Assembly (NCBI GenBank): GCA_012735435.1
Contig: JAAYHH010000086.1
Location: 1 to 48,262, forward strand
Length of the DNA: 48,262 bases
Reading direction: 5' to 3'
DNA from: Bacillota bacterium
GTDB taxonomy: Bacteria; Bacillota; Limnochordia; DTU087
Shown: positions 1 to 48,262 of the stretch, in pieces
Layout of the letters: every line of letters starts with the position of its first letter
How positions within the stretch are numbered: position 1 is the stretch's first letter
Notes under the pieces: model-generated
The model's database searches: none
Told to the model about the DNA's origin: nothing
The model's input: the letters and a program-made list of their open reading frames with translations, nothing else
Program-made: the position numbers and the translations under genes

Positions 1-93
1 AAGGTCCTCCCGGGTGGAACCAGTTTCAAAACTAGCACCACAGGCACAGGTAACTGTTGTCTGATAGTATGGTGGATGAATCTTCTCCTTCAC
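1..93 (-). CDS. rpmE: 50S ribosomal protein L31, 5' part (runs off the window)
   Basis: The first 31 codons read (M)KEKIHPPYYQ, then VTCACGASFETGST and REDL, which is the conserved N-terminus of bacterial L31; the IHP..Y and F.TGST signatures are intact. A CxC pair (C16, C18) indicates the zinc-binding (C+) form, whose second cysteine pair would lie beyond position 1. The start is GTG at 93-91, with GAGGTG at 106-101 seven bases upstream. L31 sits at the base of the central protuberance of the large ribosomal subunit, and C+ forms also act as a zinc reserve. It lies downstream of rho and an M23 peptidase; rho-rpmE proximity is common in Bacillota. The C-terminus is outside the window. Confidence 0.93.
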   Translation of the reverse strand, partial: MKEKIHPPYYQTTVTCACGASFETGSTREDL

Positions 94-157
94 GGCCTGT
101 CACCTCTTTCCCCATTTGGTACTATAATGTTCAAATATGCGATTTACACACCGTAGA

Positions 158-187
158 ATTATAACATGATCATCGGGATGGGCGCAA
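158..187 (-). promoter_or_regulatory. Sigma-A-type promoter for rpmE
   Basis: On the minus strand TTGCGC (187-182) is followed 18 bases later by a perfect TATAAT (163-158), about 65 bases before the rpmE start codon. The -10 is perfect, the -35 matches 4 of 6, and the spacer is slightly long. This suggests rpmE has its own transcript besides any read-through from rho and the peptidase gene. Confidence 0.6.
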
Positions 188-260
188 GCCGCACCCGTGC
201 ACCGGCTCCCTTTTTTGCTGTGCTGCCTATCTTGGAAACTTCTGCAAGACGCCACCGGGA

Positions 261-1382
261 CTAGGGCAAGAGATACTTCTCAGGATCAACCGCTGTCCCT
301 CGATAACGGATCTCAAAATGAAGGTGCGGACCCGTTGAACGGCCTGTGTTGCCGCTGTAGGCAATGATCTGCCCTCGCTTTACACTCTCACCGGCCTTAA
401 CAGCTAACCGGGAGTTATGGGCATATCTAGTCTCTACCCCTTGCCCGTGATCGATGATTACAAGATTGCCGTACGAACCCCGGGGCCCGCTCCATGTAAC
501 CCGCCCATCGGCGGCGGCCCGTATAGGAGTCCCTGTAGGAACTGCTATATCCAGTCCATAGTGCATGCTGCCCCACCGGGGACCAAACCGGGATGATATC
601 CGGGCCCTTGCCGGCCAATCGAAAGCTCTCCTCAACTGACCGTTGGCTCCAACCAGCTGGTAGCGCTGAGCAGCCACTGCCTGCGCCCCTGGAATCACCA
701 GCTGCTGTCCCACCCGCAGGGCGCTGGGATCCGATAAGTCATTGGCTTCAACGATATCCTGAGTCTTGACCTGGTAAGCCCTTGCTATGCTCCACACACT
801 ATCCCCTGGCCTTACTGTGTGCAGGGCTCCATCGATGGTCAAAATGGTCAGCTTCTGTCCTACCTGCAGGCGCTGGGGATCGCTGATCCCGTTGGCCGCG
901 ACAATGGTGTCGATATGGATTCCATAGATCTTGGCGATATCCCAAAGGGTTTGCCCCCGTGCTACTACATGGGTCAGCACCGTGGGTTTCTCTTTTTCGG
1001 AGGATTGATCCGCTAGCTGGCCTTCACCATCAGCCACGGCAGTGACAGTATCAACCGGTATCCCTTCCGTATTGTCCCCATCTGCAGGAGGTATTATCTC
1101 TCCTAGGGAAACGGAAGGAGCACTGCCCGCACCCGCCATGGCCATCAGTTCTTGGAGATCATCAGATAATAGCGAAGCAAATTCGAGATCATCGGGATCG
1201 GGGCCACCTTGATCGGTTCCTCCCAGTAGATCCTCGTTCCAGGTAAACTGAACCGGCGAATCGGAGGTCAACCTAGAAGCCTCATCGGAGACTGTCAAGG
1301 CAACAAAAATCATCAGTATTAAGAGGGTCCATCCCGGGCGCCAGCGGCTGGTGCGATTGTCCTCCAATGCTACCCACTCCAA
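261..1382 (-). CDS. Membrane-anchored LysM-LysM-M23 peptidoglycan endopeptidase
   Basis: 373 residues. A single hydrophobic segment (about 18-32) anchors or exports the protein, followed by an acidic Pro/Asp/Gly-rich linker (about 40-135). Two LysM peptidoglycan-binding modules lie at about 137-181 and 187-231, each with the G(Q/D)(T/S)(L/V)W.IA core. A C-terminal M23 lysostaphin-like metallopeptidase spans about 265-371. Zinc ligands are visible: H274 and D278 in HYGLD and H355 in HLHFE, so it should be active on peptide cross-links in the wall. The longest frame starts at a TTG with a poor ribosome site; a second TTG at 1367, preceded by GGAGTGG, gives a protein five residues shorter and is equally likely. 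It lies between rho and rpmE, 149 bases after rho. A sporulation or cell-separation role is possible, but nothing here proves it. Confidence 0.85.
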   Translation of the reverse strand: MEWVALEDNRTSRWRPGWTLLILMIFVALTVSDEASRLTSDSPVQFTWNEDLLGGTDQGGPDPDDLEFASLLSDDLQELMAMAGAGSAPSVSLGEIIPPADGDNTEGIPVDTVTAVADGEGQLADQSSEKEKPTVLTHVVARGQTLWDIAKIYGIHIDTIVAANGISDPQRLQVGQKLTILTIDGALHTVRPGDSVWSIARAYQVKTQDIVEANDLSDPSALRVGQQLVIPGAQAVAAQRYQLVGANGQLRRAFDWPARARISSRFGPRWGSMHYGLDIAVPTGTPIRAAADGRVTWSGPRGSYGNLVIIDHGQGVETRYAHNSRLAVKAGESVKRGQIIAYSGNTGRSTGPHLHFEIRYRGTAVDPEKYLLP

Positions 1383-1472
1383 TCCTATGGAATCAATTTG
1401 TTAACTTCTTGCCGTTGGGGGCCAAATCCTTTTTTTGCTGAGAAATTCTTCTGTAGGTTTATCTTCCCAAAT

Positions 1473-1494
1473 AAGGCCGGCACTGTCGGCCCTT
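1473..1494 (-). terminator. Weak hairpin downstream of rho
   Basis: On the minus strand AAGGGCCG pairs with CGGCCTT (one bulged G) around a seven-base loop, followed by ATTTGGG. The stem is GC-rich but the T tract is poor, so this is either a weak terminator or an mRNA-stabilising stem between rho and the peptidase gene. Confidence 0.3.
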
Positions 1495-1531
1495 ACTCCT
1501 ATGCCGGAGACAAAGCCGAGGGGCTGTCAGG

Positions 1532-2803
1532 CTATGATGACCGGACATTCTCAGCGAAGGTAGAATTGATGACTATGTCTATTAACTCCGCATTGGACTT
1601 GGTATTCATAATCCGGTCAATGAGAATATCGGTTGTTTCCGCGGTCCCAACGGCGCTGAAGGCCTTCCGCAGGAGCCACATCATCTCCAGTTCCTGCTCC
1701 GTCAGCAGCAGTTCCTCTTTCCGTGTACCCGACCGGTAGATATCAATAGCGGGGAAAATACGCCGTTCTGCCAGGCGGCGGTCTAGATGGAGCTCCATAT
1801 TGCCGGTGCCCTTAAACTCCTCATAAATAACGTCATCCATTCGGGAGCCTGTTTCGATGAGGGCAGTAGCGATTATAGTAAGACTGCCTCCTTCCTCCAG
1901 CTTGCGGGCAGCACCGAAGAACCGCTTGGGACGATGGAGTGCAGCTGGGTCAACACCGCCGGAAAGGGTGCGTCCGCTGGGCGGTACCACCAAGTTGTGG
2001 GCCCTGGCTAGACGGGTAATGCTGTCTAGCAAAATGACAACATCTTTTCCGTGCTCAACCAAACGCCGAGCCCTCTCCAATACCATATCTGCCACTCGAA
2101 CGTGGTTATCCGGGGGCTCATCAAAGGTTGAGCTGATCACTTCTCCATCGACTGACCTCTGCATATCGGTGACTTCCTCCGGCCGTTCATCAATGAGGAG
2201 CACCATCAGCTCAACTTCCGGATGATTGTGGGTTACGCTGTTGGCTATCTTCTTGAGGACTGTAGTCTTGCCGGCCTTGGGCGGGGCCACGATTAAACCC
2301 CGCTGGCCTTTTCCCAAAGGAGCTACAACATCAATTAGTCTTGTTGCTGTGTCTTCCTGGGAGACCTCCAGCCGCAGGCGCTCGTAGGGATAGATAGGGG
2401 TGAGGTCTTCGAAGTTGGGTCGTCTGATGGCTTTTTCAGGGTCGAGGCCGTTGACAGCTATAACCTTTAGGAGAGCATTATACCGTTCATTATCCTTGGG
2501 GGGTCTTACCTGCCCCAGCACTAAGTCACCGGTTCTCAGGTTGAATCTCCGAATTTGAGAGGGTGAGACATAGACATCTTCACTGCTAGGGGTATACCCC
2601 TCTACCCGCAGAAAGCCGTAGCCGTCAGGAAGGATCTCTAGTACGCCGTCTTTGAAATCCAAGCCCTCTCTGTTTGACTCCGCCTTTAGAATTTCAAAGA
2701 TGAGTTCACGCTTGCGGAGCCGTGAAGAACCGGGGATTTCCAGTTCTCTTGCGATCTCCTGCAGTTCCGCCGATGTTTTCTCTTCCAGTTGAGAAATATT
2801 CAT
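1532..2803 (-). CDS. rho: Transcription termination factor Rho
   Basis: 423 residues from the chosen start. Hexameric RNA-dependent ATPase that translocates along untranslated RNA and releases RNA polymerase. In order: an N-terminal Rho_N helical domain ([19 protein letters not shown]), the cold-shock-like RNA-binding domain with GYGFLR, and the RecA-type motor with Walker [10 protein letters not shown], Walker [17 protein letters not shown] and the Q/R-loop region [20 protein letters not shown]. The frame is open 12 codons further upstream, but the ATG at 2803 has AAGGAG at 2816-2811 seven bases away and gives the usual [10 protein letters not shown]-terminus. It lacks the long N-terminal insertion of some Gram-positive Rho proteins. 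Transcription continues towards the LysM/M23 peptidase and rpmE. Confidence 0.97.
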
Positions 2804-2859
2804 AACTCCACTCCTTAACCCTGTGTGCTGAATTGCCACTTATCAAAACAGTAGGATTA

Positions 2860-2877
2860 TTGCGTTTAGCAACGCAA
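2860..2877 (-). other. Perfect short hairpin in the rho leader
   Basis: TTGCGTT-GCTA-AACGCAA, a 7-bp perfect stem with a four-base loop, lies about 57 bases upstream of the rho start codon. It is followed by TAATCCTACTG rather than a T run. It could be a leader structure involved in Rho autoregulation, which is known for rho in other bacteria, or simply a chance hairpin. Confidence 0.3.
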
Positions 2878-3012
2878 AATTGCAGCTGCCGCCTGTTAAG
2901 GGAGGCTCATATAAAATCCTTGGACTTGTTCTCGCTGAATGATAGCTGAATTTGTGAGTAGGAGAGTACTCAAGAACATGCTGGCAACAATCAAGGTCAG
3001 ACAGACGATGAT

Positions 3013-3063
3013 GGTGAACCAAAGTCGAGAATGGGAGGCGGGTGGAAGATTGGTTCACCCGCC
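3013..3063 (-). other. Two mutually exclusive hairpins between fba and rho
   Basis: Reading the minus strand just after the fba stop, GGCGGGTG (3063-3056) pairs with CACCCGCC (3044-3037) across an 11-base loop. The overlapping GGTGAACCAA (3059-3050) pairs perfectly with TTGGTTCACC (3022-3013). The two stems share bases 3056-3059 and cannot form together. Neither is followed by a clear T tract. The arrangement resembles a terminator/antiterminator or processing switch but no ligand is apparent. Confidence 0.5.
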
Positions 3064-3082
3064 TGCTGCATTGACAACCTCT

Positions 3083-3937
3083 TTATGCTTTCCCAGAAGA
3101 GCCAAACAGACGCATCTTCTCCTGTACTACCTTCTGCATAGCTTCCCTTGCCGGACCTAGGATCTTCCGGGGATCTATCTCATCGGGAGCGGCTTCCAAA
3201 ACGTTGCGAACAGCTTGTGTGAAAGCTACCCGGAGTTCCGTATCAATATTGATCTTACTGATTCCAAGCTGGCAAGCTTTTCGAATCGCTTCATCAGGCA
3301 CGCCGGAGGCACCATGTAAAACCAAGGGGATATCCACACGCTTCTTGATCTCTTCTAAACGCTTGAAGTCTATCCTGGGCTCCCCTTTATAAACTCCGTG
3401 GGCTGTACCTATGGCTACAGCCAATAGGTCAGGCTGGGCCCGCTCCACAAATTCGGCAGCCTCATCCGGATCGGTCATGGTGGCATCCTGGTCGGAAACC
3501 ACAATATCGTCCTCGGTACCGCCGATCTTGCCCAGTTCGGCTTCTACCGAGACTCCCGCAGCGCGGGCGACATCCACAACCCGCTTTACTAAAGCTATGT
3601 TCTCCTCGAAAGGCAGCTGGGAGCCGTCAATCATGACAGCGGAAAAGCCCTTGCGAATACACACCATAGCCTGTTCAAAACTAGTCCCGTGGTCTAGATT
3701 CAGAGCCACCGGCACAGAAGCGTTTTCAGCGGCCACCCGGGCCATGGCTACGATGTAATCGATGCCGGCGTACTTAAGACCGCCCTGACTCGCCTGCAAA
3801 ATAACAGGTGAACGCTCCTCTTCAGCGGCCGCGATAACAGCCTGCAGGATCTCCATATTGTTTAAGTTGAAGGCTCCTACAGCATAGCCGCCTTCAGCAG
3901 CGGCCTTGGTGAGTTCAGCGACAGTGACTAAAGCCAA
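3083..3937 (-). CDS. fba: Class II fructose-bisphosphate aldolase
   Basis: 284 residues. Zinc-dependent reversible cleavage of fructose 1,6-bisphosphate to glyceraldehyde-3-phosphate and dihydroxyacetone phosphate, cytoplasmic glycolysis/gluconeogenesis. Signature residues of the class II family are all visible: D82-H83 in NLDHG, E134 in VEAELG, H180 in GTAHGVYKG, H208 in LHGASG, and the phosphate-binding N230-D232 in KINIDTE. The start is TTG at 3937, supported by GGGAGGAG eight to nine bases upstream. Tagatose-bisphosphate aldolases (GatY/KbaY) share these motifs, but no galactitol or tagatose genes are nearby and the housekeeping context favours Fba. Its upstream neighbour is the zinc-ribbon gene, 41 bases away, so the two are probably co-transcribed. 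Confidence 0.93.
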   Translation of the reverse strand: MALVTVAELTKAAAEGGYAVGAFNLNNMEILQAVIAAAEEERSPVILQASQGGLKYAGIDYIVAMARVAAENASVPVALNLDHGTSFEQAMVCIRKGFSAVMIDGSQLPFEENIALVKRVVDVARAAGVSVEAELGKIGGTEDDIVVSDQDATMTDPDEAAEFVERAQPDLLAVAIGTAHGVYKGEPRIDFKRLEEIKKRVDIPLVLHGASGVPDEAIRKACQLGISKINIDTELRVAFTQAVRNVLEAAPDEIDPRKILGPAREAMQKVVQEKMRLFGSSGKA

Positions 3938-3978
3938 ATTCTTCTCCTCCCACTTGCCGGGCCGTATTGGGCCCTTGT

Positions 3979-4635
3979 CTATACTCTGTGTCGATAACGA
4001 AAGTCAGCTGAGTCGATGCATGTGAAAGCTCCCTTTTTTAGGACAACCTCCTGCAGCCCTTCCATGGCGGCAAGGTCTTCTTCCCGTTCGGCATATATGA
4101 CTAATGTGCCGCCACACTGCGAACACACAACTTCAACCTTTTCGGAGAAAAGGTCCAGTTCCAGCTGACGATTGCCGCAGCCGCAATACAACTGTCCATC
4201 ATTGGCCCAGGTTTGGAGCCGCCCCAATACTTCCCGCATTATCTCAATATCCACAAATGCAGAGTCAATGGCTCCTGGCACCACTACATTTGCCAGCAGA
4301 TCTCCCTCGGCGGCCAAGAGCTCCTGCACCCGTTCAGCCCGTCCAATCATAGCCAGATCAACATCACTTACAGGGCAAAAGAGCACAAGGGCATCATTAT
4401 GTATAAGCCCCTTGGCGTCAACGAGGATCTCGTGCTGCGTTTCGCATACAATGCAACCGATGTGCAGTTTGTATAAGCGGCTGTGCCGTCCAATCTCTAC
4501 AAGAACATACCCGCACGGGCAGCGAATGATGGTTGGTTTGCTGCTATGTAGCTCGAACAGAGAATAGTCACGGAGTTCGAGCCGACCACATTGGGGACAC
4601 CGCACGGCCACGACTCGTTTGGTATCAATCAACAT
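3979..4635 (-). CDS. Cys-rich multi-zinc-ribbon protein of unknown function (CpXC-like)
   Basis: 218 residues, soluble, with no signal peptide or membrane segment. I do not recognise a specific family member, but four cysteine knuckles are clear: CPQC (13-16), CPC (39-41), CIVC (61-64) and the late pair CGC (151-153) with CSQC (171-174). These suggest two structural zinc ribbons, one N-terminal and one C-terminal, separated by an acidic hydrophobic stretch. The first ribbon resembles the CpXC domain. The ATG start has AAGGGAG about eight bases upstream. It is followed 41 bases later by fba and separated from the upstream gene by a strong terminator, so it leads an fba transcript. A redox- or metal-responsive regulatory or chaperone role is only a guess. 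Confidence 0.75.
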   Translation of the reverse strand: MLIDTKRVVAVRCPQCGRLELRDYSLFELHSSKPTIIRCPCGYVLVEIGRHSRLYKLHIGCIVCETQHEILVDAKGLIHNDALVLFCPVSDVDLAMIGRAERVQELLAAEGDLLANVVVPGAIDSAFVDIEIMREVLGRLQTWANDGQLYCGCGNRQLELDLFSEKVEVVCSQCGGTLVIYAEREEDLAAMEGLQEVVLKKGAFTCIDSADFRYRHRV

Positions 4636-4751
4636 CTAAGTCCACTCCCTTGGCGGCTCAGTTGTAAAGTTTCGCTACCTAGAAACAAACTCCTTTATGA
4701 ACCGTTAGTTTATTTTCCAAGGGGCGTCCTATTCCAGCGGTCCCATTTCAT

Positions 4752-4797
4752 AAAAATCGCCTCCCCGTTCTATCCTTTCCAGTATGAACCGGGGAGG
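4752..4797 (-). terminator. Intrinsic terminator after the bifunctional-nuclease gene
   Basis: CCTCCCCGGTTC pairs with GAACGGGGAGG (one bulged base) around a 15-base loop, followed by CGATTTTTA. It lies about 30 bases after the stop of the gene ending at 4830 and separates it from the zinc-ribbon/fba unit. Confidence 0.85.
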
Positions 4798-4829
4798 CAG
4801 ACTTTATAACTGACGGACCGCCGCTTTAC

Positions 4830-5339
4830 TTACTGGAGATTACGGCGGAAATCGTCGGGGGTGAGATCAGCCAAGAACCGGCGGAATTCTTCCACTTCCT
4901 GATCATGGCTGTCTGCCGAAGCTTTCTCGCCCGCAGCCTCGCGATCAGCGATCATGGCTTGGTTAGCCACAGTATCGGAAACGAAGATCGGGCTCTGGGT
5001 ACGGAGTGCAAGGGCAATGGCATCACTTGGTCTAGCATCCACTTCAACTTTCCCCGTTACCGTCTTAAGGACAATACAACCATAGTACGTCTCATCCCTG
5101 AGGTCCGAGATCACGACTCGATCCACCTGGGCATCCAGCTTGCTCAGCAGGTCCCGCATCAGATCGTGGGTCAGTGGTCGGGGCGGCTTAATCCCTTCGA
5201 GTTCCATGGCAATTGCATTGGCCTCAGCCGGTCCTATCATGATGGGCAAGAAATGCCGTTCATCCATGTCAGTCACTACTACAACCGGGCACATGGCAAC
5301 CTGGTCAATGCCAACTAGCTTCACCTTAACCCGAACCAT
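4830..5339 (-). CDS. Bifunctional nuclease family protein (BFN/DUF151)
   Basis: 169 residues. The DUF151 core is recognisable: an N-terminal V.VKLVGID segment, then LPIMIGPAEANAIAMELEG, PRPLTHDLM, and ARPSDAIALALRTQSPIFV. Plant and bacterial relatives were described with RNase/DNase activity, but the bacterial function is poorly defined. A charged C-terminal helix (about 125-169) follows. The open frame extends 31 codons upstream, but the ATG at 5339 is preceded by GAGAGGTGG at ideal distance and gives the normal family N-terminus. The gene sits alone between pyrG (174 bases upstream) and a strong terminator, with a possible promoter at 5447-5475. Confidence 0.88.
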   Translation of the reverse strand: MVRVKVKLVGIDQVAMCPVVVVTDMDERHFLPIMIGPAEANAIAMELEGIKPPRPLTHDLMRDLLSKLDAQVDRVVISDLRDETYYGCIVLKTVTGKVEVDARPSDAIALALRTQSPIFVSDTVANQAMIADREAAGEKASADSHDQEVEEFRRFLADLTPDDFRRNLQ

Positions 5340-5446
5340 ATCTTCCACCTCTCTCGACTCCCAAGGTGATAACCCATCCATTTCAGCAGCCTCCCAGAAT
5401 CTTGCTACCGATGAATGAACGCTGCCCTTCAATTAATCTCGCGATT

Positions 5447-5475
5447 ATTATATCAAAAGGCTTAGATTCGCGCCA
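5447..5475 (-). promoter_or_regulatory. Probable promoter for the BFN-family gene
   Basis: A perfect TATAAT (5452-5447) lies 17 bases after a weak -35, TGGCGC (5475-5470), on the minus strand. It is within the gap after pyrG and about 110 bases before the downstream start codon. Confidence 0.45.
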
Positions 5476-5513
5476 CCGGGACCTGTACGAGTGTGTGCCG
5501 TTAGCCTCCTATA

Positions 5514-7169
<1,656 letters not shown>

Positions 7170-7217
7170 TTATTTTAGCTCTTATCAGTCAATCAGTAAA
7201 GGTACAGGAACTCCCAC

Positions 7218-7244
7218 AAAAAAGAAGCCTCCCCTAAGGAAGCT
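7218..7244 (-). terminator. Terminator hairpin in front of pyrG (possible attenuator)
   Basis: AGCTTCC-TTAGG-GGAGGCT (7 bp, one G-T pair) followed by TCTTTTTT, an unmistakable intrinsic terminator by sequence. It lies between the DUF624 gene (stop at 7319) and pyrG (start 7136). It could simply end the upstream transcript. Its pyrimidine-rich 5' arm also resembles the pyrG attenuators of Gram-positive bacteria, where extra G residues at the RNA 5' end pair with that arm when CTP is low. Confidence 0.8.
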
Positions 7245-7318
7245 CTGTAATTGGCTGCCTGTTATCACTAAAAAAGGCGGCCCCATAATGGTCAGATACG
7301 GCATGGTAGAGTTCCCCG

Positions 7319-8059
7319 CTAAACCTCACCTTCAATGGTTGTCTCAACGGTTGTCTCTTGAGAAGGTGCATCATCATACTTCTGCATCAGCTCATGATAA
7401 CCAACATTTTGAAGAAAAGCGATGATACCCAGCATCAAAAGCAGTACAGGTGCAGCTAAAATCACACTCAACACAGCTACTATTAGTACTGCCACAGATA
7501 GGATAATGGTAACCACCAGATTATCCAGGGCCAGCAAAGCCGACCGTTTCATGGTCAAGAGAACGCCGATGTTCTGATTAACCAAAAATGGGAAAATGTA
7601 GTTACTCATCAATACCCAAAAAATGAAGAAGTAAATCCAAATGCCGGAAAGCATTTGGATGAACTTATTGGGACTGTTTAGAGTAAAAATCATATCCGAA
7701 CCCAGGATCAACAAAATAAGGACATTGAGCAGTACCAGGGCAACACTTCGCCAGAAAAACTTCCGGAAAAAAGCGAAGAATTCCCGGACCCTCACATCCT
7801 CATTTTGTAGAATCTTGGCAGCAATCCCGTGGACTGCTGCGGTTGCCGGCCCTATGGTCACCAATGTCAAGAAGATAGCTGCTCCGATCACTGCTGAATT
7901 TTGTATATATTTACTGAAACTTGTAACCACCAAGATAGGGAAGAAGCCTGTAACAAACCAGAGGGCACTGGCAGCGATCACCATCCCCAGATAGTCATAA
8001 GAATACCGAATACCCCTGCGGATTACCAGCCATGACTTAGAGATCGATTGCCCTGCCAT
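7319..8059 (-). CDS. DUF624 (YesL-family) integral membrane protein
   Basis: 246 residues with about six hydrophobic helices (about 24-43, 55-80, 105-125, 135-157 and two between 175 and 215). The motif GPATAAVHGIAAK followed by a charged stretch and FF..F is characteristic of DUF624/YesL proteins, which are often found with carbohydrate transport genes; the function is unknown. The C-terminus is acidic and threonine-rich. The start was placed at the ATG at 8059 because AGGAGGAGCGGT directly precedes it; the open frame is 14 codons longer. It follows argS by 42 bases in what may be a speE-argS-DUF624 unit that ends at the 7218-7244 terminator. Confidence 0.82.
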   Translation of the reverse strand: MAGQSISKSWLVIRRGIRYSYDYLGMVIAASALWFVTGFFPILVVTSFSKYIQNSAVIGAAIFLTLVTIGPATAAVHGIAAKILQNEDVRVREFFAFFRKFFWRSVALVLLNVLILLILGSDMIFTLNSPNKFIQMLSGIWIYFFIFWVLMSNYIFPFLVNQNIGVLLTMKRSALLALDNLVVTIILSVAVLIVAVLSVILAAPVLLLMLGIIAFLQNVGYHELMQKYDDAPSQETTVETTIEGEV

Positions 8060-8101
8060 ACCGCTCCTCCTCGCTTGTACAAATCGACGGGCTCTTCCCA
8101 C

Positions 8102-9781
8102 TCACATCTGTTCAGGGGCTGAAACCCCCAGAATCCCCAGTGTAATTTGGAGAACTTGCTTTGTTGCCTGGACCAACACCAGCCGCGCCTCCTGTAGGGC
8201 TTCTTCCTCACCTAAGACCCGGCAGTGGGTATAGAAACTGTGGAAGGTAGAAGCCAATTCATAGCAGTAACGGGCTATCCGATGTGGTTCTCTCCGTTCT
8301 GCTGCCTCGATAATCTCTTCCGGCAGCTGGGCCAGTTTCTTGATTAGATCGATCTCTGCCTCTGTCTGCAGCAAGTTCAGATCAGCCTGGGCCGCCATCG
8401 GCAGCTTAACTCCGTTTTCCTCAGCCTGCCGCAGAATGCTGCAAATACGGGCATGGGCATATTGGATATAATAAACCGGATTCTCCTGACTTTGCTCCAC
8501 TGCTAAGGCCATATCAAAATCCAAGTGGCTGTCGGGAGCCCGCATCAGGAAGAAATATCTAGCCGCGTCTTTGCCAACCTCATCCAGCAGCTCCTTCATA
8601 CTGATAAACCTGCCCGCGCGCTTGGACATCCGCACTTTCTCGCCGTGGCGCAGGAGAGTAACCAGCTGCAGAATGATAACTTCAAAACTGTCTGCCGGGT
8701 AGCCCAGCGCCTGAATGGCAGCGCTCATTCTTGCAATATAACCGTGGTGATCAGGCCCCCAGATGTTAATCAGATGCTCAAACCCGCGGCTGTACTTATT
8801 CCAATGATACGCCACATCTGGCGTAAGATAGGTTGGTTCGCCGTCGGACTTAACCATAACCCGGTCTTTGTCATCGCCAAATCGAGTAGAGGCAAACCAG
8901 ATAGCTCCATCCTCTTCATACAAGTAGCCGGCTTCCTGCATGAACTTTATGACTTCATCCAGCTGGTGCCCTTGGTGCAAATCCCGTTCCCGAAACCAAA
9001 GGTCGAACTCCACTCCAAAGGCGGCCAAATCCGCCTTCTGCTGCTCAACCATCCGGTCGGTGCCCCACCGCTTGCAGAAAGCCTCTTGCTCTTCTTGAGA
9101 CTTCTCTAACAGATCCGGCACTTCCTGCCGCAGGATTTTGGCAAGCTCTATGACGTAATCAGCTGGATAGCCGTCTTCGGGGAACTCAACTTCCAGACCA
9201 GCCAGCTCCTTATATCTAGCAAGGATCGAGAGACCGAAAAGATGTGCCTGCCGCCCCGCATCATTTACATAATATTCCCGGCTTACATCATACCCAGCAG
9301 CCTCCATGATGTTGGCCAGGGTATCTCCAACTGCTGCTGCCCGGGCATTGACAACATTCATGGGACCTACCGGATTGGCACTGACGAACTCCAGGAGTAC
9401 CTTCTTGCCCTGTCCGTAATTGGAGCGGCCGTAGGCATCGCCCTGCTCTTCAATATCCTTTAAAACCTTGTACAGCCACTTGTTGTTAAGCCATAGGTTG
9501 ATAAACCCAGGTCCAGCCACCTCAACACTCTCGACAAAGGTATCTGTCAGGTCAAGGTGTTGAATGAGCAGTTCAGCAATGCGTCGGGGAGCTTGCTTTA
9601 TCTCCCTGGTCAGCTGCATGGCCAGGTTAGTAGCCAAATCTCCGTGGCTCTTCTCCTTGGGTATTTCCAGTTCAATGGGAGGCAGATTTTCGATTATCCA
9701 GCCCTCACTTGCAGCTGCCTTGTTTAAGGCCTCCAAAAAGGCTTGTTTAATCCGGGATTGCAGCTCTAGGGCAATACTCAT
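8102..9781 (-). CDS. argS: Arginyl-tRNA synthetase
   Basis: 559 residues. Class I synthetase charging tRNA-Arg. N-terminal Arg-tRNA-S additional domain (about 1-95), Rossmann catalytic core, and C-terminal DALR anticodon-binding domain (about 440-559). The region normally reading NPTGP(L/M)H(I/V)GH is NPVGPMNVVNARAAAVGD here, so the two histidines of the HIGH motif are replaced by N142 and N145. I believe similar NVVN forms occur in other Bacillota ArgRS but cannot confirm that here. The KMSKS counterpart is RMSKR (384-388). YYVNDAGRQ and WGPDHHGY are also typical. The ATG start has AAGGTG about eight bases upstream. No T-box leader is visible. It lies 97 bases after speE. A tRNA-Arg(CCG) gene is found at 46.2 kb. 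Confidence 0.95.
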   Translation of the reverse strand: MSIALELQSRIKQAFLEALNKAAASEGWIIENLPPIELEIPKEKSHGDLATNLAMQLTREIKQAPRRIAELLIQHLDLTDTFVESVEVAGPGFINLWLNNKWLYKVLKDIEEQGDAYGRSNYGQGKKVLLEFVSANPVGPMNVVNARAAAVGDTLANIMEAAGYDVSREYYVNDAGRQAHLFGLSILARYKELAGLEVEFPEDGYPADYVIELAKILRQEVPDLLEKSQEEQEAFCKRWGTDRMVEQQKADLAAFGVEFDLWFRERDLHQGHQLDEVIKFMQEAGYLYEEDGAIWFASTRFGDDKDRVMVKSDGEPTYLTPDVAYHWNKYSRGFEHLINIWGPDHHGYIARMSAAIQALGYPADSFEVIILQLVTLLRHGEKVRMSKRAGRFISMKELLDEVGKDAARYFFLMRAPDSHLDFDMALAVEQSQENPVYYIQYAHARICSILRQAEENGVKLPMAAQADLNLLQTEAEIDLIKKLAQLPEEIIEAAERREPHRIARYCYELASTFHSFYTHCRVLGEEEALQEARLVLVQATKQVLQITLGILGVSAPEQM

Positions 9782-9878
9782 TCCATCACCTTCTTAGTTA
9801 GACTCACCTTTCTGACACCGTTTAAAACCCCACCGGTGCCGAAAACGCTCTTATGGTTCTTCATCGACCGATAAAGTG

Positions 9879-10709
9879 CTAGGGCGTCACCAACTGCCGC
9901 ACGAATTCCGGCAGGGCGAAAGCCGCTTTGTGTACATCGGCATTGTAATACCTGGTCTTTAGAGCCTGAGGTTTTTCTCTATTCATAACCGCAGGATCGT
10001 GCTTCTTGGCCCCTACGGTGAAGCCCCACAAGCCGCTAGAGTAACTGGGAATATAGGCTAAGTACAGCTTTGTTATGGGAAAGTGGGTATTAACATTGCT
10101 AAATGTCCGTCTGACATGCTCCGGCTCATAGTAGGGCGACTCCGTTTGGGCCACCATAATCCCATCATCCTTGAGGGCCTCGTAGACACTGCCGTAGAAT
10201 TCAGAAGTAAAAAGGCCGACAGCGGGGCCCACCGGGTCCGTAGAATCGATAATGATCACATCATAGGTGTTCTTGGATTGCCGAATATGTTCTATGCCGT
10301 CGGTAATCAGGATCTCCACCCGTTCATCATCTAACCCGCAGGAAATCTCAGGCAAATGCTGGCGGCTGGCTTCAATCACCTCAGCATCAATCTCAACCAG
10401 CACAGCCTTTTCCACAGTATCATGCTTGATGATTTCACGGATAGTCCCCCCATCGCCGCCGCCGATCACCGCTACTTTACGGGGATTCGGATGGGCATTC
10501 AAAGGCACATGGGCAATCATCTCATGGTAAACAAATTCGTCGGCAACAGTGGTCTGCACAATGCCGTCCAAGAGCAGCATCCGTCCGAACTGCTCAGTAT
10601 CGATAACGACAATCTCCTGATATGGAGAGCGCTTCCGCAAGAGCGTGCCCTTAGTCTTACAAGTCATCCCGACATTCTCTGTCTGCTTCTCGGTGTACCA
10701 AAGTTCCAT
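9879..10709 (-). CDS. speE: Polyamine aminopropyltransferase (spermidine synthase)
   Basis: 276 residues. Transfers the aminopropyl group of decarboxylated S-adenosylmethionine to putrescine, a cytosolic step of polyamine synthesis. The decarboxy-SAM site reads VIGGGDGGTIREI (GGGDGG at 83-88), E106 in VEID is the expected acidic ligand, and the catalytic loop is IIIDSTDPVGPA (D155, D158). Typical lengths are about 270-290. The ATG start has GGAGGT eight bases upstream, and a TATACT-type promoter lies at 10780-10808. No speD, speA or speB is in the window. It is followed by argS. Confidence 0.94.
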   Translation of the reverse strand: MELWYTEKQTENVGMTCKTKGTLLRKRSPYQEIVVIDTEQFGRMLLLDGIVQTTVADEFVYHEMIAHVPLNAHPNPRKVAVIGGGDGGTIREIIKHDTVEKAVLVEIDAEVIEASRQHLPEISCGLDDERVEILITDGIEHIRQSKNTYDVIIIDSTDPVGPAVGLFTSEFYGSVYEALKDDGIMVAQTESPYYEPEHVRRTFSNVNTHFPITKLYLAYIPSYSSGLWGFTVGAKKHDPAVMNREKPQALKTRYYNADVHKAAFALPEFVRQLVTP

Positions 10710-10779
10710 AAGGTATGACCTCCCTCCAAACCAGTCAGCGGAGACTACCGGAAAGGGTGCCCCAAGGCAGTCATGAGAT

Positions 10780-10808
10780 AGTATACCAGATGGACTGTAG
10801 AAAATAAA
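10780..10808 (-). promoter_or_regulatory. Probable promoter for speE
   Basis: TTTATT (10808-10803), 17 bases, then TATACT (10785-10780) on the minus strand, about 70 bases before the speE start. The -10 matches 5 of 6, the -35 only 3 of 6. Confidence 0.5.
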
Positions 10809-10823
10809 CTAATTCTCCCACGG

Positions 10824-13412
10824 CTACCAACCCATAAGGTGGAGCCTTCCATCGATGCTGTGGGCTAGCTGCCGGCCGGAGGCCGCCCAGTGGACACCTC
10901 CCCGGATGTCGTCTATCTCAGCACTGGCCAGCACAGCTGACATTTGGGAATCCAGCTCCCAGATCCGCACCTCGGCCTTGCCCCCTGGCTGCTGGCTCAC
11001 ATACGCTAAGAAGCAGCCGTCAGGGGACCAGATGGGACTCCTACCAGGAAAACGAGATACTATCTCCCTGGTAATGACACTTGCTACCGCCACTTCTTCA
11101 CCAGCGGCAGCAGCCAAATACTTTCCATCTGGAGACCAGCACAAAGATTCTATCTTGCCCACTGAATCTAGTTTGACAGCAGCTCCCGTGGCCAATTGGT
11201 AAAACCATAGGGCCTCATCCCTGCTAAACGCGAGCTGCCGGCCGTTGGAACTTACCGCCGGCGTACGTGCACCGCTGATCACCGGTATGCTGACGCCATC
11301 TAGCGCGCCGTAGATCATGCCGTTTTGGCTGAAAAGCACCAAATCACTATCGACCAACCATAGAGGGGAGTGGATGTCAATCCCCTCTGCCACTACCGAA
11401 ATGGGAAAAGAATCGGTTTCAGCTGCAAGGCTCGTCCCAATCTGAATGACACTCAGCCGCCTAAGTCCATCTTCATCTACCTTACTGACGGCAGCTATCG
11501 CCGAGCCATCCCGTTTCCACGCCGCATCCACCACCGGTTCTGCTAGAACCTTCACTAAACTGCCTCCGTAGATGTCAAAGATCCACAGCCCGCCTTGCGC
11601 CCCCTCGGTGCCGAAGGCGATGAATTTGCCATCGGGAGACCAGGCCAAGACATCTGTGACCTGTTCCACACCTTGGTCCGGTCCCAGCACCGCTGTCCAA
11701 TTGAGGACAAATCCCTTCTTCTCCCAGGAAAGCTGAACCTCCATCATTTCAAAGTAGTCCCTTAGCTCAACAAGGTCCACATCGGTATAGTAATGCCGCA
11801 GTATATCCTCGAATCCGAATCCCAGTCGGGACATATGGACAGCCCCCGCCTGGGATAAGCCTAAGCCGTGCCCGTTGCCCTTTCCCGCGGCTGAAACCTC
11901 TTTAACTGCACCGTCAGCTTCTTGTACCATAAGCTCAAAGCGGGTGCTGGGAAGGATACGGCCGTCGGGCTGCCGCAGAACCCATCGGATCTTATCCTTT
12001 GTTACCCTATACTCAAGTTGGCGGGTTTCAGTCCCATCGGACACCCCATAGGTAATCACAATTTCCTGAACTCTGCCCAGATCATCCCGCTGGGCAACAC
12101 TTAAGCCCGTTAACTCGGCGGAATCAGGAACACTCATGGAAAGCTCTGTCTGCAGGTATTTGCGCAAAATCCCTGCCAGCACATCCCCAGGCCATTGGAC
12201 TTCCCAACTATACCCAGGTCTATCCCTGCCTAGTTCCACCAAGGAATCAGTGCTGGGGTCAATGGCTTCATCGGGCCTCGGTCTCAAATAACCGGAATAT
12301 CGGGTTGCCCAGACCTGTTCTGCACCGGCAGTTGCTCCTCCGCTGTTGGCATGATAAACCGCGCTGATGGCCCGGCCCTCATACACTAGGATCAGCCCAG
12401 CAGTAGCATCGACAGCCTCCCGGATAACGGCAGATTCCCGCTCAAGCCCTTGGTAAACTTGACAGTGGACTGTGGCGCACAGGTCAAACCCTTCCCCGTC
12501 ATGCTTGCCCAAGCTGTTGACGGTGTAGGTGCGTGCAGCTACTGCTTGAGCAGCCAGTGCTGCGAGATCATCCATGTTGTTGCTGTAAAGCTCGGCCCCC
12601 ACTACTCCATACAAGTAATTTTCAAGGTCGATGATGTTAACGGTCTGGATCTTTCCTTGCCCTAAGAAGGTCAGCCGCAGGTTTCCCCGGTAGCTCCGGA
12701 GAGGGCTGCCTGGCATTTCCAAAGTTACCGGATGGCCGTTGATGGGCTCAACAATCACCTGGAGTTCTTCAATAGGAAGCAAAAGAGCGCCGCTGTCATC
12801 CTCTACCCGGAAGGCCGGCCCATTGCCCGCTGTTTGTTTCCCCAGACTTCCTTCCGGTATTTCAACCCTTGTTATCCATGCATCTTGGTAGCCCAGTTCC
12901 TGGAGCCTCGCCTTAAGGTTCTCTGCTTCCTCGCTGCTTGCCCCATTCCCTACTTGGACCTTGTACCAGGGCTCTTCATGGACCACATAGCTGGAAACAC
13001 CACTGTCCGCCTCCACTTGCTGCCGCAGCGATAAAGCAGCTCCTTCATCACGGACAGCCTTAATCTGTACCCTCCAGACAACCGATGGACGCTTTAGTCC
13101 CTGTCCGGCTTCACCAATTACCCGGATGGCCCCGGGAAATTCATCCAGGATCCTGCCCCTGGCTGTACTAATCCGGACCCCGTCCCTGGCCGAAATCCGC
13201 ACTGCACCCGATGTTTCACCTAAGCCGATAGTCACCTTCCCACCGGTATCCCGCAGCTTCAGCACCCTGGAGGGAGGAGCTGCCGACACCTTACTCCATG
13301 GAGTCAGCAGTAAACATAAAACCAGCCCCAGGCAGGGCAAAGCCCTCTTAATGTATTGTCCTAAACGCAGCTGACTGCCCGCGCCCCTCCCCCGGGCATT
13401 ACTTCTTGCCAC
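10824..13412 (-). CDS. SpoIID/LytB lytic enzyme fused to a SPOR region and a C-terminal beta-propeller
   Basis: 862 residues. Signal peptide (hydrophobic core about 22-43, processed near KVSA-APP). A SPOR-like segment follows (about 111-183, VWRVQIKAVRDEGAALSLRQ to AWITRVEIP) that should bind denuded glycan. Then a SpoIID domain (about 250-570) with LENYLYGVVGAELY (candidate catalytic E274), AAQAVAARTYTV, CQVYQG and NSGGATAG. The last 250 residues hold at least four PD40/TolB-like blades (LAWSPDGKFIAF, LCWSPDGKYLAA, PIWSPDGCFLAYV). SpoIID cleaves glycan strands during engulfment in B. subtilis; the propeller is not part of the classical protein. GTG at 13412 was chosen because GGGGGAGGT lies seven bases before it; the frame is open 28 codons more. 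It follows the ndk terminator. Confidence 0.85.
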   Translation of the reverse strand: MARSNARGRGAGSQLRLGQYIKRALPCLGLVLCLLLTPWSKVSAAPPSRVLKLRDTGGKVTIGLGETSGAVRISARDGVRISTARGRILDEFPGAIRVIGEAGQGLKRPSVVWRVQIKAVRDEGAALSLRQQVEADSGVSSYVVHEEPWYKVQVGNGASSEEAENLKARLQELGYQDAWITRVEIPEGSLGKQTAGNGPAFRVEDDSGALLLPIEELQVIVEPINGHPVTLEMPGSPLRSYRGNLRLTFLGQGKIQTVNIIDLENYLYGVVGAELYSNNMDDLAALAAQAVAARTYTVNSLGKHDGEGFDLCATVHCQVYQGLERESAVIREAVDATAGLILVYEGRAISAVYHANSGGATAGAEQVWATRYSGYLRPRPDEAIDPSTDSLVELGRDRPGYSWEVQWPGDVLAGILRKYLQTELSMSVPDSAELTGLSVAQRDDLGRVQEIVITYGVSDGTETRQLEYRVTKDKIRWVLRQPDGRILPSTRFELMVQEADGAVKEVSAAGKGNGHGLGLSQAGAVHMSRLGFGFEDILRHYYTDVDLVELRDYFEMMEVQLSWEKKGFVLNWTAVLGPDQGVEQVTDVLAWSPDGKFIAFGTEGAQGGLWIFDIYGGSLVKVLAEPVVDAAWKRDGSAIAAVSKVDEDGLRRLSVIQIGTSLAAETDSFPISVVAEGIDIHSPLWLVDSDLVLFSQNGMIYGALDGVSIPVISGARTPAVSSNGRQLAFSRDEALWFYQLATGAAVKLDSVGKIESLCWSPDGKYLAAAAGEEVAVASVITREIVSRFPGRSPIWSPDGCFLAYVSQQPGGKAEVRIWELDSQMSAVLASAEIDDIRGGVHWAASGRQLAHSIDGRLHLMGW

Positions 13413-13482
13413 AGACTTTACCTCCCCCAAACGACTGCCTTCCTTCCCCGTCGCTACCGAATTCTTTGGCCATACGAGCAAC

Positions 13483-13513
13483 AAAGAAAAGGGCAAAGCT
13501 GCGCCTTACCCTT
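13483..13513 (-). terminator. Intrinsic terminator after ndk
   Basis: AAGGGTAAGG-CGCAG-CTTTGCCCTT, a 10-bp stem with two G-T pairs and a five-base loop, then TTCTTTG. It begins about 37 bases after the ndk stop. Confidence 0.8.
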
Positions 13514-13549
13514 AATCTTCCCCCTGCCTCTCCCAGTCTGACTAAACCG

Positions 13550-13957
13550 TTAGCCGCCAAAAAACCGCTTGATCTCCTCCTCAGCGGCAGCAGGGCTGTC
13601 CGCGGCATGGACCATGTTATACGGGAGCTTAATGGCAAGATCCCCCCTAATGGTGCCGGGAGCTGCTTTGGCTGGATCCGTTGCCCCAACCAGCGTCCGC
13701 ACCTGCTGGATGGCATCATCGCCTTCCAAGACTGCCAAAACGACGGGGCCTTTTGTTATGGCTTCGATGAGCTGCGGGAAAAACGACTTGTCTTTGTGAT
13801 GGGCATAATGCTCCTCCGCTGTTTCCCTTTGGATTTGGGTGACAGCTAACCGCTTAATCTCCAGGCCTTTGCGCTCAAAACGTCCGAGGATTTCTCCTAC
13901 CAATCTTCTTTCTACAGCTTCTGGTTTGATGATAACAAAGGTCTGCTCAACCGCCAT
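13550..13957 (-). CDS. ndk: Nucleoside diphosphate kinase
   Basis: 135 residues, normal length. Transfers the gamma-phosphate from ATP to nucleoside diphosphates through a phosphohistidine. Clear features are the N-terminal TFVIIKPEAVERRLVGEIL, K11, the PGTIRGDLA motif and catalytic H117 in NMVHAADS. The usual NxVHGSDS reads HAADS here, with two small-residue changes after the active histidine; the histidine itself is kept. The ATG start has GGAGGT eight bases upstream. It is followed by a strong terminator and lies 75 bases after fhs. Confidence 0.96.
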   Translation of the reverse strand: MAVEQTFVIIKPEAVERRLVGEILGRFERKGLEIKRLAVTQIQRETAEEHYAHHKDKSFFPQLIEAITKGPVVLAVLEGDDAIQQVRTLVGATDPAKAAPGTIRGDLAIKLPYNMVHAADSPAAAEEEIKRFFGG

Positions 13958-14032
13958 GCTATATTACCTCCAACGTTGGTGTTGACCGCTCAAATTTGAC
14001 TTAAGCCGCATGATGGCTGTACGGCCAATTGT

Positions 14033-15700
14033 TTATGACAATCCAACTATAGTTCCATCTTTATCGATATCGATTCTCTTGGCAGCCGGTTCCTTGGGCA
14101 AACCCGGCATGGTCATTACATCACCGGTGATAGGTACTAGGAAGCCTGCACCCAGGGATGCCCGCACTTCTCTAACCGTCAGCGTCCAGCCGGTAGGAGC
14201 ACCCTTCAAATTAGGATTATCTGAAAGGGAATGCTGGGTCTTAGCGACACACAGCGGCAAACCGCCGAAACCCATAGCAGTTAGGTCCCTGATATCCTGT
14301 TCTGCCCTGGGAGTATAGGCAACATCATCTGCACCATAGATTTCCCGGGCCAGTATTCCCATCTTCTCCTTGATTGGCAAGTTCCAGTCATACAAAGGTC
14401 GGAAGCGGCTTTCTTCCTCCAATGCTTCCAAGACAGCCTCTGCCAGCTGAATACCGCCTTCACCGCCCTTTGCCACAACCTCGGAAATGGCGGCTTTCAC
14501 CCCAAGCTGGCGGCAGCTCTGCTCAACTAGCTCCAGCTCCTCTGCATCATCGGTGGGGAATCGGTTAATTGCCACTACCACCGGCAGACCGAATTTCTTA
14601 AGATTGATAATATGTTTCTCCAGGTTGGCTAAACCCCGCTTTAGGGCTTCCAGGTTGGTCTCTGCCACCTGGTCCTTAGCAACTCCGCCATGCATATTAA
14701 GTGCCCGGACAGAGGCTACCAATACCGCTACATCTGGGGTCAAGCCGCTGTATCCATGGACAATATTAAAAAACTTCTCTGCTCCCAGATCAGCTGCAAA
14801 ACCGCCCTCGGTCACGACATAATCGGACAGCTTAAGTGCCAAACGGGTTGCGATAATACTGTTGTTGCCGTGGGCTATGTTAGCGAAGGGACCGCCGTGG
14901 ACAAAGGCAGGCTGGCCCTCCAAGGTCTGAACTAAATTGGGCTTTAAGGCATCCTTGAGGAGGACAGCCAGGGAGCCCACGACACCTAAATCCCGGGCAA
15001 ACACCGGCTCCTTGCTGCGGGTGTACCCGATGAGCATCTGCCCCAGCCGCCGCTTTAAATCCTCCATATCCTCTGCCAGGCACAGAATTGCCATGATTTC
15101 AGAAGCTACGGTTATATCAAAGGCGGACTCCCGGACAACGCCGTTTCCGGGGCCTCCCAGTCCGACAACTATATTCCGCAGCTGCCGGTCATTCATGTCC
15201 ATTACCCTGCGCCACAATATCCGCTTGGGATCCAGGTTTAGCTCATTTCCTTGAAAAATATGGTTGTCAATGACAGCTGCCAAGAGATTGTGGGCTGTCC
15301 CTACAGCATGGATGTCCCCTGTGAAATGGAGGTTGATGTCCTCCATCGGCACTACCTGGGCATAACCGCCGCCTGCTGCTCCCCCTTTAATCCCAAAGGT
15401 GGGACCTAAGGACGGCTCCCGCAAGCATACCGTCACCTGCTTGCCCATCTTGCCCAATGCTTGGGTAAGGCCAATGGCAGTACAGGTCTTGCCCTCCCCT
15501 GCAGGAGTGGCGGTGATTGCCGTTGTGTAGATAAGTTTCCCATTGGGGCGCTCCTTGACCCTCTCCCAGACATGGGCTCCGACCTTAGCCTTATACTTCC
15601 CGTATAGTTCCAGATCGTCTTCATTCAGCCTCAACAAAGCTCCAACTTCCTGTATCGGCCGCAGCTTCGCAGCCTGGGCAATTTGGATGTCGCTTAACAT
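14033..15700 (-). CDS. fhs: Formate-tetrahydrofolate ligase
   Basis: 555 residues. ATP-dependent formation of 10-formyl-THF from formate, the entry to the methyl branch of the Wood-Ljungdahl pathway and a general C1-folate source. Features include the P-loop TPAGEGKT (65-72), the REPSLGPTFGIKGGAAGGGY substrate/folate loop, the FTGDIHAVGTAHNLLAA stretch, and the folate-binding region LNMHGG. The ATG start has AAGGGAG about seven bases upstream, and a good promoter lies at 15821-15848. It is distant from folD (41.6 kb) but belongs to the same pathway. No fchA or CODH/ACS genes are in the window, so acetogenesis cannot be concluded. Confidence 0.97.
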   Translation of the reverse strand: MLSDIQIAQAAKLRPIQEVGALLRLNEDDLELYGKYKAKVGAHVWERVKERPNGKLIYTTAITATPAGEGKTCTAIGLTQALGKMGKQVTVCLREPSLGPTFGIKGGAAGGGYAQVVPMEDINLHFTGDIHAVGTAHNLLAAVIDNHIFQGNELNLDPKRILWRRVMDMNDRQLRNIVVGLGGPGNGVVRESAFDITVASEIMAILCLAEDMEDLKRRLGQMLIGYTRSKEPVFARDLGVVGSLAVLLKDALKPNLVQTLEGQPAFVHGGPFANIAHGNNSIIATRLALKLSDYVVTEGGFAADLGAEKFFNIVHGYSGLTPDVAVLVASVRALNMHGGVAKDQVAETNLEALKRGLANLEKHIINLKKFGLPVVVAINRFPTDDAEELELVEQSCRQLGVKAAISEVVAKGGEGGIQLAEAVLEALEEESRFRPLYDWNLPIKEKMGILAREIYGADDVAYTPRAEQDIRDLTAMGFGGLPLCVAKTQHSLSDNPNLKGAPTGWTLTVREVRASLGAGFLVPITGDVMTMPGLPKEPAAKRIDIDKDGTIVGLS

Positions 15701-15820
15701 ATACAGCTCCCTTTCTCATTGGGAATAGCATCCCGCCGGGTCTTTTTCGTTATGGACAACAACACCAATGCATTTAGAAACATTATTTCCACAAAGAGCC
15801 ATAGGATCCTTTTCCATGTG

Positions 15821-15848
15821 ATTTTACATCAATTGGAGGGCCTGCCAA
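15821..15848 (-). promoter_or_regulatory. Promoter for fhs
   Basis: TTGGCA (15848-15843), a 16-base spacer, and TAAAAT (15826-15821) on the minus strand, about 120 bases upstream of the fhs start. This is a good sigma-A match in the divergent gap between fhs and the chemoreceptor. Confidence 0.65.
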
Positions 15849-15956
15849 TTATTCCCTGGAACGGCGTAGGAATGACTGCCTTAATGGCGAATTAAATAGG
15901 ATACAGGATTTGGCTGACCTTCATGGTTGACCCAACTAGTTCAAGGAGGAGCGCAC

Positions 15957-17069
15957 ATGAGAAACAATCGTAAGAGACTGTTCTTAGGCATCGCCGTACT
16001 GCTGGCCTCCATAGGTATTCTTTGGTTTTTGAGGGTCGCGGATTCATGGCAGCGGATGGCATGGATCGTCGCGGCTCTATTGGTCAACTTCTTCATAACC
16101 ACAATTGGTGCATATTACGGCAAACAGAGAATCGGAGATTACGAGGAGGTAATCCAGCAGTTATCGGAAGGAAGCTTCACCGGCGTCGATGCACTGAGAT
16201 CCAGTGATGACCGGATGCTCGGTTCCTTAGGCGAGGCATTGGCCAACCTGGGCAGCAAATTACGCCAGTTTACAGACAACGCCAGACACATTGTCACCGA
16301 ACTTGTCCAGAGTGGGGAAGACCTGCTGACAACATCGGAGGAGATCAATGCATCAATCCAGGAGGTAGCCAGTACCGCTAACCAGTTTGCAGGCACAGTT
16401 CAGCAAGTCAGTGCTACTTCTAAGGTGTTGGCTGAATCATCCATCAGAGTTGGCGAAACCACCATGGAGCATCTGAGCAGAATTGAAGATGTCGTCAATC
16501 AGATGAGCCAGATTGAAACAGCAATCATGGAATTGTCCACCATTAGAAAGGATCTCAGCCAGCGCTATGAGCAGATTAATAAGTTCGTAGGGGATATTAC
16601 CGATATTGCTGAACAGACCAACATGCTGGCCCTCAACGCAGCCATTGAAGCTGCCCGAGCAGGCGAGCAGGGCCGGGGATTTGCCGTTGTCGCTGAAGAG
16701 GTTCGTCAGCTGGCAGAACAGTCCGGAAGGGCTGCCAATGAGGTGCGGCGGGTAGTTGCCAACATTGCCGAGGGAGATGCCAAGGCAGACAGTGCCTTGG
16801 AGATCAATATCAAGGCAATCCATGACGGCAGCCAGATACTTAGATCTATGACCGACAGCTTTGTAGAATTAAAAAAGGAAGTGGATGACTCAATTACTCA
16901 AATGCAGAATATCAACGCAGGCATTCAACAGCTGAGCAGCGGCAGTCAGCAAATCGCGGCTGCAGCCCAAGAACAGGCGGCATCAATCGAGCAAATTGCT
17001 GGCAAAGCCAAGACGCTTAGTGAAATTGCAGAACGGCTGCAATCCTACATCGAGGAATTTGGGAACTAA
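15957..17069 (+). CDS. Methyl-accepting chemotaxis protein without a sensor domain
   Basis: 370 residues. Two adjacent membrane helices (about 7-26 and 34-54) are joined by only about seven residues, so there is no extracellular ligand domain. No HAMP domain is evident either. A long coiled-coil methylation/signalling region follows, with the conserved hairpin tip [21 protein letters not shown] then [18 protein letters not shown] (about 214-256). Such receptors signal to CheA/CheW and probably sense something in the membrane or cytoplasm, such as redox or proton-motive force, or pair with another sensor. The start is ATG at 15957 with AAGGAGG seven to eight bases upstream; the open frame runs 10 codons further. 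It is divergent from fhs and followed by its own terminator. Confidence 0.88.
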
Positions 17070-17084
17070 CTTGACTTTTATCGG

Positions 17085-17120
17085 TACTCCCCGGCAGCAG
17101 CCGCCGGGGAGTATTATTGT
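17085..17120 (+). terminator. Intrinsic terminator after the chemoreceptor gene
   Basis: TACTCCCCGGC-AGCAGCC-GCCGGGGAGTA, a perfect 11-bp stem, followed by TTATTGT, 16 bases after the stop codon. Confidence 0.85.
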
Positions 17121-17143
17121 CAGATATGAAAGGAGCCTGCAAT

Positions 17144-17497
17144 GATCTTCGCTCCGACCAACGTGCCTCCCTACAGATCCCGCAACAGCCTTCCGGCCGC
17201 TGCAGAACCTTACGGAAACCACGTTGATCTTTGCCCGACCTCCACGCATCGCAGTCGAAACCTATTATGACCTCTCGGCCATAATAGATCCCTAAGCAAC
17301 CCGTGGAGATCTTGGTCCGGCTACTGCGGATTCCTTCAGCGCCGACAGCGACTTGACCAGCCGTTGCCGACACCTACGAGACCCGCAATAACCTTGGCGC
17401 CGACCAAGACTGATCCTAAACCGAAACAGAACCAGGCTTGATCTTTGCTCGACCCATACAGATCCGTTCTAGAACCTGTATGGATCTTAACTCGACC
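17144..17497. repeat. Degenerate tandem array of a GATCTT..CGACC motif with nested inverted repeats
   Basis: This gap of about 600 bases between convergent genes holds no credible gene. A motif close to GATCTTtGCtCGACC recurs at 17144, 17226, 17308 (GATCTTGGTCCGG), about 17388 (AACCTTGGCGCCGACC), 17440 and 17483, with spacings of about 82, 82, 80, 52 and 43 bases. Shorter boxes AGATCC and AGAACCT recur between copies. The intervening bases differ but often form inverted repeats: CAACGTG/CACGTTG (17159-17226), CTATTATG/CATAATAG (17260-17287), CTCCACG/CGTGGAG (17240-17308), CATACAG/CTGTATG (17454-17482). Variable sequence with conserved pairing is what a family of structured RNA or protein-binding DNA units would show. 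The rest of the gap (17498-17623) has a small ACCCC/GGGGT hairpin and little else. Confidence 0.6.
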
Positions 17498-17623
17498 ATT
17501 ACAGACCCCTTTTCGGCAACCCCATCTTTGGGGTGCATCCTTATAATGCCTCCCATCCAGCGGAATATACCCGGCCTGGGGAAAATCTTGCTGCCTAATT
17601 TAGGCAAATTGGCCGCCCGGGAA

Positions 17624-17659
17624 CTCAAATAGGGCCGAAGCCAAAGGCTCCGGCCCTAT
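17624..17659 (-). terminator. Intrinsic terminator of the sugar ABC operon
   Basis: ATAGGGCCGGAGCC-TTT-GGCTTCGGCCCTAT, a 14-bp stem with one G-T pair, then TTTGAGTT, starting about 24 bases after the stop of the binding-protein gene. Confidence 0.85.
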
Positions 17660-17682
17660 ACAGGTTTCGACTAGCTTCAGGC

Positions 17683-18651
17683 TTATCTGTAGCCCTTTTC
17701 TGCCAGTTCGATTACTCGGTGCACGTTGTTGGCATCGACGATACCCACACCAGAATCGATATCGCCAGGGGCAATATCGTACTCATGGTAGAGGTACAGT
17801 GCCAGAACCGGGTAGAAGCCCTGAACGTAGGGGTTCTGGTCAATGGTAAATACGGTGTAACCATCGATGATGTTGTTCAGGGTTGCAGGGACGAGGTCAA
17901 ATCCAGCGGAAACAACCTTGCCCTTCAATCCCAAGTTGCGCAGCACAACCCCGTGACACTGGGTGTTGGCGTCAACGTTGACGATAGCCTTCGCATCGGG
18001 ATTGGCGATTAGATAGGACTCTAGCACAGAAGCGCCCTGGGTGAGGTCTGCAGTAGTTACAAGTACGGTGTACTCGATATCGGTCTGATCCAGTACCTCA
18101 GTCAGACCCTGCAGTCTTTCCTGCAGAGCAGTGTGACCGAGGTCCTCAATACCGATACCCACTTTGCCTTCAGTGCCGATGAGTTCAATAAGCTTTCTAC
18201 CCAAAGCTCGACCGGCTGCTACCTGGCCCTGTCCTACATAGGCCAATCTGGGATTGTCCGGACCAGCATCGGTGTTGGTGGCAATCACCGGGATACCCCT
18301 GGCGAGGGCCTGGGCTACCGGCTCATCAAATGCAGTTGGGTCTGGCAGGGTACTAATGATACCATCTACCCCAGCTTCAATAACATTCTCCATGATGTCT
18401 CTCTGTTCGGATACGTTAAACAACCGGGGACCGGTATGTCTTACGGTTACCTCAACATTGGGGTTAGCTGCATTGATCATAGCAGCAGCATCCTGAGCAC
18501 CCTTTACCAGCGGAACCCAGAAATCAATCGAAGCACTGTGAGTAATGACTACAAACTCATAGGTTTTCTTCTCGGCAGCTAATGCCGCAAAGCTGGCCAA
18601 TAGAGTCAGGATAAGAGTAAGACCCACTACCGCAAATAGTCGTCTCTTCAT
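17683..18651 (-). CDS. Sugar ABC transporter substrate-binding protein (RbsB-like)
   Basis: 322 residues. Cleavable signal peptide without a lipobox cysteine (hydrophobic core about 6-25, cleavage near ALA-AEK), then a two-lobed periplasmic-binding-protein type 1 fold. Recognisable segments are ITHSASIDFWVPLVKGAQDA, the hinge-side GVDGIISTLPDP, GIPVIATNTDAG and YVGQGQVAAGRALG. This family binds ribose, galactose, autoinducer-2 or related sugars; the ligand cannot be read off. The absence of a lipidation site is unusual for a monoderm and would suit a diderm Bacillota. The start is ATG at 18651 with AAAGGAG ten bases upstream. It is the last gene of the operon, 185 bases after the permease gene; the spacer contains a CCCATA/TATGGG hairpin that might set its own mRNA level. 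Confidence 0.88.
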   Translation of the reverse strand: MKRRLFAVVGLTLILTLLASFAALAAEKKTYEFVVITHSASIDFWVPLVKGAQDAAAMINAANPNVEVTVRHTGPRLFNVSEQRDIMENVIEAGVDGIISTLPDPTAFDEPVAQALARGIPVIATNTDAGPDNPRLAYVGQGQVAAGRALGRKLIELIGTEGKVGIGIEDLGHTALQERLQGLTEVLDQTDIEYTVLVTTADLTQGASVLESYLIANPDAKAIVNVDANTQCHGVVLRNLGLKGKVVSAGFDLVPATLNNIIDGYTVFTIDQNPYVQGFYPVLALYLYHEYDIAPGDIDSGVGIVDANNVHRVIELAEKGYR

Positions 18652-18836
18652 AACTTTGACTCTCCTTTCACTAGATCCTAACATAACTGCGTAACTTGCT
18701 GCTGTCTTACGTTCCTAGGATACTCCCGTACCTCCCCCTTTCCTAAATCCGGAGATGTCTCCCATACATGTAATTAATATGGGAAGTAAACCAAGGATCA
18801 GAGCATCTACACCACCTGCGGGACTCAAAAAGATCC

Positions 18837-19850
18837 TTAGCGTTTCTCCCGATGGGCGTAGCTGCTCACCAATACTGCCATAACCAGTACTACACCGGTA
18901 ATCAGCTCAATCCAGTAGGCACTGGTGCCCATTAGGACCAGACCGTTTCGAATTATACCCAGTACCAGCGCTCCCAGCATAGAGCCAAGGATTGTGCCGA
19001 CACCCCCAAGCATCGAGGTGCCGCCTAAGACTGTTGCAGCAATCTCCTGTGTCTCAATGCCTTGTCCAACAGTCGGAGTGACACTGCTCAAGTAAGACAT
19101 GGAAATTATTCCTGCCAGCCCTGAAATTACACCGATGATTACAAAGTTGGTAATTCTGACCCGGTCGGTGTTGATACCCGCCAAGCGAGCCGCCTCTGCA
19201 CTGCCCCCAACGGCATAGACTTTAAAGCCGTAACTGGTCTTATGGAGGACAAACCCCGCTACAATAGTTGCTCCCAAGAACCAAAGGCTGGGAACAGGAA
19301 TCCGCCCCCAAAGCCGTGCTCCGGTGAGCATAAAGAAGCTATCAGGCAAACGCACTGCAGCCGGAACTCCACCGGAAATTACCAGAGCCATGCCGCGATA
19401 GATCATCATTGAAGCTAGAGTTACGATAAACGGCGGCAGCTGGCCTTTGACAGTTATTATCCCGTTGATCAGGCCGAGGATCCCGCCCAGGATCAGTCCG
19501 ATTAAGCTGGCTAACCAGATATTCATGCCGTAGGTGTTAAACAGGATAGCTACCGACATGCTTACCAATGCAAAGGTGGAGCCTATCGACAGGTCGATGT
19601 CCCTGGTAATGATGACAAAGGTCATTGCCATGACGATGATGCCATTGATGGAAACTTGGCGAAGCACATTAAGCATATTGGGCATTGTCAGGAATGTAGT
19701 AGTAGAAACCGAGAAAAACACTGATATCAAAATGAGAACTAGGAAAACACCAAATTCCTGCCGCTGGAATAGCCGTCGATAAACCGGTATCGTTCCCGTT
19801 GCTTGGGCTGCTGGCCCTTCTGCCGCAATTTTTCCACTGGTCGATCTCAT
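18837..19850 (-). CDS. Sugar ABC transporter permease (RbsC-like)
   Basis: 337 residues with eight to ten membrane helices, BPD_transp_2 family. The conserved cytoplasmic coupling region is visible as the ARLAGINTDRVRI stretch, and FVIITRDIDLSIGS and AATVLGGTSMLGGVGT are typical of ribose/xylose-class permeases. It forms the transmembrane pore and probably acts as a homodimer since only one permease gene is present. The ATG start has AGGAGG nine bases upstream. It lies 19 bases after the ATPase gene. Confidence 0.92.
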   Translation of the reverse strand: MRSTSGKIAAEGPAAQATGTIPVYRRLFQRQEFGVFLVLILISVFFSVSTTTFLTMPNMLNVLRQVSINGIIVMAMTFVIITRDIDLSIGSTFALVSMSVAILFNTYGMNIWLASLIGLILGGILGLINGIITVKGQLPPFIVTLASMMIYRGMALVISGGVPAAVRLPDSFFMLTGARLWGRIPVPSLWFLGATIVAGFVLHKTSYGFKVYAVGGSAEAARLAGINTDRVRITNFVIIGVISGLAGIISMSYLSSVTPTVGQGIETQEIAATVLGGTSMLGGVGTILGSMLGALVLGIIRNGLVLMGTSAYWIELITGVVLVMAVLVSSYAHREKR

Positions 19851-19869
19851 TGCCGTCGTCCTCCTATCC

Positions 19870-21363
19870 CTACTTGAGAGTGGCCAAAGCCATTACTTTG
19901 TCTGTTGTTGCTTCATGGGCGAGGTACTCGCCTTTAATTGTCCCATTTGCCATCACCAGCACCCTGTCGCTGATGTTGAGGAGCTCTTCTAAATCAGAAG
20001 AAATCACAATTACCGATATGCCTTGACTGACTAGTTCCTGAATAACCCGCCGAATTTCAGCCTTGGCTCCCACATCCACGCCCCGGGTAGGCTCATCCAG
20101 GATGAGAATCTTCGGTTTGGCGTTGAGCCAGCGGGCAAGCATTACCTTCTGCTGGTTGCCACCACTCAAGTAACGAATCTTCTGTTCCAATCCTGAAGTG
20201 CGGATCCGCAGTTCTCTTACCGAGCGGGATGCCACTTCATCAATCTCTTGGCGGTCCAGCACCCCTCCGGGTTTTGTCAGCTGGTCAACAATCACTGCGG
20301 TAGCGTTCTGCCAGATATTCATATCCGAAAATATGCCGAGATGACGCCGATCCTCGGTTAGATAACCGAGCCCCGCTTCAATGGCGGCACGGGGGTTTCT
20401 AATGGTAACGGCCTTCCCCTCCACTTCAATGGTTCCGCTGTCGGGCGGATAAAGTCCGAAGAGACAGGTAGCCAACTCTGTCCGGCCTGCTCCCTGAATC
20501 CCAGCCACTCCCAAGATCTCTTGCCGGTAAAGGCGAAAGCTGATGTCCTTAAGGCCTAATGATTCCTTGTTAAGATTCTTAACTTCCAGCATCACATCGT
20601 CTCTCTTTGCAATACTAGCCTTATGGACAGGCGGAGGAATATCTCCCACCATCATGCTGATGATCTCGGGGATTGATGTGTCCCCGGTATTTACCGTAGA
20701 AACATGTCTCCCGTTCCGCAAGACAGTGACACGGTCGGTAATAGCCATAATCTCGCTGAGAATATGGCTGACAAACATTATGGTAGTACCCTCATCCTTC
20801 AGCTTACGGAGCACCTCAAAAAGGGTTTCCACTTCACCCGGCGTAAGCGCAGCGGTGGGCTCATCCATGATAATGAACTGACTATTACTTCTAAGGGCTT
20901 GAACGATGGCTGTCAGCTGGCGCATCGCCACACTCAGCTCGCCGACCTTTTGTCTTGGATTTACCTCTTGACCGATCTGGCGGAAAAGCTCAACGGTCCT
21001 TTCCTCCATGGCCGGCCAATCTGGTGTAAAGCCCTTGGTAATAAGGCTGCCCATGAAAACATTCTGGGCGATGGTGAGGTTGTTGCATAGGGGGATCTCT
21101 TGGTGGACAATGGAGATTCCCAGGTTTTGGGCCTCAATGGGGCTTGCCACATCTACTGGTGTGCCGTTCCAGAATACCTGTCCTGAATCTTTCCGGTAGA
21201 TGCCGCCGGTAATCTTGATCAAAGTTGATTTGCCAGCACCGTTTTCGCCAACCAAGCCGTGGATCTCGCCACGATTTACTGCGAATGACACATCGACTAA
21301 AGCATTGACTCCTCCGAACCGCTTGCTGATGCCTTGGTACCTTAAGATCTCTGTTTCCGACAT
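19870..21363 (-). CDS. Sugar ABC transporter ATPase with two nucleotide-binding domains (RbsA-like)
   Basis: 497 residues, two tandem ABC domains. Domain 1: Walker A GENGAGKST, Walker B IIMDEPTAALT, signature-position ELSVAMRQLT. Domain 2: degenerate Walker A GIQGAGRTE, signature LSGGNQQKVMLARWL, Walker B ILILDEPTRGVD. A normal first site and a degenerate second P-loop is the usual RbsA/MglA pattern. The start is ATG at 21363, with GGAGGGTGG seven bases upstream; the frame is open 15 codons more. It is first in the ATPase-permease-binding protein operon, whereas ribose operons commonly place other genes ahead. No sugar kinase or repressor is adjacent. Confidence 0.93.
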   Translation of the reverse strand: MSETEILRYQGISKRFGGVNALVDVSFAVNRGEIHGLVGENGAGKSTLIKITGGIYRKDSGQVFWNGTPVDVASPIEAQNLGISIVHQEIPLCNNLTIAQNVFMGSLITKGFTPDWPAMEERTVELFRQIGQEVNPRQKVGELSVAMRQLTAIVQALRSNSQFIIMDEPTAALTPGEVETLFEVLRKLKDEGTTIMFVSHILSEIMAITDRVTVLRNGRHVSTVNTGDTSIPEIISMMVGDIPPPVHKASIAKRDDVMLEVKNLNKESLGLKDISFRLYRQEILGVAGIQGAGRTELATCLFGLYPPDSGTIEVEGKAVTIRNPRAAIEAGLGYLTEDRRHLGIFSDMNIWQNATAVIVDQLTKPGGVLDRQEIDEVASRSVRELRIRTSGLEQKIRYLSGGNQQKVMLARWLNAKPKILILDEPTRGVDVGAKAEIRRVIQELVSQGISVIVISSDLEELLNISDRVLVMANGTIKGEYLAHEATTDKVMALATLK

Positions 21364-21482
21364 AGACCACCCTCCAATATGGAAGCATACTCTTGGCGAA
21401 ACCGGCACTACTGCTTTGGCAGCAGCCTTAAAGCACCCTAACCTGGGGCTGCATTTGGGTCACGCTGCTAGATTCGACTTTA

Positions 21483-21511
21483 ATGTTACAAATACCTGCC
21501 GATAATTTTAA
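21483..21511 (-). promoter_or_regulatory. Candidate promoter for the sugar ABC operon
   Basis: In the 323-base gap between rex and the ABC ATPase gene, TTAAAA (21511-21506), 17 bases and TAACAT (21488-21483) is the best spaced pair I found; each box matches about 4 of 6. I see no protein-coding gene in the gap. Its other content is the large rex-side hairpin at 21597-21649. Confidence 0.25.
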
Positions 21512-21586
21512 TTCATGCTTATTTCTTCTTGGCGGGTTTGTGTCCATCTTTGACCATTGCCCCTTTTTCTCGATACCTGTCTCAAT

Positions 21587-21649
21587 AAACAAGAAAAGCC
21601 GCTGCGAAGTTTTTGCATCCAAGTCTGGATCACAAAAGCCGCAGCGGCT
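21587..21649 (-). terminator. Long nested hairpin after rex, probable terminator
   Basis: On the minus strand AGCCGCTGCG (21649-21640) pairs perfectly with CGCAGCGGCT (21606-21597). Inside it TTTTG pairs with CAAAA and ATCCA with TGGAT around GACT, making one long interrupted stem, and TTTTCTTGTTT follows. The first arm can also fold on itself as AGCCG-CTG-CGGCT followed by TTTTG, a second smaller terminator-like option. It lies about 38 bases after the rex stop. Confidence 0.75.
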
Positions 21650-21686
21650 AAATCTAATCACGCAGATTATGGGATAGGGTGGTCCC

Positions 21687-22331
21687 TTAGGGGTGTTGAG
21701 CGCCTATATAGTACGCCAAGCGTTGAAGCTCCAAACTCAAGTCGGCATTGGCCACCTGTACATCTTTGGGAACATCCAGCTTAACCGGCGCAAAGTTAAG
21801 TATGGCTTTGACACCAGCCTGCACCAAGACATCGGTGATTTCTTGTGCAACATCAGCCGGAACTGTAACAATTGCCAGTCTAATGTCATTCTCCGGCACA
21901 ACTCTAGGGATTTCATCAGTGGAATAGATAGGCACATCATCTATATCCCTGCCGATCAATTCTGGTCTAATATCAAACAGGGCGACCAATTTGATGGTAA
22001 AGAGAGGATCTTCCTTAAAACGACGCCAGTTATAGCGGGCAAGGGCATGCCCTAAGCTGCCTACCCCCACCAGTGCCATGTGGAGAGGCTCATCGAGATT
22101 GAGGATCTTCCGTAGTTCATCCTGAAGAAACTCCACATCATAACCTACGCCTTGCTTGCCGAACTCGCCAAACCACGCTAGATCCTTCCGGACTAGAGCC
22201 GGCCTCACACCGGCCCTTTTCCCAAGTTCATGGGATGAAATACAAGTTTCTTTACCTCGTACCTCTTCCAGTACCCTCAGGTATATGGGTAGACGCCGAA
22301 TCACCGCATCGGAGATTCCCTTCCAAGCCAA
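21687..22331 (-). CDS. rex: Redox-sensing transcriptional repressor Rex
   Basis: 214 residues. Homodimeric repressor that leaves DNA when NADH/NAD+ rises and controls fermentative and respiratory genes. The N-terminal winged helix contains ISSHELGKRAGVRPALVRKD, then LAWFGEFGKQGVGYDV, the hallmark of Rex recognition helices. The Rossmann NADH fold has GVGSLG (89-94), and the C-terminal swapped helix ends with LQRLAYYIG. The start is TTG at 22331 with GGAGGGGG seven bases upstream. I found no convincing TTGTnAn6TnACAA operator near any gene here. It lies 118 bases downstream of glyS and is followed by a large terminator. Confidence 0.95.
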   Translation of the reverse strand: MAWKGISDAVIRRLPIYLRVLEEVRGKETCISSHELGKRAGVRPALVRKDLAWFGEFGKQGVGYDVEFLQDELRKILNLDEPLHMALVGVGSLGHALARYNWRRFKEDPLFTIKLVALFDIRPELIGRDIDDVPIYSTDEIPRVVPENDIRLAIVTVPADVAQEITDVLVQAGVKAILNFAPVKLDVPKDVQVANADLSLELQRLAYYIGAQHP

Positions 22332-22449
22332 CTTGATTCCCCCTCCAAAAGAGGTGTTCGTTCCTAGATCTTTACCCTCAGCTTACGATCCCTAAACACC
22401 TGCGTGAAAGTGAAGATTTCTGCCCATGGGTTTCCAGGGGCATCCAAAA

Positions 22450-23835
22450 CTAATATGTTAACTTCTCTTCGATGTAATTCGCCACCTGCTCTATAGGTAT
22501 TCTCACCTGTTCCATGGAATCCCGGTTCCGGATGGTCACCGCCTGGTCCTCCAGCGAATCGAAATCAAAGGTAATGCAAAACGGAGTTCCAATTTCATCC
22601 TGCCTGCGATAGCGCCTGCCGATACTTCCGGACTCATCATAATCAACGGGGAAGCGCTTCCTCAGCGTCTCATAAATCTTCTCAGCTTCTGACGCGAGAT
22701 TTTTCGATAGAGGGAGAACCGCAGCTTTATACGGCGCCAAGAACGGATGGAGCCTAAGTACTTTTCTGGTATCCTTTTCCAGCTGTTCTTCCTCATACGC
22801 ATCGGCCAAGAAGGCCAAGAACAGGCGGTCTACCCCCACCGACGGCTCAACGCAATAAGGTACATATCTTTCGTTGGTGAAGGGATCCAAATAGCTCATG
22901 TCCTCTTTGGAGGCTTCAGCATGCTGTTTTAGATCAAAATCGGTACGGTTGGCTATCCCCCATAATTCTCCCCACCCAAAGGGGAAGAGATACTCGATGT
23001 CGGTGGTAGCTTTGCTGTAGTGGGACAATTCCTCCGGGGAGTGTTCCCGGGTGCGGATATTCTCAGGCTTAAGTCCCAAATCCACCAGCCACTGCTTGCA
23101 GAAATCTATCCAGTATTCATACCACTCCATGTCCGTACCAGGGGCGCAGAAAAATTCCAACTCCATCTGTTCAAATTCCCGGGTCCGGAAAATGAAGTTG
23201 CCGGGGGTAATCTCGTTTCTAAAGGACTTCCCGATCTGGCCAATGCCAAAGGGAATCTTCTTGCGGGAAGTGCGCATTACATTCTTAAAATTGACGAAAA
23301 TGCCCTGGGCTGTTTCCGGCCTCAGGTAAACTTCAGATTTTGCATCTTCGGTTACGCCCTGAAAGGTTTTGTACATAAGGTTGAACTGCCGAACATCGGT
23401 AAAATCATGGGCACCGCAGCGAGGACAACGCAGCTTATGGGTTTCAATATATTCTGCCATCTGCTCATCTGACCAACCGTCAACGGCAGGAGGCTCTTGA
23501 CCGTCTTTGGTGAAATTTTCCTCAATGAGCTGGTCTGCCCGGAATCTAGCTTTGCACTGGCGGCAGTCAATGAGGGGATCGCTAAATCCCGCCAAGTGCC
23601 CTGAAGCTTCCCAAGTTTTAGGATTCATCAAAATGGCGGAATCCAGCCCTACGTTATACGGCGACTCCTGGATAAACTTTTTCCACCAGGCTTTTTTGAT
23701 ATTATTCTTCAGTTCCACTCCCAAAGGACCGTAATCCCAGGTATTGGCTAATCCCCCGTAAATCTCCGAGCCGGGGAAAACAAAACCACGGGACTTGGAG
23801 AGTGAAACTAATTGGTCCATGGTTTTCTCCGTCAT
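22450..23835 (-). CDS. glyS: Glycyl-tRNA synthetase, single-chain (alpha2) type
   Basis: 461 residues. Class II synthetase charging tRNA-Gly. It begins [23 protein letters not shown] as in eukaryal/Gram-positive-type GlyRS, so it is not the alpha2beta2 enzyme. Visible parts are [13 protein letters not shown], a zinc-knuckle pair C91/C94 and C137/C140, motif 2 [19 protein letters not shown], motif 3 [15 protein letters not shown], and a C-terminal anticodon-binding domain (about 360-461). Two adjacent ATG codons are possible; the one at 23835 has AAGGAG seven bases upstream, the other (23838) only four. The open frame runs 20 codons further. A strong promoter lies only about 50 bases upstream, leaving no room for a T-box. 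Confidence 0.96.
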
Positions 23836-23884
23836 CATCTTACTCCTTCCCAGTTTATAACGCTTGATCCAATGGTCTCGCCCT

Positions 23885-23914
23885 ATTATACCCATACACA
23901 GCTCTTCTCTGCAA
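23885..23914 (-). promoter_or_regulatory. Promoter for glyS
   Basis: TTGCAG (23914-23909), 18 bases, and a perfect TATAAT (23890-23885) on the minus strand, about 50 bases before the glyS start. It may also transcribe rex. Confidence 0.7.
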
Positions 23915-24054
23915 TTGCCTGGCTCTCCTTTATCAAGGTTTTCATCCCGTAACTAACAGGAATCTACCGCAGTCATGAAGAATCTTCTTTAAGTAGCTAA
24001 CTGCATGCCATGGTTTACTTAGTGGCAAAGTCGGCAATCTAAGGAGGTAAGAAG

Positions 24055-25464
24055 ATGTCTCAAGTCACATTGGGGCTGATTGTAGGCAACCGCAATTTCT
24101 TCCCCGACAGCCTCTGTGAAAATGGAAGACCAGCTGTCATCAAGGTAATGGAACAGCTGGGCATCAAGGTTGTCGCCCTCTCCCCAGAAGACACAAACCT
24201 CGGAACTGTAGAAACCTGGGAGGATGCCCAAAAGTGTGCAGCTCTCTTCAAAGAGCACCGAGACGAGATCGACGGCATCCTAGTCACACTGCCCAATTTC
24301 GGTGATGAACGTGGTGTAGCCAATACCCTACGCCTAGCAGGACTAAATGTCCCCGTCCTGGTCCATGCCTTTGCAGATGATGCAACTAAAATGGATCTTG
24401 CCCACAGAAGAGACAGCTTTTGCGGCAAGATTTCAGTATGCAACAATCTGCGCCAATACGGCATCCCCTTCTCACTGACCAGCAAGCACACCGTCGCTCC
24501 CGAGGACCCTGCCTTTGCTGAAGACCTGAAGTGGTTCGCAGCAGTCTGCCGGATTCTCAAGACCTTGAGGGGCGCCCGGGTAGGTGCCATCGGCACCCGT
24601 CCACCGAACTTCAACACTGTCCGCTACAGCGAAAAGCTTCTAGAGGCAAGCGGAATCTCCGTAGAGCCCATAGACCTGTCAGAGATCTTCGGCAGAATTG
24701 ACCGCCTAAACGACAACGATGAGGCCGTCCAGGCCCGCCTGAAGGATATTACCGGCTACATTGCGACCGCGGGAGTGCCGGATGTTTCCCTGCTCAAGAT
24801 GGCCAAACTAGCTGTAGTGATCGATAGGTGGATGAAGGACCATGACCTCATCGGCACCACCATCCAGTGCTGGACATCCATCGAGGAATTCTTTGGGATT
24901 GCTCCCTGTGCCGTCATGAGCATGATGAGCAATGCTCTCTTGCCCAGCGCCTGTGAAGTAGACGTTATGGGTCTTGTGAGCATGCTGGCTCTCCAGGCAG
25001 CTTCCGAAAAGCCCAGTGCCATCATCGACTGGAACAACAACTACGGCGATGATCCCAACAAGATGGTGGCCTTCCACTGCAGCAACTTCCCCAAGGATAT
25101 GCTGGAAGATGCCAGAATGGCTTATCAGGATATCGTCGGCGGCACCGTTGGCAATGAGAATGCCTACGGCACAGTGCAGGGAAGAATTAAGCCCGGTCCC
25201 TTCACCTTTGCCAGGGTCAGCACAGATGATCTAAACGGCAAGATCACGGCCTATGTCGGCGAAGGTACCTTCACCGAAGATAAGCTGACCACCTTTGGCG
25301 GATACGGCGTTGCAGAAATTCCAGGGCTGCAGTGCCTCATGAAGCACATCTGCAACAACGGCTTCGAACACCATGTGGCAATCACCCAAGCCCAAGTTGC
25401 CTGTGCACTCTACGAAGCTTTCAATAAGTATCTTGGCTGGGATGTTTATTACCACAAAGGATAA
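24055..25464 (+). CDS. L-fucose isomerase-like protein
   Basis: 469 residues, soluble. Resembles the FucI/AraA isomerase superfamily: an N-terminal Rossmann-like half (LGLIVGNRNFFPDSLCENG, DGILVTLPNFGDERGV) and a C-terminal FucI-type half with WTSIEEFFGIAPCAVMSMM, CEVDVMGLVSMLALQ and VAFHCSNFP. Candidate metal ligands are the Glu in WTSIEE, the Asp in CEVD and the His in AFHCSNFP. It probably interconverts an aldose and a ketose; the sugar is unknown. The length is shorter than E. coli FucI (about 590). The ATG start has AAGGAGG seven to eight bases upstream. It is a monocistronic plus-strand gene with its own terminator, between divergent glyS and convergent rlmH. It may serve the nearby sugar importer. 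Confidence 0.82.
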   Translation: MSQVTLGLIVGNRNFFPDSLCENGRPAVIKVMEQLGIKVVALSPEDTNLGTVETWEDAQKCAALFKEHRDEIDGILVTLPNFGDERGVANTLRLAGLNVPVLVHAFADDATKMDLAHRRDSFCGKISVCNNLRQYGIPFSLTSKHTVAPEDPAFAEDLKWFAAVCRILKTLRGARVGAIGTRPPNFNTVRYSEKLLEASGISVEPIDLSEIFGRIDRLNDNDEAVQARLKDITGYIATAGVPDVSLLKMAKLAVVIDRWMKDHDLIGTTIQCWTSIEEFFGIAPCAVMSMMSNALLPSACEVDVMGLVSMLALQAASEKPSAIIDWNNNYGDDPNKMVAFHCSNFPKDMLEDARMAYQDIVGGTVGNENAYGTVQGRIKPGPFTFARVSTDDLNGKITAYVGEGTFTEDKLTTFGGYGVAEIPGLQCLMKHICNNGFEHHVAITQAQVACALYEAFNKYLGWDVYYHKG

Positions 25465-25491
25465 TCATAGAGGATAATCGCAGGATGACCG

Positions 25492-25523
25492 GAAGCCAAG
25501 GGCGTTGGCCCTTGGCTTCTTTG
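25492..25523 (+). terminator. Intrinsic terminator after the fucose-isomerase-like gene
   Basis: GAAGCCAAGGGC-GTTG-GCCCTTGGCTTC, a perfect 12-bp stem with a four-base loop, then TTTG, between two convergent genes. The T tract is short, but the stem is strong. Confidence 0.8.
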
Positions 25524-25532
25524 CCGCTCCGG

Positions 25533-26012
25533 TCAATAGTGATATGATTCCCCCCTGATGATGGTAAACCACCGATAAAGCTGTTCTAACAGTATGAGGC
25601 GCATCAACTGATGGGGGAAAGTTAGAGGAGAGAAGGAAAGGCGCATATGGGCCGAATCAATCAGCGAAGAATGGAGTCCCAATGCGCCGCCGATGAGAAA
25701 AACGATATGGCTCCAGCCCTCCACTGCCAGCCGGTCAATCATGGCTGCCATTTCCTCCGAGGACTCCATCCGACCTGGTATGTCTAGAGCAATGACGTAG
25801 CTTCTCTCAGGGATCACCTTGCGGATCCGCTCGGCCTCCTTGGCCTTTACCATCTCCTGCTCAGCTTCGGAATATCCATCCCGAAAAGGTTCATCCTTGA
25901 CTTCCACTATGTTTAGCTGGCAATAAGACCGCAGCCGCTTGCTGTATTCTGCTATCCCATCAACTAGATACCGTTCTTTCAATTTACCAACTGCAACGAT
26001 AGTAACGCGCAC
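25533..26012 (-). CDS. rlmH: 23S rRNA pseudouridine-1915 N3-methyltransferase
   Basis: 159 residues, exactly the family length. SPOUT methyltransferase that methylates pseudouridine 1915 in helix 69 of 23S rRNA. It begins VRVTIVAVGKLKERYLVDGI. The SAM-binding trefoil knot has VIALDIPGRMESSEE, FLIGGALGL and the invariant C-terminus LEQLYRWFTIIRGESYHY. GTG at 26012 was chosen over the longer frame (15 codons more) because it gives the family N-terminus; GAGAGGGG lies ten bases upstream. It follows htrA by 48 bases, the same order as in B. subtilis. Confidence 0.95.
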   Translation of the reverse strand: MRVTIVAVGKLKERYLVDGIAEYSKRLRSYCQLNIVEVKDEPFRDGYSEAEQEMVKAKEAERIRKVIPERSYVIALDIPGRMESSEEMAAMIDRLAVEGWSHIVFLIGGALGLHSSLIDSAHMRLSFSPLTFPHQLMRLILLEQLYRWFTIIRGESYHY

Positions 26013-26060
26013 CGTAGCAGCACCCCTCTCCCAGTCTGCCGGAGAAGGTGCTTTCAATGG

Positions 26061-27191
26061 CTACAAACGGGCAGTAGTCACGAATCTTTCTTCTCCCCGG
26101 AAGAAATCGATATTCAGCTCTCCGCCGTGACCAGCCTCTTTTACTTTGGCAACCAATTCTTCCATGGAACGAATCTGTTCACCGCCAGCCGCGATGATAA
26201 GATCGCCCGGCTGCAGACCTGCAGCCGCGGCCGGCTCGTTGGGAACCACTTCCACTATGAAAACACCACTTTTCACCGGCAGCTTATTTCCTGTTTCCCT
26301 TTCATAACGGGCAGCAAAAACTTCATCTACCGTACCGCCCAGGATACCTAACCTAAGAATCTTGCCGTGGGCAATCAGCTCTTCAGCTATGTCTCGGGCA
26401 GTGTTGATGGGAATGGCAAAACCAATGCCTTGAGCGTTCTGGATGATGGCTGTATTGATGCCCACAACCTCTCCATCCAGGTTCAGCAGGGGGCCGCCGC
26501 TGTTGCCGGGATTAATGGATGCATCGGTTTGGATAACCCCTTCGATCTGCAGGTTGTACTTGGGGTCTAGAAGGAGTCCTCGACCCAGAGCACTGACGAG
26601 GCCTAAGGTTACAGAGCTTTCGAATCCATAAGGGTTGCCGATGGCTATGACAAACTGCCCGACCCGCAGCTTATCGGAATCACCCAAGGGTGCGGTGGGC
26701 AAATCCCCGCCGGAAATTCTAACTACCGCGAGATCGGTAAAGGGATCAGTCCCCACCACTCTGCCCCGGTATGGATCCCTTCTTTCCGGAAGATATACCA
26801 TGATCTCGGAAGCATCGGAGATCACATGATTGTTGGTGATTATGTGCCCATCCTTATCGATAATAACTCCTGAACCAATACCCTCCCGTTCCTGGACAAT
26901 CTGCCCGACAAAAAAATCATTGACAACAGCCTTCTCTATGGTTTCTATCCGGACTACCGCTGGTCCAACCTTTTCAACTACCTTTACGGCAGCATTTTCG
27001 AGACTCCGTAAGACATCGGTTCCATCCCGGATGTCCGCCCGCTCTTCTGCTTTGATTTCCTCTGGGCCGGGGGGCGAAGATCTAGTACCCCACCGCTGAT
27101 CCACCCACCAGCTCCCAAACAATCCTACTGCAGCACAGACTATCAAAACCACCAGGAGCTCCCGGGGAACCTGAAAGCGCCTTCCTGACAT
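26061..27191 (-). CDS. htrA: HtrA/DegP-type membrane-anchored serine protease
   Basis: 376 residues. Signal anchor (about 12-28), then a trypsin-like S1C protease with the intact triad H122 (ITNNHVI), D153 (DPFTDLAVVRI) and S231 (NPGNSGGPLL), and one PDZ domain (about 290-376, VVPNEPAAAAGLQPGDLI). It degrades or refolds misfolded exported proteins outside the membrane. The ATG start has GGAGGAG seven bases upstream. It is followed by rlmH. Nothing in the leader resembles a CssR box that I can identify. Confidence 0.94.
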   Translation of the reverse strand: MSGRRFQVPRELLVVLIVCAAVGLFGSWWVDQRWGTRSSPPGPEEIKAEERADIRDGTDVLRSLENAAVKVVEKVGPAVVRIETIEKAVVNDFFVGQIVQEREGIGSGVIIDKDGHIITNNHVISDASEIMVYLPERRDPYRGRVVGTDPFTDLAVVRISGGDLPTAPLGDSDKLRVGQFVIAIGNPYGFESSVTLGLVSALGRGLLLDPKYNLQIEGVIQTDASINPGNSGGPLLNLDGEVVGINTAIIQNAQGIGFAIPINTARDIAEELIAHGKILRLGILGGTVDEVFAARYERETGNKLPVKSGVFIVEVVPNEPAAAAGLQPGDLIIAAGGEQIRSMEELVAKVKEAGHGGELNIDFFRGEERFVTTARL

Positions 27192-27272
27192 TAGCTGTCT
27201 CCTCCCTACCAGTTTGTCTTAGTATGTGTGGGTAGGGCAAAAGACTATGCGGCAGCAGAAAAAACCGTTGGG

Positions 27273-28706
27273 CTAATGCTGATGGACTATTTCGGCAACA
27301 GCATCTTGGATTTCTTGTACTTTCTCTTCTGATTCGGCCTCAACATACACCCGCAGGAGGGGTTCAGTTCCCGAAGGCCTAATTAGGAACCAGCTGTCAT
27401 CCTCTAGGACAAACTTGACTCCATCGATGTCGGTGATTCGAGCCACTTTCCGCCCAGCGACGGTCTCTGGAGGAGCTGCAGTCAAGTTTTTCAGCAGGCT
27501 GGTTTTCTTTTCGTCAGGATAACTTAAGTCAATGCGCCGGCTGACCGCAGGCCCCACATCGGCCATAATGCGGTTCAATATTGAGCTGAGGTTTTCTCCC
27601 CACACTGCCCGCATTTCAGCAACCAGCAAATTGGCTAGAACTCCATCCTTTTCCGGTATATGGCCGCCGATGCTGAGGCCGCCGCTTTCCTCTCCCCCGA
27701 TAATTACGGGTTTTTGGCGCATATGCTCACATATATACTTAAATCCCACCGGAGTCTCCAACACATTTAGACCGTACCTGGCAGCCAGCCTATCCACCAA
27801 GTGTGTTGTGGCCACCGTACGCACAACTTCCCCTTTGTACCTCCGCTGTTCCACCAAATGAACCAAAAGCAGGGACACCACTTGATTGGGAGTGATGTAC
27901 TGACCTGTGCTGTCAATGACCCCAAACCGGTCAGCATCTCCATCGGTGGCCAGTCCCAAGTGGCTGCCGCTTTCCTTGACCCGGTCTGCAAGGGGCACTA
28001 GCTGAGAAGCGGTAGGTTCAGGCATTCCGCCGCCAAACAGCGGATCTCGATTTCCACGGATTACCTCCACCTGGCAGCCGTTAGCCCTTAAAACCTCAGC
28101 TAGGTAATGGCGGCCGGATCCGTGCATCGGGTCACAGACTATTTTGAGACCGCTTTCCGCGATTGCTTTGAAATCAACCAAGCTGCTGAGGTGGTGAAAG
28201 TACTCCTCCCGAGGATCGATGATTTCCAGACGGCCTTCACTCTGGGCAGCTGATAGATCAACTGATTCTGCCCCCTCCGCCACCGGCACGCCGACTTTGC
28301 TTTCAATGGCTTTTGTTATATCAGTTCCGGCTGGTCCGCCGTATTCTGGTATGTATTTGATTCCATTGTATTCTGGGGGGTTGTGACTGGCGGTAAACAC
28401 TACAGCACCGGCTGTTCGGTGCAGAGTGACTGCATAGGCTATCACCGGAGTGGGCGCATCATCGGGAAGCATGTACACCTTAATCCCGTTGGCAATTAAT
28501 ACCTTCGCCGCTTCTTCGGCAAAGCGTTCCCCCAGAAACCTGGCGTCGTGGCCGACAACTATACCCCTTTCGGATTTGGAATTGGACAAGAGATAAGCGG
28601 CTATAGCCTGAACAACCAGACGCACATTTTCGAAAGTGAATGTGTCACACATAATTGCCCGCCAGCCGTCGGTACCGAATTTGATGTGTCTCGTTCTGCT
28701 TGCCAT
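27273..28706 (-). CDS. Phosphoglucomutase/phosphomannomutase (alpha-D-phosphohexomutase)
   Basis: 477 residues. Interconverts hexose 1- and 6-phosphates through a phosphoserine. All four family motifs are present: active serine S107 in TASHNP, metal loop DGDADR, sugar-binding GGEESGG and phosphate-binding RPSGTEP. FGTDGWRAI near the N-terminus is also typical. Whether glucose-, mannose- or glucosamine-phosphate is preferred cannot be decided; GEESGG favours glucose/mannose over GlmM. The ATG at 28706 has no ribosome site at the normal distance; a good AAAGGAGGG lies 44-52 bases upstream with a hairpin in between (28718-28748). It is 81 bases upstream of htrA. Confidence 0.93.
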   Translation of the reverse strand: MASRTRHIKFGTDGWRAIMCDTFTFENVRLVVQAIAAYLLSNSKSERGIVVGHDARFLGERFAEEAAKVLIANGIKVYMLPDDAPTPVIAYAVTLHRTAGAVVFTASHNPPEYNGIKYIPEYGGPAGTDITKAIESKVGVPVAEGAESVDLSAAQSEGRLEIIDPREEYFHHLSSLVDFKAIAESGLKIVCDPMHGSGRHYLAEVLRANGCQVEVIRGNRDPLFGGGMPEPTASQLVPLADRVKESGSHLGLATDGDADRFGVIDSTGQYITPNQVVSLLLVHLVEQRRYKGEVVRTVATTHLVDRLAARYGLNVLETPVGFKYICEHMRQKPVIIGGEESGGLSIGGHIPEKDGVLANLLVAEMRAVWGENLSSILNRIMADVGPAVSRRIDLSYPDEKKTSLLKNLTAAPPETVAGRKVARITDIDGVKFVLEDDSWFLIRPSGTEPLLRVYVEAESEEKVQEIQDAVAEIVHQH

Positions 28707-28717
28707 AAATTCTTAAA

Positions 28718-28759
28718 CCGCCCTAAAGCCTCCACGGGTTAAGGGCGGCTCCCTCCTTT
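28718..28759 (-). promoter_or_regulatory. Ribosome-site/hairpin element in front of the phosphohexomutase gene
   Basis: On the minus strand AAAGGAGGG (28759-28751) is followed at once by CCGCCCT...AGGGCGG (arms 28748-28742 and 28724-28718), a 7-bp stem whose loop holds a second GGAGG, then TTTAAGAATTT and the ATG. Folding the stem would bring the upstream ribosome site to about 13 bases from the start codon; otherwise the looped GGAGG is too far away. It may control translation. Confidence 0.4.
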
Positions 28760-28953
28760 CTATAGCTGTATATTTACCGAGATCCCATACTGCTTGCTGT
28801 ACCAGACCGCAAGGAACTCGAACAGATCACCCAATACTCAAGCATAGGGCCAATTCCCGCTAGTCTGCACTGACTCCTTTCCATTTCACCTGTATACTAA
28901 CCCTTCGTCCCCTCTTTCAACCCAAGGCTTTCAGGCCCAGGCCGATCCATGGA

Positions 28954-30006
28954 TTAGTAGCGGCTCTGCTTCTGCCGTCTCAGCAGGTAAATAAAGAACG
29001 GTGCCCCGGCTATGGCAGTAATGACTCCCACCGGCAGTTCTGCAGGGGCTAGGATTATTCTGGCCAGTGTATCGGCAATCACTAGAAAAATAGCACCTAC
29101 CAGGCCCGCTGCCGGCAGCAGAATGCGATGATCCGGTCCGGTAACTATTCTGACAGAGTGGGGAATAATAAGACCTACAAAACCGATGACACCGCTAACC
29201 GATACCGCTGCCGCTGCCATGAGGGAGCCGGCAATTAGGAGAACAGCCTTGACCCGTTCTACATTAACTCCGAGGTTCTGAGCTGTCTCCTCTCCTACCA
29301 GCAGAATGTTCAGCTCTCGGGAGTAAAAGAGCACTACCAGACCTCCTAAGACCAAATAGGGCAGGCTGGCCTTAACATGATTCCAACTTCTCCCCGAGAG
29401 ACTACCCATCATCCAATAGACGATTTCCGGCATTGACTGGTTGGCTACAACCATTAAAAAAGACACTATAGCTGAGAAAAAAGAACTGACAGCCACCCCT
29501 GCCAAAAGGAGCGTACCGATGGGCACCCGTCCGCCTACCCGAGCTATATTATATACCAAAAAAATCGTAAGTACCGCTCCCAGAAAGGCCAGTAAAGTTA
29601 CAATGGAAAGCCCAAAGTTGAAGTATTTAGTCCGCAGAAGTATTCCTATGGTGGCACCAACAGAGGCTCCCGCCGATACCCCGATGATATAAGGGTCAGC
29701 CATTGAATTCTGCAGCAGCCCCTGATACGTGGCACCGGCCATAGCCAGGCCTCCGCCGACAATCACTGCCAAGACGACGCGGGGCAGCCGCACCTGAAAG
29801 ACGATCATTCGGTGGGACATAGGCCAATTGTTCAGCCGATTGTCCATGCCAAGAAGGTGATGCAGGATCATCTCAGCCACCTCAACGGCAGCAATATCGG
29901 CTGGACCTACTGCAGCTGAAATGATGGCCGCCACGACTAGTAAGAGACTCAGAACCAGAATAGTGAGTGCCCATTTTTTCCCGCGACTGCTTGAGTCTAT
30001 TCTCAA
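28954..30006 (-). CDS. btuC: Vitamin B12 ABC transporter permease (FecCD family)
   Basis: 350 residues, about ten membrane helices. FecCD-family motifs are present: QVRLPRVVLAVIVGGGLAMAG, YQGLLQNSMADPYIIGVSAGAS and GVIGFVGLIIPHSVR with the coupling Gly-Asp region GPDHR. The family includes iron-siderophore permeases, but the cobalamin riboswitch and cobO in the same operon point to corrinoid import. The start is a TTG at 30006 with AAAGGGG eight bases upstream; it overlaps the cobO stop as TTGA, so translation is probably coupled. It is last in the btuF-btuD-cobO-btuC operon. Confidence 0.9.
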   Translation of the reverse strand: MRIDSSSRGKKWALTILVLSLLLVVAAIISAAVGPADIAAVEVAEMILHHLLGMDNRLNNWPMSHRMIVFQVRLPRVVLAVIVGGGLAMAGATYQGLLQNSMADPYIIGVSAGASVGATIGILLRTKYFNFGLSIVTLLAFLGAVLTIFLVYNIARVGGRVPIGTLLLAGVAVSSFFSAIVSFLMVVANQSMPEIVYWMMGSLSGRSWNHVKASLPYLVLGGLVVLFYSRELNILLVGEETAQNLGVNVERVKAVLLIAGSLMAAAAVSVSGVIGFVGLIIPHSVRIVTGPDHRILLPAAGLVGAIFLVIADTLARIILAPAELPVGVITAIAGAPFFIYLLRRQKQSRY

Positions 30007-30542
30007 TACTCGATCCCCTTTCGCACCTTTACACCTCGGTCGTAAGGGTGTCTAACACAGCACATTTCCGTCACCAGGTCCGCTGCGGCAATGAGCTCAG
30101 CCGGCATGTCCCTTCCTGTAAGGATTATCTCCACATGCTGCGGCCGCCTGCTTACAAGTTCCAGGACCTGCTGAAGCCCGATCAAGCCAACTTTGACGGC
30201 ATGGCTGATTTCATCTAGAATCACCACATCATAGCTTCCGCTTTGCACCACATGGGAAATCTCCGACCAGCCGGCTTGAGCTAGGGCCAGCTCCTCCCTT
30301 GTGGGCTCCCTGTTGATAATAAACTCCCCTGAGCCCAACTGGCTGATGGATAAGTCAGGCAACCACTGTGCGGCCAAGTGTTCTCCGGACTCCTGCCCTT
30401 TGATGAACTGGGCCATATAGACCTTGAGCCCCCGGCCCACAGCCCGCAGGGCCTGTCCCAAAGCAGCCGTTGTCTTTCCCTTGCCGTTCCCAGTATATAC
30501 CTGCACAAGACCAAAATCCAGATGATAGTCTGCTGATGCCAT
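30003..30542 (-). CDS. cobO: Cob(I)alamin adenosyltransferase, CobA/CobO/BtuR type
   Basis: 179 residues. Transfers the adenosyl group of ATP to cob(I)alamin to make coenzyme B12. P-loop GNGKGKTTAALG near the N-terminus, Walker B VVILDEI, and the family ending VRHPYDRGVKVRKGIEY. The start is ATG at 30542, with GGGAGG seven bases upstream; the open frame is six codons longer. It lies between btuD and btuC, overlapping btuC by four bases, so imported corrinoid is adenosylated by a product of the same transcript. Confidence 0.95.
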   Translation of the reverse strand: MASADYHLDFGLVQVYTGNGKGKTTAALGQALRAVGRGLKVYMAQFIKGQESGEHLAAQWLPDLSISQLGSGEFIINREPTREELALAQAGWSEISHVVQSGSYDVVILDEISHAVKVGLIGLQQVLELVSRRPQHVEIILTGRDMPAELIAAADLVTEMCCVRHPYDRGVKVRKGIEY

Positions 30543-30631
30543 GGAATCGCCTCCCAACAACTACCGACAGCTTCCCGGCGTATACTTCCTAAAGAAGCCG
30601 AAGAAGCACTGAACCCTTGGAAAAACCTCTT

Positions 30632-31423
30632 TCAATGGCGGCCGGGAACCAGCACTTGTACCTGGGGTTTGCCAGTCAAAGGATTGGGGTAGACAACAAC
30701 ATCTACCCCATATACACTTGCAAGGGTCTCCGCCTGGAGGACCTCCTCCGCAGACCCATCAGCTATGACTTTACCCTGAGCCAGCAAGAGCAGCTGATCA
30801 CAGTACTCAGCGGCCAAATCCAAGTCGTGGAGAACCACAATGGTAATCAGGCCCTTCTGGCTGGTTAACCGCCGAAGCAGCTGGAAAATCTCCACCTCGT
30901 GGTTGATATCCAAGGAGGCAGTGGGCTCATCCAAAAGCAGCACCTGGGGCTCTTGGGCCAAGGCTCTAGCCACAATCACCCTCTGCCTCTCTCCCCCAGA
31001 GAGTTCCGTCATGGGCCGCTCAGCGAGGGACAGGACATTAGTGGCCTCCATGGCTTTCTCGACAATCTCCCGATCTTGGTTCGACATGGCCTGAAAACGG
31101 CGCAGGTATGGGCTTCGCCCCATCTCCACAATGTCTCTGACGCTGAACTCAAAGTTGATCTGGGTTTCCTGGGGCACCACCGCCATGGTTCGGGCCAAGG
31201 TTCGGAGGGACCAAGAGGCGGTATCCTGACCGTCGATCAAGATGCGCCCTCGTTCCGGGACCAACAGCCTTGTGATTATTTTCAGAAGGGTGGTCTTGCC
31301 GGATCCGTTGGGCCCAATGATGCCCAGCATTTCCCCGGCCTTAACTTGGAAACTAACATCCTGTATGATGGACCGCTGGCCGTAACTGAAATTTACCTTT
31401 TCAACAACCAGTTCTTTAGCCAT
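30632..31423 (-). CDS. btuD: Vitamin B12 ABC transporter ATPase
   Basis: 263 residues. One ABC domain: Walker A GPNGSGKTT, Q-loop VVPQET, signature LSGGERQRV, Walker B VLLLDEPTASLD and H-loop VVLHDLD. It is of the FecE/BtuD class that energises cobalamin or siderophore import. I chose the ATG at 31423, with GGTGA eight bases upstream. A GTG at 31435 would add four residues but has no ribosome site. It starts 18 bases after btuF and is followed after 89 bases by cobO. Confidence 0.92.
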   Translation of the reverse strand: MAKELVVEKVNFSYGQRSIIQDVSFQVKAGEMLGIIGPNGSGKTTLLKIITRLLVPERGRILIDGQDTASWSLRTLARTMAVVPQETQINFEFSVRDIVEMGRSPYLRRFQAMSNQDREIVEKAMEATNVLSLAERPMTELSGGERQRVIVARALAQEPQVLLLDEPTASLDINHEVEIFQLLRRLTSQKGLITIVVLHDLDLAAEYCDQLLLLAQGKVIADGSAEEVLQAETLASVYGVDVVVYPNPLTGKPQVQVLVPGRH

Positions 31424-31441
31424 GGGAGCATTCACCGCTGC

Positions 31442-32356
31442 TTAAAATCGTTCAGGATGGAGTATTTTTGCCAGCTCCACCAGCGCGTCGGCAAGTCTCG
31501 GGGTTGTCCGCACGAAGGGTTCGGAATCTACTGTTACAACTCGGCCCTGCTTTACAGCCTTGACCGTCTGCCAGGCACTGCGGGCCATGACCTCATCCTC
31601 ATAGGGCCACGTGAGCAGGATTACATCCGGATCCCTTTCCACAACCAATTCGCTGCTGTATTCAACCCACGCACCGGGAGCATCGGCCGCCAAATAGCGC
31701 CCTCCAGCCAGTTCAATCAATTCCTGCATAAAGCTCCCTGGGCCGCAGGTCATCAAGGGCTCATTCCAAATCTCCACGAACACCAAGGGCCGCTCATCTT
31801 CAGAGAGATCTCCCAAGGTACCTTGTACATAACGGATTTTGTCCTTCATTTCCGCCACAACCTCCAGGGCCTTCTCCTGGGCTCCAGTGGCCTCTCCCAG
31901 AAGCAGCAGCGCGTCCATTAGTTCCGGGAGATTAGTCGGATTGATAGCGAGAACCGGGAGGCCCAGCTCGTCAAGTTTGGAGATGAAGGTCCTGACTACC
32001 TGAGCATCGCCGATAATAAGATCAGGCTCCAGCATCAAAATCTGTTCGTAATTCAAGTTCAGAGCATCGCCGATGATCGGCTTCTCTTGGGCTTCAGGAG
32101 GATAGTTGCTGTAATCGCTCACTCCCACCACTTTGTCCCCTAAACCCAGGGCATACAGGTTCTCGGTGATGCTCGGAGCCAGGGAAATCAATCTCTGCGG
32201 GGCTTTCTCCATCAGGATTTCCCTATCCAAGCCGTCAATTATAACTGCTGGGAAATCTGCAGCCCGCCCTGGGACAGTTCCCAACAGCATCAGGCAGATA
32301 AACAGGGCAAAAAAACCAGATAAGGGTCTAACCAATCTCCTATACGTAAGCTTCAT
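31442..32356 (-). CDS. btuF: Vitamin B12 ABC transporter substrate-binding protein
   Basis: 304 residues. Signal peptide (hydrophobic core about 12-28), with no lipobox cysteine seen, then a BtuF/FhuD-type fold: RLISLAPSITENLYALGLGD, VVGVSDYSNYPPEAQ, LEPDLIIGDAQ and the second-lobe LVFVEIWNEPLMTCGPGSF. The start is ATG at 32356 with AGAGGTG six bases upstream. First gene behind the cobalamin riboswitch and its terminator. As with the sugar-binding protein, the missing lipid anchor is odd for a monoderm. Confidence 0.9.
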   Translation of the reverse strand: MKLTYRRLVRPLSGFFALFICLMLLGTVPGRAADFPAVIIDGLDREILMEKAPQRLISLAPSITENLYALGLGDKVVGVSDYSNYPPEAQEKPIIGDALNLNYEQILMLEPDLIIGDAQVVRTFISKLDELGLPVLAINPTNLPELMDALLLLGEATGAQEKALEVVAEMKDKIRYVQGTLGDLSEDERPLVFVEIWNEPLMTCGPGSFMQELIELAGGRYLAADAPGAWVEYSSELVVERDPDVILLTWPYEDEVMARSAWQTVKAVKQGRVVTVDSEPFVRTTPRLADALVELAKILHPERF

Positions 32357-32398
32357 GCTGGTCACCTCTTGTCTTCACGGTTTTTCACTTAAGTACGC

Positions 32399-32430
32399 AA
32401 AAAAATCCTCTTCCCAGTCAGGTAAGAGGA
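32399..32430 (-). terminator. Riboswitch-controlled terminator before btuF
   Basis: TCCTCTT-(11-base loop)-AAGAGGA followed by seven T residues, 80 bases after the riboswitch aptamer and 43 bases before the btuF start. This is the expected expression platform: terminate when cobalamin is bound. Confidence 0.85.
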
Positions 32431-32510
32431 CTTAAGGTCAACCGGCGTGTAATCACCGTCAATACCGCCAAGTTCCCGTACACCATCCCCTTTCCGCGAA
32501 GGTTGCTGGT

Positions 32511-32689
32511 GAACCCCTTAGGCAGGTCTCCTGGCTACCGGATCATCACTTCGCCATAGCCTTCCCCGCAAGCTGCGAGTGGCTGATGACCATTCCCCGG
32601 CGACAGTGGCGCGACCGCGTGGTCACGAGCTATTTATTCTGCTCGCCCAACTTCCCTATTCTCCCCGGATGCGGGGCACCTAAGGGTTC
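32511..32689 (-). promoter_or_regulatory. Cobalamin riboswitch
   Basis: On the minus strand the conserved B12 box AGCCAGGAGACCTGCC lies at 32536-32521. Upstream are the GCGCCACTGT core (in CGGTCGCGCCACTGTCGCC, about 32620-32602), AATAGGGAAG (about 32662-32653) and TTAGGTGCC. The P1 stem closes the aptamer: GAACCCTTA (32689-32681) with TAAGGGGTTC (32520-32511), one bulged G. It controls btuF-btuD-cobO-btuC. The rest of the 466-base gap holds only small inverted repeats between nfo and the aptamer (GGGTCA/TGACCC at 32712-32728, GGCAG/CTGCC at 32752-32765); I could not identify a convincing promoter. Confidence 0.95.
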
Positions 32690-32822
32690 GTAATTCAATT
32701 GTTCACCAAAGGGGTCAATGAATGACCCTGCCTAGTCTCTTTGGACTATTCGGCAGTACACTGCCAAATCCTGCTTGAGCAGCCCATCCTTCCCACCCCT
32801 GGTCATTTAACTGCATTTAGGG

Positions 32823-33674
32823 CTACACCGCCCCTTTCCGCAGCTTCCGTACCTTTCGGATCTCCTCTCCGTACTCCTGATAATCATCCACGGGAGATTC
32901 CAAGATGAAGGGGAGCTCACTCAGTACTGGATGATTAACCACTGCCTGAACACCCTCCATACCCAAGGCTCCTTCTCCAATCTTGGCATGGCGGTCAATA
33001 TTGCTGCCTAATCCTTGTTTGGAATCATTTAGATGCATCATCTTCATGCGTTCCAAACCAAGGAGAGCATCAAGTTCGTCCAAAAACCCATCGATCCCTT
33101 GGGTATTGGTTAGATCATAGCCCGCGGCCAGCAAATGGCAGCTGTCAAGGCAGATACCCATCTTCTCAGGCCAGTCTAACCGAAGGAAAATCTCCCGCAG
33201 TTCCTGCAAGTCTCTGCCTATTTCCGTCCCGTGGCCGGCCATGGTCTCCAGCAGCAAAATAGGTTTCTCTTCATGATACCGCTCAAAGACAAAGGTTAGA
33301 GCATCGACAATTCGGTCAATACCTGCGTCGACCCCATCACCCAGGTGACTGCCGGGATGCAGCACCAGAAAGTCCACATCGGCAGCGGAAAAACGCTCCA
33401 GGTCTGCCAGCAGGGTTTCTTTTCCGAACTCATGAATGTCCGGACGGTTTGTGGCCAGATTTATGGTATACGGCATGTGGCCGACAACACACTTGATGTC
33501 CTCCTGCAGCCGGCGCTGGCGAAACTCCTTTATCTCCTCCTCCCCAATGTGCCGGGCCCTTCCGCCCCTGGGATTTCGGGTAAAAAACTGAAAAGCATTG
33601 CCGTCAATGGATTTCGTTAGTTCCACTGCAGCCGGCATGCCCTTTGCAATAGTAAGATGAGCACCAATAATCAT
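32823..33674 (-). CDS. nfo: Endonuclease IV (apurinic/apyrimidinic endonuclease)
   Basis: 283 residues. Zinc-dependent TIM-barrel AP endonuclease of base-excision repair. Family signatures are present in order: IGAHLTIAKG, LHPGSHLGDG, LLETMAGHGTEIG, GICLDSCHLLAAGYDL, HLNDSKQGLGSNIDRHAKIG, and ESPVDDYQEYGEEI. The zinc-ligand His, Glu and Asp residues in these motifs are retained. The ATG start has GGAGG only four bases upstream, a short but usable spacing. In sporulating Bacillota an Nfo homologue helps repair spore DNA during germination, which fits the divergent spore-protein-like neighbour at 33.8 kb, but that link is inference. Confidence 0.95.
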   Translation of the reverse strand: MIIGAHLTIAKGMPAAVELTKSIDGNAFQFFTRNPRGGRARHIGEEEIKEFRQRRLQEDIKCVVGHMPYTINLATNRPDIHEFGKETLLADLERFSAADVDFLVLHPGSHLGDGVDAGIDRIVDALTFVFERYHEEKPILLLETMAGHGTEIGRDLQELREIFLRLDWPEKMGICLDSCHLLAAGYDLTNTQGIDGFLDELDALLGLERMKMMHLNDSKQGLGSNIDRHAKIGEGALGMEGVQAVVNHPVLSELPFILESPVDDYQEYGEEIRKVRKLRKGAV

Positions 33675-33713
33675 TTTTCCTCCATAGATATCCAGGTGAG
33701 TAGCACTCTACCA

Positions 33714-33743
33714 GTATTGTATTCCATTCTTACCGCAATACTA
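33714..33743 (+). promoter_or_regulatory. Possible forespore (sigma-G/F-like) promoter
   Basis: GTATT (33714-33718), 18 bases, AATACTA (33737-33743). This approximates the sigma-G pattern GnATA-N17/18-CATACTA and lies about 57 bases before the TTG start of the Gln-rich gene. A sigma-A reading using the overlapping TATACT (-35 TTGTAT, 19-base spacer) is also possible. Confidence 0.35.
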
Positions 33744-33799
33744 TACTTGGGCAAACCCCCATGAGCTCAAACACCGGGGTCAAAAGGAGGCGCCATCAC

Positions 33800-34159
33800 T
33801 TGGCCAAAAGGAAACGGGAACAGCAGAATCAGCAAAACCAGCAGGTCTCCCAGCAGGCTCGACAAGCACAGCAGAATCGACAGGCACAGCAGGCTCAGCA
33901 GGGAGGTCTGCAGCAGATACAGTATGAGTTTGCCCAGCAGCTGACCGCACCCCAGAGTCAGCAGAACCAGCAGCAGGTTGCGATGCAGGCTCAGCAGCAG
34001 GCCCGACAGGCTCAGCAAGCCCGACAGAAAGCCAAGCAGCAGGCCCAGTATGAGTTCAGTCAACAGTTGACTGGGGCTCAGAATCAGAAACAGCAGAATC
34101 AGCAGATAAGCCAGATGGCACAGCAGAAAGCACAGCAAAGACCGCAAAACCAGTCGTAA
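33800..34159 (+). CDS. Gln-rich repeat protein, candidate gamma-type small acid-soluble spore protein
   Basis: 119 residues, 53 of them glutamine, rich in Ala, Arg, Lys and Asn, with no Cys or Trp. Two copies of an otherwise rare motif, QYEFAQQLT (41-49) and QYEFSQQLT (83-91), are exactly 42 residues apart, each followed by a Gln/Asn-rich segment. B. subtilis SspE, the gamma-type spore protein, is built the same way: TEFASET repeats followed by NAQQVRKQNQQ-like stretches cut by the GPR protease for amino acids at germination. The start is TTG at 33800 with AAAAGGAGG nine bases upstream; an ATG at 33761 in frame has no ribosome site. CAG-type codons dominate. The family assignment is by composition and layout, not proven homology. 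Confidence 0.6.
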   Translation: MAKRKREQQNQQNQQVSQQARQAQQNRQAQQAQQGGLQQIQYEFAQQLTAPQSQQNQQQVAMQAQQQARQAQQARQKAKQQAQYEFSQQLTGAQNQKQQNQQISQMAQQKAQQRPQNQS

Positions 34160-34218
34160 CGAGCCTTGCACTAGAGATCTAAGCTAAGAACCCGAACTCG
34201 CAGGAATGGTATCTCGAG

Positions 34219-34248
34219 AGCCGGAGAGCCCTGGCTTGCTCTCCGGCT
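34219..34248 (+). terminator. Terminator hairpin after the Gln-rich gene
   Basis: AGCCGGAGAGC-CCTGGCTT-GCTCTCCGGCT, a perfect 11-bp stem with an eight-base loop, then GCCCCTTGTT. The T tract is weak but the stem is strong; it ends about 30 bases before the next plus-strand start. Confidence 0.65.
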
Positions 34249-34278
34249 GCCCCTTGTTAGGAGGCCGCAGCTTTTCCT

Positions 34279-35532
34279 ATGCTGGGAAAGAACCGATTCA
34301 ACCGACCTACGGACAACAAACTAAAACACTGCCGGGAATGGTTAGAAACCACACTGCTGGTCAAATCCGACGCCAAAACCTTAAGCTCGGCAGGGCTGCT
34401 GGCGGGAGAAATAATCCTTTGTTCCACCGCCGGCCTGTGGAGTGTCATAGCTTTACTTAACCTCCAGGGCCCACCGGCTCAACGCCTAGCCGCTGTCTTA
34501 AAGAGCATACTTCCGTGGTTTCCTCTACTGGCACTTTGCCTATTGCTTTCCCTAGCAGCCGCCCATATGGCTCAATGGGGTGAGCGCCGCTACGGTCGGG
34601 GCCGAATGGCTGCTGCCGCCGCATCGGTACCGATGGCACCGATTATCCTCGGCAGCCTCCTTACCCAGCCGCTGTTTGCGGCTGCACCTCTTCTTGCTCC
34701 CCTTGTCATCTGGGCAGCAGCAGAACTGTGGTGGCAAATTTTCCTCTACTTACTGCGGCGTTTGGCTGCCTTCGACTATTGGGCCCAACTGGAGCTGGAG
34801 AGCAAGAATACTGCATCAGATGCCTGCTATGACCTTAACTTCCACCGTGAGCACTTGGAAACCAAGAAAACCGCCCTCATGGAACGCAAGCTCCGTTGGA
34901 AGGCGATGGCTGATGACGAAAATCCCGAAAATCCTCAAGAGGGCCAGGCTGAAGCACTTAGCACCAACCAGGCCTTATCGCCTGCCCGGTCCGGAACCTG
35001 GCTTCGCCCTCAAGTCATAGTTCCCTTAGCAGTCTGCTGTCTTTTGGCTTTGAGCGGCATCCTCTCCCACCAGATGGACGGCAGAAAAGGCCAGGTGCCG
35101 GTCCCGGAAGCCGCCGCTGCTCTACCCATGGAACACCCGCGGGTTGTCTTCTGGTATCAAGCGGTGGAGCCTGAAGCCTCTTTGCTGCAGGATCTGATAA
35201 CCGCCTACAATGAAAGGATTGACGATCCGGTGACTACTCCCGCCGTTGTAGGTATTAATCAGAGGGGCGACATCGCCCTCGAGATTTTCCACGCCCAGCT
35301 GTCGGATAGCTGTCCTGATATTATGCTGCTGCCGACGGATTTGGCGCTGCAGCTCCACACCAGCTGGAACCCATCGGCCTTGGAATCTGAGTCTGCCGGT
35401 TACTGCCTTCCGCTCTGGCCTGATCGTCCCTGGCGGCAGCGGCTGGCACTAGTCATCTCTCCAAACACCCAATTTCCAAGGCAGGCACAGTCCTTTGCTG
35501 CATACCTCTTCGACCAGCTGAACAGAGATTGA
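34279..35532 (+). CDS. Polytopic membrane protein with a C-terminal truncated solute-binding-like module
   Basis: 417 residues; I do not recognise a named family. Four membrane helices in the first part (about 39-61, 76-97, 109-127, 131-158), a charged, partly helical cytosolic stretch (about 160-240), a fifth helix (246-263), then an outside C-terminal part. That part begins RVVFWYQAVEPEASLLQDLI and continues to CPDIMLLPTDLALQL (288-360), which looks like the first strand-helix units of family 1 sugar-binding proteins (vtfWh....e...l..li..fn to .PDv..l). The last 30 residues (LALVISPNTQFPRQAQSFAAYLFDQL) look like the end of such a protein, with the middle missing. The ATG has AGGAGG 14 bases upstream, which is long. 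It converges on etfA with a 15-base gap. Confidence 0.6.
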   Translation: MLGKNRFNRPTDNKLKHCREWLETTLLVKSDAKTLSSAGLLAGEIILCSTAGLWSVIALLNLQGPPAQRLAAVLKSILPWFPLLALCLLLSLAAAHMAQWGERRYGRGRMAAAAASVPMAPIILGSLLTQPLFAAAPLLAPLVIWAAAELWWQIFLYLLRRLAAFDYWAQLELESKNTASDACYDLNFHREHLETKKTALMERKLRWKAMADDENPENPQEGQAEALSTNQALSPARSGTWLRPQVIVPLAVCCLLALSGILSHQMDGRKGQVPVPEAAAALPMEHPRVVFWYQAVEPEASLLQDLITAYNERIDDPVTTPAVVGINQRGDIALEIFHAQLSDSCPDIMLLPTDLALQLHTSWNPSALESESAGYCLPLWPDRPWRQRLALVISPNTQFPRQAQSFAAYLFDQLNRD

Positions 35533-35547
35533 CAAGAGGCAGGTCTT

Positions 35548-36738
35548 TTACTGGGAACTGCTGCCCTTGATTTCACGGATCAAAGCTGGAATAACCTCCT
35601 CTGCCTTACCCACGATCCCATAAGTGGCAATACTGAAAATAGGCGCATCGGGGTCACTGTTGATGGCCACAATAACGTCAGAAGACTGCATGCCCACTAT
35701 ATGCTGAATGGCACCGCTGATACCGCACGCGATGTAGATTTTCGGTGCCACTGTCCGGCCGGTTTGCCCTACCTGATGGGGATAACTCACCCAGCCGGCA
35801 TCCACCACCGATCTGCTGGCACCTACGGCTGCTCCCAGTACAGAAGCCAATTCTTCAACAAGGCGGAAGTTCTCTGGACTTCCCAAACCCCGTCCGCCGG
35901 CCACCACGATATCAGCTTCCGCCAAATTGGGTCCTGTATCCGCTTCCTCAACTACCTCGAGAATGCGCTGCCACGGCACAAGCTCCGGCAGCTCCAGGGC
36001 AATTACCTGTCCCTCTCTGCCGGGCTGCCGAGCAGGCTTGGGAAATACTTTAGGCCTCACTGTTGCCATCTGGGGCCTATGGTGGGGACAGCGGATGGTG
36101 GCCATCAAATTACCGCCAAAGGCGGGACGGGTTTGCAGCAAATTCCCATCCTCATCCAGTGCAAAACCGGTGCAGTCGGCGGTAAGCCCAGTTTCCAGCC
36201 GGGCGGCGACCCTAGGGGCTAGAGAACGGCCGTTGGCAGTTCCGCCAATTAGAAGAATCGCCGGCCGATGCTGCCTAACTGCGTGCTCCATCACCTGAGC
36301 GTATAGGTCATCCCGGTAATGCTTAAGCTCCGGAGCACTTCCCACATAAACCAGATCAGCGCCGAATTCTATTAGCTCTTGGGGAAGATGATCCACACTA
36401 TCGCCCAAGAGAAGACAGGCCAAGGACACTCCCAGCTCCGATGCCAACCTCCGGCCTTCGCCCAACAGCTCCAAGACCACATCCAGCAGCTGGCCTTCTC
36501 TTTGCTCGGCAAATACCCATACATCTCCTGCTGCATCCCTTGGCTCGGGCTGCGGGGACGCCTTCTCCCCGGCGATATAGATAGCTTCTGTGGGACAGGC
36601 TTCCACACAGGCACCGCAAACGGTACATTCTTCACTCAACTCGGGGCCATCGGCTCCCATTGCGACAGCATCATAGGGACATGCCGCTTCGCAGGCCCCG
36701 CAAATAGTACATTTATCTGCTAGCAGTCGAATTTCCAT
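35548..36738 (-). CDS. etfA: Electron-transfer flavoprotein alpha subunit with N-terminal 2x[4Fe-4S] ferredoxin
   Basis: 396 residues. An added N-terminal ferredoxin has two complete CxxCxxCxxxC clusters (C10, C13, C16, C20 and C38, C41, C44, C48). The EtfA N-domain follows (about 72-260), then the FAD-binding C-domain with GGRGLGSPENF, SRSVVDAGW, QVGQTGRTVAPKIYIACG and AINSDPDAPIF. Ferredoxin-bearing EtfA proteins are known from anaerobes such as Acetobacterium, in lactate dehydrogenase and caffeyl-CoA reductase complexes that bifurcate or confurcate electrons. The ATG start has AGGAGG ten bases upstream. Order acd-etfB-etfA, 39 bases after etfB. No terminator is visible in the 15 bases before the convergent gene. 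Confidence 0.93.
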   Translation of the reverse strand: MEIRLLADKCTICGACEAACPYDAVAMGADGPELSEECTVCGACVEACPTEAIYIAGEKASPQPEPRDAAGDVWVFAEQREGQLLDVVLELLGEGRRLASELGVSLACLLLGDSVDHLPQELIEFGADLVYVGSAPELKHYRDDLYAQVMEHAVRQHRPAILLIGGTANGRSLAPRVAARLETGLTADCTGFALDEDGNLLQTRPAFGGNLMATIRCPHHRPQMATVRPKVFPKPARQPGREGQVIALELPELVPWQRILEVVEEADTGPNLAEADIVVAGGRGLGSPENFRLVEELASVLGAAVGASRSVVDAGWVSYPHQVGQTGRTVAPKIYIACGISGAIQHIVGMQSSDVIVAINSDPDAPIFSIATYGIVGKAEEVIPALIREIKGSSSQ

Positions 36739-36777
36739 ACTCTATTTTCCTCCTGATACCGGTCCTGCCAAGATTAC

Positions 36778-37554
36778 CTAGAGGGACCGAAGCCGCTGCC
36801 ACAAAGCAGCCGCCTGTTCGCTGGGCGTGCCTTCCAGCATCTCACCCTTGCGGTGTCTCTCAGGTTCGAAAGTGCGCCAGACCTGGGTAGGTGAGCCCTT
36901 AAGGCCGATCCGATCCGCTTCTGCTTCAATGTCTTCCGGTCCCCAGACAGGGATTTCTGCCTTTTTAGCCCGCATCATGCCCCGAAGTCCTGGTATCCGG
37001 GGTTCGTTTAGCTCCTTTACCACTGTAATAACTGCGGGCAAGGGCACCTCCACCACTTCATAACCTCTGTCGGTCAATTTTTCTGCCACCAGCTTATCTT
37101 CAGTCAGTTCCCTGAGTTTTCTCACCTGGGTGATGTGGGGTATGTCCAGTTTAGCTGCCATACCTGGGCCCACTTGAGCTGTGTCCCCATCTACAGCCTG
37201 CTTGCCGCAGATCACCAGATTAACATCCTCCAGTCTTGCAACAGCTCGGGCCAGGGTATAGGAGGTGGCCAGGGTATCGGCTCCGGCAAACTGCCGATCA
37301 CTGAGGAGAATCACCTGGTCGGCACCCATGGCGATAGCATCCCGCAGCACTTGTTCAGCGGAAGCCGGCCCCATGGACAAAACGGTGACTTTGCCGCCCT
37401 TTGTCTCCTTTATCCGCAGTGCCTCCTCCAAGGCATGAAGATCATAAGGGTTGATAATCTTATCTACACCTTCCCGGATCACCAAGCCGGTCTCCCGATC
37501 AATCCGGGCCTGGCTGGGGTCGGGGACCTGTTTGATACAGGCGACTATATGCAT
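36778..37554 (-). CDS. etfB: Electron-transfer flavoprotein beta subunit
   Basis: 258 residues. Partner of EtfA. Typical features are IVACIKQVPD, the NPYDLHALEEALRIKE stretch, ICGKQAVDGDTAQVGPGMA and LPAVITVVKELNEPRIPGLRG. The DGDTAQVGP loop is of the type that holds the second FAD in bifurcating ETFs rather than AMP; this is a family-based inference. The ATG start has GGGGAG ten bases upstream. It begins 20 bases after the acyl-CoA dehydrogenase stop. Confidence 0.94.
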   Translation of the reverse strand: MHIVACIKQVPDPSQARIDRETGLVIREGVDKIINPYDLHALEEALRIKETKGGKVTVLSMGPASAEQVLRDAIAMGADQVILLSDRQFAGADTLATSYTLARAVARLEDVNLVICGKQAVDGDTAQVGPGMAAKLDIPHITQVRKLRELTEDKLVAEKLTDRGYEVVEVPLPAVITVVKELNEPRIPGLRGMMRAKKAEIPVWGPEDIEAEADRIGLKGSPTQVWRTFEPERHRKGEMLEGTPSEQAAALWQRLRSL

Positions 37555-37574
37555 TTGCTGCTTTCTCCCCTTCG

Positions 37575-38735
37575 TTACTTGTTCTTACGGGCTGCTTTCT
37601 TGATTAAGTCTAGAGCAATGATGCTGCGCTGAATCTGGTTGGTGCCTTCATAGATCTGGGTGATCTTAGCATCCCGCATCATCTTTTCCACGGGGTACTC
37701 CCGCATATATCCATAACCGCCCAAGATCTGCACAGCATCTACAGTTACTTTCATGCAGACATCAGAGGCAAACAGCTTGGCCATGGCTGCGGCCTGGGAC
37801 ACATCTTTGGCGCCGCTGTCGATCCATCGGGCTACGGAATACACTAGTGCCCTGGCTGCCTCTACTTGAGTAGCCATATCTGCCAGCATGAACTGAATTC
37901 CTTGGAAGGAACTGATAGGCTGACCAAACTGTACCCGCTCCCGGGCATACTTAACAGCTTCATCCAAGGCACCCTGGGCAATTCCTACAGCCTGAGCGCC
38001 GACCCCCGGCCGAGTCCTATCGAAGGTCTTCATGGTAATGACAAAACCCTGGCCTTCCCGTCCCAACAGGTTCTCTTTGGGGATCCGGCAGTTTTCAAAA
38101 ATGACTTCCCGGGTAGCTGAAGCCCGGATTCCCAACTTTTTCTCCTTTTTTCCAAAACTTAAGCCCGGTGTGCCTTTCTCAACGATAAAAGCACTGTATC
38201 CCCTTGGGCCCTTGGTCTTATCTGTCACTGCGATGACTGTATAGATATCGGCCTCGCCGCCGTTGGTGATCCACTGCTTGGTGCCGTTTAGGACATATTC
38301 ATCCCCATCTAGTGTAGCTGTTGTGGCGATCCCTGATACATCGCTGCCGGCATTGGCCTCCGTCAGGGCAAAGGCCGCCAAACGCTTGCCGCTGGCTATA
38401 TCCGGCAGATAGCGCTGTTTTTGCTCCTCTGTACCAAACAGTATAATGGGAAAGCTCCCCAAAGCACTGGCCGCGTAGCTAACCGCTACACCGCTGCATG
38501 CCCGAGAAAGCTCCTCTACCACCAGTGCTTGCTCAAGAACACCGCCGCCTAACCCGCCGTACTCCTCCGGTACCCAGACTGCAAATAGATCCGCTTCACC
38601 TAAAACCTTCATAAGTTCCCAAGGGAACTCTTCCTTTTCATCCAGCTCTGCTGCCACCGGCTTGACCCTTTCGTCGGCGATCCGGGCAGCCAGGTCCTTG
38701 ATCATTTGCTGTTCTTCGGTGAGAAAATAATCCAC
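37575..38735 (-). CDS. Acyl-CoA dehydrogenase (butyryl-CoA dehydrogenase type)
   Basis: 386 residues. FAD enzyme that oxidises or, with bifurcating Etf, reduces the alpha-beta bond of short acyl-CoA. Domain order is normal: N-terminal helices, a beta-barrel with FALTEANAGSDVSG and QWITNGG, and C-terminal helices with FGQPISSFQGIQF and ILGGYGYMREYPVEKMMRDAK. The catalytic base is E363 in QIYEGTNQIQR, the position used by short- and medium-chain enzymes. The start is GTG at 38735 with AAGGAGGG seven bases upstream. First gene of acd-etfB-etfA. Thiolase, crotonase and hydroxyacyl-CoA dehydrogenase genes are not nearby, so the pathway and chain length are open. Confidence 0.93.
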   Translation of the reverse strand: MDYFLTEEQQMIKDLAARIADERVKPVAAELDEKEEFPWELMKVLGEADLFAVWVPEEYGGLGGGVLEQALVVEELSRACSGVAVSYAASALGSFPIILFGTEEQKQRYLPDIASGKRLAAFALTEANAGSDVSGIATTATLDGDEYVLNGTKQWITNGGEADIYTVIAVTDKTKGPRGYSAFIVEKGTPGLSFGKKEKKLGIRASATREVIFENCRIPKENLLGREGQGFVITMKTFDRTRPGVGAQAVGIAQGALDEAVKYARERVQFGQPISSFQGIQFMLADMATQVEAARALVYSVARWIDSGAKDVSQAAAMAKLFASDVCMKVTVDAVQILGGYGYMREYPVEKMMRDAKITQIYEGTNQIQRSIIALDLIKKAARKNK

Positions 38736-38794
38736 AGGATTTCCCTCCTTAGTACATACTTCTATGAGCAGGTCCTAACTTTGTGTTTCGCCGT

Positions 38795-38809
38795 GGATTA
38801 TCATAATCC
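38795..38809. promoter_or_regulatory. Perfect inverted repeat upstream of acd, possible operator
   Basis: GGATTA-TCA-TAATCC, a perfect 6-3-6 inverted repeat, about 60 bases upstream of the acyl-CoA dehydrogenase start. On the minus strand it contains TATGAT, a good -10 sequence without a clear -35. Its position suits an operator, but no regulator gene is adjacent. Confidence 0.3.
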
Positions 38810-38820
38810 TGCCAATCACG

Positions 38821-38855
38821 AAAAAGGCTGCAGCCTCTAAAGTCAAGCTGCAGCC
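38821..38855 (-). terminator. Intrinsic terminator after the corrinoid protein gene
   Basis: GGCTGCAGC-(12-base loop)-GCTGCAGCC followed by TTTTTC, 46 bases after the stop. It separates the nfnA-to-corrinoid operon from acd-etfBA. Confidence 0.88.
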
Positions 38856-38900
38856 TACCCAATTATGCCCAACTGGCGCTAAAATATACTAGTAATTGCC

Positions 38901-39542
38901 TTATGCAGCCCCGATGAGCTTTTTGGCTACATCGACAGCAGTGCCGGAATCAGGAGCATATCCGTCTGCACCGATGTCATCGGCAAAGGCCTGGGTTACA
39001 GGAGCGCCGCCTACCAGTACCTTGACGCTCTCCCGGAGACCGGCATCGGTCAATGCTTGAATGGTTTCCTTCATGTTCACCATGGTGGTAGTCAGCAGTG
39101 CTGAGAGAGCAACGAAATTGGCATTGTGCTCCTTTACAGCATCCACGAACTTCTCTGGAGCCACGTCTACACCTAGGTCGATTACCTCAAACCCGGCACC
39201 TTCCAGCATCATGGCTACCAGATTCTTGCCAATATCGTGGAGGTCGCCCTTGACTGTACCGATACAGACCGTGCCTAGCTTCTCCGCTGCCTCAGCTTCA
39301 GTGAGCAGAGGCTTAACGATACCGAGACCGGCCTGCATTGCCCGGGCCGCGATCAATACTTCGGGAACGTAGATTTCGTTCTTCTTAAAGCGCTCCCCAA
39401 CAACAGCCATGCCTGGAATGAGACCTTCCTTAATGATTTGACCGGCAGGAATACCGTCTGCAAGCGCCTTCTCGGTCAATTCCTTCACTTTGTTGGCATT
39501 ACCAGCCACTAGGGCATCGGCGAGTTCTTGTAGAATTGCCAT
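38901..39542 (-). CDS. Corrinoid (methyl-B12-binding) protein, MtbC/MtmC-like
   Basis: 213 residues. An N-terminal helical cap (about 1-85, MAILQELADALVAGNANKV, IIKEGLIPGMAVVGERF, YVPEVLIAARAM) and a C-terminal Rossmann B12 domain with the base-off motif D100-L-H102-D-I-G105 (GDLHDIGKN); H102 is the lower axial cobalt ligand. Such proteins shuttle methyl groups from a substrate-specific methyltransferase to tetrahydrofolate or another acceptor. The start is ATG at 39542, with AAGGAGG seven to eight bases upstream; the frame is open seven codons more. It is the last gene of the nfnA-nfnB-folD-RACo operon, directly after its presumed activator. No MtaB/MttB/MtvB-type methyltransferase is in the window. 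Confidence 0.93.
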   Translation of the reverse strand: MAILQELADALVAGNANKVKELTEKALADGIPAGQIIKEGLIPGMAVVGERFKKNEIYVPEVLIAARAMQAGLGIVKPLLTEAEAAEKLGTVCIGTVKGDLHDIGKNLVAMMLEGAGFEVIDLGVDVAPEKFVDAVKEHNANFVALSALLTTTMVNMKETIQALTDAGLRESVKVLVGGAPVTQAFADDIGADGYAPDSGTAVDVAKKLIGAA

Positions 39543-39620
39543 ATACCTTCCTCCTTGCCTCAATTTGGTCCATTGTCAGTGACCCAATCTAGCGCTACCT
39601 ATACAGTTAAATCTTGTGTG

Positions 39621-41543
39621 TCAAACGGCGTGATCCCTTGGTACGTTTTTGTTAATTTTGGTACTATCTTGCGAACTCAAGTTGTCTTGGGGAAATAACA
39701 TAGCGTCCATAAAGGCTTCTTGAAAGTCGGGCCGCCCCGAAAGCTCCACATAATCCATGGATTTCGCCAGGCGGCTTGCTTCCTCCAATTTCCCTTGGGA
39801 AATGAGGCATAAACGGGCACCTACCCTGGCCGCATTGCCCACTGAGCGAACCTTTTCCAAAGGCACCCGCGGCAAGAGGCCCATCCGCATAGCACTCTCT
39901 TTACGGATATAATTGCCGAAAGCACCGGCCAGTAATAGTTCATCGATGTCCTCATCTTTGATGCCCAGTATCTTTTGTAAAATCATGGTCCCGGCCCGGA
40001 TGGCTCCCTTGGCCAGCTGCAGCTCCCTGACATCCCGCTGGGTCAGCACAATATCACTGCCGTCAGCTGCATCTTCACTCCAGACCACTACAAACTCATT
40101 GCCGGCTTCGCCGGTCCGAATGCGCTCCAGCAGCTTAGGTGATAGTCCCTGCAGCTCCGAGGCATCCTGAAGTCTGCCGGTTTCGTCGATAATGCCGACC
40201 TTTAAGAGCTCAGCAATCAGATCAATCAATCCCGAGCCGCAGATGCCCCGGGGTCGGGTTTGGCCAATCACCTCAATTTCAATATCCTCACCGATCTCTA
40301 CAAATTCGATGGCCCCTTCGCCGGCCCTCATGCCGCTGCTGATTTGAGCTCCCTCAAAGGCCGGCCCCGCTGCCGTAGAGCAAGAAACCATGCGCCCTCC
40401 ATGGGACATCACTATCTCGCCATTGGTGCCGATATCTACCATCAAGACCCTGCCGTCCTGATTAGCAAGTCCGGTTGCTACCACAACTCCTACTGTATCT
40501 GCCCCCACAAAACCAGCAACATTGGGAAGAAAAGTTACCGGCGCCTCGGGGTTTACAGCCAATCCCAACTGGCCTGCACTTACGTCAAATCGGCGGCTGA
40601 ATGCAGGTGTATAAGGCGAACGGGCAATGTAGGTCGGGGACACGCCGAGGGCCAGATGCTGCATGCAGGTATTGCCCACTATAACTACCCGGCACATCTT
40701 CTCAGGGGAGATCCCTGTCTTTTCATGGAGCTCGGATATAACCCCATTTAAAGTGTCCACAACTGCCTGCTGCAGCCGCCGCAGCTGCGAGGCACCGTTG
40801 GAGGCATACTCTACCCGGGAAATAACGTCGGCTCCGTAGGCAGCTTGACCGTTGAGCCGGGCAGCTACTGCCAGTTCTTTGCCCTGATAGAGGTCTATCA
40901 GCCCGCCGACTACAGTAGTAGTGCCTATATCAAATGCCAGCCCAAACAGTTCATCGGTAGTGTCACCACTTTCAACGGCTACTATGTGATTGCGCCAGCG
41001 GGTAACAGTCACTTGATGATCGGCCCTGCGCAAAATCTCCGGCAAGCTGCTCATTATCCCCAGGGGAAGGTGGCAATCCTGCTGTCCTGACCGTTTCAGC
41101 GTCTCCAGCAGCCGCTCCCGGTCACCATCGGGGGTTTCCAATTGGGGTTTGTCTACAGTCACAAATTCTTTGGCAACATCGGGCTCGGCTGCCACCACCT
41201 GCTTGGAACCCTCGGTCAAAATCTGCAGCAGCTCAGTCTCTCCGGTTGGTATACTTACCTGGATGTCTCCCAGGGGCCTGGCATAGCAGGCAAGTCTGAT
41301 GCCCCTGGCCAGTTCTTCCTTTGTCAGCAGCTGCGCTTCTATCTCAGACACTTGATTCAGAGGACCATGAACAACAATCTTACAGCGCCCACAGCGCCCC
41401 CGTCCTCCGCAGGTTGCGTCAATCTTGATATCATGCTCCCGGGCCAGGCGCAGTACCGTCATGTCACCACTGGTAGTAACTTGCTTCTGCCGCTGACTCC
41501 AGCGGCCGTCAATTTGCTCGTGCCATATGAATGTCACCTGCAT
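39621..41543 (-). CDS. Reductive activator of corrinoid proteins (RACo/DUF4445, ASKHA ATPase)
   Basis: 640 residues. N-terminal [2Fe-2S] ferredoxin with C45, C51, C54 and C86 (DATCGGRGRCGRC and LACYA), a linker and middle domain (about 100-200), then a DUF4445 ASKHA-fold ATPase (about 203-600) with FDIGTTTVVGGLID, MVDIGTNGEI and AGAFGNYIRKESA. RACo proteins use ATP to return accidentally oxidised cob(II)alamin to active cob(I)alamin on corrinoid proteins. The ATG start has GGAG five bases upstream. It is 78 bases upstream of the corrinoid protein gene and 63 bases after folD. The C-terminal tail (about 615-640) is extra and polar. Confidence 0.93.
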   Translation of the reverse strand: MQVTFIWHEQIDGRWSQRQKQVTTSGDMTVLRLAREHDIKIDATCGGRGRCGRCKIVVHGPLNQVSEIEAQLLTKEELARGIRLACYARPLGDIQVSIPTGETELLQILTEGSKQVVAAEPDVAKEFVTVDKPQLETPDGDRERLLETLKRSGQQDCHLPLGIMSSLPEILRRADHQVTVTRWRNHIVAVESGDTTDELFGLAFDIGTTTVVGGLIDLYQGKELAVAARLNGQAAYGADVISRVEYASNGASQLRRLQQAVVDTLNGVISELHEKTGISPEKMCRVVIVGNTCMQHLALGVSPTYIARSPYTPAFSRRFDVSAGQLGLAVNPEAPVTFLPNVAGFVGADTVGVVVATGLANQDGRVLMVDIGTNGEIVMSHGGRMVSCSTAAGPAFEGAQISSGMRAGEGAIEFVEIGEDIEIEVIGQTRPRGICGSGLIDLIAELLKVGIIDETGRLQDASELQGLSPKLLERIRTGEAGNEFVVVWSEDAADGSDIVLTQRDVRELQLAKGAIRAGTMILQKILGIKDEDIDELLLAGAFGNYIRKESAMRMGLLPRVPLEKVRSVGNAARVGARLCLISQGKLEEASRLAKSMDYVELSGRPDFQEAFMDAMLFPQDNLSSQDSTKINKNVPRDHAV

Positions 41544-41606
41544 GGTTTCTCCACTCCATTCCGGGGCCTTATAGCTATCATTGTGCCGTATCCAGGTTGC
41601 TATAGA

Positions 41607-42455
41607 CTACAGAGCTCGCTTTGCTGCCATGACTGTATTTTTCAGCAGTTCAGCAATGGTCATCGGACCCACGCCGCCGGGGACAGGTGTTAGGTAGCCT
41701 GCGGCTTCCCGGGCGGATTCATCGACATCGCCGCATAGGGCGCCATCCACACGGTTAATTCCCACATCGATCACCACTGCACCGGGCTTGATCCAATCTC
41801 CTTGAATGAACCGGGGTTGGCCAACGGCCACTACGAGAATATCGGCCCGGCGGCAGTGTTCCTCAAGATTTTGGGTTCGGGAATGGCAAATGGTTACCGT
41901 GGCGTTTGCTTCCAAAAGAAGGGCAGCAATGGGTTTTCCCACTATATTGCTTCTGCCGACGACAACGGCATTGAGCCCTTGGGGATTGATGCCGGTTCGC
42001 CGCAAAAGCTCCATGATCCCCGCTGGGGTACACGGTACAAAACCTTGATGGGAGAGGCCTGTCCAAAGGCAGCCTACATTTGTCGGATGAAATCCATCGA
42101 CATCTTTGGTCGGATCAATCTTCCGAAGTACCGCATCAGCATCGATATGCTTTGGTAAAGGCAGCTGAACTAAGATCCCATGCACCTCTGGGTCTTGGTT
42201 TAATTCTTCGATCAGCTCTATCAGTTGGGATTGGGAGGTATCTCCAGGGAGTTTCTTGACATCGGAACGGATCCCTACTTCTCCACACGCCCTTTGCTTA
42301 GACCGCACATAGGTCTGGGATGCCGGATCATCTCCCACCAGCACCACCGTCAATCCGGGAACTATGTTCTGCTCCCTCAGCTTGGCTACTTCCTCTTTTA
42401 CTTCCTGTCGGATCTCCGCCGCTATCCCTTTACCATCGATGAGCTGAGCCCCCAC
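41607..42455 (-). CDS. folD: Bifunctional methylene-THF dehydrogenase/methenyl-THF cyclohydrolase
   Basis: 282 residues. Interconverts 5,10-methylene-THF and 10-formyl-THF. Features are [14 protein letters not shown] with the catalytic YxxxK lysine, [22 protein letters not shown], the nucleotide fold [11 protein letters not shown], and the C-terminal [21 protein letters not shown] and GTG occur in succession at the N-terminus; GTG at 42455 has GGAGG at eight bases and gives the familiar MGAQLIDGK start. It lies 29 bases after nfnB, so redox equivalents on this folate step and the transhydrogenase are encoded together. Confidence 0.95.
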
Positions 42456-42484
42456 CAACAATCCCTCCTAAAGATTAAGTGAAC

Positions 42485-43954
42485 TTACACTTCGCCTATC
42501 GATTGGCCAATAAGCCGGCTGTTCTTGTGTCTCAGATAGCGGTCAATGGCCTGAGCGGCTTTCTTTCCGCCTCCCATAGCCTTGATTACCGTAGCACCGC
42601 CAGTAATTATATCTCCGGCGGCAAAAACGCCTTCCCTAGTAGTCATAAAGGTCTCGGGGGCCACCTTGAGCACTCCGTGCAAGCCGGTTTCCAGACCCGG
42701 CGTGGTCCTGGAAATGATCGGATTAGGACCTTGGCCAATGGCCACAATGACCGAGTCGGCAGGCAGCCAATGCTCGGAACCAGCTATCGGCTTTACGCCC
42801 TGGCGTCCATTTTCGGTGGGCTCGCCGAGCTCCATATTTACGCACTGTATTGCTTCTACCCAGCCCTGCTCATCCCCTCTAATCGCTATGGGGCTGGCAA
42901 GAAATCGAAACTCAACCCCTTCCTCTTCTGCATGGAGGACTTCTTCCCGCCTTGCCGGCAAGTTTTCCCTGGATCGACGGTACACTACCATTACTTCACT
43001 GCCCAGGCGAACAGCGGTGCGGGCAGCATCCATGGCGGTATTGCCACCTCCGATTACCACGACACGCTTGCCCAAATAAAGAGGAGTATCCACCTGGGGA
43101 TACAAGTAGGCTTTCATCAGGTTGACCCGAGTGAGGAACTCATTGGCGGTATAGACGCCGTTCAGATCTTCGCCCGGTATGCCCAGCAGGTTGGGCAGAC
43201 CCGCCCCTGTCCCCAAGAATACTGCCTGAAATCCCTGGGCAAATAGGTCATCGACGGTCAGGGTACTGCCAATCAAGACATTGGTTCTAAGCTCCACTCC
43301 CTGCCGCTCCAGCTCTTTGAACTCATGGGCTAGAATGTCTTTTGGCAGCCTAAACTCCGGGATTCCGTAAGCCAGTACCCCTCCCGGTGTGTGGAGTGCT
43401 TCAAAGATGGTCACCCCGTAACCGAGACGGTTTAGTTCGGCGGCAGCAGTTAAGCCCGCGGGACCTGAGCCCACCACTGCTACTTTCCCCTTTTTCTTTC
43501 CATTAACGCTAACCGGCTTGCTGGCGGCATCTTCACGGTTTTCCCTTTCCCAGTCGGCGGCAAAACGCTCAAGATTGCCTATGGCCACAGGCTGTCCTTT
43601 TCTTCCTAAGACGCAGAGACTTTCACACTGCACTTCCTGGGGACAAACCCGACCGCAGACGGCAGGCAAGGTATTGTCTTGGCGAATAACGGCGGCAGCA
43701 CCGGCAAAATCTCCCTCAGCTACTAGCCGCACAAATCCTGGAATATCAATGCCGACTGGACAACCCTTTGTACAGGGTCGATGGCGGCACTGCAGGCATC
43801 GAGATGCCTCCCGGCGGGCAGTCTCCGGAGAGTATCCCAAGCTAACTTCTCGGAAGTTCTTAACTCTCTCCTCAGGAGGCTGGGTCGGCATCGGCGCTCT
43901 CTCAGTACCTTTGCTGCCAGCAGCATGCTTGCTAAAAATGTCTACTTGTGACAC
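42485..43954 (-). CDS. nfnB: NfnB-like large subunit of NADH-dependent ferredoxin:NADP+ oxidoreductase (GltD family)
   Basis: 489 residues. N-terminal Fer4-type domain with two [4Fe-4S] cysteine sets (C53, C56, C61, C65 and C100, C104, C110, C114), then an FAD Rossmann motif GSGPAG (162-167) and a second nucleotide site VIGGGNTAMD. The ending FAAGDIITGGATVIKAMGGGKKAA is standard for this family. Alone it could be called glutamate synthase small subunit (GltD/GltA), but the adjacent NfnA and the absence of a GltB gene favour the bifurcating transhydrogenase that couples NADPH to NADH and reduced ferredoxin. The start is GTG at 43954, overlapping the nfnA end by 13 bases, with GGAGGGG 11 bases upstream. 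Confidence 0.88.
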   Translation of the reverse strand: MSQVDIFSKHAAGSKGTERAPMPTQPPEERVKNFREVSLGYSPETARREASRCLQCRHRPCTKGCPVGIDIPGFVRLVAEGDFAGAAAVIRQDNTLPAVCGRVCPQEVQCESLCVLGRKGQPVAIGNLERFAADWERENREDAASKPVSVNGKKKGKVAVVGSGPAGLTAAAELNRLGYGVTIFEALHTPGGVLAYGIPEFRLPKDILAHEFKELERQGVELRTNVLIGSTLTVDDLFAQGFQAVFLGTGAGLPNLLGIPGEDLNGVYTANEFLTRVNLMKAYLYPQVDTPLYLGKRVVVIGGGNTAMDAARTAVRLGSEVMVVYRRSRENLPARREEVLHAEEEGVEFRFLASPIAIRGDEQGWVEAIQCVNMELGEPTENGRQGVKPIAGSEHWLPADSVIVAIGQGPNPIISRTTPGLETGLHGVLKVAPETFMTTREGVFAAGDIITGGATVIKAMGGGKKAAQAIDRYLRHKNSRLIGQSIGEV

Positions 43955-44793
43955 TGGCCATCACACCCCTCCCCCATGTTCTCGGTTGAATTACAGCTGG
44001 TTCCTGATCTTTCATATAACTGCGACCTGCGGAGAAGAGATGAAAAATCAACCTGATGGGCGTCGAATTCCGGTCCATCGATACAGCAAAATTTCACTTC
44101 ATCACCAACCCGCACCCGACAAGCACCGCACATGCCGGTTCCATCCACCATAATTGGGTTGAGGCTGACAATTGTCTTGATGTCATGACGCTTTGTTAGC
44201 TCGGCAACTGCCTGCATCATGGGAATCGGACCAACGGCTATTACCTGATCAAGGTGGATGCCGTCATCGATGAGCTGCCGCAAAAGATCAGTCACAAATC
44301 CTTTATAGCCGTAACTGCCATCATCGGTAGCGACAAGGACCCGCTCACTGATGGCTGCCAATTCCTCCTGGTAAAAGAGATGATCTCGGCTGCGGGCTCC
44401 TATCAGCGTTAGGACCCGATTACCAACTTCTTGGTGCCGCCGGGCCTCGGGGTAGATGATAGCCGTTCCCACTCCGCCGGCTATGCACGCTACTGTCCCC
44501 ACCTGCTCGATGACCGCTGGTTTTCCTAGGGGACCCAACAAGTCCAGTATATGATCCCCTGCATTCATTTCAGCCAGCTGTTGAGTTGTATGGCCAACGG
44601 CTTGAACTATCAAAGTAATGGTTCCGGCATCCCGATCCCAATCGGAGATGCTGATAGGGATTCGCTCTCCCTGTTCGTGCAGCCGCAGAACAACGAACTG
44701 TCCAGGCTGCGCCTTTTTGGCTACATCTGATGCCGCAATTACGTATTTCCATACGTTGTGGGCTACAGCTTCTTTCTCTAAAATCTTGAACAC
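43942..44793 (-). CDS. nfnA: NfnA-like small subunit (ferredoxin-NADP reductase fold)
   Basis: 283 residues. A ferredoxin-NADP-reductase-type flavoprotein: the FAD site includes RIPISISDWD, the NAD site is CIAGGVGTAIIYPEAR, and the C-terminal [2Fe-2S] site has C222 and C225 (GMCGACRV) with C236/C237 (FCCIDGPEFDAHQVD). An aspartate ligand is reported for Nfn clusters; D217 just before the first cysteine is the candidate. Also annotated in databases as sulfide dehydrogenase beta subunit. The start is GTG at 44793 with GGGAGG eight bases upstream. First gene of nfnA-nfnB-folD-RACo-corrinoid protein, with an extended -10 promoter about 110 bases upstream. Confidence 0.9.
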   Translation of the reverse strand: MFKILEKEAVAHNVWKYVIAASDVAKKAQPGQFVVLRLHEQGERIPISISDWDRDAGTITLIVQAVGHTTQQLAEMNAGDHILDLLGPLGKPAVIEQVGTVACIAGGVGTAIIYPEARRHQEVGNRVLTLIGARSRDHLFYQEELAAISERVLVATDDGSYGYKGFVTDLLRQLIDDGIHLDQVIAVGPIPMMQAVAELTKRHDIKTIVSLNPIMVDGTGMCGACRVRVGDEVKFCCIDGPEFDAHQVDFSSLLRRSQLYERSGTSCNSTENMGEGCDGQCHK

Positions 44794-44900
44794 ACAACGT
44801 TCCTCCCAGTCCTCTTTCCATTGTCAATAGCTATTCTAAGTTGGTTAGTTTTTACCTGCAATAAGGGAAAGGCCTGTAGAAGGGGTAAGGCGATAATTAC

Positions 44901-44909
44901 AGTATACCA
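44901..44909 (-). promoter_or_regulatory. Extended -10 promoter for the nfnA operon
   Basis: TGGTATACT on the minus strand (TG-n-TATACT) is a good extended -10 element; the -35 position (44929-44924) is poor. It is about 110 bases upstream of nfnA and after the terminator of the gene beyond it. Confidence 0.5.
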
Positions 44910-44942
44910 TTTCAGATACTGTGTGGGTATTCTCGTGGGGAA

Positions 44943-44971
44943 GCAGAAAAGCGGGGGATAGTCCCCCGCTT
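44943..44971 (-). terminator. Intrinsic terminator after the TIM-barrel epimerase gene
   Basis: AAGCGGGGGA-CTA-TCCCCCGCTT, a perfect 10-bp stem with a three-base loop, then TTCTGCTT, about 55 bases after the stop. Confidence 0.85.
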
Positions 44972-45025
44972 CCTTGCGACTAAAGCTAATAGACTAAGCT
45001 ATACTGCTGTCAGCCAAAGGGAATC

Positions 45026-46000
45026 TTAGTCAGTCCACCATGCCTCTGCCAGCTGCTCCTCGAGAATTACTTCTTTGAGGAACTCAACGGCTTTGGAGAA
45101 GCCTTCCTCGATGGAGGCCAAAGCATCTTCATGCTCAATGCTGAGTACATAATCGTATCCTACCAGCCTGAGGGCGCTGACGATGTCTTTCCATACCTGA
45201 TATCCATGACCGTATCCCACCGACCTAAACAGCCAGGAGCGCTTGGACAGCTCTGTGTATGGGATAATATCGAGGTTGCCGTTTACAGGACTGTTCCAGG
45301 CGTCGATGGCGGTGTCCTTGGCGTGGAAATGGAATATGGCATCTTTTTCACCTAGGTAGCGGATGGCCTTAACTGGATCGATGCCCTGCCAGAACAGATG
45401 GCTGGGGTCAAAGTTGGCGCCGATGCTTGGACCCACAGCTTCCCGCAATTTGAGCAGGGTGTACGGGTTGTATACCATGAAGCCTGGATGCATCTCGAAG
45501 GCGATCTTGGTTACTCCGTGGTCAGCGGCAAACTTACTCTCCCGCTCCCAGTAGGGAATCAGTTTCTCTTCCCACTGCCACTCCAAGATCCTGAGAAAAT
45601 CTGTAGGCCAGGCACAGGTGACCCAGTTGGGATACTTGGCATCCTCGTGATCTCCCGGACAACCAGAGAAACAAGCTATGATCTCTATACCCAGCTTCTC
45701 CGCCAGGAGAACAGCATTCCGCCAGTCCTTGTGGAACTGCTCGGCGAGTTCCTTCTGAGGATGCAGGGGATTCCCGTGAACACTTAAGCAGCTGATGAAC
45801 ATGCCCCGATCATCTAGAGCCTTCTTCCAATCATTTAACTTCTTCTCATCGGCAAGTAGTTCTTCAGGATCGCAGTGAGCCTTGCCCGGAAATCCGCCGC
45901 AGCCAATTTCAACCGCGTTCAGCCCATAGCCCTTGATCTTGTCTAACGCTTCGGGCAAAGGCAGCTGTCCAAACAAAACAGTAAAGACGCCAATCTGCAT
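45026..46000 (-). CDS. Xylose-isomerase-like TIM-barrel sugar epimerase/isomerase
   Basis: 324 residues, AP_endonuc_2/IolE-type TIM barrel. Metal-ligand residues are in the expected order: E169 (IAFEMHPGF), D198 (ANFDPSHLFWQ), H226 (FHFHAKD) and E289 (LSIEHEDA). These enzymes epimerise or isomerise keto sugars, inositol derivatives or hydroxypyruvate; the substrate cannot be told. The C-terminus ends AEAWWTD. The ATG start has GGGAGG seven bases upstream. It stands alone between a tRNA terminator and its own terminator. It could be a scattered partner of the sugar importer at 17.7-21.4 kb. Confidence 0.85.
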   Translation of the reverse strand: MQIGVFTVLFGQLPLPEALDKIKGYGLNAVEIGCGGFPGKAHCDPEELLADEKKLNDWKKALDDRGMFISCLSVHGNPLHPQKELAEQFHKDWRNAVLLAEKLGIEIIACFSGCPGDHEDAKYPNWVTCAWPTDFLRILEWQWEEKLIPYWERESKFAADHGVTKIAFEMHPGFMVYNPYTLLKLREAVGPSIGANFDPSHLFWQGIDPVKAIRYLGEKDAIFHFHAKDTAIDAWNSPVNGNLDIIPYTELSKRSWLFRSVGYGHGYQVWKDIVSALRLVGYDYVLSIEHEDALASIEEGFSKAVEFLKEVILEEQLAEAWWTD

Positions 46001-46187
46001 ACCATGACCTCCCTTTCATTTTCCCCAGCAGCCAGCCCACTGGGCCCTAGTCTATCCTAGACCAATGATGGGCAATATCATTCTGGTTACATGTTTCGTC
46101 GGACGGGCAGTTATTCCTCCCGAATTTTTTCCAGTGCGGGACCTTTCCAGATTAACTATGACTTTCGCACAAAACAAAAAGCCAAAC

Positions 46188-46215
46188 AAAAAAGCCACCG
46201 GTTGAACCGATGGCT
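46188..46215 (-). terminator. Intrinsic terminator after tRNA-Arg
   Basis: AGCCATCGG and CCGGTGGCT pair (one G-T) around a five-base loop, followed by TTTTTTGTTTGG and a further TTTTT, starting six bases after the tRNA CCA end. Confidence 0.88.
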
Positions 46216-46220
46216 TGACT

Positions 46221-46296
46221 TGGTGCGCCTAGCAGGAATCGAACCTGCGCTCCCGGCTCCGGAGGCCGGTGCTCTCATCCGCTGAGCTATAGGCGC
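46221..46296 (-). tRNA. tRNA-Arg (anticodon CCG)
   Basis: 76 bases including an encoded CCA. Acceptor stem GCGCCTA/TAGGCGC is fully paired with discriminator A. The D arm carries AGCTCAGCGGATGAGAGC, the anticodon stem CCGGC/GCCGG encloses CTCCGGA (anticodon CCG, reading CGG), and the T arm is GCAGGTTCGAATCCTGC. It has its own promoter and terminator. The rest of the 376-base gap between the epimerase and chemoreceptor genes, about 46001-46187, holds no gene I can support. Confidence 0.97.
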
Positions 46297-46317
46297 TTGT
46301 GTTGTCGCTGCTTTGTT

Positions 46318-46346
46318 ATTATAGCAAAAGGTCTGAGGGATTTCAA
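46318..46346 (-). promoter_or_regulatory. Promoter for tRNA-Arg
   Basis: TTGAAA (46346-46341), 17 bases, perfect TATAAT (46323-46318) on the minus strand, 21 bases before the mature tRNA 5' end. This is the strongest sigma-A promoter in the window. Confidence 0.85.
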
Positions 46347-46376
46347 TACCTTATTTTTGAAATGCCCCCTAGCTCA

Positions 46377-48242
46377 TCAAGACTCCAGCCTAAACTGCCC
46401 GACCAGTATTTTCAGTCTATCGCTCACCTGGGTCAAGTTCTGGGCAGATGCAGCCACCTCTGATATGGAGGCTGCTTGTTCCTCCGAGGCAGTGGCTATC
46501 TCGTGGCCGCCGCTGTTAATCTGCTCGATGCCTGACGAAATCTCTTCCATGCGGCTTACCACGGCCGTCACTGCTTCCAAAATGCTGCGCAAGACTTGAC
46601 CGCTCTTGTCGACACTACTCAATACCTCATCAGCCTGTCGGGCTCCTCTCTCCATCCCGCTGACAGCTGCTGCCACGCCTTCCTGAACCCGTTCTACCAA
46701 CGCCTTTATTTCCGCTGCTGCCTCAGAAGATTGTTCAGCAAGTTTTCCTACCTCCTCAGCAACAACAGCAAATCCCCTGCCGTTTTCTCCTGCCCGGGCA
46801 GCCTCAATGGAAGCATTTAATGCCAGCAGGTTTGTCTGGTCTGCAATGGCGGTAATAGCTTCTACAATGCTGCCGATCTCCTCAGAGAGTAGACCTAAAC
46901 CCGATATCTCACCGGCCAGCTGCTTTATAGTCTCACCCAACTCGCCTATTTGTCTTACAATATCCCTAACTGTATCCTCTCCCGATGAGGCCCTTGCCGC
47001 TACCTCTCGAACATCCTTGCCCACTGACTGGACATTGGCATTCATGGCTTCTAGGGTGGAGGAGAATTGATTAGTGGTACCGGCCACTTCCTCAACTGAA
47101 GCAGTAACTTCCTCGGCAGCAGCGGCCATTTGTCCACTGGTATTTGCCAGTGCATTGGTAGTCCCAGCAACCAGTGTCATTGCTTCCCGCATGCTGGCGA
47201 TTGTTCTGTTGAGTGCTCCAGCAACTACTCCGATTTCGTCTTGCAGCTTAACATATACATTCTTCGTCAGGTCCCCGTCGGCCAGGGCTTCTATCACTTC
47301 CTTAATTTTTACGAGGGGGTCGGCAATCCGCCTGCCGAGAAAAATCGCCGCTATAATACCGGCGGCTAAAAAGGCTAGTGAAATCCCGACAAGGAAATTC
47401 CTCAACCGAACCATGTTGGCTAAGACGTCGGCCTCCATGGCACCTACGGCGATGGTCCAGCCGGTAGAGGGAACCGGTGCTAATCCAACTATTCTTGCTG
47501 CCCCATCATCGAGGGTATACCTGACTACACCATTCCTGCCTAGACCAAAGGCCCGGATAGCCCTACCTGCGTTTACAAAGGGACCGGTATCGGTAAATAT
47601 GGTGACCTGGTTCATAACCAACTGCCGATTAGGGTAAGCATACAAAGTGCCGTCGGCACCGATTATGTAGGCATAACCTTTAGCGCCGAAACCTAACTCG
47701 TCGGTGATATCACTCAGAGCTTCGGCATTTCTCCGGCCGATCAATGCCCCGATAATCCGACCGTTGTCTGTAATAGGGACAGCATACATCAGAACTGCCG
47801 TACCTGAGACGCGACTGACAAGCACATCGGACACCGTGGCCCGCCCATTAAGAGCGCTGATTATATAATCCCGGTCAGCCAAGTTTGCACTAGAACCGTC
47901 ACTGTACCTGGCCACGCCATTCCGATCAACTGCTGCCAATACCTCAAACGCGGACAACCGCTGAGCTTCGGACTCGATCACCGCCCGCTGCAGCTCCCAG
48001 TCCATGCTCTTGATTTCAGGTCTGGCGGCTATTCCTTCCAGAGCCGTTAGATGGGTCTCAAATCGGCTCTCCAGATACTCAGCAGCTTTCTGAGCCTGCA
48101 TTTTCAGTGCTATCTCAACTTCTTCTACTACCGCTGACGAACTGTAATTGACTGCTAAGAAGCCCAATCCTATACACACGAAGAAGAGCAAAACACCGGT
48201 ATAGACTGCTATTTTCGCCGCTAGACTTCTCTGATAAAACAC
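46377..48242 (-). CDS. Methyl-accepting chemotaxis protein with dCache sensor and HAMP
   Basis: 621 residues. Membrane helix 1 (about 10-31), a large extracellular double-Cache domain (about 38-275; [20 protein letters not shown] and [13 protein letters not shown] are typical), helix 2 (about 282-302), HAMP (about 303-356), then the methylation and signalling coiled coil with tip [20 protein letters not shown] and [19 protein letters not shown] (466-506). It should sense a small extracellular ligand, commonly an amino or carboxylic acid, and signal to CheA/CheW. The start is GTG at 48242 with GGGGGAG five bases upstream; only 20 further bases are in the window. No che genes are nearby. Confidence 0.94.
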
Positions 48243-48262
48243 ACCAGCTCCCCCTTCCCGCC

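Follow-up and report, generated by a model that had tools for sequence, protein, structure and literature searches.

The 48 262 nt stretch of Bacillota DNA analysed here (the window) contains a small gene that raises the question of whether a counterpart of the gamma-type SASP, SspE, exists outside the Bacillales, where gamma-SASP are considered absent. A preliminary description had read its glutamine-rich product as a divergent gamma-type spore protein. Our study proposes, with a probability of roughly 0.7, that the product is a small spore protein specific to the forespore, which functions in the manner of a gamma-type SASP and acts as a glutamine store cleavable by the germination protease (GPR).

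The coding sequence occupies positions 33800 to 34159 of the forward strand and specifies 119 amino acids from a TTG start codon which, as previously described, stands behind a strong ribosome-binding site (RBS), AAAAGGAGG, at 33782 to 33790 on the same strand, 9 nt upstream. Orthologues were found in 10 further genomes. An (A/G)AGGAGGC-type RBS was retained in 11 of 11 orthologues, as was a non-ATG start codon (TTG in ten and GTG in one), and the TTG was preferred over an in-frame ATG at 33761 because of this conservation. The ATG, which would give a product of 132 aa, is an improbable start codon, as the orthologues either lack it or carry stop codons there. The coupling of a conserved non-ATG start to a very strong RBS is itself a constant feature of the gene. 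In most pairs of orthologues within the genus, differences at third codon positions were approximately 2–4 times as frequent as those at first or second positions, with 11, 8 and 32 differences at positions 1, 2 and 3 in one example congener comparison, and the gene is therefore translated and under selection. The ORF is a real, conserved coding gene.

The translation confirmed a glutamine content of 45 % and two (Q)YEF(A/S)QQLT motifs placed 42 residues apart; alanine contributes 14 %, and Cys, Trp and His do not occur. Box 1, QYEFAQQLT, spans residues 41–49 (33920 to 33946, forward strand) and box 2, QYEFSQQLT, residues 83–91 (34046 to 34072, forward strand). Two QYEF words were seen in none of 20 000 composition-preserving shuffles of the protein, and residues 7–52 align with residues 53–97 as an internal repeat (z=9.0). 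The AlphaFold model, which had long helices at modest confidence, a pTM of 0.25 and a mean pLDDT of 65.5, predicts no stable fold.

Conservation of the gene was observed across the whole bacterial family, as a syntenic orthologue divergent to nfo was present in 11 of 11 family genomes, namely the genome of origin, four congeners and six representatives of five other genera. The nfo gene itself (32823 to 33674, reverse strand), encoding endonuclease IV (AP_endonuc_2; PF01261, 2.4e-44), is the divergent neighbour at every orthologous locus, and the downstream neighbour, encoding a 417-aa membrane protein (34279 to 35532, forward strand), is likewise conserved across the family. A Pfam scan assigned the 417-aa protein to no family, and membrane segments are present. 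A protein search of 61 genomes gave strong matches in the four congeners only, with identities of 84–87 % where the match was full length and 80 % over the shared part in congener G002. In two other genera, marginal matches turned out to represent short ORFs divergent to nfo and situated before the 417-aa protein gene, and the orthologues in the remaining family members were located by inspecting the DNA beside nfo. Across the 73 genomes of the class, a profile search detected the protein in the 11 family genomes and no others. A single-box profile search of a 398-genome phylum sample returned nothing convincing outside the family, no Q-rich relative being seen at its weak matches in G082 and G395, and a tblastn search of plasmids with the protein gave no match.

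Comparison across the genera revealed two forms of the protein. Orthologues in the five sister genera are basic proteins of 56–59 aa with 20–26 % Gln, an invariant basic N-terminus, MA(K/R)SKR, and one central box (QYEVGEPL, QYETGESL, QVEVSESM, QFEISEIL, QFEISEQL or QFELSESL). Those of the genus represented by the window have 116–121 aa, 40–45 % Gln and two boxes 42–44 residues apart, the spacing of 42 becoming 43–44 in three congeners. The exception is G002, in which the orthologue has 74 aa and a single box, as expected if most of the first unit had been lost in frame. A duplication within one genus, from an ancestral form that probably had one box and approximately 57 aa, is the simplest explanation of the two-box layout. 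This order of events is read from the distribution of the boxes across genera.

The boxes had been regarded simply as different from those of gamma-SASP, a view that needs revision, as they resemble the site at which GPR would cut the clade's own alpha/beta SASP. In the alpha/beta SASP of the same genomes this site reads (F/L)KYETANELGI, and the closest resemblance is that of QYETGESL, from one sister-genus locus (L013), to KYETANEL. With a matrix built from the clade's own alpha/beta SASP sites and p values obtained from shuffles, the box was the top-scoring window in 10 of 11 orthologues, the exception being G009. The p values ranged from 0.001 to 0.35, with five orthologues at 0.001–0.0035 (box 1 of the 119-aa protein, with its putative cut site YE/FAQ, was its best match at p=0.001), two at 0.01–0.02 and the rest not significant. 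Scores were poor for single-box orthologues in which S occupies the small-residue position (G006, G007 and G010; p 0.08–0.35). A GPR-type site of the form E, hydrophobic residue or Thr, small residue was present in all 11 (YEFA, YEFS, YEFG, YEVG, YETG, FEIS, FELS or VEVS), its small residue often being S or G in place of A, and the canonical (T/E)(F/I)A(S/T)E was not found in the box. The SASPs of C. difficile all carry an 'EIA' that is cut by GPR (PMC8452069). The box is a candidate cleavage site, the second in box 2 being equally putative, and its likeness to the clade's GPR site makes a functional analogy to SASP credible. Every family genome tested, including that of the window, carried alpha/beta SASP, GPR and sigma-G, the last scoring above the TIGR02850 cut-off; as far as the genomes can show, the orthologues are not restricted to non-sporulating species.

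A sigma-G-like promoter had also been suspected, and a forespore (sigma-F/G)-type promoter was found at 33714 to 33743 on the forward strand, its first base being that of the interval originally described. It consists of a −35 element, GTATT (33714 to 33718), an 18 nt spacer and a −10 element, AATACTA (33737 to 33743), and the pattern GTATDN18RATAMTA has this single match in the window against 0.03 expected. When the intergenic region between nfo and the gene was aligned for 11 genomes, CCAGTAT and ATANTA were invariant and held at a fixed distance, whereas spacer and flanks varied, which places the promoter among the most conserved intergenic parts. Alpha/beta SASP genes of the same genomes carry CAGCATA-N17/18-CAMACTA at the corresponding place, a −10 element from which that of the glutamine-rich gene differs, and in the promoter comparison GGGATAATA occurred in several genera.

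For a genome-wide view the two were merged into the pattern CAGYATDN18VAWAMTA, with the reversed pattern as control. This yielded 38 matches in the 11 genomes against 11 for the control, made up of 3 against 1 in the genome of the window and 35 against 10 in its ten relatives. The glutamine-rich gene (11), alpha/beta SASP genes (7), SspF-like SASP genes (3) and class A PBP genes (4) lie behind 25 of the 38. Among the other 13, one fell inside a relA-like gene and 12, a number close to the control expectation, lacked an evident start downstream or were uninspected. The matches at the glutamine-rich and alpha/beta SASP genes are partly circular, because the pattern was built from both, and those at the SspF-like SASP and PBP genes are the independent ones; within these, the PBP matches are weaker than the SspF-like group because the promoter lies very near the start codon. 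By this motif, common to SASP genes, the promoter of the glutamine-rich gene belongs to the forespore-type class.

The independent matches are also of interest in themselves. SspF-like minor SASPs stand behind the same promoter type at three loci (L099, L112 and L115; for example MANRSRLASERLKMEAAEE...). In four congeners, a conserved GTATA-N18-CATACTA promoter lies directly 5' of a class A PBP gene with transglycosylase and transpeptidase domains (L089 and L116–L118; G000:C190:1942-1973, G001:C188, G002:C147 and G003:C74). The forespore enzymes of B. subtilis include PbpF and PbpG (PMC9600426), and the position of a class A PBP gene behind this promoter suggests a forespore enzyme of the PbpF/PbpG kind.

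Taken together, the size class, the glutamine-rich body without a confident fold, the GPR-type box, the duplication of the unit and the promoter make it most likely that the protein works like a gamma-SASP. In such a scheme sigma-G or sigma-F polymerase would transcribe the gene in the forespore, and the disordered, basic, glutamine-rich product would be stored in the spore core. Upon germination GPR would cut at the (Y/F)E(F/V/T/I/L)(A/S/G) box or boxes, after which peptidases would liberate amino acids, glutamine among them, to support outgrowth. In the genus of the window, duplication and glutamine enrichment of the one-box unit of about 57 aa would have provided more storage and an extra cut site. 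Expression, spore location, cleavage and storage role are all predicted here from sequence.

A forespore protein with another job, such as a basic, helical, Gln/Arg/Lys-rich DNA or RNA binder or core packer that is not a GPR-degraded store, is an unlikely alternative. A net charge of +6 to +10 in all orthologues, the basic N-terminus of the sister-genus proteins and the helices predicted at modest confidence are in keeping with it, and the forespore-type promoter fits it equally well. However, the main conserved element other than glutamine is the GPR-site-like box rather than any DNA-binding motif, the tails vary freely in length and in the order of their charges, and binding would hardly account for the enrichment in glutamine to 40–45 % within a single genus.

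The protein might also be a true but highly diverged gamma-SASP, either inherited or acquired from the Bacillales, and the comparisons with that family leave this reading close to refuted. Its architecture, length class, richness in glutamine and duplication behaviour are those of SspE, yet the HMM comparison that the preliminary description had advised found no match to the gamma-SASP models PF04259 (Pfam) and TIGR01442 (NCBIfam) in any of the 11 orthologues. Both models recovered the positive control, B. subtilis SspE (the two matches validate the sequence used), and PF04259 also recovered a 54-aa single-box gamma-SASP. Genuine gamma-SASP, with TEFASE/TEFGSE-type boxes, were found in six genomes of the phylum sample, whereas TIGR01442 matched in none of the 73 class genomes. 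Smith–Waterman comparison with Bacillales gamma-SASP gave z scores mostly at composition level (−0.5 to 3.1, mostly 0–3), against 5–24 overall within families and 12–23 within gamma-SASP. Profile–profile alignment with hhalign gave a probability of 0.8 %, and no intermediates linking the two families were seen in the 398 phylum genomes. Of the original proposal, the SASP-like layout, the forespore-type promoter and a counterpart outside the Bacillales, in a spore-forming host, are supported and the homology is not; judged by sequence, the protein falls outside the gamma-SASP family.

Likeness and difference are best seen side by side. As in SspE, the protein is short and glutamine-rich, lacks Cys and Trp, consists of one or two units with a central GPR-type box, varies in unit count between species, and is encoded behind a forespore-type promoter in a spore-forming host; the single-box Bacillales gamma-SASP (54–72 aa) also share its length, central box and Q/K-rich tails. 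It differs in having no detectable homology, a box of the form (Y/F)E(F/V/T/I/L)(A/S/G)(Q/E)x(L/M) rather than TEFASET, a basic MA(K/R)SKR start, a TTG start codon and a lineage in which no PF04259 or TIGR01442 member was found. With alpha/beta SASP it shares the box likeness, the promoter class and the genomes, but it has a low-complexity, glutamine-rich body in place of the DNA-binding SASP domain (PF00269 matched 0 of 11 orthologues in the Pfam scan) and is unrelated outside the box. The minor SASPs of Bacilli are small forespore-made proteins, and the glutamine-rich protein is likewise small and predicted to be forespore-made. Pfam and NCBIfam scans of the 119-aa protein and the 11 orthologues gave nothing credible, including no match to SspH, SspI, Tlp, SspK, SspN, SspO or SspP. 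Most minor SASPs are narrowly distributed in Bacilli (PMC3533761).

The best reading of these data is that the protein has an origin separate from that of SspE, or one no longer recognizable, in a host lineage without gamma-SASP. An independently evolved equivalent, beginning as a single-box forespore protein that was later duplicated and enriched in glutamine in one genus to give a convergent amino-acid store, is somewhat better than an even prospect. Gamma-SASP have been reported as absent from any clostridial genome (PMC3533761 and PMC8452069), which nothing here contradicts for the family proper, and the authors of a C. difficile study speculate on which proteins take the amino-acid-reserve role (PMC8452069). 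In the present family, which lacks gamma-SASP, that role seems to be filled by the glutamine-rich protein.

It is scarcely credible that the gene specifies a low-complexity protein of vegetative cells or of the coat, or that it is a spurious CAG-rich ORF, for although CAG-rich DNA readily yields glutamine-rich repeats and its complement holds an antisense ORF of 134 aa (33767 to 34171), the third-position bias, the conserved RBS and start, the retention across six genera with just 20–26 % Gln in five of them and the promoter pattern common to SASP genes all speak against it.

If a non-homologous protein has indeed taken on the layout and promoter class of SspE together with a GPR-type box, the amino-acid reserve of the spore can be reinvented, and the GPR box rather than family membership becomes its defining handle. 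A search for short Q/K-rich proteins with a GPR-like box and a forespore promoter would then offer a recipe for finding spore proteins missed by profiles. An independent origin would mean that the amino-acid store of the spore has evolved convergently and would show the steps leading to it, for which the family provides a graded series of protein growth, with one box in five genera, two in one and a single box again in one species.

Three smaller observations concern the locus and its host. The hairpin GCCGGAGAGC-N8-GCTCTCCGGC, read from the sequence 3' of the gene (34220 to 34247, forward strand), is a possible terminator, with a weakly T-rich tail and no entry in the terminator scanner's list. 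A title in the reference list of PMC12029834 names B. subtilis YqfS, a homologue of the nfo product, as a spore protein, which is in keeping with the spore reading of the glutamine-rich gene. The host's own GPR (L045, G000:C119) matched Pfam Peptidase_A25 in two pieces (2–242 and 283–353) within one 432-codon frame, which suggests a lineage-specific insert.
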